Of a stretch of 64,000 nucleotides of DNA, positions 1-64,000 are shown piece after piece (the first letter of the stretch is position 1; each line of letters begins with the position of its first letter). The notes under the pieces are model-generated. The model was not told where the DNA came from. It saw only the letters and a list, made by a program, of their open reading frames with translations, and did not search any database. The stretch is from Stenotrophomonas maltophilia (GTDB lineage Bacteria > Pseudomonadota > Gammaproteobacteria > Xanthomonadales > Xanthomonadaceae): contig NZ_RXLZ01000015.1 in the NCBI RefSeq assembly GCF_003970865.1, positions 1 through 64,000 of the forward strand, read 5' to 3'. The position numbers and the translations under genes were made by a program.

Positions 1-525
1 CCGAGCGGCCCAATCAGAAGTGGGTGACTGACGTGACCGAGTTCAAGGTGCAAGGCATGAAGCTGTACCTGTCGCCGATCATGGACCTCTACAACGGCGA
101 AATTGTGGCTTATCAGATCAAGCGCCAACCCGTGTTCGACCTGGTGGGTCAGATGCTGGAGGAGGCCATCAAGAAGCTCGCACCGGATGAGCGCCCCATG
201 ATCCACTCCGACCAGGGCTGGCAGTACCAGCATGAAAACTACCGGCACATGCTGGAAAAACACTCTTTGAAGCAAAGCATGTCCCGGCGTGGCAACTGTC
301 TGGACAATGCGGCAATGGAGAGCTTCTTCGGGACACTGAAGTCGGAATTCTTCTACCTGAACAGCTTTGACAGCATCGAAAATCTGGAGGCTGGGCTGGT
401 GGAATACATCCAGTACTACAACGAAGAGCGCATCAAATTGAAATTGAAAGGCCTGAGCCCGGTAAAGTACCGGGAGCGGGCCCAATCGGCCGCCTGACCC
501 CGTCCAAGTCTCGGGGGTTACTTCA
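1..525 (+). mobile_element. IS3-family insertion sequence, 3' end only
   Basis: This is the right-hand end of an IS3-family element whose left part lies before the window. The transposase reading frame is open at base 3. After its stop, the sequence GGGGGTTACTTCA at 513-525 resembles the terminal inverted repeat of the IS150 group, whose ends carry a GTNACTNCA-type terminus, so I place the right boundary at about 525. The left terminal repeat and the target duplication cannot be seen, so the boundary is approximate. Confidence 0.6.
3..497 (+). CDS. IS3-family transposase (OrfB), 5'-truncated by the window edge
   Basis: This is the catalytic half of a DDE integrase-type transposase that cuts and joins IS ends. 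The frame is open upstream of the first GTG: the codons before it read ERPNQKW, running into VTDVTEFKV, the usual start of the rve core. The first Asp is in VTDVTEF, the second in HSDQGWQYQ, and the Glu is in AMESFFGTLKSE, so the D-D-E triad is intact. The C-terminal YIQYYNEERIKLKLKGLSP motif is typical of the IS150 group. In this group OrfB is normally made by frameshifting from OrfA, which is outside the window. Whether the element is still active cannot be judged here. Confidence 0.9.
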   Translation, partial: ERPNQKWVTDVTEFKVQGMKLYLSPIMDLYNGEIVAYQIKRQPVFDLVGQMLEEAIKKLAPDERPMIHSDQGWQYQHENYRHMLEKHSLKQSMSRRGNCLDNAAMESFFGTLKSEFFYLNSFDSIENLEAGLVEYIQYYNEERIKLKLKGLSPVKYRERAQSAA

Positions 526-610
526 CCATGGGGGCTTGGTCGCGGCATCCATGCCGCTCACACCCCGCAAACCCACAGTACCCCGCCTTCGACAGGTTCA
601 CGCGGCTGTT

Positions 611-740
611 GGTGGGTGCCGACCGTTGGTCGGCACATCTGTCAGATATCGAATGAATCATCCACGCATGGCGTGGATCTACTGGCAATTGCGATTGTTG
701 GCACGCGCGGCTGTTGGTAGGTGTCGACCTTGGTCGACAC
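611..740. repeat. Three SMAG-type palindromes
   Basis: Three short palindromes follow the IS end: GTGCCGACC/GGTCGGCAC (616-636), ATCCACGC/GCGTGGAT next to CTAC (659-682), and GGTAGGTGTCGACC/GGTCGACAC (715-740). They match the GTAG-headed repeats spread through the other gaps of this window. No coding sequence is evident in 526-818. Short open frames here are long only because of base composition. Confidence 0.75.
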
Positions 741-818
741 AGAGCGAACGCAGCGAGCGACCCGCTTTTGCTTTTCTTTTCTCTTTTCCGTGGTTGGACG
801 CGGCAGGAAACTGTCAAA

Positions 819-922
819 GGTGGGGCGGGTAGGCCATGCAGGGGCGTTGGCGCCATGGATGGCGCCATCGAGCTTACAGGGACGTACTTGCAGCGTCCCC
901 TGCATGGCCTACCCGCCCCGCC
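819..922 (+). repeat. Structured repeat, copy A (three-way-junction palindrome)
   Basis: The outer arms 819-844 and 897-922 pair over 26 positions with one G-T wobble. Inside is a hairpin TGGCGCC-ATGGAT-GGCGCCA (848-867). The conserved core CGAGCTTACAGGGACGTACTTGCAGCG follows, split here as 869-888 and 889-895, and can form GACG/CGTC around TACTTGCAG. Copies B (16225) and C (27566) share the loop and core, but both arms of the stems have different sequence. I read it on the + strand, the strand on which all three copies show the same core. No family name is assigned. Confidence 0.75.
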
Positions 923-961
923 AAGCGCGGCTTTTGAATTCCGCATCCAACCACAAGGGGC

Positions 962-2293
<1,332 letters not shown>

Positions 2294-2368
2294 TGCGGTG
2301 GCTCGACACGGAAAACGGCCCTAGATTCTGCCGCATACCGCGAAAAACCGCTGTGCCGGAACCGGCAC

Positions 2369-2743
2369 TCAGGCCGTCGAAACCGGTCCCTCGTCGCTGT
2401 CCTCGCCCACCCACTGGCGCAGCAGCTGCCGATGTTCGCGTGACAGGGTCAGGAAGCGGAAGCCGGTCCAGCTCTGCCCGGGAACGTGCGCGGGCTCGCT
2501 CCACAGCAGATGCACGCCCACGTCGATGGCCTGCTGGCGGCCATCACCCAGTGGCAACGGGAAGCGCAGCTGGTACAGCGCATCCTCGCGCAGCGGGGCG
2601 CTGGCCAGCATCAGCATGCCGGTTTCGGAGACATTGCCGAGGCGCCCGACCACGCACTCGCGCATCTGGTCGGTAACCGGCACCAGGTCCGAGACCTGGC
2701 GGCGTGGCGCGCGTCGGGTGTCCTGCGGCGGTACGGCTTTCAT
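2369..2743 (-). CDS. PilZ domain protein
   Basis: Small (124 aa) predicted cyclic-di-GMP-binding protein. The two parts of the PilZ binding signature are present: the arginine cluster RRAPRR near residues 10-15 and NVSETG near 37-42, a form of (D/N)xSxxG. The start is the ATG that overlaps the upstream DUF1631 stop by four bases (ATGA at 2740-2743), so the two genes are translationally coupled. A longer in-frame extension reaching into the upstream gene is rejected because it would overlap that gene widely. The effector it controls is unknown. Pairing with a DUF1631 protein is the only clue and suggests a shared envelope or motility role. Confidence 0.85.
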   Translation of the reverse strand: MKAVPPQDTRRAPRRQVSDLVPVTDQMRECVVGRLGNVSETGMLMLASAPLREDALYQLRFPLPLGDGRQQAIDVGVHLLWSEPAHVPGQSWTGFRFLTLSREHRQLLRQWVGEDSDEGPVSTA

Positions 2744-5019
2744 GCGGGGGTCTCCTGTGCGCGGCCCGTGGCCAGTGCACGCAGTGCACCGAGGCTGGCT
2801 TCCCAGGCGCGGTCGACCAGCCGGCCCTTGTCTTCGGTGACCAGCTGCGCGCGCCCGGCACTGATCTGCCGTGCCAGCGCATCCAGGTCGGTATCGGTGA
2901 TCTTCTGCCCGCGCGCATTGACGAACAACGCGTGGCCGGTCAGCAGGCTGTACCAGGACAGGCGCTGGCGGCGCATCGTGCCATCGCCCATGTCGATGTC
3001 GAACCAACTGCCGAACGGCAGGCTGGACAGCTGTCGGTAGGCCGCTTCTTCGGCGCTGCTGCGCGGCGTGGCAGGTGCGGTGCCACTGTTCGTGCCGGCG
3101 TGCTCGCCCAGGCGCGCACGTGCCTTCAGGCGTGCGCTGAGCTCGGTACGCGAGGTGCTTTCATCCTCGCCGCCGGGCGTGGCCAGCCTGCGCGCGACGG
3201 CGGCGGCTTCCTCGGCGTGGTAGCCGACCTGCAGCAGTGCGGCCTCCACGTCCGCTGCCAGCGCGGTATCGGTGCCGCCGGGGGCGTCGATGGCTTGCGC
3301 GGTGATGGCAGCGATGCGCTCGGTCTGTTGCAGGCGTTCCTGCCACTGTGGCGAATCGTCGCCATGGCGCAGGCGGGTGAGGGTCAGTGCATCGGCCCAG
3401 GCCTGGCGCAGCAGGGTCTGCACGAAGCGCGGTGGCGACTGCGTGTCGCAGCACTGGTCGATCTGTGCGGTGGCCTGGCGACGGGCCAGTTCCAATCGTT
3501 CCTTGCCGCGCGCGGCTTCCACGTGGCGGCGCTCGGCCAGTTCGGCACGATGGGCCGCCGCGCGCTGGTGCTGCTGCACGTCTTCGTTGGCGGCGGCAAA
3601 GGCTTCCGGCGCACGCGCATCCTGCCCCAGCAGGCCCTGCACGCTCTGCGCCATGCGCTGCAGCAGCTGCGGGTCCACATCCTCATCGCCCAGCCAGTTG
3701 GCGCCGACTTCGGCGATCTGGTTGAGCAGCTCACGCGCGGGGTGTTCGTCGCGCACGAAGAAGCCCGGATCGGCCATCGCCGCGCGTGCCAGGGGCACCT
3801 GCAGGCGAGCCAGCAGCGCGGCCGGCACCGGATCGGGACGCTGCTGCTGTTGCACCTGCTGCATCAGCATGCGCAGCAGGTCGAGGTTGTCCCGGTCGTG
3901 ACTGCCCAGCTGGGCCTGCGCACCATGCTCGCTGCGCAGCTGCGCGACCACGGCAGCCTGCAGGTCGGCCACACCGGTTGCCGCACTGGACTGGGCCTGC
4001 AGGCGCGCGAGTACCGCGTCGACTGCCGCGCTGGGCACCGCGCCGCTGTCCGCCGGTGCAGGGCTGGCATGCCGCGCCTGCTGCAGCAGTTCATGCAATG
4101 CACTGCCGGTGGATGTGGTCACGCCCGGCGTGGCGGGGCCGGCTGCGCCGCCCTCGTGGAAGGCGTCCTGCACCAGGCTGGACCAGGAGCCGGCCGGTGC
4201 CGAACCGTTCCAGCCGGTGAGGGGGGCTGCGGTGCGCTTGGCCGGCTGCGTGGTGCGGCCACCTCCCACCGACTGGGTGATGATCCGCCGCGTGCTCGAC
4301 GAGCGTGCCAGGTAGGGGGTGTAGACCAGCCCCTGCAGTACGCCGGACTGGGCCAGCAGGGCATTGGCACGGTCAAGGATATCGCCCAGCCGTTCCAGCA
4401 CCTGCCGTTCGAAACTGCGATACAGCGCCAGCTGTACCTCGACGCTCAGCGCGTCCTGTTCGGCAATCCGGCGCACCATCGCGCACAGTGCCTGCGGTGC
4501 CAGCGGCAGGGTGTCGGCCTCGAAGGCCGGCGCCGCCGCCAGTACGCCCAGGCGTTGGCCCAGCAGGTTCAGTGTGTTGGTTGAACGCAGGGTTTCGCGC
4601 CGCACCATCTCGGTCAGCAGCAGGTCGCGATCCACTTCGTGCTCATCAACCAGCGACAGCCCGAGCATGCCCGGCAGCGCTGGCGGCCTAGCACTGGTGC
4701 TGACACCGCTGACCGGTTCGCGCAGGCGTGCGAGGGCGTCGGCCACGGCATCGAGCATGCGGTCGGCGAAGTGGCCGGCGAAGGCGTGCAGCTGTCCACG
4801 CTGGGCCATCAGCTCGGCCTGCTGCTGCGGATTGCGTGCGCGATCGGCGTCGTGCAGCAGGGTCTGCTCCAGCGCTTCGACGGTCAGAATCAGGGGCGCC
4901 GCCAGCGTCTGCCGGCACAGGCCGATCAGCGCGCCCAGCAGCTCACGTACCCGCGGTGGCAGGTCGCTGGCGGCCAGGCGGTTCTTGTCGGCAGGAGTGA
5001 TGGAAAAGACAGCTGACAT
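2740..5019 (-). CDS. DUF1631 family protein
   Basis: Large (759 aa) protein of the DUF1631 family, sometimes mislabelled thymidine phosphorylase in databases. I see no catalytic motif of that enzyme. The product is rich in Ala, Gln, Arg and Leu and looks mostly helical, with a Gln-rich stretch LMQQVQQQQRPDP near the middle. There is no signal peptide and no clear membrane segment, so it is probably cytoplasmic. It ends in the ATGA overlap with the PilZ gene, so both products are likely made in fixed ratio. The family is conserved in gammaproteobacteria, but I can give no biochemical function. Confidence 0.8.
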   Translation of the reverse strand: MSAVFSITPADKNRLAASDLPPRVRELLGALIGLCRQTLAAPLILTVEALEQTLLHDADRARNPQQQAELMAQRGQLHAFAGHFADRMLDAVADALARLREPVSGVSTSARPPALPGMLGLSLVDEHEVDRDLLLTEMVRRETLRSTNTLNLLGQRLGVLAAAPAFEADTLPLAPQALCAMVRRIAEQDALSVEVQLALYRSFERQVLERLGDILDRANALLAQSGVLQGLVYTPYLARSSSTRRIITQSVGGGRTTQPAKRTAAPLTGWNGSAPAGSWSSLVQDAFHEGGAAGPATPGVTTSTGSALHELLQQARHASPAPADSGAVPSAAVDAVLARLQAQSSAATGVADLQAAVVAQLRSEHGAQAQLGSHDRDNLDLLRMLMQQVQQQQRPDPVPAALLARLQVPLARAAMADPGFFVRDEHPARELLNQIAEVGANWLGDEDVDPQLLQRMAQSVQGLLGQDARAPEAFAAANEDVQQHQRAAAHRAELAERRHVEAARGKERLELARRQATAQIDQCCDTQSPPRFVQTLLRQAWADALTLTRLRHGDDSPQWQERLQQTERIAAITAQAIDAPGGTDTALAADVEAALLQVGYHAEEAAAVARRLATPGGEDESTSRTELSARLKARARLGEHAGTNSGTAPATPRSSAEEAAYRQLSSLPFGSWFDIDMGDGTMRRQRLSWYSLLTGHALFVNARGQKITDTDLDALARQISAGRAQLVTEDKGRLVDRAWEASLGALRALATGRAQETPA

Positions 5020-5140
5020 CGGCAGGCGGTACCCGGATTCCCGCGGATCGATCTGGTGAATCTACCGTGTCGGCCGCTGTCGGCGCTACTTTAGGGTGGA
5101 TGTGCATCCCGTTCGCCGGGCATGGCCCGACCGATGAACG

Positions 5141-5203
5141 GTAGTGCCGGCCGCTGGCCGGCAGTTCTGTCTTCACCGGATTGCCGACCAGCGGCCGGCA
5201 CGA
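5141..5203. repeat. SMAG pair, inverted
   Basis: Two facing palindromes: GTAGTGCCGGCCGCTGGCCG from 5141, and its inverted partner GCCGACCAGCGGCCGGCACG ending about 5203. As RNA the whole unit could fold into one long hairpin between the hemW 3' end and the DUF1631 promoter side. The remaining gap bases show nothing else. Confidence 0.85.
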
Positions 5204-5221
5204 CCCTCTGTCAGGCGAGGA

Positions 5222-6454
5222 TCAATCTTCCAGGAACAGGCTCACCACATCGTTGGTGAAGCGGCGGCCCAGCTCGGTCGGTTGCACATGGCCATCCGTC
5301 ACGTCCAGCCAGCCGCGCTGGACGGCCTCGGCCAGGGGAGCGTCCAGCACGCTGCGTGGCAGCCCGGTGCGCGATTCGAAATCGCGCAGGCCGAAACCTT
5401 CGTGCAGGCGCAGCAGGTTGAGCATGTACTCGAACGGCAGGCGTTCGGCTGCGATCACGTCGTCGCCACCGAACGAGGTCGGAGTACCGGCGCTGTCCAG
5501 GTAGGCCTGCGGATGCTTCAGCTTCCAGCGGCGCAGCACGTGTTCCTCGGCGCCCGAGCTGATCTTGCCGTGCGCGCCGGCACCGATGCCCAGGTAATCG
5601 CCGAAGCGCCAGTAGTTCAGGTTGTGCGCGCTCTGCCGGCCCGGCCGGGCATAGGCGCTGACCTCGTACTGGCCGAAGCCGGCCTGCGCCAGCAGGGCCT
5701 GGCAGTGTTCCTGCATGTCCCAGGCATTGTCTTCATCGGGAATGCCCTGCGGCGGCCGCGCGAAGAACACCGTGTTCGGTTCCAGGGTCAGCTGGTAGTG
5801 CGAGATGTGCGCCGGCTGCAGCGCGAACGCGCGTTCCAGGTCAGCCTCGGCACCGGCCAGGGTCTGTTCCGGCAGTGCGTACATCAGGTCGATGTTGAAG
5901 TTGTCGTAGCCCGCGTCCTGGGCCATCTTCACCGCGCGCTCGGCTTCACCACTGTCGTGGATGCGGCCCAGGCGCTTGAGCATCGCATCGTCGAAACTCT
6001 GGATGCCGAAGCTGAGGCGGTTCACGCCGGCCGCGCGGTAGCGGTCGAAACGGCCATGCTCGGCCGTGCCCGGGTTGGTTTCCAGGGTGATTTCGGCGTT
6101 GGGGGCAAAGCGCAGGCGCGCGCTGGCCTGCTGCAGGAAGCGGTCGATCGCCTCCGGCGGAAACAGGCTGGGCGTGCCGCCACCGAAGAACACGCTGTGC
6201 ACCACCCGGCCCCAGACCAGCGGCAGGTCCTGGTCCAGGTCGCGCAGCAGTGCATCGATGTAGGCATCGAACGGCAGCTCGCCCTTGGCCTGGTGCGAAT
6301 TGAAATCGCAGTACGGGCATTTGCGCACGCACCACGGCAGGTGCACGTACAACGACAGCGGTGGCGGCACCAGCCGCGGCGGGCTGTCGTGGTCGGCGGA
6401 GCAGGCTTCGCCGGGCAGGTGGTTGCAGTGGTCGTGGTCGTGGGCGTGCGGCAT
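5222..6454 (-). CDS. hemW: Radical SAM heme chaperone HemW
   Basis: HemN-like protein that binds heme and delivers it to target proteins. It is not a true coproporphyrinogen oxidase. The radical SAM motif is C42-VRK-C46-PY-C49 in LPWCVRKCPYCDFNSHQ, that is CxxxCxxC without the extra Cys of HemN. FGGGTPSLF and the C-terminal HemN domain (LNLLRLHEGFGL) follow. The first 32 residues are an unusual His/Asp/Cys-rich extension (MPHAHDHDHCNHLPGEACSA) before the core starts at LSLYVHLPWC. If that extension is not translated, no other ATG lies close to the core. It is the last gene of a minus-strand run after rph, a VOC gene and rdgB. Confidence 0.93.
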   Translation of the reverse strand: MPHAHDHDHCNHLPGEACSADHDSPPRLVPPPLSLYVHLPWCVRKCPYCDFNSHQAKGELPFDAYIDALLRDLDQDLPLVWGRVVHSVFFGGGTPSLFPPEAIDRFLQQASARLRFAPNAEITLETNPGTAEHGRFDRYRAAGVNRLSFGIQSFDDAMLKRLGRIHDSGEAERAVKMAQDAGYDNFNIDLMYALPEQTLAGAEADLERAFALQPAHISHYQLTLEPNTVFFARPPQGIPDEDNAWDMQEHCQALLAQAGFGQYEVSAYARPGRQSAHNLNYWRFGDYLGIGAGAHGKISSGAEEHVLRRWKLKHPQAYLDSAGTPTSFGGDDVIAAERLPFEYMLNLLRLHEGFGLRDFESRTGLPRSVLDAPLAEAVQRGWLDVTDGHVQPTELGRRFTNDVVSLFLED

Positions 6455-6465
6455 GGGCTTCTTCG

Positions 6466-6490
6466 GTAATGCCGGCCGCTGGCCGGCTTC
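6466..6490. repeat. SMAG palindrome between rdgB and hemW
   Basis: A single GCCGGCCGCTGGCCGGC palindrome with the head GTAAT instead of GTAGT. It lies in the 56-bp gap between rdgB and hemW, where it could act as a hairpin separating expression of the two genes. Confidence 0.75.
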
Positions 6491-6510
6491 CCTGGTTCGA
6501 TCGGGTGGCG

Positions 6511-7107
6511 TCAGTACAGCGTCGCCAGCTGCTGCTTGAGCTGCTGCAGGGCAATGGCGCGGTGGCTGATGGCGTTCTTCAGCGCCGGCTCCATTTCCGC
6601 GGCGGTCAGGCCGTGGGCGGTGTCCAGAAACACCGGGTTGTAGCCGAAACCATTGGTGCCACGCAGCTCGCGGATGATCTGGCCTTCCCAGCGGCCTTCG
6701 CAGATCAGCGGCTGCGGGTCGGTGACGTGGCGCAGCAGCACGATCACCGCATAGAAGCGGGCGCTGCGCTGGCCATCGGGAATGTCGGCCATCGCGTCCA
6801 GCAGCTTGGCGTTGTTGGCCGCGGCGTTGGTCGGGTGGCCGGCATAGCGCGCGCTGTACAGGCCGGGCGCACCGTCGAGGGCATCGACGATCAGGCCCGA
6901 ATCATCGGCCAGCGCCGGCAGGCCGGTCGCTTCGCAGGCTGCGCGTGCCTTCAGCAGCGCGTTCTCGACGAAGGTCAGGCCGGTCTCTTCCACGTCGCCC
7001 AGGCCCAGTTCGGCGGCCGAGGTGATCTGCAGCGGCAGGTCGGCGAGGATCTCCTGCATCTCCACCAGCTTGCCGGCGTTGTGGCTGGCCAGTACCAGTT
7101 TCTTCAT
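6511..7107 (-). CDS. rdgB: dITP/XTP pyrophosphatase (RdgB/HAM1)
   Basis: House-cleaning nucleotide hydrolase that converts dITP, ITP and XTP to monophosphates and keeps deaminated purines out of DNA and RNA. The 198 residues match the family. The opening [17 protein letters not shown] carries the SHNxxK phosphate-binding signature. ALADDSGLIVDALDGAPG and GTNGFGYNPVF are the other conserved blocks, and SHRAIALQQL closes the protein. Its ATG overlaps the stop of the upstream VOC gene by four bases (7104-7107), so it belongs to the rph-VOC-rdgB operon. Confidence 0.96.
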   Translation of the reverse strand: MKKLVLASHNAGKLVEMQEILADLPLQITSAAELGLGDVEETGLTFVENALLKARAACEATGLPALADDSGLIVDALDGAPGLYSARYAGHPTNAAANNAKLLDAMADIPDGQRSARFYAVIVLLRHVTDPQPLICEGRWEGQIIRELRGTNGFGYNPVFLDTAHGLTAAEMEPALKNAISHRAIALQQLKQQLATLY

Positions 7108-7493
7108 TGGCGGGGCTCCAGCAGGTCCCAGGTGTTGCCATACAGATCGCGGAACACCGCGACCGTTGCATAGGGTTCTTCGCGCGGCGCTTCCAGGAAC
7201 TCGACCCCGGCGGCCAGCATCGCGGCGTGGTCGCGATGGAAGTCATCGGTGTTGAGGAAGAAGGCGACGCGGCCACCGGTCTGGTTGCCGATGCGGCTGC
7301 GCTGTTCCTCGTCGCTGGCGCGGGCCAGCAGCAGGGCGGCGGCGCTGCCATCGGTCGGCCCGACCACCACCCAGCGCTTGCTGCCCTGGTCGATGTCGTC
7401 CAGCAGGGCGAAGCCGAGCTTGCCGGTGTACCAGGCAATGGCTTCGTCATAGTCGGCCACCACCAGGGTGGTCAGGGCGATGCGGCGGTTCAT
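7104..7493 (-). CDS. VOC (glyoxalase/bleomycin-resistance fold) family protein
   Basis: A 129-residue vicinal-oxygen-chelate protein with two beta-alpha-beta-beta-beta modules. It starts [25 protein letters not shown] and ends [16 protein letters not shown], where DLYGN is the usual second-module loop. Candidate metal ligands are hard to fix: the first-module His of glyoxalase I is not evident, so I would not call this GloA. It is linked by four-base overlaps to rph upstream (7490-7493) and rdgB downstream. Substrate unknown. Confidence 0.85.
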
Positions 7494-8215
7494 GCCGACA
7501 GCGCCGCCTGCTGTGCGGCCAGCAGTTCGCCAACGCCCTTTTCGGCCAGGCCCAGCAGCGCGTCCAGTTCATCACGACGGAAGGCGTGGCCTTCGGCGGT
7601 GCCCTGCAGCTCGATGAAGCCACCACCGTCGTTCATCACCACGTTCATGTCGGTGTCGCAGTCGCTGTCTTCGGCGTAGTCCAGGTCCAGCACCGGGGTG
7701 CCGCGGTACACGCCCACCGATACGGCGGCCACCGCGCCCAGGATCGGGTTGCGCTTGATGTCGCCACGCTTCATCAGCACGTTCACCGCATCGACCAGCG
7801 CCACGTAGGCGCCGGTGATGGCGGCGGTGCGGGTGCCACCGTCGGCCTGCAGCACGTCGCAGTCGAGGGTGATGGTGCGTTCGCCCAGCGCGTTGCGGTC
7901 CACGCACGCGCGCAGGCTGCGGCCGATCAGGCGCTGGATCTCCAGCGTGCGGCCACCCTGCTTGCCGCGGGCCGCTTCACGGTCGCTGCGGGTGTGGGTG
8001 GCACGCGGCAGCATGCCGTACTCGGCGGTCACCCAGCCTTCGCCCTTGCCACGCAGGAAGCCCGGCACGCGGTTCTCGACGCTGGCGGTGCACAGCACAC
8101 GGGTTTCACCGAAGCACACCAGCACCGAACCTTCGGCGTGGCGGGTGAAGCCGCGTTGGATGACGACCGGGCGGAGCTGGTCGGGCTGGCGGCCGCTGGG
8201 GCGGGAATCGGACAT
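7490..8215 (-). CDS. rph: Ribonuclease PH
   Basis: Phosphate-dependent 3'-5' exoribonuclease that trims tRNA precursors and other structured RNAs. The chosen ATG gives 241 residues, close to the family norm, starting [17 protein letters not shown]. An upstream in-frame ATG would add 46 residues with no family resemblance. Conserved blocks include [63 protein letters not shown] and [15 protein letters not shown]. It is first of the minus-strand operon with VOC and rdgB and is divergent from yicC, a common arrangement in gammaproteobacteria. Confidence 0.97.
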
Positions 8216-8339
8216 GGTGCGGGTTCCGTAATGGCGAGGGAGTACGCCGCCACGCCCGCAGCCTTCACGGGGCGGGCAAGGGGGCTCTGGTGAGGGCGCT
8301 AGGGTACCATTCCCCCTTTGCACGCACCGGACACAATCC

Positions 8340-9200
8340 ATGATTCGAAGCATGACCGCCTATGCCGGCGGCGAGCGGGTCACCCCGTGGGGCACGCTGG
8401 GCTGCGAGCTGCGCTCGGTCAACCACCGCTTCCTGGAGGTCGGCACCCGCCTGCCCGAGGAACTGCGGGCGCTCGAGCCGCAGCTGCGCGAGCGCATCGC
8501 CGCGCGCCTGAGCCGTGGCAAGCTGGATCTGGTGATGCGCCTGCGCGCGCCGGAAGCGGCGGCCAACCTGCAGGTGGACGAGGCCCTGCTGGGCCAGCTG
8601 GGCCGCCTGGCGCACCGCCTGACCTCCGATTTCCCCAACCTGCAGGTCAGCTTCACCGACCTGCTGCAGCTGCCGGGCGTGACCCGTGGCGAGGCCACCG
8701 ACGCCGCCGCCCTGCAGGTCGAGGCTCTGGCGCTGCTGGACCAGGTGCTGGATGGCTTCGTCGAGGCCCGTGAGCGCGAAGGCGGCAAGTTGTCCTCGGC
8801 CATCAGCGAGCGCGTGGACGGCATCGAACGCATCGCCACCGAAGTGCGCACGCTAATTCCGGCCATTCGCGACGGCCAGCGCGCCAAGCTGGCCGCACGC
8901 CTGGCCGACCTGCCGCACCCGGTCGACCCCGGCCGTGCCGAGCAGGAGCTGGTCCTGTGGCTGCAGAAGCTGGACGTGGATGAAGAGCTGGACCGCCTCG
9001 GCAGCCACATCGTTGAGATCCGCCGCGTGCTCAAGCAGCGCGAGCCGGTCGGTCGACGCCTGGACTTCCTGCTGCAGGAGTTCAACCGCGAAGCCAACAC
9101 GCTGGGCTCGAAGTCGGTGGACAGCCGTACCTCCAATGCCGCGGTGGAGCTGAAGGTGCTGATCGACCAGATCCGCGAACAGGTGCAGAACATCGAGTGA
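8340..9200 (+). CDS. yicC: YicC family endoribonuclease
   Basis: A 286-residue protein of the YicC/YloC family. The E. coli member cleaves RNA and affects sRNA levels. The N-terminal block [19 protein letters not shown] and the strongly conserved [18 protein letters not shown] are present. The C-terminal half has the family sequence [20 protein letters not shown], then [18 protein letters not shown] at the end. It is divergent from rph. In many relatives gmk follows directly, but here about 12 kb of toxin-antitoxin, selenium and formate genes intervene. Confidence 0.95.
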
Positions 9201-9225
9201 TGCTCTGCGCAATCGCCTGGGAGGA

Positions 9226-9885
9226 TCAAAGTCCTTCCAGGTAGTCTCCGGCAATCGCGACGCAGTGGTCGAAGCCTGGCGTGTAGTCCAGCGTGTCGAT
9301 GGCCTTGAACGCAATCTTCAATGTCGGATGGGGATTGCGTATCTGATCAAGAAACGTTGATCGATGGCGCACCAGTGCGTCTGCGGCGGCCGCCAGCGCG
9401 TCCGGCTCGCGTTCGATGACCAGCGCAAGATCGAACAGGTCTCGGGCCGTTGTTCGATGCCCGCGATGGAACATTTTCTTGGCGATGATTTCCGCCGACG
9501 TTTCCACGCGTATGCGCTGCCCATCGATCGTCCATTCCTCCCAGGCATCATCAAGAAGATTGGGCGCCGCGACGAAATCCACCTCGCCTTCCTCGAACTG
9601 CAGCTTGACCCAGGCGCTGGGATCTTCGCTGTAGTCGCTGGTCAGGTTTGCGGCCACATCGCTCAAGCGGGGAGTGACGAAGCCCAGGTATTGGGGGTTC
9701 GGCACGAAAATGTCGATGTCCTTGCTGAGTCGGTGCCGATGTCGAAACATCAGTACCGTTCCGCCGCCCAACGTCCAGAACGGATCGGTGACGCCGCCAT
9801 GGCACCGGATCTCCCCGATGAGGACAAGCGCCCGGGGCAGCAGCGCCTGCCAGGCACCGCCAGGCAATTCGCGGTTCACATCCAC
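9226..9885 (-). CDS. AbiEii/AbiGii-type nucleotidyltransferase toxin
   Basis: A 219-residue protein with the polymerase-beta-like nucleotidyltransferase signature of the AbiEii family: WTLGGGTVL followed by HRLSKDIDIF, giving the two catalytic Asp of DxD, then VDFVAAPNLL as the third acidic strand. ETSAEIIAKKMFHRGHRTTARDLFDL is the conserved Lys/Arg-rich helix of these toxins. It starts with GTG inside the end of the upstream repressor gene (10-base overlap; an in-frame GTG two codons on is an alternative). AbiE systems act in phage abortive infection and plasmid upkeep. Here the partner is an XRE/HipB-like protein, not a usual AbiEi, which makes the pair atypical. Confidence 0.85.
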   Translation of the reverse strand: MDVNRELPGGAWQALLPRALVLIGEIRCHGGVTDPFWTLGGGTVLMFRHRHRLSKDIDIFVPNPQYLGFVTPRLSDVAANLTSDYSEDPSAWVKLQFEEGEVDFVAAPNLLDDAWEEWTIDGQRIRVETSAEIIAKKMFHRGHRTTARDLFDLALVIEREPDALAAAADALVRHRSTFLDQIRNPHPTLKIAFKAIDTLDYTPGFDHCVAIAGDYLEGL

Positions 9886-10394
9886 AGGTCCTTGCGATGG
9901 GCAGAAAGTGTGTTGGCCATCTTCGCCACGTTGCGCCAGATGCGCCGTGGTGGCATCTGCGCGCCGATTGCAGCTTCCTCGACCGCCATCACCATCATGG
10001 CGGGAGGGGCTTCATCCAGCAGGTGCGCCATCTGCGCCGCGTAGGTGGCAGGAACTTCCCCACTGACCAGCACGCGCGCCAGCTCGCCAGCCGTCAGTTC
10101 CCTTGCGTAGCTCACGTTGGCGGTGCGTGCGGCCATTTTCAGGCCTTGCTTGCGCAGCCGGCTTTCGGTGGTTGGTGCCGGTGCATCCAGACCGAGCACG
10201 GCCATCAACTGTCCCACGCGATTGACACCCAGGTCGCTCAGGGTGCCCCCCTCCAGGCCGACCACGGTCTGCCGGGAAAGGCCGCTGAGATGAGCCAGTT
10301 GGCCTTGCGACAGGCCAAGCTGCTCACGGCGGGCACGAACCGCCTTGCCGATGTCGATCAGGTTCATGGCTTGAGTGTCCAATATTTTGGACAT
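9876..10394 (-). CDS. XRE/HipB-like repressor, probable antitoxin
   Basis: A 172-residue protein with an N-terminal helix-turn-helix (IGKAVRARREQLGLSQGQLA, then HLSGLSRQTVVGLEGG) most like HipB. A helical C-terminal region of about 100 residues (LTAGELARVLVSGEVPATYA) may bind the partner. It overlaps the nucleotidyltransferase gene by ten bases, so I read it as the antitoxin. Two starts are possible: ATG at 10394, which lies inside a perfect inverted repeat, or ATG at 10367 (MNLIDIGK), which leaves that repeat just upstream as an operator. The second fits autoregulation better, but neither has a clear ribosome-binding site. Confidence 0.8.
   Translation of the reverse strand: MSKILDTQAMNLIDIGKAVRARREQLGLSQGQLAHLSGLSRQTVVGLEGGTLSDLGVNRVGQLMAVLGLDAPAPTTESRLRKQGLKMAARTANVSYARELTAGELARVLVSGEVPATYAAQMAHLLDEAPPAMMVMAVEEAAIGAQMPPRRIWRNVAKMANTLSAHRKDLWM
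10376..10393. promoter_or_regulatory. HipB-like operator of the toxin-antitoxin pair
   Basis: A perfect inverted repeat TGTCCAA-TATT-TTGGACA, which also reads TGTCC-N8-GGACA. The HipB operator of E. coli has the form TATCC-N8-GGATA with the same spacing. The site lies at the 5' end of the HipB-like gene, as expected for autorepression. The match in spacing is seen; binding is inferred. Confidence 0.6.
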
Positions 10395-10437
10395 AATTCA
10401 AGCCCCCGGAAACGGGACGTTGGCAAACCTTCACGTC

Positions 10438-11517
10438 TCAAACCACGCTGACGCCCGGCGCTCCTTCGCTCAAACGCCCGACCACGGCTGCCTGGCCGAA
10501 CCCCGCGTCGTGGAAGCAGGCCAGCACCGCATCCGCCGCTTCCGGGGCGCAGGACACCAGCAGGCCGCCGCTGGTCTGAGGGTCGGTCAGCAGTGGCTGC
10601 CAGTGTGCCGGCAACCCATCGGCGAAGCGCACCTCGGCGCCATACGAGGCCCAGTTGCGGTGGGAAGCGCCGGTCACGCAGCCACGCTGCAGCAGCTCCA
10701 GCGCCTGCGGCAGCAGCGGCACCTGTGCACTGCCCACCTCGGCAGCGACACCACTGGCGCGGCACACTTCCAGCAGGTGGCCGAGCAGGCCGAAGCCGGT
10801 GACGTCGGTCATGGCATGCACGCCGTCCAGCGCAGCCAGCGGCACGCCCACGGTGTTCAGGCGGGTGGTCGACGCGATCATCTGCTGGTAGCCGTCGGCA
10901 TCCAGCACTTCCTTCTTCAGCGCCGACGAATACACGCCCACGCCCAACGGCTTGCCCAGCACCAGCACGTCGCCTGCGCGGGCATCGGCATTGCGCTTGA
11001 GTCGCTGCGGGTCGAGCACGCCGATCGCGGCCAGGCCGTAGATGGGTTCCACCGAATCGATGCTGTGGCCACCAGCGACCACGATGCCGGCATCGGCGCA
11101 GGAGCGTTCGCCCCCCTGAAGAATGCCGCGGATGGTGTCCTGCGGCAGCGTGTTGATCGGCATGCCGACGATGGCCAGTGCGAACAATGGCCGGGCACCC
11201 ATCGCGTACAGGTCCGACAACGCGTTGGTGGCGGCGATGCGGCCGAAGTCGAACGGGTCGTCGACGATGGGCATGAAGAAATCGGTGGTGGCGACAATTG
11301 CCTGGCGATCATCGAGGCGGTACACCGCCGCGTCGTCGCTGGTCTCGCGGCCGACCAGCAGTTCAACCGGTGCCGGAAGCGCCGGAACGCCGCGCAGCAG
11401 TTCGCTCAGTACGCCCGGCGCGATCTTGCAGCCGCAGCCACCACCGTGTGCCAGCGAGGTCAGTCGTTGCGGGGCATCGGCCGTTGAAGGGGCGGGGGAC
11501 TGTGCGTGCGTGGCCAT
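10438..11517 (-). CDS. selD: Selenide, water dikinase SelD
   Basis: Makes selenophosphate from selenide and ATP, the selenium donor for Sec-tRNA and selenouridine. The catalytic segment GGGCGCKIAP has Cys28, Cys30 and Lys31, so this copy uses Cys where some SelD proteins carry Sec. The ATP-binding AIRS-type blocks follow (SDDAAVYRLDD, TTDFFMPIVDDPFDFGRIAA, ALSDLYAMGARP, AGGHSIDSVEPIYG). The 359 aa length is normal. A good ribosome-binding site (CAGGAGA, seven bases before ATG) lies in the 26-bp gap after tRNA-Sec. It is the last gene of the selABCD cluster. Confidence 0.96.
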   Translation of the reverse strand: MATHAQSPAPSTADAPQRLTSLAHGGGCGCKIAPGVLSELLRGVPALPAPVELLVGRETSDDAAVYRLDDRQAIVATTDFFMPIVDDPFDFGRIAATNALSDLYAMGARPLFALAIVGMPINTLPQDTIRGILQGGERSCADAGIVVAGGHSIDSVEPIYGLAAIGVLDPQRLKRNADARAGDVLVLGKPLGVGVYSSALKKEVLDADGYQQMIASTTRLNTVGVPLAALDGVHAMTDVTGFGLLGHLLEVCRASGVAAEVGSAQVPLLPQALELLQRGCVTGASHRNWASYGAEVRFADGLPAHWQPLLTDPQTSGGLLVSCAPEAADAVLACFHDAGFGQAAVVGRLSEGAPGVSVV

Positions 11518-11543
11518 GCCGACATCTCCTGCGGGAACGCGAA

Positions 11544-11639
11544 TGGCGGAAGGCAGCAGGAGTCGAACCTACCAGGGAACGATCGACGCCCCCTACTGGG
11601 TTTGAAGCCCAGCCGCATGCCCGGATGCGCATGCCTTCC
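11544..11639 (-). tRNA. selC: tRNA-Sec (anticodon UCA)
   Basis: Read on the minus strand, the gene begins GGAAGGCA and ends TGCCTTCC-G-CCA, giving the eight-base-pair acceptor stem typical of bacterial tRNA-Sec and an encoded CCA. The anticodon arm is CTGGG-CTTCAAA-CCCAG with anticodon TCA, which reads UGA. A long variable arm (GGGGGCGTCGATCGTTCCC region) and the T arm with GGTTCGACTCC follow. At 96 nt with CCA it is the long class expected for Sec. It sits between selB (24-bp gap) and selD (26-bp gap), so it may be processed from an operon transcript. Confidence 0.97.
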
Positions 11640-11663
11640 GAAAGTACGGCGGTACCGGTGGGC

Positions 11664-13595
11664 TCAGTCGCGGGCTGCGTTCCACTGCAGGTCGCCGCGC
11701 GGCCGATGCTGGTCACCGACGCGTCGAGTGTAGCCAACGCGATTGAAGAACTCCAAGATCTGGATGCTGCGTTTGCGGCCCAGGCCGATAGCATCGCGGA
11801 ACGTGGCCGCATCCACCGTGCCGCTGGCCTGTGACAGCTGCGCGACGATCGCGGCGAGTTCCGCAATGCACGCGGGTGCATAGAACAGGTCCGGCACCAC
11901 CTGGAACAGCTCGCCACGTGCGGTGGCGCGGCGCAGGACGGCGCGGACTTCGTCTTCGGCCAGGCCGATCTCGGCAGCAAGGGTGCGCACCCACGGCGGA
12001 TCGAAGCGACCGGCGTGCAGTTGCGGCAGCACGCGTTCCAGCAGCAGACGCTCGCGTTCCGGTGGCGCATGGTCATGCCCGGGCAGGCGCCACCAGGCAC
12101 CCACGCGTTGCACGCTGCCGTCGTCCAGCAGGTCCTGCAGCAGCGCATTCCAGAGGCTCGCTGCAAGCGCGGGCAGGGTGCTGCGCTGCAGGCGGCCGCT
12201 GTCGACACCGGGTTCGTCCGGGCGTCGCTCATGCCATCCACGCAGTGAGGCGATCACCTGCTCGCGCAATGCCTGCCAGTGCGACACAAGGATGACTACC
12301 GTGTCTTCGCGGGTGACGATGCGTCGCGTGCCTGCAGGAAGATCGATCCGGTCGGCGGCGCGCCGGCAGTAGCGCTGCAGCGCGGCCATGGCAACGCCGA
12401 AGGGCGCCTGCTGCAACAGTGGGCCGATTCCCGCACCCGCGGCCAGTTGCTCCAGTGCTCCCAGCCATGCGAGCCGTGCAGGACTGCGCCGGCGCCGCTG
12501 TGGCGGGTCCGGATCGAGCACGAGGCCGCCGCCCAGCGTGTGGGTGGCCGCTGAATCGCGGGCAATGAAGCGATCGCCACACATCGCACAGACCGGAGCA
12601 TCGAACACCAGTTGCACCAACTGCCCATCACCGTGGTCATGGTCCTCCAGCAGCACCACATGGGCCTGCCGGTGCATCGTGCCCCAGTGGATATGCAGCG
12701 GTGCCCAGTCGCGCAACGGTGCGGCCAACGCGGACAGCCGCAACCGCACATCAACGCGGGTGGTGGCCAGCAGTGCGCGTGCGTCGGCGATCCAGTCACC
12801 GCGGTGGATGTCGTCACGGGCGATGGCCGCCAGGTTCAGCGCGCAGCGCTGCCCGGCCATCGCGTGGTCACTGGCCTGGTTCTGCGCGTGGATGCTGCGT
12901 ATGCGCACTTCAGTGGCGGCCGGCATCAGTTGCAGATGCTCACCCACCGAGGCGATGCCGCCGTGCACTGCGCCGGTCACCAGCGTGCCGTGGCCGGCCA
13001 GCGAGAACACGCGGTCCACCGGCATGCGGAACAGCTCGCTGCGCAGTTCGGCCTGGCGCGTGCTGGCGTCGTCCGCCGCCCACGCGTGCAGCTGGGTACG
13101 CAGCGCGTTGATGCCAGCATCGTCGGGTGCGGTGCTGTTGCAGGTGAACACAGGGGAATCCTGCAGTGGCGTGCCGGCCAGCAGGGCAGCGACCTCGATC
13201 TCGACCCGGGCCAGGCGCGCCGCATCCACACGGTCGATCTTGGTCAGCGCCACCGCACCGCGGTTCACGCCCAGCAGTTGCAGGATGGCCAGATGTTCGC
13301 GGGTCTGTGGCATCACGCCGTCGTCGGCAGCGATGACCAGCAGGGCGCCGTCGATACCCGTGGCGCCGGCCACCATCGTGTGCACGAAGCGCTCGTGGCC
13401 CGGCACGTCGACGAAACCCAGCGTCGCGACAGGACCTGTGCCGTCCCTGCGTTCCACAGGAACATAGGCATAGCCCAGCTCGATGGAAATACCACGCGTA
13501 CGCTCTTCCTGCAGGCGATCGGTTTCGATGCCGGTCAGTGCCCGTACCAGGCTGGTCTTGCCATGGTCGATATGCCCGGCGGTGCCGACGATCAT
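11664..13595 (-). CDS. selB: Selenocysteine-specific elongation factor SelB
   Basis: GTPase that brings Sec-tRNA to a UGA codon followed by a SECIS hairpin. The start [15 protein letters not shown] is chosen because the P-loop begins at residue 5 and the ATG overlaps the selA stop (ATGA, 13592-13595); a longer frame would add 24 unrelated residues. G-domain motifs are [27 protein letters not shown] and TKID, the last replacing the usual NKxD. Domains II-III follow. The C-terminal winged helices, needed for SECIS binding, end in [20 protein letters not shown]. Length 643 aa, normal. Confidence 0.96.
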
Positions 13596-15016
13596 GCCTG
13601 CAGCGTGCTCCACTGGGCGAGGAAGTCGGCTTCGTCGGCCGGTTCCAGGCAACGCAGGTCCAGCCACAACGCGTCATCGGCAATGCGGCCCAGCACCGGG
13701 CGCGGTAGCTGACGCAAGCGCTTGGCCAGGCGATCCAGTCCGCCACGGCGTGCGCTGGCAATGCGCAGTCCGGCGCTGGCCAGCTGCGCCTGTGGCTGCG
13801 CGCCGCTGCCGATCTGGCTGCGCATCGACGCAGGCTCGAGGGTGTAGTCCGCCGCCAGCGAGGCACGCATCGGCTGCAGCAGGCGCTGGGCCTGCGCATC
13901 GATATGCTCCTGCGTGCGCGACAGCATGCGCAGCGTCGGTAGCCGCTGCGCCAGCAGCTCCGGTTCGCGGTACAGGGCCAGCACCGCTTCCAGTGCGGCC
14001 AGGCCCATCTTGTCCATGCGCAGTGCGCGCTTGAGCGGGTTGCGGTTGATCCGCGCGATCAGGTCGGCGCGACCGGCGATGATGCCGGCCTGCGGGCCAC
14101 CCAGCAGCTTGTCGCCGCTGAACGAAACCAGATCGGCGCCGTCCGCCAGTGTTTCCTGCACGGTGGGCTCGTGCGGCAGGCCGAACGTGGCCAGATCGCA
14201 CAGGCTGCCACTGCCCAGGTCCACCACCAGCGGCAGGCCATGCTTGTGCGCGATCGTGGCCATCGCCGCCGTGTCGACCTTGGCAGTGAATCCGGTGATC
14301 GCGTAGTTGCTGGCATGCACTTCCATCAGCAGCGCTGTGCGCGCGCCGATGGCGTTGGTGAAGTCGGCCGCATGGGTGCGGTTGGTGGTACCCACTTCCA
14401 GCAGCCGAGCGCCCGCGCTGCGCATCACATCCGGGATGCGGAAAGCGCCGCCGATCTCCACCAGCTCGCCGCGTGAGACGGCCACCTCGCGGCGGTTGGC
14501 CAGGCTGTTGAGCAGCAGCAGGACCGCTGCCGCATTGTTGTTGACCACGGTGGCGGCTTCAGCGCCGGTCAGTTCGCAGATCAATGCCTGCACCCGTGCA
14601 TCGCGGTCTCCGCGACGGCCACGGATGACGTCGAACTCCAGATCCACCGGCGCGGTCATCGCGCGGGTGACGGCCTGCACCGCGGCCTCGGGCAGCAATG
14701 CGCGGCCCAGATTGGTATGCAGCACGGTGCCGGTCAGGTTGAACATCGGCTGCAGATCCAGCCGTGCATCGGCCGCCAGTGCGGCCTCGACCGCCGCAAC
14801 CAGCGCCGGACCGTCAACCGCTTCCTGCAGCTGCGCGGTCGACAACTGGCCGGCGCTGATACGGTCGCGCAGCACCTGCAGGTGCGAACGCAGCAGCTGG
14901 GTGATGCGGTTTCGACCGTGGCCTTCGATCAGCGCCGCCAGTGCAGGCAGGCGCAGCACCCGGTCCAGTGAGGGCAGGGTGGCGGCCGATGCCGGGGTGG
15001 GGGGCGTGGCTGTCAT
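13592..15016 (-). CDS. selA: L-seryl-tRNA(Sec) selenium transferase SelA
   Basis: PLP enzyme that converts Ser-tRNA(Sec) to Sec-tRNA(Sec) using selenophosphate. The start at [10 protein letters not shown] gives 474 aa, matching the family, and lies five bases after the fdhE stop. The lysine that holds PLP is in [15 protein letters not shown]. Other family blocks are [47 protein letters not shown] and [11 protein letters not shown]. It is coupled to selB by a four-base overlap. The fdhE-selA-selB-selC-selD series therefore reads as one transcription unit. Confidence 0.97.
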
Positions 15017-15020
15017 CGCC

Positions 15021-16004
15021 TCAATCGCCGTCGGATTGCCACAGCAGCGGATTCTGGCTGGCACGCGCATAGCCTTCCTCGGCCAGCAGCAGATCCAGCG
15101 CCAGCGTGCCGAGGTCATCGGCCACCGGCTCCAGTGACGGGTCTTTCTCCAGATACAGGATCTTGCGGTAGCTGTGGCAGTGGTCGCAGGTCTCGGCGCG
15201 TACCGCGCTCTCGCGCACCGCCTCGCCGCTGTCGCCGTGCACATCGGCCAGGGCGCGATAGGCGATGTCCTTGCCGGCGGCACCACATTGGCTGCACTGC
15301 ACGCGCACGTAGTGCCACTGGCAGGCGCACAGCGAGCACGACAGGTAACGGTAAGACGCATAGGGTGGGCGTGCCTGCACCACGCTGGTCACCGGCAACG
15401 TGCCGCACAGCGGGCACAGCCCAGGCGCATCGGCCAGCGGCTTCAGGTCGGTGGGGCGGAAGCTGGCTGAGAGCACCGCCCAGTAAACCTGCAGTGCGTT
15501 CATCACCAGCAGCGCAGCGACCGCATCCACCGACGGCGCATCATCGCGCTCCAGCACCGCGTGTGCCTGCGCATCCAGCCAGGCGTCGTCGGCCGCGGCG
15601 ACGCGTTGCAGCTCCTGCCGGGTTTCCACCGGCAGCCCCGCTTCGTCGGCACAGTGCTGGCACAGCGTGCGCAGCCAGTCGCGCCAACAGCCATCCAGCT
15701 GAAGTGTGTTGGCCGGCCGCAACGGCATCCCGGCGCCGGCCGCCGCACTCGACTGCTGTGCACGCGCCTGTGCCTGAAGTTCCTCGCGTTGCTGCGGTGT
15801 CAGATCCTCCAGCAGCGCCTGCTGCGCATCGGCCAACGCCGCCAGCAGCTGCAGGTAACCACCGATGGCACTGTGTGCAGCCAGACTGCGCAGGCGGTCC
15901 GCACGTCCGGCAAACAGCGACGCGGTATCGGGCAGGATGATGCGCGGAACATCGCGCGAGGCCAGCGTCTCGATCTCACCGGGTTCAAGGATGCGTTGCG
16001 CCAT
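15021..16004 (-). CDS. fdhE: Formate dehydrogenase accessory protein FdhE
   Basis: Rubredoxin-like maturation factor for respiratory formate dehydrogenase, thought to act on the catalytic subunit before Tat export. The start [20 protein letters not shown] gives 327 aa, close to E. coli FdhE (309). Paired cysteines for metal binding are CPLCG, CSLCAC, CSQCG and CDHCH, all in the second half. A longer frame upstream runs through intergenic repeats and is rejected. In E. coli fdhE follows fdoGHI; here the same order is kept but 389 bp of repeat DNA separate it from fdoI. Confidence 0.94.
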
Positions 16005-16086
16005 GCAGGGCCAGCCAGAAGAACCAGCCTCCATCCTCGCCGTTGTCAGCGCTGGCGTCCAGCGCATTGCAGGCCATTTGAAATGG

Positions 16087-16131
16087 ATGGGGTCAGATCC
16101 GTTTTCCATAGGAAAACGGATCTGACCCCAT
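16087..16131. repeat. REP-like perfect palindrome (GGGGTCAGATCC type)
   Basis: Arms of 21 bp pair perfectly around a three-base loop: ATGGGGTCAGATCCGTTTTC (plus C) then ATA then its complement. Elements that end in GGGGTCAGATCC are frequent between genes in Xanthomonadaceae and resemble the REP sequences moved by RAYT transposases. No RAYT gene lies in this window. There is no T tract, so it is not a standard terminator for fdoI. Confidence 0.75.
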
Positions 16132-16151
16132 CGGTTGTTGCCGTGTTCATT

Positions 16152-16179
16152 GTGTCGACCAAGGTCGACACCCACCAAC
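16152..16179. repeat. SMAG palindrome upstream of structured repeat copy B
   Basis: TGTCGACC/GGTCGACA with the flank CCCACCAAC. The same palindrome and flank sit at the same distance in front of structured repeat copy C (27500-27529), so the two form one composite repeat. Confidence 0.7.
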
Positions 16180-16224
16180 AGCAACGCAGAACGCCGTCCC
16201 GACAGATCGCAGGAACCTGTCGAA

Positions 16225-16326
16225 GGCGGGGTGGGTCCGGTTGCGGGGGCGTGAGCCGCATGGATGCGGCGACCGAGCTTACATGGACGTACTTGCAGCG
16301 TCCCCCGCAACCGGACCCACCCCGCC
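16225..16326 (+). repeat. Structured repeat, copy B
   Basis: The outer arms 16225-16249 and 16302-16326 are perfectly complementary over 25 bp. The inner hairpin is GCCGC-ATGGAT-GCGGC (16255-16270). The core GAGCTTACATGGACGTACTT (16275-16294) follows. Compared with copy A the two outer arms differ at many positions yet still pair, and the hairpin stem has changed on both sides around the same ATGGAT loop. It lies between fdoI and fdhE, in the antisense direction to both genes if transcribed on the + strand. Confidence 0.8.
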
Positions 16327-16370
16327 ATCCCCCAGGAAACCCGCTCTTGACGTTGACGTTGCCTCTGCGG

Positions 16371-16397
16371 GTGCAGGGCCGCAGGCCCTGCCGCTAC
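16371..16397 (-). repeat. SMAG-like palindrome that supplies the fdoI stop codon
   Basis: On the minus strand the sequence reads GTAGCGGCAGGGCCTGCGGC and on: a GTAG head followed by GCAGGGCC/GGCCCTGC. The TAG of this head (16394-16396) is the stop codon of fdoI. A related palindrome (GCAGGGCGCAGCCCTGC) lies in the same place after structured repeat copy C. Confidence 0.6.
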
Positions 16398-17041
16398 CCC
16401 TCTTCCCGACGTCCGCGCAGGATGTCCCGGAACCACTGCCGGTGGTGCTTGTACGCCCACCCATAGGTCACCTTGCCCTGGGTCATCGCCCGCACCGAGC
16501 CCTTGATCCAGATCGCCGCATAGATGTGCACCACGATCGCGCACACCAGCACCCAGCCGAACAGCGCATGGGCCAGCACCGAGAAGCGGATCACCCCGAT
16601 CGGGAAGAAGTGGCTGAAGTACTGCCGCCAGATCACGAAGCCGGTCAGCAGCAGCGCCGACAGGCAGCCGATGATGGCCCAGAACAGCAGCTTCTGGCCG
16701 GCATTGAAGCGACCCACCGGCGGCAGCTTCTCATCCTCGTTGCGCAGCACATCGCGCATGCCGCGCATCCACTTGCCATCGTCGGCGGTCGGCAGATTGT
16801 CGCGCCACATGCGGAACGCCAGCAGCGCAAAGCCCACCACCATGGCCAGGCCGATGAACGGATGCAGGATGCGCGTCCACGGGCCGCCACCGAACAACTG
16901 GGTCAACGGGAACAGGGCAGGGTGGAACAGCGCCAGCCCGGACAGCGCGGTCAGCACGAAGCAGATCGCCACGATCCAGTGGTTGATGCGGGTCGGTGCG
17001 CGGTAGCGGATGATCTGACGCGGGTGCGGGGCGTACTTCAT
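16394..17041 (-). CDS. fdoI: Formate dehydrogenase-N gamma subunit (cytochrome b556)
   Basis: Inner-membrane cytochrome b subunit that takes electrons from the beta subunit and reduces quinone. The 215 residues contain four hydrophobic segments (about 20-38, 54-72, 117-135 and 152-172). Candidate heme ligands are His in NHWIV, HPFIGL, HALFGW and VVHIYAAIW. Its ATG overlaps the fdoH stop by four bases. The stop TAG lies in a GTAG repeat head. In E. coli the fdo operon has the same G-H-I-fdhE order, so I use fdo names; fdn names would be equally defensible. Confidence 0.93.
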
Positions 17042-17955
17042 GGCCGCTGCTCCTCTTCGATCTTCTTCGCCTCGTGCTCGGCTTCCTCTTCTTCCTCGTC
17101 ATTGACCGTGTTGCGGCCGATGCCGATGTAATGCAGGAAGCCGGCGAAGGCGGTGGCGGCGATCGCCAGCACGCCCAGCGGCTTGGCCACGCCCTTCCAG
17201 ATTTCCACCATCGGGCTGATTCGCGGGTCCTTGGGCAGGTCGGCATACAGCTCCGGCTTGTCCACGTGCTGCAGCACGTACATCACGTGGGTGCCGCCCA
17301 CGCCCTGCGGGTCGTACAGGCCGGCGTTCTCGTAGCCGCGCGATTTCAGGTCTTCCACGCGTCCGGCCGCGTGCTCGGTCATCGCCTGCTTGCTGCCAAA
17401 GGTGATCGCCCCGGTCGGGCAGGTCTTCACGCAGGCCGGTTCCTGGCCCACCGCCACCCGGTCCGAACACAGGGTGCACTTGTAGGCCTTGTGGTCCTTC
17501 TTGGAGATGCGCGGCACGTCGAACGGGCAACCGGTCACGCAGTAGCCGCAGCCGATGCAGTTCTCTTCCTGGAAGTCGACGATGCCGTTGGCGTACTGGA
17601 TGATTGCGCCGGGCGACGGACAGGCCTTCAGGCAGCCCGGGTCGCTGCAGTGCATGCAGCCTTCCTTGCGGATCAGCCACTCCAGCTTGCCCTTCTCGTC
17701 CTCGTACTCGCGGAACTTCATCACCGTCCACGACTGTTCGCTCAGGTCGGGCGGGTTGTCGTAGCTGCCAACGCAGCTGCCCACTTCGTCGCGCAGGTCG
17801 TTCCACTCCATGCAGGCGACCTGGCAGGCCTTGCAGCCGATGCACTTGCTCACATCGATCAGCTTGGCGACCTGGCCGGTGTGCGCACCACGCGCCTCCG
17901 GCGAGGGCGTGGTAGTGGCCGAGCGGCGGATGATGTCCAGGGATTGCAGTGACAT
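17038..17955 (-). CDS. fdoH: Formate dehydrogenase-N beta subunit (4Fe-4S)
   Basis: Electron-transfer subunit (305 aa) anchored in the membrane and facing the periplasm. Four ferredoxin-type cysteine groups are visible: [37 protein letters not shown] and [20 protein letters not shown], enough for four 4Fe-4S clusters. A single C-terminal membrane helix ([19 protein letters not shown]) matches FdnH/FdoH. The start at 17955 has a strong ribosome-binding site (AGGAGA). A longer frame running into fdoG is rejected. It has no signal of its own; the family is exported with the Tat-targeted alpha subunit. Confidence 0.95.
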
Positions 17956-17965
17956 GACGTGTCTC

Positions 17966-20900
17966 CTACACCTTCTCGACCTTGACCAGGATGCACTTCG
18001 ATTCGGGCGTCTGCGAGTTGCCGTCACCGATGGCATTGGTCAGCGTATTGGCGATGTATCCGGGCTTGGCCGCACCGAGGAAGCCCCAGTGGATGGGCAC
18101 GCCCACCTGATGCACGGTCCGGCCATCGATCTGCAGGGCCTTGATGCGCTTGGTCACCATGGCTACCGCTTCGATGTGACCACGCTTGGAACTGACGCGC
18201 ACGCGGCTGCCGTTGTTGATGCCCAGCTCGTCGGCCAACGCCGCGCCGATCTCGACGAACTGCTCGGGCTGGATGATGGCGTTCAACTTGCCGTGCTTGG
18301 TCCAGAAGTGGAAATGCTCGGTCAAGCGGTAGGTGGTGGCCACATGCGGGAACTCGTCCGGCGAACCGATCTGGGCACGGTCGCTGGCGAACACGCGTGC
18401 CGCCGGGTTGTTCAGCGTCAGTGCCTGGCCGGGGCTGAGCGGGTTGCTGCGCAGTGGCGTGTCGAACGGCTCGTAGTGCTCCGGGAACGGTCCCTCGGCC
18501 ATGCCGGCCTTGGCGAAGAAGCGGGCGATGCCTTCCGGGTTCATGATGAACGGGCCCATCCCGCCGGCGGGATCTTCGTCGGCCTTGAAGTCCGGCACGT
18601 CCACGCTGCCCCAGTTCATGCCGTTCCAGGCCAGCAGCGTGCGCCGCGGGTCGAACGGCTGGCCGGCCACGTCGCACGAGGCGCGGTTGTACATCACGCG
18701 GCGGTTGGCCGGCCACGCCCAGGCCCAGCCCAGCGTATTGCCGATGCCGGTGGGGTCGCTGTTGTCACGCCGCGCCATCATGTTGCCGGTCGGGCCCCAG
18801 GCACCGATGTAGATCCAGCAGCCGGAGGAGGTGCTGCCGTCGTCGCGCAGGTCGCCGAACGCGGCCAGCTGCTCGCCGGCCTTGCGCACCAGCTTGGTCG
18901 GGTCCTTCGGATCGAACACGTCGGCCAGCGCCTTGCCGTTGTATTCCATCGCCAGTTCTTCCGGCGTCGGCAGTTCCGGGTTGGAATACTTCCAGGCCAG
19001 GTCGCGCACCGGTTCCCACCATGCACCGCCGTCCTTCTCGTACATCGCTTTGATGCGATGGAACAGCTCGGACATGATCTCGATGTCGCTGCGTGCTTCG
19101 CCCGGCGGATTGGCACCTTTCCAGTGCCACTGCAGCCAGCGCGAGGAGTTCACCACTGCGCCGTTCTCCTCGGCGAAGGAGGTGGTCGGCAGGCGGAATA
19201 CTTCGGTCTGGATGGTGCCCGGATCGACGTCGTTCAACGCACCATGGTTCTGCCAGAAGGCGATGGTCTCGGTTTCCAGCGGGTCCATGCTGACCATGAA
19301 CTTCAGCTTGGAGAACGCACTGATCAGCTTGCCCTTGTTCGGCGCCGAGGCCAGCGGATTGAAACCCTGGCAGATGTAGCCATGGATCTTGCCTTCGTTC
19401 ATCAGCTCGTACGCCTGCAGCATGTCGTACGGCTTGTCGAGCTTGGGCAGGTGGTCGAAGCACCAGTTGTTGTCGGCGGTGGCGGCATCGCCCCACCACG
19501 ACTTCATCAGGCTGACGTGGAACTTCGGGTAGTTCTGCCAGAACGACATCTGGTTGGCACGCAGCGGCTTCTGCGTGCGCTTGGCGATGTAGGCGTCGTA
19601 GTCCTGTTCGTCCTGTTTCGGCAGGGTCAGGTAGCCGGGCAGCAGGTCGGACATCAGGCCGATGTCGGTCAGGCCCTGGATGTTGGAATGCCCGCGCAGC
19701 GCGTTCATGCCACCACCGGCCACGCCGATGTTGCCCAGCAGCAGCTGCACCATGGTGCCGGCACGCACGTTCTGCGCGCCGATCGAGTGCTGCGTCCAGC
19801 CCAGCGCGTACAGGATGGTCATCGCCTTGTCCTTGCTGGCGGTGGACGCGATCATCTCCCAGACTTGGCGGATGCTGTCGGCCGGCGTGCCGCAGATGCG
19901 TTCGACCATCTCCACGGTGTAGCGCGCGTAGTGCTGCTTGAGCAGGGTGTAGACGCAGCGCGGGTCCTTCAGCGTCGGGTCGCTGCGCACGAAGCCATCA
20001 TCGCCGTACACATAGTCCCAGCTGGAACGGTCGTAGCTGCGTTTTTCCTCGTTGTAGCCCGAATACAGGCCGTCCTTGAAGGCGAACTCGTCCTTCACCA
20101 GGAACGACATGTCGGTGTAGTTCAGCACGTACTCGTGCTGGATGCGGTCCTCGGTCAACAGGTAGTTGATCAGGCCACCCAGGAACACGATGTCGGTACC
20201 GGTGCGGATCGGCGCGTACACGTCGGCCACCGCGGCCGAGCGGTTGAAGCGCGGATCGACCACGATCAGCCGGGCCTTGTTGTGTGCCTTGGCCTCGGTC
20301 ACCCATTTGAACCCGCACGGGTGCGCCTCGGCGGCATTGCCACCCATGATCAGGATCAGGTCGGCATTCTTGATGTCGACCCAGTGATTCGTCATCGCAC
20401 CACGGCCTAGCGTCGGGGCAAGACCTGCCACCGTCGGGCCGTGTCAGACACGTGCCTGGTTGTCGAATGCCAACATGCCAAGGGAGCGGACGACCTTGTG
20501 GGTCAGCACCGCGGTTTCGTTGCTGGTGGCCGAGGCCGCCAGCATGCCGGTGGTCAGCCAGCGGTTGACCGTCTGCCCGGCTTCGTTCTTCTGCACGAAG
20601 TTGGCATCGCGGTCTTCCTTCATCAGCCGTGCGATGCGGTCCAGCGCATCGTCCCAGCTCAGCCGCTTCCACTCGTTCGAACCCGGCGCGCGGTACTCGG
20701 GGTAGAGCAGGCGAGACTTGCTGTGGATGATGTCGGCCAGGCCGGCACCCTTCGGGCACAGCGTGCCGCGGTTGACCGGATGGTCCGGGTCGCCCTCGAT
20801 GTGGAAGATGCTCGGCTCGGCGTTCTTGGCGCCATCGCCGAGGCTGTACATCAGGATGCCGCAGGCCACCGAACAGTAGGTACAGGTGTTGCGGGTCTCG

Positions 20901-21034
20901 GTCGCGCGGGTCAGCTTGTACTGCCTGACCTCCGCGAGCGCGATGCCGGGCGCGAAGCCCATCAATGCCAGACTGGAGCCGACCAGGGTTGTCCCGGTCA
21001 CTTTCAGGAACTGGCGGCGGCTCATCGATGGCAT
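17966..21034 (-). CDS. fdoG: Formate dehydrogenase-N alpha subunit, selenoprotein
   Basis: Molybdo-bis-MGD catalytic subunit that oxidises formate in the periplasm. The gene is one reading frame of 1022 residues interrupted by TGA at 20444-20446, codon 197. The context [21 protein letters not shown] equals the Sec site of E. coli FdnG (U196), so this is selenocysteine and not a broken gene. The N-terminus [14 protein letters not shown] is a Tat signal, and the cluster motif [10 protein letters not shown] binds 4Fe-4S. The start at 21034 has AGGAG six bases upstream. fdoH follows after 10 bp. All factors for Sec insertion lie downstream on the same strand. Confidence 0.96.
20401..20446 (-). 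promoter_or_regulatory. Bacterial SECIS element of fdoG
   Basis: Directly after the TGA (20446-20444) the minus strand reads CACGGCC...GGCCGTG as outer arms, and GGCA-GGTCT-TGCC as the apical stem and loop (loop 20425-20421). The GGUCU loop is the SelB-binding feature of E. coli fdhF and fdnG SECIS hairpins. Position and loop both fit a working element. Confidence 0.93.
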
Positions 21035-21324
21035 GCCGTTCTCCTGGGATGGCGGGGAGGCGCAGGCCTCCGGGCTGTCGTTGGGTACGGCCCGGTTATA
21101 GCACAGGCCCCCGCACGCCCATGTGGCACAAGGCCCGGCGCCTGCCGGGCGGGCGCGCAACGGGGCCGCTCTGGTAAAGTTGCGTGCCCGCATCCCGGGG
21201 AAGCGTCTGCCGGGCCTGGTTCCAGTATGTTCCGCGCAGCCCCCGCCGTCCTGGCGCGATCCTCCGCGCCGGATCTGGAACACCGAGGAAAAATTTTGCG
21301 AAATCAACCAGTTGGGTTCCGCGC

Positions 21325-21990
21325 ATGAGCGCCCCGTCGAAGCCGTCGGACGCCGTTGCGCGCGGCACGCTGTACATCGTTGCCGCCCCGTCCGGCGCCG
21401 GCAAGAGCAGCATCGTCAATGCCACCCTGGCGCGTGACCCACAGATCGCCCTGTCGATCTCCTTCACTTCGCGCGCGATGCGCCCGGGTGAAGTGAACGG
21501 CCAGCATTACCACTTCGTCTCTGCGGAGAAGTTCGAGGAAATGATCGCCGCCGGCGACTTCTTCGAGCATGCCTGGGTGCACGGTGACTGGAAGGGGACC
21601 GCCCGCCAGTCGGTGGAGCCGCAGCTGGCCGCCGGCCAGGACGTGCTGCTGGAAATCGACTGGCAGGGCGCGCAGCAGGTGCGCCAGCTGGTGCCGGGCA
21701 CGGTCACCGTGTTCATCCTGCCGCCGTCCAAGCAGGCCCTGCAGGACCGCATGCGCAAGCGCGGCCAGGACAGCGAGGCGGTCATCGCCCAGCGCCTGGG
21801 CGCGGCCCGCGATGAAATGCTGCACTTCAACGAGTTCGACTACGTCATCGTCAACGAGGTATTCGACACCGCGGTGGACGAGCTGTGCGCCATCTTCACC
21901 GCCAGCCGCCTGCGCCGGGAGGCCCAGAAGGTCCGCCACGCCGGCCTGATCCAGGCCCTGTTGACCCCCGATCCGGGCGCAACTGACTGA
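21325..21990 (+). CDS. gmk: Guanylate kinase
   Basis: Phosphorylates GMP to GDP with ATP. The start MSAPSKPSDAVARGTLYIVA gives 221 aa; a longer in-frame ATG upstream adds nothing of the family. The P-loop is APSGAGKSS, GMP-binding blocks are SFTSRAMRPGEVNGQHYHFV and EHAWVHG, and the lid region is RMRKRGQDSEAVIAQRL. It starts the gmk-rpoZ-spoT row that is conserved in gammaproteobacteria. The 290-bp gap to fdoG must hold two divergent promoters, but I find no convincing pair of boxes. Confidence 0.97.
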   Translation: MSAPSKPSDAVARGTLYIVAAPSGAGKSSIVNATLARDPQIALSISFTSRAMRPGEVNGQHYHFVSAEKFEEMIAAGDFFEHAWVHGDWKGTARQSVEPQLAAGQDVLLEIDWQGAQQVRQLVPGTVTVFILPPSKQALQDRMRKRGQDSEAVIAQRLGAARDEMLHFNEFDYVIVNEVFDTAVDELCAIFTASRLRREAQKVRHAGLIQALLTPDPGATD

Positions 21991-22100
21991 TTCCAAAAGA
22001 ATCGGGCAGGGGCTGGCTTGATTTTGTCCAGTCCCTGCCAGTACACTCCGTCCCCTTTCCCTCATTCGACTGAGCGGCCGACCGGTCGCCGGGAGCCCGT

Positions 22101-22400
22101 ATGGCCCGCATCACCGTAGAAGATTGCCTGGAAGTCGTTAACAACCGTTTCGAACTGGTCATGATGGCTTCCAAGCGTGCCCGCCAGCTCGCCAACGGCG
22201 TGCAGGCCACGCTGGACAACAGCGAGACCGAGGACAAGCCGACCGTGCTGGCGCTGCGCGAAATCGCCGCCCGCAAGATCGACAACGCGCTGATCGACGA
22301 AGTCGAGAAGGCCGAGCGTGAGCGTGCCGAGCGCGAAGCGCTGGAGTGGGCTGCCGCGGAAGTGGTCGCCGACGAAGACATGTCCAAGAACGACGATTGA
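22101..22400 (+). CDS. rpoZ: RNA polymerase omega subunit
   Basis: Small (99 aa) subunit that helps fold beta-prime and, in many proteobacteria, forms one of the ppGpp sites. [20 protein letters not shown] and the KRARQL segment are diagnostic. The acidic tail is typical. It lies between gmk and spoT, which links the ppGpp enzyme with the polymerase subunit it acts on. A terminator follows. Confidence 0.97.
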
Positions 22401-22433
22401 TCGCATCGATCAACGTAATCGTTGGATGTGCCG

Positions 22434-22459
22434 AACAGCCCGCCCCGTGCGGGCTGTTT
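22434..22459 (+). terminator. Terminator after rpoZ
   Basis: AACAGCCCGC pairs with GCGGGCTGTT around a short CCCGT loop and is followed by a short T run. It separates rpoZ from spoT, so spoT probably has its own promoter or relies on read-through. Confidence 0.75.
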
Positions 22460-22506
22460 CGCATTCAGGATTTGCCGTAAACGTCGCGCTGGAATAGGCT
22501 TCGGGC

Positions 22507-24669
22507 ATGAACCCAGGCCCCACTGCCAAGGTCGCCGCAGCCCCCGCTGCCGCCGTACCCGACTACGTCCTCCAGCTTGAACGCGCCGCCCATTACCTGC
22601 CGCCGGAACAGCTGCCGCTGTTGCGCCGTGCCTGGGAAGTCGGAGCCTCCGCGCACGCTGGGCAGACGCGCAAGTCGGGCGAGCCCTATATCACCCATCC
22701 GGTGGCCGTGGCCCAGGTGCTGGCCGAGCTCGGCCTGGACGTGGAAGCGCTGATCGCCGCGATCCTGCACGACACCATCGAAGACACCCCGCTGACCCGT
22801 GAGGCGCTGGCCGCCGAGTTCGGCGAAGCCGTGGCCGAACTGGTCGACGGCGTGACCAAGCTGGACAAGCTGAAGTTCCGCGACCGCCAGGAAGCGGCCG
22901 CCGAGAGCTTCCGCAAGATGCTGCTGGCGATGTCGCGCGACCTGCGCGTGATCATGATCAAGCTGGCCGACCGCCTGCACAACATGCGCACGCTGGGCGC
23001 GCAGAGCCGCGAAGCGCGCGGCCGCATCGCCCGCGAGACGCTGGAGATCTACGCGCCCATCGCCCAGCGCCTGGGCATGAGCCTGGTCAAGAGCGAGCTG
23101 CAGAACCTCGGCTTCAAGGCGCTGTATCCGTGGCGTCACGCGATTCTGGAAAAGCACATCCGCAGCCAGCCGGTGGTACGCCGTGAAGCGCTGGCGCAGG
23201 TGGAAGTGCAGCTGTCGCAGCGGCTGGCGAAGGAAGGTATCGAGCACCGCCTGGTCAGCCGCATCAAGACCCCGTGGAGCATCTACAACAAGATGCGCGA
23301 CGAGAACAAAACCTTCGACCAGGTGATGGACGTGTTCGGCTTCCGCCTGGTCGTGCGCAGCGTGCCCAGCTGCTACCACGCGCTGGGCTCGGTGCACGCC
23401 ACCTTCAAGCCGCTGGATGGCCGCTTCCGCGACTTCATCGCCATTCCCAAGGCCAACGGTTACCAGTCGCTGCACACCGTGCTGTTCGGGCCGTATGGTT
23501 CGCCGATTGAAGTGCAGATCCGTACCGAGGAAATGGACCTGATCGCCGAACGCGGCGTGGCCGCGCACTGGACCTACAAGTTCGGTGGCGATTCGCCCAA
23601 CAGCGCGCAGAGCCGCGCGCACGCCTGGATCGTCGAACTGATCGATTCGCAGCGTGCTGCCGGGTCCTCGCTGGAATTCCTCGACAACGTCAAGGTCGAC
23701 CTGTTCCCGGACGAGGTCTACCTGTTCACGCCGAAGGGCAAGATCCTGGCCCTGCCGCGCAATTCCACCGCGCTCGATTTCGCCTACGCCGTGCATACCG
23801 ACGTCGGCAACATGGCGGTGGCCTCGCGCGTGGACAAGAAACTGGTGCCGCTGCGCACCAAGCTGGTGTCCGGGCAGTCGGTGGAGATCATCACCGCACG
23901 CTCGGCCACGCCGAAACCGCAGTGGCTGGAATTCGTGGTCACCAGCAAGGCGCGCACCGCCATCCGCCACCAGCTCAAGCAGCTGGAGCACGAAGACGCC
24001 GTGCAGCTGGGCCACCGCATGCTCGACCGTGCGCTGGAGGCGATGGATTCCTCGCTGGAGCGGCTGCCGAAGGGGCGCCTGGATGCGTTCCTGGCCGAGC
24101 ATCGTTTCCCGCGCCTGGAGGCGCTGCTGGCCGAGGTCGCGCTGGGCAACTGGATGCCGACCCAGGCCGCGCAGGCGCTGATGGCCTACGCCGAACTGCG
24201 TGGCGGCCCGCATTCGCGCCATCACTCGCAGGAAAAGATCCTGATCAACGGCAGCGAGCGCGGCGTGGTCACCTTCGCCGGCTGCTGCCAGCCGATTCCC
24301 GGCGACGAGATCATGGGCTACCACACCGCCGGCAAGGGCATCGTGGTGCACCGGATGGACTGCCCGAACCTGGCCGAGCTGCGCAAGTCGCCCGAGCGCT
24401 GGGTGCCGATCGGTTGGGACACCACCGTCTCCGGCGACTACGACACTTCGCTGGTGGTGGAAGTGGAGAACGGCACCGGCGTGCTGGCGCAGCTGGCCGC
24501 CGCCATCGCGCAGAGCCATTCCAACATCGAACGCGTGGACTACCTGGACCGCGACTTCAACGCCGCCGTGCTGGCGTTCAACATCCAAGTGCGCGACCGC
24601 AACCACCTGGCCGAAGTGATGCGCCGCCTGCGCCGCCTGTCGGTCGTGCAGGCCGTGCGCCGCCAGTAG
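22507..24669 (+). CDS. spoT: Bifunctional (p)ppGpp synthetase/hydrolase
   Basis: Controls the stringent response. The 720 residues have the standard order: HD hydrolase (HDTIEDTPLT near 90), synthetase (DVFGFRLVV, RFRDFIAIPKANGYQSLHT, about 270-330), TGS (VYLFTPKGKILALPRNSTAL, about 400-460), helical region, and ACT at the C-terminus. RFRD is the basic RxKD-type motif of bifunctional enzymes, in contrast to the acidic ExDD motif of RelA. The stop TAG lies in a GTAG that starts a truncated GTAGATCC-type repeat. Confidence 0.96.
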   Translation: MNPGPTAKVAAAPAAAVPDYVLQLERAAHYLPPEQLPLLRRAWEVGASAHAGQTRKSGEPYITHPVAVAQVLAELGLDVEALIAAILHDTIEDTPLTREALAAEFGEAVAELVDGVTKLDKLKFRDRQEAAAESFRKMLLAMSRDLRVIMIKLADRLHNMRTLGAQSREARGRIARETLEIYAPIAQRLGMSLVKSELQNLGFKALYPWRHAILEKHIRSQPVVRREALAQVEVQLSQRLAKEGIEHRLVSRIKTPWSIYNKMRDENKTFDQVMDVFGFRLVVRSVPSCYHALGSVHATFKPLDGRFRDFIAIPKANGYQSLHTVLFGPYGSPIEVQIRTEEMDLIAERGVAAHWTYKFGGDSPNSAQSRAHAWIVELIDSQRAAGSSLEFLDNVKVDLFPDEVYLFTPKGKILALPRNSTALDFAYAVHTDVGNMAVASRVDKKLVPLRTKLVSGQSVEIITARSATPKPQWLEFVVTSKARTAIRHQLKQLEHEDAVQLGHRMLDRALEAMDSSLERLPKGRLDAFLAEHRFPRLEALLAEVALGNWMPTQAAQALMAYAELRGGPHSRHHSQEKILINGSERGVVTFAGCCQPIPGDEIMGYHTAGKGIVVHRMDCPNLAELRKSPERWVPIGWDTTVSGDYDTSLVVEVENGTGVLAQLAAAIAQSHSNIERVDYLDRDFNAAVLAFNIQVRDRNHLAEVMRRLRRLSVVQAVRRQ

Positions 24670-24685
24670 ATCCCGCGCGTACCCG

Positions 24686-24796
24686 GTAGTGCCGGCCGCT
24701 GGCCGGCAATCGCGATGCAGCCGAGGATCCATGGGTTGCCGGCCAGCGGCCGGCACTACCGAAGCGGTGCGGTAGATCCACGCCATGCGTGGATGC
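24686..24796. repeat. SMAG pair plus single SMAG
   Basis: Two facing GTAGTGCCGGCC-type palindromes (24686-24760) can pair over their whole length as one hairpin after spoT. A GTAGATCCACGCC/GCGTGGAT unit (24772-24796) follows, 55 bases before ridA. Confidence 0.85.
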
Positions 24797-24850
24797 ACCC
24801 CCAGCCGGTACAATCACCGCTCTGTTTTCCCCCAAGCACCGGAGCGACCC

Positions 24851-25237
<387 letters not shown>

Positions 25238-25244
25238 CCGCCAC

Positions 25245-27356
25245 GTGGCACGCAAGGCGGCGGTCACCCCGGTCCTGTCACCGTCCGGCGAAGCATCCTT
25301 GGCGATGCTTGCCGGCGTGGGTCCGGCCGTGGCCGCCAAACTGCAGGCGCGTGGCCTGGCCACCCTGCAGGATCTCTGGCTTCATCTGCCGCTGCGCTAC
25401 GAAGACCGGACCCGGCTGACCCGCATCGAAGACCTGCGCAACGGCGTGCCGGCACAGGTGGAAGGGCGGGTGGTCGCGGTCGAGCGCGGCATGCGCTACC
25501 GGCCGATGCTGAAAGTGGCGGTGGAAGACGAAGGGCAGGGCACCCTGGTGCTGCGCTTCTTCCATTTCCGCCAGCAGCAGGTCGGCCAGTTCGCGGTCGG
25601 CAACCGGCTGCGCTGCTTCGGCACGCCCAAACCCGGCCACCTCGGCCTGGAAATCGTCCATCCCAGCTACCAGGTGCTGGGCCGCAACGACGATCCAGAA
25701 CTCGGCGACCGCCTCGACCCGGTGTATCCCACCGTCGAAGGCGTCGGCCCGATGACCATGCGCAAGTTGATTGGCCAGGCCCTGGACCGCCTGCCCGAGG
25801 AAAGTACGCTGGAGCTGCTGCCCAGCGGCTGGCTGGATGGCCTGGGCCTGCCGTCACTGCGCAGCGCGCTGCTGACCGTGCACCGGCCGCCACCGGATGC
25901 CGACCTGGCCGCGCTGGCTGCCGGCACCCATCCGGCGCAGCGCCGCCTGGCGATGGAAGAGCTGCTGGCCCATCACCTCAGCCTGCGTCGCCAGCGCATT
26001 GCCTTGCAGGCACACCATGCACCGCCGCTGGCCGGTCCCGGCAAGCTGGGCAAGGCGCTGCTGAAGCAGCTGCCGTTCGCGCTGACCGGCGCACAGGCGC
26101 GCGTGTTCAAGCAGATCCGCGAAGACCTCGCGCGCCCCAGCCCGATGTTGCGGCTGGTGCAGGGCGACGTCGGCTCCGGAAAGACCGTGGTCGCCGCGCT
26201 GGCGGCGATGCTGGCGGTGGAGCAGGGCAAGCAGGTTGCGTTGGCCGCCCCGACTGAACTGCTGGCCGAACAGCACCTCAACAACCTGCGCGGCTGGCTG
26301 GAACCGCTCGGCGTACGCATCGCCTGGCTGGCCGGCAAGGTCACCGGCAAGGCGCGCGCCAAGGTGATGGAGCAGGTCGCCAACGGTGAAGCGCAGGTGG
26401 TGGTTGGTACCCACGCGCTGATGCAGGAGGCGGTGGTGTTCCAGGATCTGGCCCTGGCCATCGTCGATGAACAGCACCGCTTCGGCGTGCACCAGCGGTT
26501 GGCGCTGCGAGACAAGGGCGCGGGCGCACACAGCGTGCCGCACCAGTTGGTGATGACCGCCACGCCGATTCCGCGCACGCTGGCGATGTCTGAGTACGCG
26601 GACCTGGATGTGTCGGCCATCGACGAACTGCCGCCCGGCCGCACCCCGGTGCAGACCGTGGCACTCAACAATGATCGTCGTCCCGAGCTGATCGAGCGCA
26701 TCGCATTGGCCTGCCAGGAAGGGCGGCAGGTGTACTGGGTGTGCACGCTCATCGAAGAAAGCGAAGAACTGGATGCCACCCCCGCGCAGGCCACCTACGA
26801 ATCGCTGCAGGCGCTGCTGCCCGGCGTTCGCGTGGGGTTGGTGCATGGCCGCCTGAAAGCCGCCGAGAAGCTGGCGACGATGGTGGCGTTCAAGGCCGGC
26901 GACATCGACCTGCTGGTGGCGACCACGGTGATTGAAGTGGGCGTGGACGTGCCCAATGCGTCGTTGATGGTGATCGAGAACGCCGAGCGCCTGGGCCTGG
27001 CCCAGCTGCACCAGCTGCGTGGCCGCGTCGGACGTGGTTCGGCGGTGTCGCGCTGCGTGCTGCTGTACCAGGCCCCGCTCTCGCAGATGGCACGCGAGCG
27101 CCTGCAGACCATGCGCGAAACCAACGATGGATTCGTCATCGCCGAAAAGGATCTGGAACTGCGCGGCCCCGGCGAACTGCTGGGTACCCGGCAGACCGGC
27201 CTGGCCGGTTTCCGCATCGCCGACCTGGCCCGCGACGCCGGCCTGCTGCCCGGCGTGCATGACCTGGCCGAGCGCCTGCTGGACCAGCAACCCGCGCTGG
27301 CTGATCGAGTGGTGCAGCGCTGGATCGGCACCGCCGTGCGTTACGCCTCGGCGTAA
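25245..27356 (+). CDS. recG: ATP-dependent DNA helicase RecG
   Basis: Remodels stalled forks and Holliday junctions. The GTG at 25245 is the first plausible start, eight bases after ridA, and gives 703 aa, close to E. coli (693). The wedge domain lies within about residues 1-150. Helicase motifs are GDVGSGKTVVA (Walker A), IVDEQHRFGVHQR (DExH), MTATPIPRTLAMS (motif III), TTVIEVGVDVPNASLMVI (motif V) and QLRGRVGRG (motif VI). A later ATG would remove part of the N-terminal domain. Confidence 0.96.
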   Translation: MARKAAVTPVLSPSGEASLAMLAGVGPAVAAKLQARGLATLQDLWLHLPLRYEDRTRLTRIEDLRNGVPAQVEGRVVAVERGMRYRPMLKVAVEDEGQGTLVLRFFHFRQQQVGQFAVGNRLRCFGTPKPGHLGLEIVHPSYQVLGRNDDPELGDRLDPVYPTVEGVGPMTMRKLIGQALDRLPEESTLELLPSGWLDGLGLPSLRSALLTVHRPPPDADLAALAAGTHPAQRRLAMEELLAHHLSLRRQRIALQAHHAPPLAGPGKLGKALLKQLPFALTGAQARVFKQIREDLARPSPMLRLVQGDVGSGKTVVAALAAMLAVEQGKQVALAAPTELLAEQHLNNLRGWLEPLGVRIAWLAGKVTGKARAKVMEQVANGEAQVVVGTHALMQEAVVFQDLALAIVDEQHRFGVHQRLALRDKGAGAHSVPHQLVMTATPIPRTLAMSEYADLDVSAIDELPPGRTPVQTVALNNDRRPELIERIALACQEGRQVYWVCTLIEESEELDATPAQATYESLQALLPGVRVGLVHGRLKAAEKLATMVAFKAGDIDLLVATTVIEVGVDVPNASLMVIENAERLGLAQLHQLRGRVGRGSAVSRCVLLYQAPLSQMARERLQTMRETNDGFVIAEKDLELRGPGELLGTRQTGLAGFRIADLARDAGLLPGVHDLAERLLDQQPALADRVVQRWIGTAVRYASA

Positions 27357-27363
27357 TGCCACC

Positions 27364-27529
27364 TTGATGGGTGTGGACCTTGGTCCGCACATCCACGCAT
27401 GGCGTGGATCAACATCGCGCTGCGCGCGGGAGTCGAGCAAGGCTCGACTCTACAGACAGCGCTTTCGATCATTTCCATGTTCATCCACGCATTGCATGGA
27501 TGTGTCGACCAAGGTCGACACCCACCAAC
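27364..27529. repeat. SMAG array after recG
   Basis: At least four palindromes in a row: GTGTGGACC/GGTCCGCAC, ATCCACGC/GCGTGGAT, GAGTCGAGC/GCTCGACTCTAC, then ATCCACGC/GCATGGAT joined to TGTCGACC/GGTCGACA. Almost every SMAG subtype of the window is present here. The last unit leads directly into structured repeat copy C. Confidence 0.8.
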
Positions 27530-27565
27530 ATCCGCCGTTCCGGCAGACCGCGGAAATCTGTCGAA

Positions 27566-27667
27566 GGCGGGGTGGGTCCGGTTGCGGGGGCGTGAGCCGC
27601 ATGGATGCGGCGACCGAGCTTACATGGACGTACTTGCAGCGTCCCCCGCAACCGGACCCACCCTGCC
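27566..27667 (+). repeat. Structured repeat, copy C
   Basis: The outer arms 27566-27590 and 27643-27667 pair over 25 positions with a single G-T wobble. The inner hairpin is GCCGC-ATGGAT-GCGGC (27596-27611), then the core GAGCTTACATGGACGTACTT. It is nearly identical to copy B, including about 60 bp on either side. It lies between recG and the nucleoside hydrolase, both on the + strand, so it is the copy most likely to be transcribed in the + direction. Confidence 0.8.
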
Positions 27668-27815
27668 ATCCCCAGGAAACCAGCTTTTGCCGTTGCTCTG
27701 GCGTTTGCCGTTGATTCGGCGGGTGCAGGGCGCAGCCCTGCCGAACCCCAATCCCCGTACTTGCAACGGTCATCATCCCGGTCCACACTTCGTTGCCGAT
27801 CTGAAGACGGCAACG

Positions 27816-28754
27816 ATGACCCACAAGATCCCCCTGTTGATCGACACCGACCCCGGTGTGGACGACGCTCTGGCCCTGCTGATGGCCTTTGCCGATGAAC
27901 GGCATGACGTGGTCGCCCTGACCATCGCCGCCGGCAATGTCGGCCTGCAGTACACCGTCCGCAACGCCCTCAAGCTCTGCGACATCGTCGGCCGCGCCGA
28001 CGTACCGGTGTTTGCCGGCAGCCCGGATCCGCTGCTGCACCCCTCCGTTGACGCTGCCCACGTGCATGGCCGTGACGGCTACGGCGACGTGGACCTGTCG
28101 CCGCCGAGCCGTCAGGCTGAAGCCGAGCACGCTGCACTGGCCATCCTGCGCCTGTCGCATGAGCACGCCGGCGAACTGATGCTGGTGATGCTCGGCCCGC
28201 TGACCAACCTGGCCCTGGCGCTGAAGCTGGACCCGACCCTGCCCGAGCGCATCAAGCGCATCGTGGTGATGGGCGGCGCAGTCACCTGCCACGGCAACAT
28301 CACCCCGGCGGCCGAATTCAACATTGCGTTCGATCCGGAAGCGGCGCACGTGGTGTTCACCTCGTTCAAGCACCTGCTGGTGTCGGACTGGGAGGCCACC
28401 GTCGCCCATGGCCTGCCGCTGCAGGACGCCGAGAAGTGGCTGCAGGCCGATTCCGATCGCGCCCGCTTCTACGAGCTGATCTCGCGCAAGACCCGTGGCC
28501 TGTCCGAAGACAGCAAGGGCGGGCGCTGGTACACCGCCGATGCGGTGGCCATGGCCTGGGCGCTCAACCCGGAAGGGCAGCTGCAGGTCGAGTCGCGGCC
28601 GCTGAACGTGGAGCTGAACGGTACGTTCAGCCGCGGCGCCACCATCGTCGACTGGAACCGCCAGACCGGCCAGCCGGACAACTGCGATCTGCTGATGGTC
28701 TACGACCAGCAGCGTTTCGAGGCCCTGGTGCGCCAGGCCCTGGGCGCAAACTGA
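27816..28754 (+). CDS. Inosine-uridine type nucleoside hydrolase
   Basis: Hydrolyses ribonucleosides to base and ribose. The calcium-binding signature IDTDPGVDDALAL is at the N-terminus. NVGLQYTVRNALKL, AHVHGRDGYGDV, LVMLGPLTNLALAL and VVMGGAVTCHGNITPAAEFN are family blocks. The start MTHKIPLLIDTDPG gives 312 aa; a longer frame would translate repeat DNA. Base preference cannot be told from sequence, so I give no symbol. Confidence 0.9.
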   Translation: MTHKIPLLIDTDPGVDDALALLMAFADERHDVVALTIAAGNVGLQYTVRNALKLCDIVGRADVPVFAGSPDPLLHPSVDAAHVHGRDGYGDVDLSPPSRQAEAEHAALAILRLSHEHAGELMLVMLGPLTNLALALKLDPTLPERIKRIVVMGGAVTCHGNITPAAEFNIAFDPEAAHVVFTSFKHLLVSDWEATVAHGLPLQDAEKWLQADSDRARFYELISRKTRGLSEDSKGGRWYTADAVAMAWALNPEGQLQVESRPLNVELNGTFSRGATIVDWNRQTGQPDNCDLLMVYDQQRFEALVRQALGAN

Positions 28755-28768
28755 AGTCGATTGACCCG

Positions 28769-28804
28769 CACCGGTTGCCCCGAGCGGCAACCGGTGCTTA
28801 TAAT
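28769..28804 (+). promoter_or_regulatory. Inverted repeat and -10 box before rpmE2
   Basis: CACCGGTTGCC pairs with GGCAACCGGTG (28769-28796, 11-bp arms), and a perfect TATAAT starts three bases later at 28799, 44 bases before rpmE2. The hairpin may end the nucleoside hydrolase transcript (no T tract) or serve as an operator over the -35 region. I find no good -35 box at 17 bp. Confidence 0.5.
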
Positions 28805-28842
28805 GCCGCTCTTGACCACCAGCCCATTTACGGTGTGAGCCC

Positions 28843-29085
28843 ATGAAGGCCGATATCCATCCGAACTACCGCGACGTCGTCTTCCATGACGTCACCTCCG
28901 ATTTCAAGTTCCTGACCCGCTCGACCATGGGCACGAAGGAAACCATCCAGTGGGAAGACGGCAACGAATACCCGCTGGTCAAGGTTGAAATTTCCTCTGC
29001 TTCGCACCCGTTCTACACGGGCAAGCACAAGGTCATCGACACCTCGGGCCGTATCGACAAGTTCCAGAAGCGCTACGCGCGCTGA
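28843..29085 (+). CDS. rpmE2: 50S ribosomal protein L31 type B
   Basis: An 80-residue ribosomal protein of the zinc-free L31 form. It has no Cys at all, while zinc-binding L31 has CxxC pairs. [20 protein letters not shown] and the C-terminal [20 protein letters not shown] are characteristic. In many bacteria the B form is induced under zinc limitation through Zur, but I see no clear Zur box upstream, so it may be the only L31 here. Confidence 0.95.
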
Positions 29086-29108
29086 TCTGTCGATCCAGCT
29101 TCGAACCG

Positions 29109-29139
29109 ACGGCCGCGCTCTGCGCGGCCGTTTGTTTTT
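29109..29139 (+). terminator. Terminator after rpmE2
   Basis: ACGGCCGCGC pairs with GCGCGGCCGT around TCT and is followed by TTGTTTTT, a standard intrinsic terminator. The other 240 bases before gltA show no further gene. Confidence 0.9.
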
Positions 29140-29381
29140 CCCCAACGCCAACCCAACGGGCGTTTGGATGGACGGAACACTGCGTTCGTGTGACAACGCT
29201 TTTGCCGATCCGGGCCGCTCAACGGCCGGCGTCTGGCCGCCTGTCGTATACGACTTCTGTCTAGCGCCGGGCAAATGCTGCTGTGCGATAATGACCTGAT
29301 CCCCGGCACAGGCCGAGGACGTCATTCACGTGCCTGACCAATGCGCTTGGGCAGGCGCCTTCCCATGAAGGAGCGCACACA

Positions 29382-30659
<1,278 letters not shown>

Positions 30660-30682
30660 TCGCCCGCGTAGGTTGTGCCGAG

Positions 30683-30712
30683 AACGCCCCGCAGCTGCGG
30701 GGCGTTTTTTTT
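30683..30712 (+). terminator. Terminator after gltA
   Basis: AACGCCCCGC pairs with GCGGGGCGTT around AGCT and is followed by a run of eight T. Confidence 0.95.
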
Positions 30713-30723
30713 GCCGCCACCCT

Positions 30724-30778
30724 GGTGGGTGCCAACCTTGGTTGGCACGCTTCTGTAGAGCCGAGCCATGCTCGACTG
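30724..30778. repeat. Two SMAG palindromes between gltA and the AraC gene
   Basis: GGTGGGTGCCAACC/GGTTGGCAC (30724-30749) and GTAGAGCCGAGC/GCTCGACT (30754-30778). They fill the space between two convergent genes. Confidence 0.75.
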
Positions 30779-30784
30779 CTCTTG

Positions 30785-31558
30785 CTACACCTCTGAATAC
30801 TGGCTCGGCGAACTCCCCAGCACACGCCGGAATGCCGCAGAAAACGCACTCGGGCTCGCATATCCCAGGTCCAGTGCCACGCGTGTCACCGCCTGACCTT
30901 GCCCCAGCCGCTCGATGGCCACCAGCAGGCACACCTGCTGTCGCCACTCGGCAAAACTCACCCCGGTATCCGCACGGAACACCCGCGTGAACGTGCGACG
31001 GCTCATGCCCGCTTCCGCAGCCACCTCATCAAGCCCAATGGCGAGCGAAGGCGCATCGAACAGCGCCCGGCAGATGCGCGCGAGGCGTGCATCGGCAGGC
31101 AATGGCGCATGCAGGGAAAGCGTCGGCATCGACGCGATCTCCGCCACCAGTAGTTGCATCAGCTTGCCCGCTCGCCCGTCCTCGTCGTAGAGCGGCGGCA
31201 GGTCCACTGCATCCTCCAGCAACTGCCGCAGCAAGGGAGAGACCGCATACACGCGGCAGTGCGCTGGCAGTGCTACAGCAGTGGCTGCCTCGATGGAAAG
31301 GAAGGCATTGAGCATCGTCACCGGGCCGCGCATCGTCATCTCGTGGGCCAGCCCGGCCGGTACCCAGCAGGCGCGCTGTGGCGGCACCAGCCAGCGCCCC
31401 TGCGGTGTCGTCACGCTGATGGTGCCGCGCGCGGCGAACGCGAACTGACCGCGTCGGTGGGCATGGCGGGGAAACGTGGACGCGGCCGCGTAGTCGTTCG
31501 AGGTGACCACGACATCGCGCGGCAGGTCTTCGTAGGGATCGAGCAGCGAATTGCGCAT
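30785..31558 (-). CDS. AraC family transcriptional regulator
   Basis: A 257-residue regulator with an N-terminal cupin-like sensor (FPRHAHRRGQFAFAARGTIS) and a C-terminal double helix-turn-helix (GLDEVAAEAGMSRRTFTRVF, then ALDLGYASPSAFSAAFRRVL). The layout, with a short cupin and no dimerisation domain, is like NimR/YeaM-type regulators that usually control a neighbouring efflux or hydrolase gene. The divergent alpha/beta hydrolase is the obvious candidate target. The start MRNSLLDPYEDLP is favoured because the upstream extension is Arg-rich and unrelated. Confidence 0.9.
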   Translation of the reverse strand: MRNSLLDPYEDLPRDVVVTSNDYAAASTFPRHAHRRGQFAFAARGTISVTTPQGRWLVPPQRACWVPAGLAHEMTMRGPVTMLNAFLSIEAATAVALPAHCRVYAVSPLLRQLLEDAVDLPPLYDEDGRAGKLMQLLVAEIASMPTLSLHAPLPADARLARICRALFDAPSLAIGLDEVAAEAGMSRRTFTRVFRADTGVSFAEWRQQVCLLVAIERLGQGQAVTRVALDLGYASPSAFSAAFRRVLGSSPSQYSEV

Positions 31559-31650
31559 GGCCCGGATTCTATAGCGGTTGACCCGCCATCGACGGCGGGC
31601 CGCACTTGCCCTGCCTAGCATCAGTACTCCTTTTGACTGTGGCGATTTTC

Positions 31651-32439
31651 ATGGCCAACACTTTTCATCGCGTGGGGCAGGGGCCTCACTTCGTCCTGGT
31701 CCTGCATGGCTGGTTCGGCGACGCGCATGCGTTCGAGCCGATCGAGCCGTGGCTGTCGCACGATCACTTCAGCTACGTTTTCATGGATTGCCGTGGCTAC
31801 GGAGGCATGCGCGATGCGACGGGTCAGTTCAGCATCGACGAGGTGGCACATGATGCCTTGGCGCTCGCCGATGCGCTGCAGATCGACACCTTCAGCGTGG
31901 TGGGGCATTCCATGGGAGGCATGGCGATCGAGCGCATTGCCGTGCTCGCGCCACAGCGTGTGCGGTCCATGCTGGCCATCGCGCCCGTTCCCTGCGGCGG
32001 TATCGCCTATGACGCGCCCACGCGAGGACTTCTGGAGGGCGCTGCTGGCAGCGTGGCCAGCCGAAGGGCCATCATCGATCGCAGCACCGGCGGGCGGTTG
32101 CCCGCCGCCTGGCTGGACTGGAAGACCGGCTACTCAATGGAGCGCTCCACGCCCGGCGCGTTTGCCGCCTATCTTTCCGCATGGGCAGATACGGATTTCA
32201 GCGACGAGATCATCGGCGACCATCGGTTGAAGGTGGTGGTGGGCGGGAATGATCCAACGTTCAACTGGTCACTGATGGAGAAGACTTATCTGTGCCGCTA
32301 TCGAAACGCGACGCTGGAGGTCATCGAAAGTGCAGGGCACTATCCGATGAATGAGACACCCTTGGCATTGGTGGCGGCCATGGAGTCCTTCCTGACCCCA
32401 TCCAGTAGATCCACGCCGTGCGTGGATGACCCACTGTAG
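31651..32439 (+). CDS. Alpha/beta hydrolase with repeat-derived C-terminal tail
   Basis: A 262-residue hydrolase of the alpha/beta fold. Seen are HGWFGDAH (oxyanion region), the nucleophile elbow GHSMGGMA (Ser), the Asp of VVGGNDPTF and the His of ESAGHYPMNE, so the triad is complete. The substrate is not evident. The last twelve residues (SSRSTPCVDDPL) are translated from a GTAGATCCACGCC-type SMAG, and the stop is the TAG in the GTAG head of the next SMAG. An earlier ATG at 31606 adds a hydrophobic leader, but the ATG at 31651 fits the family start. It is divergent from the AraC gene. Confidence 0.88.
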   Translation: MANTFHRVGQGPHFVLVLHGWFGDAHAFEPIEPWLSHDHFSYVFMDCRGYGGMRDATGQFSIDEVAHDALALADALQIDTFSVVGHSMGGMAIERIAVLAPQRVRSMLAIAPVPCGGIAYDAPTRGLLEGAAGSVASRRAIIDRSTGGRLPAAWLDWKTGYSMERSTPGAFAAYLSAWADTDFSDEIIGDHRLKVVVGGNDPTFNWSLMEKTYLCRYRNATLEVIESAGHYPMNETPLALVAAMESFLTPSSRSTPCVDDPL

Positions 32440-32750
32440 AGTCGAGCCGTGCTCGACTCGCGGTCATGGCGCGAACAACAGTCGAGCGTGGCTCGACTCT
32501 ACAAAGGTGAGGCAATGAGGTTTGTTGTATTCACTGGATGAGGAAAGTTGCATAACCCCATCCGGTAGATCCACGCCATGCGTGGATGGCCCGTTGTAGA
32601 GTCGAGCCGTGCTCGACTCACGCGCGCAGCGCGGGTGTTTCGCGCAGTGTCGGAAGAGCAGTCGACTAACAGTCGACTCTACAAGGGCTGGGCAATGAGA
32701 TTTGTTGCATTCAAACAGTGAGGGAGTTTGCATAACCCTCAAACATTGAG
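32399..32750. repeat. Tandem pair of composite SMAG units
   Basis: Two similar units of about 165-185 bp. Each has a GTAGATCCACGCC/GCGTGGAT SMAG, then GTAGAGTCGAGCC/GCTCGACTC, a facing AGTCGA.../...TCGACTCTACAA copy, and a non-palindromic tail with GCAATGAG(G/A)TTTGTTG and AGTTTGCATAACC or AAGTTGCATAACC. The tail is the same in both units (about 32511-32562 and 32691-32740), so the whole composite was duplicated. Nothing coding is seen between 32440 and 32927. Confidence 0.75.
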
Positions 32751-32862
32751 CGCCTTCAAGAATCCTCCTTAACGTTCCACGTTTTAGGAATGCTTGAATG
32801 GCCTGCATGGCAATGGATTCCTAACATTCTCTCCGTCGCCTGCATCCACCTCTGCGGGCGGC

Positions 32863-32895
32863 GCCTCCCTCCCTTTCTCCTTAGGGGAGGGGGGC
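32863..32895 (+). promoter_or_regulatory. Leader hairpin before the CS1 pilin gene
   Basis: GCCTCCCTCCC pairs with GGGAGGGGGGC (11 bp, one wobble) around TTTCTCCTTAG, followed by CTTTCATATT. It ends about 32 bases before the pilin ATG. It could be an attenuator or an mRNA-stabilising leader. Confidence 0.45.
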
Positions 32896-32927
32896 TTTCA
32901 TATTCCCCCTGTCCGAGAGAGACACCC

Positions 32928-33425
32928 ATGCACGCCATTCTCAAGAAGGCCGCGCTCGCTGCAGCGCTGGCCACCGCTTCGCTGTCCGCGCACGCGCTGG
33001 AAACCAAGATCACCGTCTACGCCGACGTCGATCCGACCCTGGCGCTGCTGCGCGACGATGGCACCCCGCTGCCGGACACCGTGCAGATGACCCACGATCC
33101 GCTGCGCGGCCTGCTGCCGTCGACGCAGCAGGTGCGCATCCATTCCAATGACGAAACCGCGGACATCGAGGTGCGCCTCGGCCACGATCCGGTACTGCTC
33201 AATGGCAGCACCCGCGTGCCGCTGGCCGTCAGCCTGAACACCGATGCGCTGAGCACCGCGGTCACCGAGTACAAGGCCGCTGACCTGTTCACCGGTGCCA
33301 GCTCGACGCCGGGTGCGTCCATCGCCATGCCGCTGACCATCGCCCAGGCCGGTACCGGCGGGCCGCTTGCCGTACAGGGCCGCTACGAAGGCATGGTCTA
33401 CATCATCATGAACCAGAAGCCCTGA
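32928..33425 (+). CDS. CS1-type fimbrial major subunit
   Basis: Major pilin (165 aa) of an alternate chaperone-usher pilus of the class that includes CS1 of enterotoxigenic E. coli and the cable pilus of Burkholderia. The N-terminus MHAILKKAALAAALATASLS is a signal peptide, probably cut after SAHA. The mature protein opens LETKITVYADVDPTLALL, typical of CooA/CblA. It has no Cys, as in other CS1 pilins. It begins the four-gene cluster pilin-usher-adhesin-chaperone and is preceded by a leader hairpin. Confidence 0.87.
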   Translation: MHAILKKAALAAALATASLSAHALETKITVYADVDPTLALLRDDGTPLPDTVQMTHDPLRGLLPSTQQVRIHSNDETADIEVRLGHDPVLLNGSTRVPLAVSLNTDALSTAVTEYKAADLFTGASSTPGASIAMPLTIAQAGTGGPLAVQGRYEGMVYIIMNQKP

Positions 33426-33485
33426 TTCAGGGCTTCCCCGCGCCGGCCCGCATTCCGGGCCGGCCGCTTCTGCAGCGATACCCCC

Positions 33486-36215
33486 ATGACCCCACACGCC
33501 CCCGCCGTTACCCGGCTGGCGGTCGCGCTCGCCCTGGCAATGGCTGCTCCTCTGGTCGCAGCCCACGGCGTCCCCGCCGGCTTCGAGGATCTGGTTGAAG
33601 GCCAGACCGAACAACTCGACATCCAGCTGTTCGGCCGGTCGGCCGGGCTGTCACCGGTGCGCGTGACCCTGGAGCACGTGCAGCTGGAAGATCCTGCACG
33701 CGTGCTGCAGGCGCTGGACCTGCCCGCGGAAGCACAGGCAGCGTTGCTACCGGCGCTGTCGCAACCCCTGCCGCGCAACAGCCACCTGGCCTGCCGCTTT
33801 GGTGGCGCCACGGCGGGCTGCGGCTATCTCGATCCACCCGAAGACCCCGCAGCCGTACGCGCGCTGTATGACGAGGGCGAGGGCGCCGTGCGCCTGTTCG
33901 TGGCGCGGCAGTGGATTCCCGGCGAACCGGCGGCTGAGCGCTACCACACGGTCACGGCCAATGCCGAGAACGCCTTCCTGCACCAGCAGACACTCAACGT
34001 CAGCGGGGGCCGCGACTACCAGGCGCTGTCCGCGCGCGGCGTGGGCACGCTGGGCCTGTTCGATCGCGGCCACCTGTCCGCCGACTGGTATTACACCCAG
34101 CAGCGCTACCGCAGCCGTAGCAGCAACGACGACTTCCAGTTCGACAACGTCTACTACCGCCATGACCTGGGGCCGGCGCACTACCTGCAGGCCGGGCGCA
34201 TGGACCGCCGCAACCTGTCCAGCCCGCAGGGCGGCACCTTCAGCTTCAGCATGCTGCCGCTGGACCGTTTCCAGGGCGCACGCGTGGGCACCACCCAGGC
34301 CTACGTGGATACCGACGCCGCCGTGCAGGCTACGCCACTGACGGTGCTGCTGGCGCGCGATGCCCGCGTCGACGTGTTCGACGGCGAGCGCCTGCTGCAG
34401 ACCTTCTACCTGCAGGCGGGCATCAACCAGATCGACACCCGCAATTTCCCGTTCGGCAACTACCTGGTACGCATGCGCATCTACGAAGACGGTGTGCTGG
34501 TGCGCACCGAGGAAGCGCCGTTCGACAAGGGTGGCGACTGGACCAACAGCCAGTGGCAGTGGTTCGTGCAGGGCGGCCGCCGCAACGAGCGCCGCAGCGA
34601 CCGCTTCGATGGGGAGAGTGTGGCAATGGCCGGCGTACGCGTGCCGCTGGGCCGCGATGCCGCCCTTACCGCCGGTGCCGCCAACCTCGGCGGTCACAGT
34701 TACGGCGAGCTGCGCCTGGACCTGCGCCGCGTGCTGGCCACGCATGAGATGCGCGCCACGCTCAGCGGCATGCGGGGCAGTGATGGCAGCAATGGCCAGC
34801 AGCACCAGCTGTCGTACCGGCGCAAGGCGTCGTGGAATCTCTACCAGCAGCGCATGCGCGGCAAGGCCTGCCAGTTCGAAGCCGATGCGCGCGACCAGCT
34901 GGGCTGCACCAACTCACTCAGCGGCTCGGTGTCGCTGCCGCTGGCCGGTGGCAACGTCTACGTGGGCTACACCCGGCGCCAGACCTGGCGCACCGGCTGG
35001 CATCGGCCCGAATTCGATCAGGACCCGTTGTTCGGGCTCGATCCGCTGTTGCCGCCCGGCCCGCTGGAGCCGCGCCGCGAGCCCGTGCTCAGCCGCACCT
35101 GGCAGGCCAGCTTCAGCCGCAGCCATCGCTGGCAGGACTTCAGCGTGTCCACGCGCGTGGGCCTGTGGCAACAGCGCAGCACCGACAGTGTGCGCGGCAG
35201 CAACGAACGCGATCGCGGCATCTACTTCAACCTCAGCCTGACCCGCCTGCAGCGCAACCATGACAGCAGTGGCCAGCGCCGCTATGCGGTGGACGTGCGC
35301 CAGCCGCAGCATCAGCGCCCGGCCATCGACTACAGCGTGGGCCAGAGCCTGCGCCAGGAACGGGATACGCACTATCGCGAGCTGAACGCCGAACTGCGCG
35401 CCAACAACAATGATCGCTACAGCGCTTCGTTGAGTGGCCAGCTGCAGAACGGCATCGGCAATACCACCGCCAGCATTGCGCACTATGAGCAGCGCGGACG
35501 CGGCGAGACGGGCTACAGCGGCAGCCACAGCTCCGGCTTCGCCCTGGGCCGCCGGGGCGTCTACTGGAGCGGCGCCAACGGCGCCGAGGCCGGTCTGGCC
35601 GTGCAGGTGGACGGCACGGACGACATCGACCTGCGTGGTGTGGCCGCCGAACTGCAGGTGGGCGGTCTGCGCCGACAGCGCCTGCAGATTGGAGAGCGTC
35701 GGCTGCTGCCGTTGTCGTCGTACCAGTCGCACCGTGCCGAAGTGCAGGACGCCAGCACGCTGGACAGCATCGCCGCCATCCGCGTGACCGGCGCGGGCGG
35801 TGCGCGGCCGATGTTCCTCACGCCCGGCAAGCTGATGCGCATGCCGGTGCCGATCGAAGTGACCTACACCTTCATCGGCAGCGCCAAGGATCTTGCGGGG
35901 TCGCCATTGGGCGGCGCCCGCATCCTCAACGCGCCGGTGCTCGGCACCAGCGCCAACGGCAGCTTCGTTGCCGATTTTCCGCGTCGCGAAACAACGCTGT
36001 ACCTGCTGCAGGACGACCGCCTGCTGCACTGCCCGCTGCAGGTGCGCGAGCGCCGCCAGGTGGTGCTGCTGGTCGGTGCCGTGCACTGCGAGCCGCTGGC
36101 CGTGGCCCAGCTGCCGCCGGAGATCCGCCAGCAGGCCCGGGTGACCCGCCTGCTGCAGGAACGCGCGTTGATTGCCGCCGCGCCCCAGACCGCTGCTGCA
36201 GGAGGTACGCCATGA
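33486..36215 (+). CDS. CS1-type fimbrial outer-membrane usher
   Basis: Outer-membrane secretion and assembly pore (909 aa) of the CooC/CblC/TcfC group. It has a signal peptide ending near LVAAHG, an N-terminal domain starting VPAGFEDLVEGQTEQLDIQL, and a long beta-barrel region with regular aromatic-rich strands (DYQALSARGVGTLGLFDRGH). The C-terminal part has TYTFIGSAKDLAGSPLGG and VLGTSANGSFVADF, like the TcfC-type C-terminal domain. Its stop overlaps the adhesin start (ATGA, 36212-36215). Confidence 0.9.
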   Translation: MTPHAPAVTRLAVALALAMAAPLVAAHGVPAGFEDLVEGQTEQLDIQLFGRSAGLSPVRVTLEHVQLEDPARVLQALDLPAEAQAALLPALSQPLPRNSHLACRFGGATAGCGYLDPPEDPAAVRALYDEGEGAVRLFVARQWIPGEPAAERYHTVTANAENAFLHQQTLNVSGGRDYQALSARGVGTLGLFDRGHLSADWYYTQQRYRSRSSNDDFQFDNVYYRHDLGPAHYLQAGRMDRRNLSSPQGGTFSFSMLPLDRFQGARVGTTQAYVDTDAAVQATPLTVLLARDARVDVFDGERLLQTFYLQAGINQIDTRNFPFGNYLVRMRIYEDGVLVRTEEAPFDKGGDWTNSQWQWFVQGGRRNERRSDRFDGESVAMAGVRVPLGRDAALTAGAANLGGHSYGELRLDLRRVLATHEMRATLSGMRGSDGSNGQQHQLSYRRKASWNLYQQRMRGKACQFEADARDQLGCTNSLSGSVSLPLAGGNVYVGYTRRQTWRTGWHRPEFDQDPLFGLDPLLPPGPLEPRREPVLSRTWQASFSRSHRWQDFSVSTRVGLWQQRSTDSVRGSNERDRGIYFNLSLTRLQRNHDSSGQRRYAVDVRQPQHQRPAIDYSVGQSLRQERDTHYRELNAELRANNNDRYSASLSGQLQNGIGNTTASIAHYEQRGRGETGYSGSHSSGFALGRRGVYWSGANGAEAGLAVQVDGTDDIDLRGVAAELQVGGLRRQRLQIGERRLLPLSSYQSHRAEVQDASTLDSIAAIRVTGAGGARPMFLTPGKLMRMPVPIEVTYTFIGSAKDLAGSPLGGARILNAPVLGTSANGSFVADFPRRETTLYLLQDDRLLHCPLQVRERRQVVLLVGAVHCEPLAVAQLPPEIRQQARVTRLLQERALIAAAPQTAAAGGTP

Positions 36216-37357
36216 GCCGGCGTTGGATGGTTGTGTTGATGCTGGTGTGTGCGCTGGTGCTGGTGATGCCGAGAGTGTGGGCGCAGTGGCCGCCGGAGAC
36301 GCATCCGACGGACCAGAGCCGGGACATCGTGATGAGCTGGGATCGCTCGGCGGTGCCGGGTGACGTGGAGCTGTGGGCGCCGCGGACGGTGCTGGGGTTC
36401 AGTCACGATCTAGCGATGAAGTATGGGCAGATACATGTGGTTTGTGGGTCTGCTTCTGATAGTGAGTTTGGGCGGTGCCCGACGGACGCTGATCTGAGCT
36501 CGTCAGGGGGAACAACAGAGATAACGTTGCGTCTCGTTGAAATCAGAACTGGCCTGCGTACCGAGATTCGTGCAGTAGGAAACCTACAGCGAGCTATGTC
36601 GGGGTATCGCTGCACTTTAGATTACTGGGACTCAGTACCGCGTGTTCTGAATTCAGCATTCTGGTACACATGCGGCATAGGGAGCGGGGCAGATCAGCCG
36701 CTCGGAACCGGCGTCGAGATGATCCTGCCGCAACGCGAGATTTCGCGACTCGTGGCAGGCCACTGGAAGGCCACGATGCGCCTGAACATCAAAGCTGATC
36801 CGGCCGCAGCGCCGGTTGCAGCGGCTGTCTTCAATTTCGACTTCACCGTCACCGACTATGACGCGATCTCGATCTACTTCCCCGGCTTCGACGGCATTGC
36901 CCCACTGGTCAACATGGACCTGCGCTACGACCCCATCCGCAAGGTGGTCGGCGGCTACAAGGAAGTGGATATGTGCCTGTACGACGGCGTGGGCTCGCAG
37001 AGCGAGTTCCTCGGCGTCACCGTGCGCGACAGCGGTCCACGACCACCTCCAGGGCGTGACTACGCGGTCTGGCACGGGGACGGTGGCAGCGATGACACCC
37101 AGCGCCTCGACTACCAGGTCAGCCTGAACTACGCCGGCAACCGCTTGGCGATGAAGAACGGCGAGGAGCAGCTGCTGCGCGGCATCGACAGTGCACAGCT
37201 GCGACTGGTGATGCTGCCGGGTTTCAGTCAGCCCGTGTACTGCGTGCCCACACCGCTGACGCTGGAAACCCCGCCTACGCCCATCGCCAGCAAGCGTCCC
37301 GGCCTCTACGACGGCGAGCTGACGGTTGAGCTGCGCGTGCCAACCGCGAAACCCTGA
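36212..37357 (+). CDS. CS1-type pilus tip adhesin (CooD/CblD family)
   Basis: A 381-residue secreted subunit expected at the pilus tip. The signal peptide ends near PRVWAQ. The second half (FNFDFTVTDYDAISIYFPGF and LDYQVSLNYAGNRLAMKNGE) carries the CblD family blocks, and the Cys in the last part is usual. The region 36421-36660, coding for the receptor-binding side, is only about half G+C while the flanks are near two thirds, so this part may have been exchanged. It follows the usher with a four-base overlap. Confidence 0.85.
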   Translation: MSRRWMVVLMLVCALVLVMPRVWAQWPPETHPTDQSRDIVMSWDRSAVPGDVELWAPRTVLGFSHDLAMKYGQIHVVCGSASDSEFGRCPTDADLSSSGGTTEITLRLVEIRTGLRTEIRAVGNLQRAMSGYRCTLDYWDSVPRVLNSAFWYTCGIGSGADQPLGTGVEMILPQREISRLVAGHWKATMRLNIKADPAAAPVAAAVFNFDFTVTDYDAISIYFPGFDGIAPLVNMDLRYDPIRKVVGGYKEVDMCLYDGVGSQSEFLGVTVRDSGPRPPPGRDYAVWHGDGGSDDTQRLDYQVSLNYAGNRLAMKNGEEQLLRGIDSAQLRLVMLPGFSQPVYCVPTPLTLETPPTPIASKRPGLYDGELTVELRVPTAKP

Positions 37358-37375
37358 TTCCTACGGAGCCACATC

Positions 37376-38086
37376 ATGAAGAAGCTGCTGTTTTGCCTGT
37401 TGCCGTTAAGCGCGCTGCTGGCCCCGCCGGTGGCACATGCCAACCTCTCCATCCATCCGATGCGCGCAGCCGTCGATGCCAAGCGTGGCGGGCAGATCCG
37501 CGTGTACTCGCACTCCACCCAGCCACAGTACGTGCAGGCACGCCTGCTGCGCATCTCTAATCCCGCGCAGGCCGGCGAGGAAGAGATGGAAGTGGAGGCC
37601 GCCGAGGCAGCCATTGCCATCACGCCTGGAAAGTTCGCACTCAGTGGCGGCGGCAACCGCCTGATCCGCGTCATTCCGCTGCGTAATGTCGAGAAGGAAG
37701 CGGCCTACCGCGTCTACTTCGAGGGCGTCAGGGGGCCGGACGGAACCCTGCTCGAAGGCGACGAGCAGGCTGCCCAGGCCAACGTGGGCGTCAGCCTGGT
37801 CTGGGGAGCATTGGTGAACGTGCTGCCCACCAACGGCAGCGTGGATCTGCAGTTTCAAGGCGACACCCTGCGCAATGTAGGGACCCTGCGCGTGGGAATC
37901 ACCGGGCTGGCCGAGTGCAGTGCCAGCGGTGCCTGCGCATCCCACGACTTTGCCAAAAGCCTATACCCCGACGCGGAGCTGAAGTTGCCGTTCCAGCCTC
38001 AGCCGGGCAGCACCCTGAAGCTGCACTACCGCCTGTCCACGGACGGTCACCGCGAACACACAACAACCCTGGCGCCGAGCGCCTGA
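37376..38086 (+). CDS. CS1-type periplasmic pilus chaperone
   Basis: A 236-residue chaperone (CooB/CblB type) that holds subunits in the periplasm for the usher. The signal peptide is MKKLLFCLLPLSALLAPPVA with likely cleavage after AHA. The mature start NLSIHPMRAAVDAKRGGQIRVYSHS and the block GGGNRLIRVIPLRNVEKEAAYRVYFEG give the immunoglobulin-like fold and the conserved basic edge. It is last in this operon, unlike CS1 itself, where the chaperone gene comes first. Confidence 0.88.
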   Translation: MKKLLFCLLPLSALLAPPVAHANLSIHPMRAAVDAKRGGQIRVYSHSTQPQYVQARLLRISNPAQAGEEEMEVEAAEAAIAITPGKFALSGGGNRLIRVIPLRNVEKEAAYRVYFEGVRGPDGTLLEGDEQAAQANVGVSLVWGALVNVLPTNGSVDLQFQGDTLRNVGTLRVGITGLAECSASGACASHDFAKSLYPDAELKLPFQPQPGSTLKLHYRLSTDGHREHTTTLAPSA

Positions 38087-38148
38087 ACGTTCTGGCCCTG
38101 CGTCATGTGCAGGGCCTCATTTCCGATGTCCTGTTAAGGAGAAAGAGC

Positions 38149-41100
38149 ATGAACCACATCTACCGTCGTATCTGGAGTGTTGCCAAGAACTGCTGGGTAG
38201 TGGGCAGCGAGCTTGTAGCCATACGTGGCAAGCGGTCGCGTTCCTTGATTGATCGCAGAGTTACGATGCTGCTCGGCTTTCTGATGCTTGGCGGAGGGAT
38301 GAACAGCGCCAGTGCGGGTCTTTACCTTGGATGTAATCCATTCTCATCTGGGGATCTATTGAACTGCACGCCACATGCTGGCCACTATGACGAGAAGGTA
38401 TTCACGCCGTATGCCAACACCACTGCTGTGAACGCTATGGCCATGGGCGCCGGTGCGCGTGTCAACGGCCAGAATTCTTTTGCCTTTGGTCACGGGACCA
38501 GAATTGACGGGCAGAACAGCGCAGCATTTGGATTCAAGGCCAGCGTCTACGATGTGGACAGTATCGCCATTGGATACAACGCACGGACGAGTGCCAACGG
38601 CGGTCATAACGTCGCGCTTGGTGCAAACGCTTATGCGGCGTACATCGGTGCCACGGCCATCGGGAACAGATCCGAGGCGAGAGCTGAGAACGCTGTCACC
38701 ATTGGTAGCGGAGCATCGTCGCGCGTCGCGAACTCCGTCGCGCTGGGCGCCAACTCCGTAGCAACCGAAGCCAACACTGTGTCCGTGGGGACGGCCGCTG
38801 CAAAGCGCCGCATCGTCAATATCGAGGATGCGCGATTGACATCCAGCAGCAGTGACGCGGTCTCTGGAAAACAGCTCTACAAGACCAATCAGGACATAGC
38901 AAACGTCAAGTCCGTGGCAGACGCAGCTCAGAGTACGGCAAACGCCGCACGGACCACGGCCAACACCGCCAAGACGACTGCGGATGGCGCGCTGTCGAAG
39001 GCCAACATCCTCTCCGGTCTTCTGAGTCAGACCTCAGCCTCAGGCAATGTTCGTGTGGGCGCCAGCAACAGCGGAACTGTGCTGGACGTCCGCAACAGCG
39101 CCAGCGCCAATCGAAAGATCACGGGCGTGGCGGATGGCACGCTAAACGCAACCAGTACGGATGCTGTTTCAGGCAAGCAGCTGAATTCCACCAACAGCAA
39201 TGTGGCGGCCGCGCGCTCCGTCGCCGACGCCGCGAAGACCAATGCTGACAGCGCACTGGCAAAGGCCAACACGCTTTCGGGCCTCCTGAGCGAGACATCA
39301 GCCTCGGGGAACGTCCGTCTGGGCGCATCCAACAGCGGTACGGTCCTGGACGTGCGGAACAGTGCCAACGCCAACCGCAGGATCACGGGTGTTGCGGACG
39401 CGACGTTGTCCTCGGCGAGTACCGATGCGGTGACCGGTCGGCAGCTCAACACCACCAACAGCAACGTCAGCACTGCGATGAGCGATGCTAGTTCCGCCAA
39501 GACCGCAGCGAACACCGCGCTGACGCAGGTGGGGACGCTCAACGGACTGCTGAATCAGGTCAGTGCCAGCGGCAATGTTCGCGTGGGTGAGAAGAACAGT
39601 GGCTCCGTGCTGGATGTGCGCAATAGTGCAAATGCGAACCGGAAGCTGACCGGCGTGGCCGATGGCGTGGTCAGCGCCAGCAGCTACGAGGCCGTCAACG
39701 GCAGGCAGCTCAGTGCCACCAATGACAAGGTGACGACGGTGGAGGGTATCGCTAGGTCTGCGGGTGCAGATGCTGGTGTGGCAAAGACGGATGCAACCAA
39801 GGCGCTGGCCGAGACCGCGGCGCTGGGCGGGCTGGTGGCGCAGGTTTCCGCGTCCGGCGATGTGCGCCTGGGCGGGAAGAACAACGGTGCGACGTTGGAC
39901 GTGCGCAACAGCGCCAATGCCAATCGGAAGATCAGTGGTGTAGCGGATGGGCTCTTGAGCGCCAGTAGTGATGAGGCTGTGTCTGGTAGGCAGCTGCATT
40001 CAACCAATTCACGCGTCTCAGATCTTGAGGATATCGCGCAGTTTGTGAGTATCGGCTCAGCGCCCTTCAGTGAACGCGCCGAAGCGGGTGTGGCAGGCGT
40101 TGCGTTGGGAAATTCAGCAAAGACGGGACTGGAGGGAGGTACTGCGGTAGGCACGTTTGCGGAGGCAATGGGGAAGAACTCCACCGCAATTGGTCGAGCG
40201 GCAACTGTCTCTGTGGATTCCGAGAATGGGTTCGCATTGGGAGTCGGTGCACAGGTCGGCGGAGACACTGGCGGTGCACGTGGAGGTGTGGCGATCGGTG
40301 CTGGCGCAAGCGTTGAAGGTGGAGCTCTCAACTCGCTAGCACTTGGAATGGGTTCCCAAGCTGATGAGGTTGGGGTTGCGTCATTCGGGAGTGTCGGCAT
40401 CCAGCGCCGCCTTGTAAACATCGCCCGAGGCACCGCCGACCACAACGCCACCACTGTCTCTCAGCTCAAGGATTCCCTCGCCACCCTCGGCGGCGGCGCA
40501 GGCATGGATGCCAATGGCAACATCATCGCTCCGACCTACGCGGTGCAGGGCGGAACGCAGAGCAGCGTCGAGGACGCGCTGATGGCACTCGATGGCGCCG
40601 TCATCACCGCAGGCCGTCGCACGGACAAGGTGGAAGGCCAGCTGAGTTCAATCTTCCAGGAATCGCCCTCGACTCGTGCCGACGGCACGAACCAGATCGC
40701 GCTGAATGGCGTGAATGGCATGGTGCTGACCAACCTGGCTGACGGACGAGTGGCGCCAGGAAGCCGCGATGCCGTAACCGGAAGTCAGTTGTACGCCGCC
40801 GAGCAGAAGATCTCGCAGAATCGGAATGATCTGGAGGCGATGCGAAAGGAGCGGGAGATGGGCGAGCAGGCCATGCGTGGACTGGATGCGAGTGGTCCGA
40901 TCGATTTCGGCGGTGCGCGTTTGACTGGTGTGGCCGAGGCAGGGCTGTCGGCTGATAGCTCGGATGTCGTGCGCGGCAGTCAGCTATTCCGAACTAATGA
41001 GGTAGTAGCCAGTTTGGCTGATCGGTTCAACAACGTGATAGTGGATCACGATGACTTAAGTACTCCGGCTGAGGCAGCGTTCCTGTCCGTAGCGGTTGGT

Positions 41101-42327
41101 GGGGACACTCGGGCTTTGGGGGAAGGATCGACTTCCGTTGGTAGTTATGCAGCGTCACTTGGTAAGCAATCCACCGCAATTGGATACGGTGCACACATAG
41201 CTGCCGATGCACTTACCGGAGTATCGCTTGGCCAAGCCGCAGGCGTGTTCGCAGATTGGGGTGTTGCTCTGGGGAGTTACAGTAGGGTGGAGGTGGGGGC
41301 AAGATTTGCCGTTGCTGTGGGCGCTCAGTCGATCGCTGAGTCCGAAATGGAGGCATCATTCGGTCACATGTCGTTGAAGCGACGCCTCACCAACATCGCC
41401 AACGGCACCGCCAACCACAACGCCGCCACCGTCGGCCAGCTGCGCGGTGCACTGTCCGCTCTCGGCAGCGAAGTGGACGCCAACGGTAACATCGTCGGCC
41501 CCAGCTTCAACGTGCAGGGCCAGTCCCAATCCACCCTCAATGGCGCATTGGAAGCGCTCGACGGCGCAGTCGTCAGCACCACCTCGCGCGTGAACCAGGT
41601 CGAATCCCAGCTCCGCTCCGTGTTCCAGGAAACCCCCTCGGTCCGCGCAGACGGCACCCAACAGCTCACCCTGGCAGGCGCAAACGGCATGGTCATCTCC
41701 AACGTGGCCAATGGCTTGATCGCGGCCGGCAGCCGTGATGCGGTCAACGGTGGCCAGCTGCACTCGATGCAGCAGCAGCTCAATGGCCGCATGGATGGGC
41801 TGGAGCAGCGCATTGACGATCAGCCGCAGGCCCGCGCCATGGCGGCAGCATCCACGCCTTCACCGTCCACCGAAGAGATCGCGCCGACGCCGGAGACCAG
41901 CGGCTCGCCGCAGATTGCCTCTACCGGTGAAGGTGACAAGCCCACGCCGCAGCCGAAGTCGAAGAACGACGATACGCCCAAGCCGCAGGTCGACACCGCG
42001 GACCTGGAAAAGATGCTGGCCCGTGCCAACGAGTACACCGATGGTGCGATCAGCAACGTCGAACGTCGCCTGGACAAGATGGACAAGCGCTTCAACCGCA
42101 TGGCGGCAATGAGCAGCGCGCAGAGTGCGATGGCGATGAACACCGCCGGCCTGGCCACCTACAACCGCCTCGGTGCGGGCGTCGGCTACAGCGAGGGTGA
42201 GTCGGCGATGGCCGTGGGCTACCAGCGTGTGCTGAACGAGAAGGGTTCGGCCACCTTCAGCCTCAATGGTGCGTTCACCAACAGCGGTGAGCGCAGCATG
42301 GGCGTCGGCGTGGGCATCGGCTGGTAA
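38149..42327 (+). CDS. YadA-like trimeric autotransporter adhesin
   Basis: A 1392-residue surface adhesin. The start is ATG at 38149 after AAGGAGAAAG. It opens with the extended signal peptide region MNHIYRRIWSVAKNCWVVGS and a hydrophobic core with cleavage near NSASAG. Head domain with YadA 14-residue repeats (SIAIGYNA, NVALGANA, NSVALGAN), necks (AAKRRIVNIEDA), four tandem modules of 88-95 residues (285 to about 625), two more head-neck-stalk blocks, a Pro/Thr-rich linker (near 1230-1285) and a C-terminal membrane anchor ending MGVGVGIGW. It follows the CS1 pilus operon by 62 bp. Function is attachment or biofilm by family; the ligand is unknown. Confidence 0.93.
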   Translation: MNHIYRRIWSVAKNCWVVGSELVAIRGKRSRSLIDRRVTMLLGFLMLGGGMNSASAGLYLGCNPFSSGDLLNCTPHAGHYDEKVFTPYANTTAVNAMAMGAGARVNGQNSFAFGHGTRIDGQNSAAFGFKASVYDVDSIAIGYNARTSANGGHNVALGANAYAAYIGATAIGNRSEARAENAVTIGSGASSRVANSVALGANSVATEANTVSVGTAAAKRRIVNIEDARLTSSSSDAVSGKQLYKTNQDIANVKSVADAAQSTANAARTTANTAKTTADGALSKANILSGLLSQTSASGNVRVGASNSGTVLDVRNSASANRKITGVADGTLNATSTDAVSGKQLNSTNSNVAAARSVADAAKTNADSALAKANTLSGLLSETSASGNVRLGASNSGTVLDVRNSANANRRITGVADATLSSASTDAVTGRQLNTTNSNVSTAMSDASSAKTAANTALTQVGTLNGLLNQVSASGNVRVGEKNSGSVLDVRNSANANRKLTGVADGVVSASSYEAVNGRQLSATNDKVTTVEGIARSAGADAGVAKTDATKALAETAALGGLVAQVSASGDVRLGGKNNGATLDVRNSANANRKISGVADGLLSASSDEAVSGRQLHSTNSRVSDLEDIAQFVSIGSAPFSERAEAGVAGVALGNSAKTGLEGGTAVGTFAEAMGKNSTAIGRAATVSVDSENGFALGVGAQVGGDTGGARGGVAIGAGASVEGGALNSLALGMGSQADEVGVASFGSVGIQRRLVNIARGTADHNATTVSQLKDSLATLGGGAGMDANGNIIAPTYAVQGGTQSSVEDALMALDGAVITAGRRTDKVEGQLSSIFQESPSTRADGTNQIALNGVNGMVLTNLADGRVAPGSRDAVTGSQLYAAEQKISQNRNDLEAMRKEREMGEQAMRGLDASGPIDFGGARLTGVAEAGLSADSSDVVRGSQLFRTNEVVASLADRFNNVIVDHDDLSTPAEAAFLSVAVGGDTRALGEGSTSVGSYAASLGKQSTAIGYGAHIAADALTGVSLGQAAGVFADWGVALGSYSRVEVGARFAVAVGAQSIAESEMEASFGHMSLKRRLTNIANGTANHNAATVGQLRGALSALGSEVDANGNIVGPSFNVQGQSQSTLNGALEALDGAVVSTTSRVNQVESQLRSVFQETPSVRADGTQQLTLAGANGMVISNVANGLIAAGSRDAVNGGQLHSMQQQLNGRMDGLEQRIDDQPQARAMAAASTPSPSTEEIAPTPETSGSPQIASTGEGDKPTPQPKSKNDDTPKPQVDTADLEKMLARANEYTDGAISNVERRLDKMDKRFNRMAAMSSAQSAMAMNTAGLATYNRLGAGVGYSEGESAMAVGYQRVLNEKGSATFSLNGAFTNSGERSMGVGVGIGW
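39001..40026 (+). repeat. Four tandem coding repeats in the autotransporter
   Basis: Four modules start near 39004, 39268, 39532 and 39817 with periods of 264, 264 and 285 bases. Each codes for LSGLLS(Q/E)TSASGNVR, then VLDVRNSANANRKITGVAD, then TDAVSGKQLNSTNS. The last copy is the most diverged. Such repeats lengthen the stalk and can change in number by recombination. Confidence 0.85.
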
Positions 42328-42396
42328 GCCATGCCGCCCCGGCGTAGTGCGCGTAATGAACCCCGCCGCGCCGGGGTCCTTGCCGAGGAGATGGCA

Positions 42397-43140
42397 ATGT
42401 ACAGATGGGTACGCGGAATTATCAGCTATCGCACGTTCTATATCTGGCGGGCGCGCTTTCGCTACTACACCCGGAACCTGGACCTGTGGACGCTGATGAG
42501 CGGGCTGTGCATTGCCGGTCTGTTGCTGGTGCTGTGGTACCTGTGGCAGATGCTGGGCGTGCCGCCGCCGCGCGTGCACCCTCAGGCAGCGGCGCTGCGC
42601 ATCGACGGCGTCACCAGCGAGGCGATCCATCGCATCGTGCTGGTACGCCACGCGGGCAGCACGCCGGGGGCCCCGTTCACTACGCCGGAAGAGGTGCGGG
42701 CAAGCACGTTGCGCACGATGCGGGTACGCCAGGTGATGGACAGCGAAGTGGTGTGGCGGCTGAAAGCCGACATGCTGGCGGATATTGCTGACTACATCAC
42801 CGCCACGGGCGGGTGCTTCCCGTACAACTGCCGGCGGGTCCTCGACCGATTGGACTACGTGCGCCAGGCGGGGGTTGAGAACGCGCAGATCAACGCGGCG
42901 CTGTCGACAATCCTGGAGGTGCCGCTGGACCAGATGCCGCCGTTGGAGGCAGACGAGCATGAGCGCGTGAAGAGTGGTTGGTCGGATGGGTTCAACGACA
43001 TCTATTACCAGTCCTGGTTGCTGCGGGATCTGCAGGCCATGCACGCACAGATGATGCGGGAGTATCCGCAGCGAGCTCCTGCCCCGTGGTTGCCGCGGTT
43101 GTTAAGCGACCCGCTGCGCGATACTCGTTTTGTCTGGTAG
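42397..43140 (+). CDS. Membrane-anchored protein of unknown function beside the autotransporter
   Basis: A 247-residue protein with one membrane helix (MSGLCIAGLLLVLWYLWQML) near residues 34-53. The preceding N-terminus is basic and aromatic (MYRWVRGIISYRTFYIWRAR), so the larger C-terminal part is probably periplasmic. That part has two Cys close together (GGCFPYNCRRVLDRLDYVR), a likely disulfide. The start at 42397 is chosen because GAGGAG lies six bases upstream. It follows the autotransporter by 69 bp and ends at a terminator, so it is likely the last gene of the adhesin unit. SadB-like helpers exist for trimeric autotransporters but are lipoproteins, so no family is assigned. Confidence 0.75.
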   Translation: MYRWVRGIISYRTFYIWRARFRYYTRNLDLWTLMSGLCIAGLLLVLWYLWQMLGVPPPRVHPQAAALRIDGVTSEAIHRIVLVRHAGSTPGAPFTTPEEVRASTLRTMRVRQVMDSEVVWRLKADMLADIADYITATGGCFPYNCRRVLDRLDYVRQAGVENAQINAALSTILEVPLDQMPPLEADEHERVKSGWSDGFNDIYYQSWLLRDLQAMHAQMMREYPQRAPAPWLPRLLSDPLRDTRFVW

Positions 43141-43152
43141 CGCGCATGATGG

Positions 43153-43186
43153 GCATCACCTGCCAGAGCAGGTGATGCAGGTTTTT
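43153..43186 (+). terminator. Terminator of the adhesin locus
   Basis: GCATCACCTGC pairs perfectly with GCAGGTGATGC around CAGA, followed by AGGTTTTTG. Confidence 0.85.
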
Positions 43187-43385
43187 GTAGAGTCGAGCTT
43201 GCTCGACTGCTCTCCGCTCAGCCATCGAAATGCCCGAAGCACAGTGCGGACCAGCGGTCCGCACCTACCAACGGCGGGTGCAGCGCCCCTGTAGAGTCGA
43301 GCTTGCTCGACTGCTCTCCGCTCAGCCATCGAAATGCCCGAAGCACCGTGCGGACCAACGGTCCGCACCCACCCAAGGCAGGCAC
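43187..43385. repeat. Tandem duplication of a two-SMAG unit
   Basis: A unit of 104 bp starts at GTAG 43187 and again at GTAG 43291. Each has GTAGAGTCGAGCTTGCTCGA, then a constant linker with CTCTCCGCTCAGCCATCGAA and ATGCCCGAAGCAC, then GTGCGGACC/GGTCCGCAC. The two copies differ at only a few bases, so the duplication looks recent. Confidence 0.85.
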
Positions 43386-43398
43386 CGCTGCGCTACCG

Positions 43399-44043
43399 TC
43401 ACCCGCCGATGTACGCGGTGATCTCCGCTTCGGCCAGCAGCTGCCGCAGCTGCGCCACAGACGCGCGCCGCATCGGCTTTTCATCCACCGGCGACAGCGG
43501 GGCTTGGCGCAGGGCGTCGTACGGCAGCACAGCCAGGTCGAAGGTCAGTTCCTCGGCACTGAACACCCAGACCGGTACGTCCAGGATGCGCTCGCGGTCC
43601 ATCCGCAGGCGTCGCGTGCGCGACTCGGCCGGAATGCGGTGGTCTTCCAGGAAGCGGTGTACGGCTTCCGGGTCGTCGCTGTGCAGGTGCAGCTGCACGG
43701 GGCTGTTGGCATCGGCGGTGCCCTCCAGCACCGGGCCGGCCAGGCGCGGGGAGAAGCCGTGCAGGAACTCCAGCGCACGCATTGCGGCCTCTCGGCGGCG
43801 CTGCAGTTCGTTGTCGTGCTGGGGCCCGGAGAACAGCCGCTGGTACTCGCGCAGGGCGTCTTCGATCTCGGTATTGCGGGGCAGGGAGGCATCGTCGTGG
43901 ATGCCGAGCCGGCTGGCGGCCTTCAACTTGGCCTGGTGGTAGTCGCGGATGCCGCCTTCGGCCATCAGGCGGGCGGCTTCGTGGGCGAGGCGGTGGCGCC
44001 GCTCGCGGGTCTGGCTGGCAGCATGCTGACGGGCGCGATGCAT
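43399..44043 (-). CDS. Conserved hypothetical protein
   Basis: A 214-residue cytoplasmic-looking protein that I do not recognise. It starts MHRARQHAASQTRERRHRLA, rich in Arg, His and Ala, followed by AHEAARLMAEGGIRDYHQAK, a helix that could bind nucleic acid. The middle is charged and helical (EIEDALREYQRLFSGPQHDN) and the C-terminal half more mixed, ending LRQLLAEAEITAYIGG. No signal peptide, membrane helix or Cys pair. A GGGAG lies seven bases before the ATG. It is isolated between repeat arrays. Confidence 0.7.
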   Translation of the reverse strand: MHRARQHAASQTRERRHRLAHEAARLMAEGGIRDYHQAKLKAASRLGIHDDASLPRNTEIEDALREYQRLFSGPQHDNELQRRREAAMRALEFLHGFSPRLAGPVLEGTADANSPVQLHLHSDDPEAVHRFLEDHRIPAESRTRRLRMDRERILDVPVWVFSAEELTFDLAVLPYDALRQAPLSPVDEKPMRRASVAQLRQLLAEAEITAYIGG

Positions 44044-44116
44044 GCGATGACTCCCTGTTGCGACCTGGCTACAGACTAGCGCACGGATGTGACATCTGCG
44101 TGGGTATGGCGCGGAG

Positions 44117-48151
<4,035 letters not shown>

Positions 48152-48152
<1 letters not shown>

Positions 48153-49042
48153 TGGCACGCATCAATCTATTGCCCTGGCGCGCCGAGCGGCGCAAGCAAC
48201 GCCAGCGCGAGTTCTACGCAATGCTGGGCATGGCCGCGATCGGTGGCCTGCTGCTGTCGCTGGTGATCTGGTTCTACTACGACCGCCAGGTGAGCGGCCA
48301 GATGGACCGCAATGCCTATCTGGAAGCCGAGATCGAGAAGGTCAAGGAACAGAACAAGGAGATCGACCGCCTCGATGCGCAGAAGGAACGCCTGCTGGCC
48401 CGCAAGAAGGTGATCGAGGAGCTGCAGGCCAAGCGCTCGCAGATGGTGCACCTGTTCGATGCGCTGGTGCGCACGATTCCCGATGGCCTGGTGCTGACCG
48501 CGCTGAAGCAGGAAGGCGACGTGCTGACCCTGGAAGGCCGCACCCAGTCCAACGCCCGTGTTTCGGCGTACATGCGCAACCTGGAGACCTCCGGCTGGAT
48601 GACCAACCCGGAACTGTCGATCATCGAAGCGCGTGATCCCGAGAAGGACAAGGACGGCAAGGTTGGCCCGCTGGCCGACATCAAGGCGCTGCCCTATGTG
48701 TTCGTAGTCAAGGTGAAGCTGCCGGCACAGAGTGAGGAAGTGGCCGGTACGCCAGGCCTCAACGCGGATGGTTCGGTGGCAACGCCGGCCGCGCCCGCAG
48801 TGGCACCGCTTGCAGCCGGTCCGGATGCAGCGGCAGCCGCTGCACCGGCCGCAGGCCAGCCCGCTGTTGCACCGGCTGCACCCGCACCCGCCGCCGCTCC
48901 GGTCAACGCACCTGCTGCCACCCCGGCCGCGCCGAACCAGCCGGCAGCACCGGCTGCCAAGCCTGCGCCGAAGCCCGAGGGCAGCCGCCTGGCGCAGCCG
49001 CCGCAGGCCTTCAACGCCCCGTTGCAGGGGGATCGCGCATGA
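48152..49042 (+). CDS. pilN: Type IV pilus assembly protein PilN with long Ala/Pro tail
   Basis: Bitopic inner-membrane protein. MARINLLPWRAERRKQRQRE is the PilM-binding peptide, followed by one membrane helix (about 20-42) and a periplasmic ferredoxin-like domain that pairs with PilO. It is 296 aa, about 90-100 longer than Pseudomonas PilN, because of an Ala/Pro-rich low-complexity tail from about residue 205 (VAPAAPAPAAAPVNAPAATP and similar). The tail ends with PKPEGSRLAQPPQAFN. Coupled to pilM and pilO by overlaps. Confidence 0.94.
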
Positions 49043-49716
49043 GCCAGAAAATCGATCTGAAGAACCTGGATTTCAACGACATCGGCAACTGGCCGCAGAA
49101 GGCCAAGATTGTCTTCTGCTCGCTGTTGGCGCTGGTGATCATGTTCGTTGCGTGGATGCTGCTGATCAGTGGCAAGCGCGAGGAACTGGCCGGCCTGGAA
49201 TCGAAGGAAACCGACCTGCGTGCTGAGTTCACCAAGCAGCAGGAACGCGCGGTGAACCTGACGCCGCTGAAGCAGCAGCTGGCACAGATGGAACAGGTGC
49301 TGCAGCAGATGCTGCGGCAGCTGCCCAGCAAGACCGAAATGCCTGACCTGATCATCGACATCTCGCAGACCGCGCTGTCCAGCGGCCTGACCAACGAGCT
49401 GTTCGAGCCGGAGCAGGAGCAGGTCAAGGAGTTCTACGCCGAAAAGCCGATCAAGCTGCGCATGGTGGGCAGTTACCACCAGTTCGGTGCCTTCGTCAGT
49501 GGCGTGGCGTCGCTGCCGCGCGTGGTCATCCTGACCATGCACGACATCAACCTCAAGCCCAAGGACAAGACCAAGGGCAACGTCCGCGGCGGTGCACTGG
49601 AGCTGTCCGGCACGGTCAAGACCTACCGCTACCTGGACGAGACGGAAGTACAGGCGCAGCAGGCTGTCGCCGATGCCGAAGCGAAAAAGAAGAACGGCAA
49701 GGGGGGCAAGAAGTGA
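49039..49716 (+). CDS. pilO: Type IV pilus assembly protein PilO
   Basis: Inner-membrane partner of PilN (225 aa). It has an N-terminal cytoplasmic stretch, a membrane helix (VFCSLLALVIMFVAWMLLIS, about 30-49), a coiled coil (KREELAGLESKETDLRAEFT) and a periplasmic ferredoxin-like domain (LRMVGSYHQFGAFVSGVASL). It starts in a four-base overlap with pilN and its stop overlaps the pilP start region. Confidence 0.95.
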   Translation: MSQKIDLKNLDFNDIGNWPQKAKIVFCSLLALVIMFVAWMLLISGKREELAGLESKETDLRAEFTKQQERAVNLTPLKQQLAQMEQVLQQMLRQLPSKTEMPDLIIDISQTALSSGLTNELFEPEQEQVKEFYAEKPIKLRMVGSYHQFGAFVSGVASLPRVVILTMHDINLKPKDKTKGNVRGGALELSGTVKTYRYLDETEVQAQQAVADAEAKKKNGKGGKK

Positions 49717-50249
49717 TGCGCACGTACATCGCACGCAGTGCAGTGGCGTTGGCGGTCCTGTTGCTGGCCGCCTGTGGCCGCGGCGTGACCAGCACGCCGG
49801 GTGATGCGCCGAACCTTGAAAAGTGGGTGGAAGGCGAGCGTGCGCGACCGGCGCAGCCGCTGGAGCCGCTGCCGGTGATGCAGCAGTTCGAAACCTTCGA
49901 ATACTCCGCACAGGGTCTGCGCGACCCGTTCACCGATGCCTGGACCAATCCGCAGCAGGGGAATGGCGGATTGCGTCCGGATCCGAACCGGCGCAAGGAG
50001 CCGCTGGAAGGCTTCCCGCTGGACGCGCTGGACATGGTCGGCACCATTGGCACCGGCGCCGCCACCGTGGCGCTGGTGATGGGGCCGGACAAGGTGACCT
50101 ACCGGGTACGCCCGGGTGGGTACCTTGGGCAGAGCGACGGGCGGGTCACGGCGGTCTTCGAGGACCACGTGGAGCTGATCGAACTGGTGCCGGATGGCGC
50201 GGGTGGCTGGCTGGAACGGCCGGCAACGCTCTCGCTTGAAGATCAATGA
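49716..50249 (+). CDS. pilP: Type IV pilus lipoprotein PilP
   Basis: Periplasmic inner-membrane lipoprotein (177 aa) that joins PilNO to the secretin PilQ. The lipobox is LLLAACG, Cys near residue 20. A flexible linker follows, and the C-terminal beta domain has FPLDALDMVGTIG and YRVRPGGYLGQSDGRVTAVF. The ATG at 49716 overlaps the pilO stop by one base; a GTG one codon earlier is an alternative. It precedes pilQ by 21 bp. Confidence 0.94.
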   Translation: MRTYIARSAVALAVLLLAACGRGVTSTPGDAPNLEKWVEGERARPAQPLEPLPVMQQFETFEYSAQGLRDPFTDAWTNPQQGNGGLRPDPNRRKEPLEGFPLDALDMVGTIGTGAATVALVMGPDKVTYRVRPGGYLGQSDGRVTAVFEDHVELIELVPDGAGGWLERPATLSLEDQ

Positions 50250-50270
50250 TCGTTTACTGGGGATAGCACG

Positions 50271-52241
50271 ATGACCTTTCACCAAGCCAAGGGGCTGCGT
50301 GCCATCCGGCGCTCTACCTTGAACCGTGTCAGCGCGTTGGGAGTCGCGCTGATGCTGGCCTGCGCTCCGGCGCTGGCCGCCGCACCGGCCGAGAAGCCGG
50401 TGGGCGCCACTGTGGCACCGGCGGCAGCGCCGGCGGGCCTGTCGGTGGCCAAGATCGATTTCAAGCGCGGCGATGATGGCGCCGGGCGCCTGATCGTCCA
50501 GTTCGACGGCCAGGGCGCGGTCCCGGACCTGCGTACGCAGGGCAACAGCGTGGTGGTCGATGTCGGCAATGCCCGACTGCCGGCCAACCTGCAGAAGCCG
50601 ATGAACGTCACCGACTTCGCCACGCCGGTGCAGCGCATCGACGCCAAGCCGTCCGGTGCCGGTACCCAGCTGGTGCTCAGCACCGGTGGTGCGGTGGAGT
50701 CGCTGGCTTACCAGAGCGGCGACGAGTACGTGGTGGAGATCAGCCCGCGGCAGGCTCCGGCCGCTGTCGGTGCAGTCACCGCCGGCAGCGTCACCCAGGC
50801 TGCCAAGGCTGTCGGTCAGCGCGGTTTCACCGGCAAGCCGGTGACCTTCAACTTCCAGGACGTGCCGGTGCGCACCGTGCTGCAGTTGATCGCCGAGGAA
50901 TCCAATCTCAACGTGGTGGCGTCCGATTCGGTACAGGGCAATGTGACCCTGCGCCTGGTCAACGTGCCGTGGGACCAGGCGCTGGACATCGTGCTGCGCG
51001 CCAAGGGCCTGGACAAGCGTCGCGATGGCAGCGTGATCTGGGTCGCTCCGCAGGCTGAGCTGGCCAAGTTCGAGCAGGAGAAGGAAGACGCGCGCATCGC
51101 CATCGAGAACCGCGAAGACCTGGTCACCGATTACGTCCAGATCAACTACCACAGCGCCACGCAAATCTTCAAAGCGCTGACCGAGGCCAAGGGCATCGGC
51201 GGAAGTAACAACAACAGCGGTAATGGAGGCAGTTCATCGCAGGAGGATAGTGGCTTCCTTTCGCCGCGTGGTCGCATCGTCGCCGACGAGCGCACCAATA
51301 CGTTGATGATCAGCGACATCCCGAAGAAGATCGCGCGCATGCGTGAACTGATCGGTGTAATTGATCGCCCGGTCGACCAGGTGCTGATCGAAAGCCGCAT
51401 CGTCATCGCCACCGATACCTTCGCCCGCGAGCTGGGCGCGAAGTTCGGCATCAGCGGCAGCCGCGACAACGTGTATTTCAGCGGCAACCTGGAATCCAAT
51501 CGCCTGACCCGCGAATCCCAGGTCAAGGCGGCACAGGACAATGCCAAGGCCGAACGTGACTGGATTACGGGCGGTCGCGTCGGTCCGCCGCCGGTGCCGA
51601 CGGGGTCGGCAATTACCCGTGGCCTGAACTGGAGCCTGCCGGTAGCCGCGGCCAACAACCCTGGCTCACTGGCGCTGTCGATCCTCAATGCAGGCTACCT
51701 GCTGGACGTGGAGCTGTCGGCCATGCAGGAAGAGTCGCGGGGTGAGGTGATCTCCAACCCGCGTGTGGTCACCACCAACCAGCGCGAGGCGATGATCAAG
51801 CAGGGCAAGGAAATCGGCTACGTCACCATCAGCGGCACCGGTGCTGCCGGTGGCGCCGGGTCCACCCCGAACGTGCAGTTCAAGGAAGTGGTGCTGGAAC
51901 TGCGGGTGACCCCGACCATCACCAACGACAACCGCGTGTTCCTCAACATGCAGGTGAAGAAGGACGAAGTCGACCGCCTGATCGAACTGCAGGGCTACGG
52001 CACGGTGCCGTCGATCAACCGCCGCGAAGTCAACACCGCGGTGCTGGTCGAGGATGGGCAGACCGTGGTCATCGGTGGTGTGTACGAGTTCACCGACCGC
52101 AGCAGCATCAACAAGGTGCCGTTCCTGGGCGACGTGCCGTTCCTGGGCAACCTGTTCAAGAGGCGCGGCCGCAACAAGGACAAGGCCGAGCTGCTGGTGT
52201 TCGTGACGCCGAAGGTGCTGCGTGTGGCCAAGCAGAACTGA
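50271..52241 (+). CDS. pilQ: Type IV pilus secretin PilQ
   Basis: Outer-membrane secretin (656 aa) through which the pilus passes. The signal peptide ends near APALAAA. An AMIN-type domain (KIDFKRGDDGAGRLIVQFDG) is near residues 60-160, then STN/N0 (NFQDVPVRTVLQLIAEESNL) and N1. The secretin core begins about residue 390 and includes VISNPRVVTTNQREAMIKQG and VEDGQTVVIGGVYE, ending LLVFVTPKVLRVAKQN. An insert rich in Asn, Gly and Ser (GGSNNNSGNGGSSSQEDSGF) lies in the N1 region. Last gene of pilMNOPQ. Confidence 0.96.
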   Translation: MTFHQAKGLRAIRRSTLNRVSALGVALMLACAPALAAAPAEKPVGATVAPAAAPAGLSVAKIDFKRGDDGAGRLIVQFDGQGAVPDLRTQGNSVVVDVGNARLPANLQKPMNVTDFATPVQRIDAKPSGAGTQLVLSTGGAVESLAYQSGDEYVVEISPRQAPAAVGAVTAGSVTQAAKAVGQRGFTGKPVTFNFQDVPVRTVLQLIAEESNLNVVASDSVQGNVTLRLVNVPWDQALDIVLRAKGLDKRRDGSVIWVAPQAELAKFEQEKEDARIAIENREDLVTDYVQINYHSATQIFKALTEAKGIGGSNNNSGNGGSSSQEDSGFLSPRGRIVADERTNTLMISDIPKKIARMRELIGVIDRPVDQVLIESRIVIATDTFARELGAKFGISGSRDNVYFSGNLESNRLTRESQVKAAQDNAKAERDWITGGRVGPPPVPTGSAITRGLNWSLPVAAANNPGSLALSILNAGYLLDVELSAMQEESRGEVISNPRVVTTNQREAMIKQGKEIGYVTISGTGAAGGAGSTPNVQFKEVVLELRVTPTITNDNRVFLNMQVKKDEVDRLIELQGYGTVPSINRREVNTAVLVEDGQTVVIGGVYEFTDRSSINKVPFLGDVPFLGNLFKRRGRNKDKAELLVFVTPKVLRVAKQN

Positions 52242-52256
52242 GCCCGCGCCACCCGC

Positions 52257-52297
52257 GAAACGCAGAAGGGCCGCCATGCGCGGCCCTTCTGCGTTTC
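52257..52297 (+). terminator. Terminator after pilQ
   Basis: GAAACGCAGAAGGGCCGC pairs with its exact complement (18 bp) around CATGC. The stem ends in TTTC, so the T tract is short, but the hairpin is very stable. Confidence 0.75.
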
Positions 52298-52302
52298 TGC
52301 CA

Positions 52303-52350
52303 GTAGATCCACGCCGCCCATGTCCAGTAGATCCACGCCATGCGTGGATG
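52303..52350. repeat. Two SMAGs, one degenerate
   Basis: A broken GTAGATCCACGCC lacking its second arm, followed by a complete GTAGATCCACGCCATGCGTG unit. They lie between the pilQ terminator and the MoxR gene. Confidence 0.75.
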
Positions 52351-52438
52351 GGCCGTTCAGCCGTTCTTGATGCCAATCGCAGGGCACCCTGCGATGATGT
52401 CGGGAACCCGTGCCGTCCCGCGCCGGTCAAAGGCCCCC

Positions 52439-53464
52439 ATGAACCTGCCACCGCCGATGCCCGAAACCGTCTCGCCGCCGCCCGCGCCGGCCACCTCCCG
52501 CCTGCATGGCGCCTTCACCCAGCTGCGCGATGCCCTGTCGGCCGAGATCGTCGGCCAGGCGGCACTGGTCGAACGCCTGCTGATCGCGCTGCTGGCCGAT
52601 GGCCACCTGCTGGTGGAAGGCGCTCCGGGCCTGGCCAAGACCACGGCGATCCGCGCGCTGGCCTCGCGCCTGGAAGCTGACTTCGCCCGCGTGCAGTTCA
52701 CCCCGGACCTGCTGCCGGCCGATCTGACCGGCACCGAGATCTGGCGCCCGCAGGAAGGTCGCTTCGAATTCGTACCTGGCCCGATCTTCCACCCGATCCT
52801 GCTGGCCGATGAAATCAACCGCGCGCCAGCCAAGGTGCAGTCGGCACTGCTGGAAGCGATGGGCGAGCGCCAGGTCACCGTTGGCCGCCACACCTACGCG
52901 CTGCCGCCGCTGTTCTTGGTGATGGCCACGCAGAACCCGATCGAGCAGGAAGGCACCTTCCCGCTGCCGGAAGCACAGCTGGATCGCTTCCTGATGCATG
53001 TGCGCATCGGCTACCCGGACCAGGCCGCCGAATCGGAGATCCTGCGCCTGGCCCGCGAGCGCGCCCGTGGCGCGCTGGGCGAAGCCGCGCCGGCACCGGA
53101 GAAGCTGCCGATGCAGGATGTGTTCGATGCCCGCCGCGAAGTGCTGGACCTGCACATGGCGCCGGCGCTGGAACGCTACCTGATCGAGCTGGTGCTGGCC
53201 TCGCGTGATCCGACGCGCTATGACGCTGGCCTTGGCCGCCGCATTGCCTGGGGGGCAAGCCCGCGCGGTTCCATCGCACTGGAACGCTGCGCACGTGCGC
53301 GCGCCTGGCTGGCCGGCCGCGATTTCGTCACCCCCGATGACGTGCGAGCGGTTGCCGCCGACGTGCTGCGCCATCGCGTGCTGCCCAGCTACGAAGCTAC
53401 TGCCGAAGGCTGGGATGGCGAACGCCTGGTGCAGGAGCTGCTGGCCCGGGTGCCGGCACCCTGA
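52439..53464 (+). CDS. MoxR family AAA+ ATPase
   Basis: A 341-residue AAA+ protein that, in its family, helps assemble or activate partners with VWA domains. Walker A is EGAPGLAKT, Walker B is LLADEINRAPAK, sensor I is in ATQNPIEQEGTFPL, and the Arg region is QLDRFLMHV. The short Pro-rich N-terminus (MNLPPPMPETVSPPP) starts at 52439. It is first of a six-gene operon with DUF58, DUF4381, two VWA proteins and a BatD protein, the Bat aerotolerance layout. Confidence 0.93.
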   Translation: MNLPPPMPETVSPPPAPATSRLHGAFTQLRDALSAEIVGQAALVERLLIALLADGHLLVEGAPGLAKTTAIRALASRLEADFARVQFTPDLLPADLTGTEIWRPQEGRFEFVPGPIFHPILLADEINRAPAKVQSALLEAMGERQVTVGRHTYALPPLFLVMATQNPIEQEGTFPLPEAQLDRFLMHVRIGYPDQAAESEILRLARERARGALGEAAPAPEKLPMQDVFDARREVLDLHMAPALERYLIELVLASRDPTRYDAGLGRRIAWGASPRGSIALERCARARAWLAGRDFVTPDDVRAVAADVLRHRVLPSYEATAEGWDGERLVQELLARVPAP

Positions 53465-53472
53465 GCCTGCGC

Positions 53473-54402
53473 ATGACCGATCCATCCCTGCACCACGCCT
53501 CCTCCGTCAGCGGCGGTGACGGGCTGCGCCCACAGTTGGCCGAACTGGTGGCCCTGCGCCGCCTTGCGCAGCGACCGCCGCCGCCACGCCGTGGCCGTGC
53601 CGGCAACGCCGGGCAGGCCCCGTCACCGCTGCGTGGGCGTGGCATGGAATATGCCGAGTCACGCGAGTACGTGGCCGGCGACGATGCACGCCATATCGAC
53701 TGGCGGGTGACCGCACGGACCGGTCGTGCCCACACCAAACTGTTCCAGGCCGAACGCGAGCGGGTCAGCTTGATCGTGGCCGATACCTCGCCGTCGCTGT
53801 ACTTCGGCACCCGCGTGCGCTTCAAATCGGTGCAGGCCGCACGTGCGGGCGCCGTCGCCGCGTGGTCGGCGCAGCGTCGTGGCGATCGCATCGGCGCCCT
53901 GCGGGGCAGCGACCGTGAACCACCGATCGCCCCGGCAGGAGGCCCGCGCGGCGTGCTGCGCGTGCTGGATGCGCTCACCCGCTGGTATGCGCAGCCCCCG
54001 GCCGATGACCTTGGCCTGGAGCGCGCGCTGGACCATGCCGGTCGCGTCCTGCGCCCGGGTGCACGTGTGCTGGTGCTGGCCGATCCGCAGCAGGCCATCC
54101 GTATTCCGCCGGCGCGCTGGAGTGCGCTGGCCCAGCACCATGACCTCAGCCTGGTGCTGCTGGTCGATCCATTGGAACTGCAACCTCCGTCAGCCGCGCT
54201 GCAGTTCCAGACCCTGCAGCAGCGCATCGGCCTCGACCTGCGCCGCAGCGAGGTGCAGGCCCATTGGCAGGCCCACTTCGTTGAACCGTTGCAGGAACTG
54301 CGACGCCAGCTGGGAGCGCGCCGCGTCGATGTGCAGGTGTTGTCCACCGATGCGCCCAGCGATGCCTGGCTGGCGCCATCCCCCACCGAGGTGCCGGCAT
54401 GA
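53473..54402 (+). CDS. DUF58 domain protein
   Basis: A 309-residue protein with the DUF58 signature in REYVAGDDARHIDWRVTART and, before it, PLRGRGMEYAESR. The region after it (VSLIVADTSPSLYFGTR) is like a VWA core with a DTSPS motif. No signal peptide. Proteins of this family act with MoxR ATPases. It starts eight bases after the MoxR gene, and its end overlaps the DUF4381 start by four bases. Confidence 0.9.
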   Translation: MTDPSLHHASSVSGGDGLRPQLAELVALRRLAQRPPPPRRGRAGNAGQAPSPLRGRGMEYAESREYVAGDDARHIDWRVTARTGRAHTKLFQAERERVSLIVADTSPSLYFGTRVRFKSVQAARAGAVAAWSAQRRGDRIGALRGSDREPPIAPAGGPRGVLRVLDALTRWYAQPPADDLGLERALDHAGRVLRPGARVLVLADPQQAIRIPPARWSALAQHHDLSLVLLVDPLELQPPSAALQFQTLQQRIGLDLRRSEVQAHWQAHFVEPLQELRRQLGARRVDVQVLSTDAPSDAWLAPSPTEVPA

Positions 54403-54848
54403 GCGCCAACCTGCCGCTGCGCGATGTGCAGCTGCCGTCGGCGCCATCATGGTGGCCACCGGCACCGGGCTATCTGATGATCGGCGGCGTGGTGCTGCTG
54501 TTGCTGGTGGCGATGGACTTCCTGTGGTGGCAGCGCCGCCGACGCCGCCAACGCTGGTTGCAGCTGTTCGATCAGGAGCTGGCAACCACCGCCGATGCTG
54601 CTGCCGAACTGGCGGCGATCGCAGGACTGCTGCGTCGCGCTGCACGCCAGGCACAGCCCGGCAGTGAATCCCTGCGCGATGACGCCTGGTGGCAGCGCGT
54701 GGATCCGAAGGGCACGCTGCCCGCGGCACGTCGCAGTCTGCTGGCGGAAGGTGCCTATCGCCCACGGGTGGACGTCAACGATGTAGAGGCGCTGCGCAGC
54801 TGGGCGCGCGAGCGCTACCTGACCATGCTGCTGGAGCGGCGCCGATGA
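54399..54848 (+). CDS. DUF4381 domain protein
   Basis: A 149-residue membrane protein. After a short N-terminus (LRDVQLPSAPSWWPPAPGYL), one membrane helix (MIGGVVLLLLVAMDFLWW) precedes an Arg-rich stretch (QRRRRRQRW) and a cytoplasmic helical domain (ELATTADAAAELAAIAGLLR). WPPAPG is the typical family motif. It stands in its usual place between DUF58 and the VWA gene and overlaps both by four bases. Confidence 0.88.
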   Translation: MSANLPLRDVQLPSAPSWWPPAPGYLMIGGVVLLLLVAMDFLWWQRRRRRQRWLQLFDQELATTADAAAELAAIAGLLRRAARQAQPGSESLRDDAWWQRVDPKGTLPAARRSLLAEGAYRPRVDVNDVEALRSWARERYLTMLLERRR

Positions 54849-55849
54849 ACCTGCTGGCAAGTTACTGGCCATGGCCGGACCTGCAGCTGGCCTGGCCACT
54901 GGCCCTGCTGGCGCTGCCGTTGCCGTTGCTGATGCGCTGGTGGAAGCGTCGTGCCGATCCCGGCGCTGCGCTGCGCGTGCCCTATGCGGCGACGGAACTG
55001 GAAGCGCTGGCCGGTGGCGGCCGTGTTGATGTGTCGTGGCTGCGCACGCTGCTGTTGTGGCTGGGCTGGTGTGCGCTGTGCATCGCGCTCACGCGCCCGC
55101 AGCAGTTGGGCGAGGCCATCACCCCACCGCAGCAGGGCCGGCAGATGATGCTGGCGATGGACGTGTCTGGCAGCATGGGCGAGGGCGACATGGTGCTGGG
55201 CGGCCAGGCGGTGGATCGCCTCACTGCCGCGAAGGCGGTGCTGGCCGACTTCCTCGACCGCCGCGCCGGTGATCGCATCGGCCTGCTGATCTTCGGCGAC
55301 CGCGCCTACACGCTTACGCCGCTTACTGCCGATCTGGCCAGCGTGCGCGACCAGCTGCGCGACAGTGTGGTCGGCCTGGCCGGGCGCGAGACGGCCATCG
55401 GTGATGCCATCGGCCTGGCAGTGAAACGCCTGCGCAGCCAACCGGAGGGGCAGCGCGTGCTGATCCTGTTGACCGACGGCGTCAGCAACGCCGGCGTGCT
55501 GGAACCGCTGCGTGCGGCGGAAGTGGCCCGCGCCGAAGGTGTACGCATCCATACCGTTGCATTTGGTGGCGGTGGCAGCATGCGCCTGTTCGGCATTCCC
55601 ATTTCCGCCGATCAGGACCCGGTCGATGAGGCCACCTTGAAGAAGATTGCCAGCATGACCGGTGGCCAGTTCTTCCGCGCGCGTGATACCGCGCAGCTGG
55701 TCGGCATCTATGCCGAACTGGACCTGCTGGAGCCGATCACTGCGAAGGGGCCAAGCCTGCGGCCGCGCGAAGAACGCTATGCGTGGCCATTGGGCCTGGC
55801 CTTGCTGCTGGGTGCATTGGCCTGGCTGTGGCCGGAGCGTCGCCGATGA
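54845..55849 (+). CDS. VWA domain membrane protein (BatA-like)
   Basis: A 334-residue protein with two N-terminal membrane helices (about 10-30 and 60-80), a periplasmic VWA domain and a C-terminal helix (WPLGLALLLGALAWLWPE). The metal-ion site is intact: DVSGSMGEGD (DxSxS), then the Thr/Asp regions in LAGRETAIGDAIG and LLTDGVSNAG. It is the second ATGA-coupled step in this operon. By analogy with BatA in Bacteroides it takes part in stress tolerance; the actual role here is unknown. Confidence 0.9.
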   Translation: MNLLASYWPWPDLQLAWPLALLALPLPLLMRWWKRRADPGAALRVPYAATELEALAGGGRVDVSWLRTLLLWLGWCALCIALTRPQQLGEAITPPQQGRQMMLAMDVSGSMGEGDMVLGGQAVDRLTAAKAVLADFLDRRAGDRIGLLIFGDRAYTLTPLTADLASVRDQLRDSVVGLAGRETAIGDAIGLAVKRLRSQPEGQRVLILLTDGVSNAGVLEPLRAAEVARAEGVRIHTVAFGGGGSMRLFGIPISADQDPVDEATLKKIASMTGGQFFRARDTAQLVGIYAELDLLEPITAKGPSLRPREERYAWPLGLALLLGALAWLWPERRR

Positions 55850-57684
55850 TCGCGCTTGCTTCGAATCTTCCTGACTGGAACGCGCTGCACTTCCTGCGCC
55901 CGGAATGGCTGTGGGCCTTGCTGGCATTGCCGCTGATCCTCGCGCTGGCGTTGTACCGGCAGCGCCGCAGCGATGTGTGGCGAACAGCGGTGGATGCCCA
56001 CCTGTTGCCGCATCTGCTGGCTGCGGGCAAACGCCGCCGTGCACGCCAGCCCTGGGCCGTGTTGCTGGGGTGGACGCTGGCTTCGCTGGCCATGGCCGGG
56101 CCGAGCTGGCGGCAGCAGGCACAGCCGATGTTCCAGGCCAGCGCACCGCTGCTGGTCGTGCTGGATCTGTCCAGCCGGATCAATGCCACCGACCTGCCGC
56201 CGTCGCGCCTGCTGCAGGCGCGGGCGAAAGTGGGCGAACTGCTGCGTGCCCGCCTGGGTGGCCAGGTGGGCCTGGTGGTCTACGCCGAGGATGCCTACAC
56301 CGTGGCGCCGCTGACCGACGACGGCAGCAATGTCGCGCTGTATCTGGACGCGTTGTCGCCCGATGTGATGCCACGCGACGGCCAGCGTGCCGACCGCGGT
56401 ATCGACTGGGCGACGCGGTTGATGCGCCAGATCGGGGCATTGCGGGGGCAGATCCTGCTGGTCAGCGATCAGGCCGATGGTGAAGCGGCGCTGGCCGCAG
56501 CGCAGGCGCGCAGCCTCGGCCTGCAGGTGTCGGTACTGGGCCTGGGTACGTCCGCTGGTGCGGCGTACCGGGATGGCAGTGGGCAGATCCGCCAGGCTGC
56601 GTTGGACGAAGGCAGCCTGCGTGCGGTGGCCACCGCAGGTGGTGGCCGCTATGCCCGCATCGCCGCCGATGACAGTGACCTGCGTGCGCTGGGCGTACTT
56701 GATGCACGCGAAGGTACTGCGGCGCAGCGGCCCGGCGAGGGCAAGCAATGGCGCGATGAAGGATTCTGGCTGCTGCCACCGGTGATGCTGCTGGCGCTGC
56801 TCGCCTTCCGACGCCGCGCGCTGCTGGCAGCGGTGCTGGCGGTGGGCCTGCTGCCATGGATGAGTGATGTGCAGGCACAGGCGCCCGCTGGGCCGGCTGC
56901 GCCGCCGGCGCAGGGCACGCTGTGGAAGCGCGCCGACCAGGTGCAGCACCAGCGTCTGGCCGAAGGTGCACAGGCGTACCGCAACGGCGATTTCGCCAGT
57001 GCCCGCAAGCAGTTCGAGGGCATCGACAGTGATGCGGGCTGGTACAACCTGGCCAATGCGCTGGCCCGCCAGGGCAACTACGACGAAGCCATTGCCGCCT
57101 ACGACCGCGCGTTGGCGCTGCATCCCGGCATGGCCGATGCGGTCGCCAACCGTGCCGTGGTCGATGCCGCACGCAAGCGCAAGCAATCGGGTGGCAAAGG
57201 CCAGGATCAGCAGAAGCCACCGCAGAACGGGCAGCAGAAGCAGCAGAACAATTCACAGGGCCAGCAGAACCCGCAGGGCCAGCAACCGCAGCAGGGCCAG
57301 AAGGATCCGGGGCAGGGTCAGCCGCAGCCGGGCCAGCAGGGGCAGCCCAAGGCGGGTGACGACAACGCGCCGTCGACGCCTCAGCCCGGCGAGCGTGGCC
57401 GCGATGGACAGCAGGCGCCACCGCAGGTGGAGGATGCCAAGGTGCAGGCCCAGGCTGATGAGCAGCAGCGCCAGCGCATGCAGCAGGCCATGCAGCAGGC
57501 ACGCGAGGGCAAGGGCGAACAGGATGGCAAACCCGTGCCAGGTAGCGACGGCACCACTGCGCGCCAGCGCGAGGAGCAACAGGCGGTGGAGGCGTGGATG
57601 CGGCGCGTGCCGGATGATCCGGGCGCATTGCTGCGGGCCAAGTTCCAGCTGGAAAACGAACGCAGGAAGAGGGAAGGGCGATGA
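55846..57684 (+). CDS. VWA-TPR fusion membrane protein (BatB/BatC-like)
   Basis: A 612-residue protein: N-terminal helices, a VWA domain (about 85-290), a membrane helix near 305-340, a TPR region (GDFASARKQFEGIDSDAGWY, NYDEAIAAYDRALALHP), and a low-complexity Gln/Pro/Gly tail (near 445-540). The MIDAS is altered: DLSSRINATD instead of DxSxSM, so the second Ser is replaced by Arg and metal binding may be lost. It fuses what are separate BatB and BatC proteins elsewhere. Overlaps on both sides are ATGA. Confidence 0.88.
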   Translation: MIALASNLPDWNALHFLRPEWLWALLALPLILALALYRQRRSDVWRTAVDAHLLPHLLAAGKRRRARQPWAVLLGWTLASLAMAGPSWRQQAQPMFQASAPLLVVLDLSSRINATDLPPSRLLQARAKVGELLRARLGGQVGLVVYAEDAYTVAPLTDDGSNVALYLDALSPDVMPRDGQRADRGIDWATRLMRQIGALRGQILLVSDQADGEAALAAAQARSLGLQVSVLGLGTSAGAAYRDGSGQIRQAALDEGSLRAVATAGGGRYARIAADDSDLRALGVLDAREGTAAQRPGEGKQWRDEGFWLLPPVMLLALLAFRRRALLAAVLAVGLLPWMSDVQAQAPAGPAAPPAQGTLWKRADQVQHQRLAEGAQAYRNGDFASARKQFEGIDSDAGWYNLANALARQGNYDEAIAAYDRALALHPGMADAVANRAVVDAARKRKQSGGKGQDQQKPPQNGQQKQQNNSQGQQNPQGQQPQQGQKDPGQGQPQPGQQGQPKAGDDNAPSTPQPGERGRDGQQAPPQVEDAKVQAQADEQQRQRMQQAMQQAREGKGEQDGKPVPGSDGTTARQREEQQAVEAWMRRVPDDPGALLRAKFQLENERRKREGR

Positions 57685-59396
57685 CGCGGGCGATCAACAT
57701 GCACGGGCACTGGCCCCGACAGGTACTGGCGGCGCTGCTGCTGTGGCTGCCGCTGCTGGCCTGGGCGCAGCCGCGCGCGTGGCTGGACCGCGACCGCATC
57801 GCGATGGGCGACACGGTCACGCTCAATGTCGAGAGCGACCAGGGCGCCCCCGACTTCACACCGTTGCGCACCGACTTCGACCTCAGCGGGCAGACCAGCA
57901 GCCGCCAGGTGGAGTGGAGCAACGGCAGCATGCAGCAGCGCAATCTGTATGGCGTGGCACTCACGCCACGGCGTAGCGGTGCACTGGTGGTGCCGGGCCT
58001 GCAGGTGGGCAGCGTACGTACCGCGCCGCTGACCCTGCAGGTGGATGCCGCTGCCGTGGCCGGCCCCGACAGCAATGCGGTGGCGTTCATCGAGACCGCT
58101 GTCGATGACGAGACGCCGTATGTGCAGCAGAGCGTAGGCGTGGTGGTGCGGCTGTTCTTCGCCTCGCAGCTGGCCTCCGGCGAACTGGTGCTGGATACCC
58201 CGGCAGGTGCGTCATTGCAGCGCGTGGGCGACGACCGCACCGATGTGCGGCAGGTCAACGGCCGCCGCTACAACGTGGTCGAGCGCCGCTTCCTGCTGAT
58301 CCCCGAGCGCAGCGGTGCACTTCGGCTGGCCGGCGCGCGTTTCAGTGGGCGCAGTGCCGGTGGCTTCTTCGACGACTTCTTCGGCGGCGGCGACGGGCGC
58401 ATGAATGCCACCGGCGCCGATCGCACGTTGCAGGTGCAGGCTCAGCCGGCACAGGCGCCGCAGCCATGGCTGCCGCTGCAGGGCCTGCAGCTGCGCTACA
58501 CCAGTGCACCGACCAGCGCCCGTACCGGTGAGGCGGCCAACGTGGTGGTCGAGGCCATTGCCGAAGGTGCCACCCGCGCACAGTTCACCGACCTGCCGGT
58601 GCCCGACGTCGGCAGCGCCGCGCAGGTGTTTGCCGAACCCGCGCAGTACGAAGAGACCTTCAATGGCAGCACGCCGCGGCTGAAGATCACCCGCCGCTAT
58701 TCGATCGTTCCACGCCAGCCGGGTTCGCTGGTGGTGCCGGGGCCGCACCTGCCGTGGTGGGACGTGCGCAATGGCAAGGCACAGGAAGCGAAGCTGCCGG
58801 ACCTGACACTGGCTGTCGCAGCCGGCAATGGCGGTGGCAGTGCTTCACCTGCGCCGCTGCCGCCGATCGACACCGATGCTGCGCTGCCGGGTGGCGATGG
58901 CCAGGACACCCGTATCGCGGCCACCGATCCGCGCGCCAGCGGCCTGGCTGAGCGTCCGTGGCCGTGGATGGCGGCGGCCATCGGTCTGGCGCTGCTGTGG
59001 TTGTTGACCCTGTTGTGGGGCTGGCAGCGTGGCCGTCGCCCGCGGGCAGTGGCGCCTGCAGCTGGCAAGCCCTCTGTGCCGACTGTGGCGAGCGGACGTG
59101 CCGGCGTGGCCGAACTGCGCCGCGCGCTGGATGGTGAAGGGTTTGACCAGGTGGAAGCACAACTGTGTGCGATGGCCGGTGTCGAACGCATCGAACAGGT
59201 CATCGCGCGGCTTGAGGATGCAGCCCAGCGCCAGGTACTGCAGGACCTGCAGCAGGCGCGCTGGGGCGGGCAGGGTGATCTGGCGCCGCTGCGCACGCGC
59301 CTGCGCGAGGTCTTCCGTGACGGACCGCACTGGTCGGCGGCAGCGATGACCGCTGACACTGGCCTGGCGCCGCTGTATCCGCCGCGGCGAACCTGA
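57681..59396 (+). CDS. BatD family protein
   Basis: A 571-residue exported protein. The signal peptide ends near LLAWAQP, followed by the family start RAWLDRDRIAMGDTVTLNVE and repeated beta-rich domains (RYTSAPTSARTGEAANVVVE). A C-terminal membrane helix (WPWMAAAIGLALLWLLTLLW) precedes a cytoplasmic tail of about 130 residues with an Arg/Ala-rich helix. In the Bat operon BatD is the large periplasmic partner of the VWA proteins. Last gene of the operon. Confidence 0.88.
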   Translation: MTRAINMHGHWPRQVLAALLLWLPLLAWAQPRAWLDRDRIAMGDTVTLNVESDQGAPDFTPLRTDFDLSGQTSSRQVEWSNGSMQQRNLYGVALTPRRSGALVVPGLQVGSVRTAPLTLQVDAAAVAGPDSNAVAFIETAVDDETPYVQQSVGVVVRLFFASQLASGELVLDTPAGASLQRVGDDRTDVRQVNGRRYNVVERRFLLIPERSGALRLAGARFSGRSAGGFFDDFFGGGDGRMNATGADRTLQVQAQPAQAPQPWLPLQGLQLRYTSAPTSARTGEAANVVVEAIAEGATRAQFTDLPVPDVGSAAQVFAEPAQYEETFNGSTPRLKITRRYSIVPRQPGSLVVPGPHLPWWDVRNGKAQEAKLPDLTLAVAAGNGGGSASPAPLPPIDTDAALPGGDGQDTRIAATDPRASGLAERPWPWMAAAIGLALLWLLTLLWGWQRGRRPRAVAPAAGKPSVPTVASGRAGVAELRRALDGEGFDQVEAQLCAMAGVERIEQVIARLEDAAQRQVLQDLQQARWGGQGDLAPLRTRLREVFRDGPHWSAAAMTADTGLAPLYPPRRT

Positions 59397-59453
59397 ACCG
59401 GCGCCGCTTGCGCGCTTTGTTAGAGTGCATTCATTTTTCGAGGAAACCCGCGC

Positions 59454-60773
59454 ATGACAGCAGCTGCTGCCGACAAGAAGAAGTTGCCCCTGCATTGGAA
59501 GATGGGCATCGGCTTTGCGATCGGCCTGGTCCTGGGACTGATCGTGCACGCCCTGGGTGGCAGCGTCGATGGTCTGCAGGCCGGTGCCAAGTGGGTAATG
59601 GATTACATCACCACCCCGGCGTCGGGCCTGTTCCTCAACCTGATCTTCATGCTGATCGTGCCGCTGATCTTTTCGGCGCTGATCATGGGCGTGTCGGAGA
59701 TGGGCGACATCCGCGCCCTCGGCCGCATCGGCTGGAAGACCCTGGCGTATACCGTGCTGTTGTCCGGCATTGCCGTGGGCATCGGCCTGGTGCTGGTCAA
59801 TCTGCTCAAGCCGGGCGCCGGCGTGGATCCGCAGGTCGCCGCGATGATGCTGTCGGAGAACGCCGAACGCAGCAAGGAGATTGTCGCGGGCATCCATGGC
59901 ACGCCGAAGGGCATGGACATGCTGCTGTCGATCGTGCCGAGCAACGTGCTGCAGGCCGCGTCTGACAACGGCGCGATCCTGTCGCTGATGTTCTTCGCGC
60001 TGATGTTCGGCATCGGCATGGTGCTGACCGACAACGAGAAGGTCGCCCCGCTGCGTCGCGCCATCGAAGGCGTGTTCGAAATCTCGATGACCCTGATCAA
60101 CCTGGTCATCCGCCTGGCCCCATATGCGGTGGCCTGCTTCATGTTCAACCTGGCCGCGCTGTTCGGCTTCGATCTGATCATCCGCCTCGGTGCCTACGTG
60201 GGCGTGGTGGTGCTGGCACTCGGCCTGCACATGGTGGTGACCTACGGTACGGCCGTGTGGCTGTCCGGTCGCTCGCCGCTGTCGTTCTTCCGCGATACCC
60301 AGGAAGCGACGGTGATGGCGTTCTCCACCGCGTCGAGCAACGCCACCCTGCCGACCGCGCTGCGCGTGGCCGACCAGATGGGCCTGCCGCAGCGCGTGTC
60401 GCGCTTCGTGCTGACCGTGGGTGCCACCGCCAACCAGAACGGCACCGCGCTGTTCGAAGGTGTGACGGTGATCTTCCTGGCCCAGTTCTTCGGCGTGGAC
60501 CTGAGCATCGGCCAGCAGATCATGGTGATGGCGGTCTGCATCCTCGGTGGCATCGGCACCGCAGGTGTGCCGTCGGGCTCGCTGCCGGTGGTGGCGATGA
60601 TCTGCGCGATGGTGGGCGTGAACCCGCTGGGCATCGGCCTGATCCTGGGCGTGAACCACTTCCTGGACATGTGCCGTACCGCCCTGAACGTGACCGGCGA
60701 TCTGGCCCTGACCACGCTGGTGGCCAAGGGTGAGTCGCACGATGGCCCGGCGCTGGGCCCGCAGCAGGACTGA
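59454..60773 (+). CDS. Dicarboxylate/amino acid:cation symporter (DAACS)
   Basis: A 439-residue membrane transporter of the glutamate transporter fold with eight helices and two re-entrant loops. HP1 has SSNATLPTALRVADQMGL and HP2 has GVPSGSLPVVAMICAM. The TM8 substrate motif is FLDMCRTALNVTGD. In TM7 the usual NMDGT is NQNGT (ATANQNGTALF), so the Asp that binds sodium in GltPh is Asn. A specificity between dicarboxylate and amino acid cannot be given. It starts 57 bp after the Bat operon. Confidence 0.92.
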   Translation: MTAAAADKKKLPLHWKMGIGFAIGLVLGLIVHALGGSVDGLQAGAKWVMDYITTPASGLFLNLIFMLIVPLIFSALIMGVSEMGDIRALGRIGWKTLAYTVLLSGIAVGIGLVLVNLLKPGAGVDPQVAAMMLSENAERSKEIVAGIHGTPKGMDMLLSIVPSNVLQAASDNGAILSLMFFALMFGIGMVLTDNEKVAPLRRAIEGVFEISMTLINLVIRLAPYAVACFMFNLAALFGFDLIIRLGAYVGVVVLALGLHMVVTYGTAVWLSGRSPLSFFRDTQEATVMAFSTASSNATLPTALRVADQMGLPQRVSRFVLTVGATANQNGTALFEGVTVIFLAQFFGVDLSIGQQIMVMAVCILGGIGTAGVPSGSLPVVAMICAMVGVNPLGIGLILGVNHFLDMCRTALNVTGDLALTTLVAKGESHDGPALGPQQD

Positions 60774-60784
60774 GTCCGTATTCC

Positions 60785-60829
60785 CGCCCCCGGACTCCGG
60801 GGGCGGTAGTGCCGGCCGCTGGCCGGGTA
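60785..60829. repeat. Hairpin plus SMAG, first copy
   Basis: GCCCCCGGACTCCGGGGGC (60786-60804) followed directly by a GTAGTGCCGGCCGCTGGCC SMAG (60806-60829). The hairpin may terminate the symporter transcript. The same pair recurs at 60923. Confidence 0.75.
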
Positions 60830-60922
60830 CGCGTCATCGCATGCGCGCTGCCGCTCCCACGTTTCGCGATGCGAATCGTGGGCCCCCCTTACCGGCCTCC
60901 ACACCCCCGCGCCTATGGCGCA

Positions 60923-61018
60923 CCCCCGGACTCCGGGGGCGGTAGTGCCGGCCGCTGGCCGGCAGCTTCATGATCTTCATTGAATTCTGCGCAACTGCCG
61001 GCCAGCGACCGGCATTAC
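60923..61018. repeat. Hairpin plus SMAG pair, second copy
   Basis: The CCCCCGGACTCCGGGGGC hairpin and GTAGTGCCGGCC unit are repeated here, then an inverted partner GCCGGCCAGCGACCGGCATT (60997-61016) makes a facing pair. The space between the two copies (60830-60922) shows no gene. Confidence 0.75.
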
Positions 61019-61107
61019 CGGGCAAGGTGAACTGACCCCCCGCCCGGCGACTATGGGACAATAGGCCGCCCGCACGTCCGCGGCCGCCTCCCGATTCCGA
61101 CAGAACC

Positions 61108-63105
61108 ATGACGCAGCCTACCCGTCGCCAGTTGGCCAACGCCATCCGCTTCCTTGCCGCCGATGCGGTTGAAACCGCAAAGTCCGGCCACCCCGGCATG
61201 CCCATGGGCATGGCCGACATCGCCGAAGTCCTCTGGAACGACTACCTCCGCCATAACCCGAGCAATCCGCACTGGTTCAACCGCGACCGTTTCGTGCTGT
61301 CCAACGGCCACGGTTCGATGCTGCAGTACGCGCTGCTGCACCTGAGCGGTTACGATCTGCCGATCGAGCAGCTGAAGCTGTTCCGCCAGCTGGGCAGCCA
61401 CACCGCCGGTCACCCGGAACGCCACGAGACCCCGGGCGTGGAAACCACCACCGGCCCGCTGGGCCAGGGTTTCGCCAATGCCGTGGGCTTCGCCCTGGCC
61501 GAGAAGCTGCTGGCACAGCGCTTCAACCGCCCGGAGCTGGAAGTGGTCGACCACCGCACCTGGGTGTTCATGGGCGATGGCTGCCTGATGGAAGGCGTGT
61601 CGCATGAAGCGGCGTCGCTGGCCGGTACCTGGGGCCTGCACAAGCTGGTCTGCTTCTGGGACAACAACCACATCTCCATCGACGGCAACGTCGAAGGCTG
61701 GTTCACCGACAACACCCCGGAGCGTTTCGAGGCCTATGGCTGGAACGTGGTCCGCGACGTCGATGGCCACGACCCGGAAAGCATCAAGGCCGGCATCGAG
61801 GCCGCGCTGTCGCAGAGCGACAAGCCGACCCTGATCTGCTGCCGCACCACCATTGGCTTTGGTTCGCCGAACAAGGCGGGCAAGGAATCCAGCCACGGCG
61901 CACCGCTGGGCAAGGACGAACTGGAAGCCACCCGCAAGCAGCTGGGCTGGGAATACGGTCCGTTCGAGATCCCGCAGGCGATCTACGACGGCTGGCGCGC
62001 CAATGGCGCTGGCACCCTGCGCCAGGCCGAGTGGGAACAGCTGTTCGACAAGTACGCCAGCCAGTACCCGGGCGAAGCCGCCGAACTGACCCGCCGCTCG
62101 CACGGTGAACTGCCGGCCGACTTCGTTGCCAAGGCCGATGCCTACATCGCCCAGGTGGCCGCTGAAGGCCCGACGATTGCCTCGCGCAAGGCCTCGCAGC
62201 TGGCCATCGAAGCCTACGCCCCGCTGCTGCCGGAAATCGTCGGCGGCTCGGCCGACCTGGCGCACTCCAACCTGACCCTGTGGAAGGGCAGCAAGTCGGT
62301 CGCCAGCGACGACGCCAACGCCAACTACGTGTACTACGGCGTGCGCGAGTTCGGCATGACCGCCATCGCCAACGGCCTGGCCCTGCACGGTGGTTTCATT
62401 CCGTTCGATGCCACCTTCCTGGTGTTCAGCGACTACGCCCGCAACGGCGTGCGCATGAGCGCGCTGATCCCGGCCCACGCCATCCACGTCTACACCCACG
62501 ACTCGATCGGCCTGGGCGAAGACGGCCCGACCCACCAGCCGGTGGAGCACCTGGCCTCGCTGCGCTACATCCCGAACAACGATGTGTGGCGTCCGTGTGA
62601 TGCGGTCGAGTCGGCGGTGAGCTGGAAGGCCGCGATCACCCGCCAGGACGGCCCGAGCTGCCTGGTGTTCAGCCGCCAGAACCTGCCGCACCAGCCGCGC
62701 AACGCCGAGCAGATCGCCCAGATCGAGCGCGGTGGCTACGTGCTGGCCGATGCTGCTGGTACCCCGGACGTGATCCTGATCGCCACCGGTTCGGAAGTCT
62801 CGCTGGCCACCGAAGCCAAGGCCCAGCTGGACGCGGCCGGCCTCAAGACCCGCGTGGTCTCGATGCCGTCCACCGACGTTTTCCTGCGCCAGGATGCGGC
62901 CTACCGTGAATCGGTGCTGCCGAACGCCGTGCGCAAGCGCGTGGCCGTGGAAGCCGGCGTCACCGGTTTCTGGCGCCAGTTCGTTGGCCTGGACGGTGCC
63001 GTGATCGGTATCGATACCTTCGGTGCCTCGGCCCCGGCCGACCAGCTGTACAAGCACTTCGGCATCACCACCGCCCACGTGGTGGAAGCGGCCAAGTCGC
63101 TGTAA
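61108..63105 (+). CDS. tkt: Transketolase
   Basis: Thiamine-diphosphate enzyme of the pentose phosphate pathway (665 aa, as E. coli TktA). [33 protein letters not shown], the ThDP motif [20 protein letters not shown] (with NNHISID downstream) and [12 protein letters not shown] are all present. The catalytic His and Glu regions are intact. It is monocistronic and ends at a clear terminator. Confidence 0.97.
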
Positions 63106-63128
63106 ACAGCATCGCGACGTAAAGCAGG

Positions 63129-63157
63129 AAAGGCCGGCGCACGCCGGCCTTTTCTTT
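63129..63157 (+). terminator. Terminator after tkt
   Basis: AAAGGCCGGC pairs with GCCGGCCTTT around GCAC and is followed by TCTTTG. Confidence 0.88.
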
Positions 63158-63163
63158 GCCGCA

Positions 63164-63232
63164 GGAAAAAGGGGACGGAGGGGATTAAGTCGTTTGTGCA
63201 CATGCGACTTAATCCCCTCCATCCCCTTTTCC
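63164..63232. repeat. REP-like palindrome (GGGGATTAAGTCG type)
   Basis: GGAAAAAGGGGACGGAGGGG with ATTAAGTCG (63164-63192) pairs with CGACTTAATCCCCTCCATCC and CCTTTTCC (63205-63232) around a 12-base loop, with one internal mismatch. It is the same kind of long REP-like palindrome as at 16087, but of another subtype. The gap to higB otherwise shows only the promoter. Confidence 0.7.
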
Positions 63233-63376
63233 TTTGTCCGGCACGCTCCGCTCGGCGGTGCTGCTGTCGCGTTGGCCTCTTCATCTGACCTGCGATGTCT
63301 GCGAAAAGGAGGGCTGCCGAGGCTCCCTCAGAAGTAGGCATGGACAGCAAAAGCGGCGCGAAAACCCATGGCGTAT

Positions 63377-63405
63377 TTGCGATGTGTAAGGTGTTGCCTT
63401 ACACT
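63377..63405 (+). promoter_or_regulatory. higBA promoter with embedded operator
   Basis: TTGCGA (63377-63382) and TACACT (63400-63405) are 17 bp apart. Between and over the -10 box lies a perfect inverted repeat GTGTAAGG-TGTTG-CCTTACAC (63384-63404), a natural binding site for the antitoxin. The start point would be near 63412, only a base or two before the higB ATG. Confidence 0.7.
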
Positions 63406-63413
63406 GGTGGCGC

Positions 63414-63692
63414 ATGATCGTCAGCTTCAGGCACAAGGGCCTGAAAGCGCTCTATGAGCGGGGCGACATTTCGGGAGTCCGTGCTGATCATGTGGCTCGG
63501 TTGCGACGTCTACTTCTGCAGCTGGATCAGGCCCGGCTGCCTGGAGACATGGGGCTGCCCGGAAATCGCCTGCACCCCCTGCGCGGAAGCTATAGCGGCT
63601 ACTGGGCTGTAAGTGTCTCGGCGAGTTGGCGATTGGTGTTCCGCTTTCGTGGGCTCGACGTCGAACTGGTCGATTACCTCGATTACCACTAG
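63414..63692 (+). CDS. higB: HigB family mRNA interferase toxin
   Basis: A 92-residue toxin of the RelE/ParE fold, HigB subgroup. MIVSFRHKGLKALYERGDIS opens as in other HigB proteins. The conserved blocks are LHPLRGSYSGYWAVSVSASW and RLVFRFRGLDVELVDYLDYH; WRLVFRF carries the basic residues of the active site. The toxin gene comes before the antitoxin, as is normal for hig. The promoter predicts a nearly leaderless mRNA. Confidence 0.93.
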   Translation: MIVSFRHKGLKALYERGDISGVRADHVARLRRLLLQLDQARLPGDMGLPGNRLHPLRGSYSGYWAVSVSASWRLVFRFRGLDVELVDYLDYH

Positions 63693-63703
63693 GAGTCTGC
63701 TCG

Positions 63704-64000
63704 ATGCCGTTGCATGATCCGCCGCATCCCGGGGAATCGCTGCGCGAAGACATCCTGCCGGCGATCAGCATGTCGATCAGTGCGCTGGCGCAGCATCTTG
63801 GCTATTCGCGCGGACAGCTGTCGACCATCATCAACGGGCACGCTGGCATCTCCGCGGAACTCGCATTCCGCCTTGAGCTTGCAGGTCTGGGCAATGCCCG
63901 CATGTGGCTGGCGATGCAGGCGGCATACGACCTGTGGCAGGTCGAGCATCGAGCGCATCCACCGATTGCCCGCCTGTATCTTGAGGATGCAGTGAGGATA
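63704..64000 (+). CDS. higA: HigA family antitoxin, cut by the window edge
   Basis: The frame starts at ATG 63704 with AGGAG eight bases upstream and is still open at the edge after 99 codons. MPLHDPPHPGESLREDILPA and the helix-turn-helix SISALAQHLGYSRGQLSTII with NGHAGISAELAFRLE are typical HigA. DLWQVEHRAHPPIARLYLED is near the usual end of the family. The stop lies beyond base 64000. It is 11 bp after higB and is the likely binder of the inverted repeat in the promoter. Confidence 0.92.
   Translation, partial: MPLHDPPHPGESLREDILPAISMSISALAQHLGYSRGQLSTIINGHAGISAELAFRLELAGLGNARMWLAMQAAYDLWQVEHRAHPPIARLYLEDAVRI

Follow-up and report, generated by a model that had tools for sequence, protein, structure and literature searches.

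Twin-hairpin repeats dispersed through genomes of Gammaproteobacteria as candidate CsrA-docking RNAs

Three structured repeats in a 64,000-nucleotide stretch of Stenotrophomonas maltophilia DNA (the window) are members of a class-wide dispersed repeat of Gammaproteobacteria, and we hold with moderate confidence that the + strand RNA of each copy may dock the RNA-binding regulator CsrA. The anatomy of the element, its covariation, the conserved loops and their spacing, the folded strand, the copy number, the exchange of interiors and the kinship with the Rfam families TwoAYGGAY and Ysr224 were all obtained by computation. The original prediction had placed copies at 819-922, 16225-16326 and 27566-27667, and all three were located there on the + strand, together with a fourth, broken copy.

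819..922, + strand: copy A of the twin-hairpin element (sequence and fold; 97.8 bits with R1, a covariance model trained on 65 members of the family, copy A among them; 31.4 bits with RF01731)
819-844 and 897-922, + strand: outer arms of copy A
845..870, + strand: hairpin 1 of copy A, hexaloop ATGGAT at 855-860 (fold and sequence)
872..894, + strand: hairpin 2 of copy A, hexaloop AGGGAC at 878-883 (family covariation; absent from the single-sequence MFE pairing)
16225..16326, + strand: copy B (sequence; 92.2 bits with R1, copy B lying outside the model's members)
16225-16249 and 16302-16326, + strand: outer arms of copy B
16255..16270, + strand: hairpin 1 of copy B, GCCGC-ATGGAT-GCGGC, hexaloop at 16260-16265
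16277..16299, + strand: hairpin 2 of copy B, hexaloop ATGGAC at 16283-16288 (family covariation; absent from the single-sequence MFE of this strand)
27566..27667, + strand: copy C (sequence; 92.2 bits with R1, copy C lying outside the model's members)
27566-27590 and 27643-27667, + strand: outer arms of copy C
27596..27611, + strand: hairpin 1 of copy C, hexaloop ATGGAT at 27601-27606
27618..27640, + strand: hairpin 2 of copy C, hexaloop ATGGAC at 27624-27629 (family covariation)
488..564, - strand: fourth, broken copy with a CCC-type hairpin 2 (covariance model, 28.2 bits, E 5e-6)

The loop ATGGAT and the core GAGCTTACA(G/T)GGACGTACTT had been described as common to the three copies, and the loop-plus-core pattern indeed matched three times in the window, against 0.00 expected from 100 shuffles; the core includes hairpin 2 (TAC-ANGGAC-GTA), whose loop is of the same kind as that of hairpin 1. 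As also described, the outer arm and hairpin 1 of copy A differ from those of copies B and C (GGCGCC versus GCCGC in hairpin 1) with pairing kept over 25-26 bp, and the fold z-scores against shuffles were -8.5, -9.1 and -8.4 for copies A, B and C, respectively. Since copies B and C are nearly identical in sequence, the window provides only two independent examples. The broken copy, divergent to copy A, is interrupted after the ATGG of its second loop; the ORF beside it (24-497), read by eye, is presumably an IS3-type transposase, and a cut at this place (window 470-590, - strand), beside such an ORF, suggests that the loop may be a preferred site of insertion.

Throughout the family, the unit of about 100 nt consists of an outer stem, hairpin 1 with a variable stem, GAGC, hairpin 2, GCGT and the closing outer arm, and in most copies both hairpins carry the loop C-ANGGAY-G, 23 nt apart, on stems that vary. 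The outer-arm sequence is nearly free, with 139 distinct arms among 239 copies having an arm of at least 14 pairs (median 30 pairs by local alignment; 239 of 251 copies were used, copies with short flanks having been left out at extraction). In alignment A3 (65 copies), 88.0% of cells were paired compared with 58.4% after shuffling, 663 cells were changed on both sides compared with 218 ± 12, and the covariation score fell from 0.71 to at most 0.19 when the partner was slid by 1-3 columns. Alignment A2 (66 sequences) gave 654 doubly changed cells against 224, the members of both alignments having been picked for differing arms. Covariation, for which the original prediction had proposed a check on wider alignments, was strongly supported in both, and its claim that the pairing is not a product of chance is borne out by the A3 counts and by the fold z-scores.

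Many loci had been gathered by patterns that fix parts of the core, so that conservation there comes partly from the way the loci were selected, and for this reason hairpin 1 was tested on a collection gathered by hairpin 2 only. Within 36 nt upstream, ANGGA was found in 95 of its 116 copies and the strict C-ANGGAN-G in 71, in a set that includes near-identical copies from one genome; the strict motif occurred in only 3 of 333 control windows. ANGGA was lacking upstream of 21 copies and the strict loop was lacking in 45, while 67 of the 71 strict-loop copies had a GGA-to-GGA spacing of 23 nt. Where loop 1 was present, the hairpin 2 stems other than TAC/GTA were CCC/GGG (23), TCC/GGA (10), GCC/GGC (1) and CAC/GTG (1), with three non-complementary, and where it was missing 10 were complementary versus 9 that were not (chance complementarity being 1 in 64, and the loci having been fetched before any non-TAC pattern). 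The 89 hits of the covariance model gave A 88, G 88, G 87 and A 88 for loop 1 and A 87, G 87, G 87 and A 81 for loop 2, with a closing C-G in most at both, figures that are partly circular since the hits come from 62 chosen loci and the model was built on such loops.

The core GAGCNTACANGGACGTA matches exactly at 38 places in the genome of origin (reversed control, 0), and a looser core yielded 40 copies which, together with 22 copies bearing a CCC/GGG-type hairpin 2, make at least 62. Among 274 gammaproteobacterial genomes, this one included, the first type was present in 25, the CCC/GGG type in 6 and one or the other in 26; one other genome had 295 copies, many of them reading CATGGAG with a shorter loop, and reversed-pattern controls were zero. 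The matches listed include Stenotrophomonas, Xanthomonas, Marinobacter, Shewanella, Rheinheimera, Microbulbifer, Idiomarina, Methylotuvimicrobium, Halopseudomonas and Pectobacterium, among others. A covariance model matched 25 of 299 Pseudomonadota genomes at E ≤ 1e-4, all 25 of them Gammaproteobacteria, in a scan that scored at most 14 candidates per genome and whose output did not give the share of the sample outside that class. Copy B had no match in phages and a Xanthomonas pair had none in plasmids; a Pectobacterium copy matched 16 plasmid records, 14 of which are predicted to be conjugative. In E. coli the element was found in 5 of 5426 genomes, with four of the five places on plasmids. 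Replichore polarity was rejected as an explanation of orientation, a narrower pattern in genome G249 lying 32 times forward and 42 times reverse, intermixed, and S. maltophilia SJTL3 likewise displayed no replication polarity (22 and 11 per strand).

Mismatches within the arms distinguish the two strands. Read on the + strand, G.U occurred 187 times and A.C 58 times, other types averaging 32.5 (158 distinct arms and 4272 pairs, two pairs trimmed at each end); G.U outnumbered A.C in 88 copies and was fewer in 17 (p 1e-12), a direction shared by the own-genome, sampled and named sets and by genomes of low and of high GC content. Because G.U exceeds A.C there, it is the fold of the GGA (+) strand that has been maintained, and the strand-specific excess speaks for + strand RNA or single-stranded DNA rather than for a symmetric cruciform, a strand-biased mutation process being a possible source of the same excess. 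The original prediction had offered either a folded RNA or a cruciform-dependent DNA element: a folded single strand stands, on two alignments and the G.U excess, whereas the symmetric cruciform is disfavoured. Energy folding of the window copies gave no hairpin 2 on the + strand and formed it on the - strand of copies B and C.

At Rfam gathering cut-offs no match to the element was found anywhere in the window. TwoAYGGAY (RF01731) scored copy A below its curated cut-off of 43 bits and did not list copy B up to E 10; 11 loci of genome G186 lie above that cut-off, and it is also passed by family loci L242, L246, L285 and L298. L285, of the CCC type, scored 44.0 bits with TwoAYGGAY on the same strand and 96.1 bits with our own model. 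TwoAYGGAY, like the element, has an outer stem enclosing two AYGGAY-loop hairpins on the same strand; in the element the outer stem likewise holds both hairpins inside, and the loops of copies B and C (ATGGAT, ATGGAC) conform to AYGGAY, loop 2 of copy A (AGGGAC) conforming to ANGGAY only. The TAC-type hairpin 2 is short here, whereas that of the Rfam model is long. TwoAYGGAY is described as of unknown function, and the available portions of its descriptions make no mention of a high-copy dispersed repeat (PMC2864571, PMC4333381), one of them recording tandem GA pairs in a stem (PMC4333381).

The second family, Ysr224 (RF02770), aligned to the - strand and scored copy A at 32.2 and copy B at 20.7 bits, short of its cut-off of 70. 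Locus L296 reached 82.4 bits with Ysr224 at 1469-1575 on the + strand, our own model placing the element at 1501-1593 on the - strand, and the annotated strand of Ysr224 has ATCCAT-type loops rather than GGA. According to the accessible text of two reports, Ysr224 is among the 20 most prevalent sRNAs (PMC9029176) and several copies are expressed in Yersinia ruckeri (PMC12112432). Since sister loci pass the cut-offs on opposite strands, TwoAYGGAY and Ysr224 look like the two strands of one element family, a kinship that rests on the loci scored rather than on the full Rfam seeds. The earlier failure to tie the repeat to a named family thus holds for the window copies, which fall below both cut-offs, and no longer holds for their sister copies. 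Rfam microRNA matches were also below cut-offs and were taken as long-hairpin artefacts.

REPs (GTAG/CGTC, SMAG) and TIR repeats resemble the element as dispersed palindromes, many near 3' ends, that also occur in S. maltophilia. REPs, as characterised in the portion of the source available, are 20-40 bp long with a terminal tag (PMC3733652), whereas the element spans about 100 nt and combines two conserved loops with arms of free sequence; it is not a 20-40 bp palindrome with a terminal GTAG/CGTC tag, and the diversity of its arms (139 distinct in 239 copies) is not that of the conserved terminal inverted repeats of a MITE. The same text describes CGTC dimers in a 41-bp palindrome of Halothiobacillus neapolitanus with 'attcacg' beside one arm (PMC3733652), which, given the ATTCACG of the core, possibly belongs to the same family.

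A companion palindrome accompanies the copies in the window. Exact GTGTCGACC...GGTCGACAC palindromes occur there only three times, each starting 64-98 nt before a copy.

721..740, no strand assigned: GTGTCGACC palindrome located 5' of copy A
16152..16171, no strand assigned: GTGTCGACC palindrome located 5' of copy B
27502..27521, no strand assigned: GTGTCGACC palindrome located 5' of copy C

Among 38 own-genome copies, 20 have the palindrome within 220 nt on their 5' side and none has it on the 3' side, and the element in this genome seems to travel within a composite unit of fixed polarity. Neighbours less than 1 kb apart were divergent in 37 of 53 cases, and all eight pairs less than 400 nt apart among the 38 own-genome loci were divergent.

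At two orthologous Stenotrophomonas loci, which we take from their ORFs, named by eye, to be fdhE-fdoI and recG-iunH, the outer arms and loops are kept and the interior is swapped between genomes (L344 versus L346 and L354; L314 versus L315). The alternative interiors are a GCCGC hairpin 1 with a TAC/GTA hairpin 2, or CCGCGGC with CCC/GGG, and on these sequence comparisons the swap fits an exchange between dispersed copies. Scored by pattern, 12 of 20 orthologous stretches at the first locus and 10 of 20 at the second carry the element, 4 of the 10 misses at the second showing a variant core by eye, and several element-free sites are deletions with remnants (L358, L360, L361, L363). In L338, at the second locus, the element's place is taken by a tandem array whose units comprise the GTGTCGACC palindrome together with another repeat. 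A hairpin-rich insertion of about 80 nt was observed in the hairpin 1 loop of L008, L012, L019, L022 and L036, copies that differ in their arms, following ATGG where the left side is readable; a further genome has it at the second locus (L331).

The gene context was surveyed with a simple ORF caller for 109 high-GC copies that have a called gene on each side, 8 copies that fell within called ORFs being excluded. Convergent genes flank 47 of these copies, 32 have both neighbours antisense, 23 have both sense and 7 are flanked by divergent genes; the right-hand gene is directed into the element in 79 (median distance 92 nt), the left-hand one in 70. For 66 of the 109, the closest called gene lies antisense to the GGA strand (p 0.035), as does copy B to its operon (genes named by eye), and the flank on the - strand side is T-richer. 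The element as a sense 3'-UTR feature was rejected, gene context from simple ORF callers giving it no support, and an approximate sigma-70 weight matrix revealed no enrichment upstream of 278 copies that would indicate a promoter of its own. In two enterobacterial plasmid records a copy lies 82 nt after an iron-containing alcohol dehydrogenase gene, the GGA strand being antisense to that gene in the one record whose copy was scored. The window also contains a selenocysteine tRNA and a SECIS element (11544-11639 and 20391-20449), near what are, by eye, presumably formate dehydrogenase genes.

In the model that we propose, each copy would act as a structured RNA of the + strand in which the long clamp stem holds two short hairpins, and one CsrA/RsmA homodimer would engage both loops of a copy simultaneously. 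The tens to hundreds of copies would then constitute a distributed decoy pool for CsrA, or CsrA-bound parts of host transcripts, and the family would spread as a non-autonomous dispersed repeat whose interiors are traded by recombination. Transcription of the + strand, CsrA binding, the decoy effect and the mode of spread are what we infer from the computed features, and two GGA loops at a fixed spacing would suit one dimer. We take the ANGGAN hexaloop closed by C-G to be the CsrA SELEX/RsmE consensus, the binding hairpin of CsrA/RsmA, and work by Dubey in 2005 and by Schubert in 2007 reportedly made it the ideal CsrA/RsmE site. The window copies carry paired hairpins with this C-ANGGAN-G hexaloop, as does the family, with a strict loop 1 in the 71 of 116 copies given above. 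For TwoAYGGAY, CsrA binding has been proposed from its two GGA hairpins, such motifs being usually paired because CsrA is a dimer, as far as the available text goes (PMC4333381).

The host genome encodes a canonical CsrA. Of the 49 genomes known to bear the repeat, 42 were scanned for CsrA and 40 gave a match, the two exceptions being draft assemblies of 88% and 98% completeness. Because CsrA was detected in 24 of 30 chosen repeat-free genomes as well, this co-occurrence says little. One repeat-bearing genome, G384, had nine CsrA matches compared with one or two in most others. The sRNAs that sequester CsrA/RsmA are one or few transcribed loci with several GGA sites each. CsrB, CsrC, RsmX/Y/Z and RsmU share with the element GGA hairpin loops for CsrA, whereas the element has two GGA sites per unit, is dispersed, and had no promoter that we could find. 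When all four predicted GGA motifs of Xanthomonas RsmU were changed, RsmA binding persisted (PMC7694677), so that GGA loops alone are no proof of docking; according to the accessible text, sRX061/RsmU has no Rfam homologue (PMC7694677). Literature searches joining CsrA, 'repetitive extragenic palindromic' and GGA found nothing, and sequence-word searches of papers yielded nothing relevant.

Counting against CsrA docking are the lack of a sigma-70 signal upstream, the antisense position of the nearest gene (66 of 109) and of copy B relative to its operon, the strand of Ysr224, which is the only match here to a family reported as expressed and lies on the opposite strand, and energy folding, which yields hairpin 2 on the - strand of B and C and never on the + strand of the window copies. 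Several of these observations are shared by the explanation that the element is a bidirectional terminator or a protector of mRNA 3' ends read from the opposite strand, with incidental loops. The - strand folding of hairpin 2, the - strand Ysr224 model, the T-richer flank on that side, the 47 of 109 copies between convergent genes and the 79 right-hand genes running into the element at a median of 92 nt would all suit such a role, but the G.U excess belongs to the + strand and a terminator has no need of ANGGAY loops at a fixed 23-nt spacing, and we regard it as quite unlikely.

A rather better, though still improbable, case can be made for mobile DNA of the REP or MITE kind, in which + strand single-stranded DNA loops would be bound by a tyrosine (HUH) or other transposase and the likeness to CsrA sites would be coincidental. 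Copy number is high and patchy, close neighbours are mostly divergent (37 of 53), few copies sit between divergent genes (7 of 109), plasmids carry copies (14 of 16 records predicted conjugative), the palindrome lies 5' of 20 of 38 own-genome copies, and single-stranded DNA also tolerates the G.T wobble; transposase-linked TIR repeats are, moreover, recorded in S. maltophilia in the available text of PMC3733652. The ends of the element are nevertheless not conserved, its arms being of nearly any sequence, which is the opposite of a transposon end, and the same loop displayed twice on changing stems points to a loop-binding dimer. The arm covariation could also be a mutational by-product, template switching correcting imperfect palindromes without selection on the fold, a view favoured by the long, near-perfect arms (median 30 pairs); this process predicts no strand difference, whereas G.U exceeds A.C threefold, and it leaves the hairpin stems and loops unexplained, so that this reading is already disfavoured and has in our estimation only the slightest chance of being correct.

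Returning to CsrA docking in its widest form, we suggest tentatively, and with rather less assurance than for the docking itself, that these repeats may be self-spreading, recombining CsrA-docking RNA cassettes, present in up to hundreds of copies per genome, that act as mobile decoys setting CsrA activity beside the few sponge sRNAs, with TwoAYGGAY and Ysr224 as the two strands of the family. CsrA/RsmA governs metabolism, motility and virulence, and to our knowledge few RNAs that restrain it are known in Xanthomonadaceae; RsmU is presented as novel in the available text of its report (PMC7694677). If this proposal is true, a dispersed repeat that forms an ideal double site for CsrA would represent a new means of tuning a global regulator, and would be an instance of a repeat linked to an RNA-binding protein of its host. 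The finding would also connect two Rfam families, and its prediction is strand-specific and directly testable.
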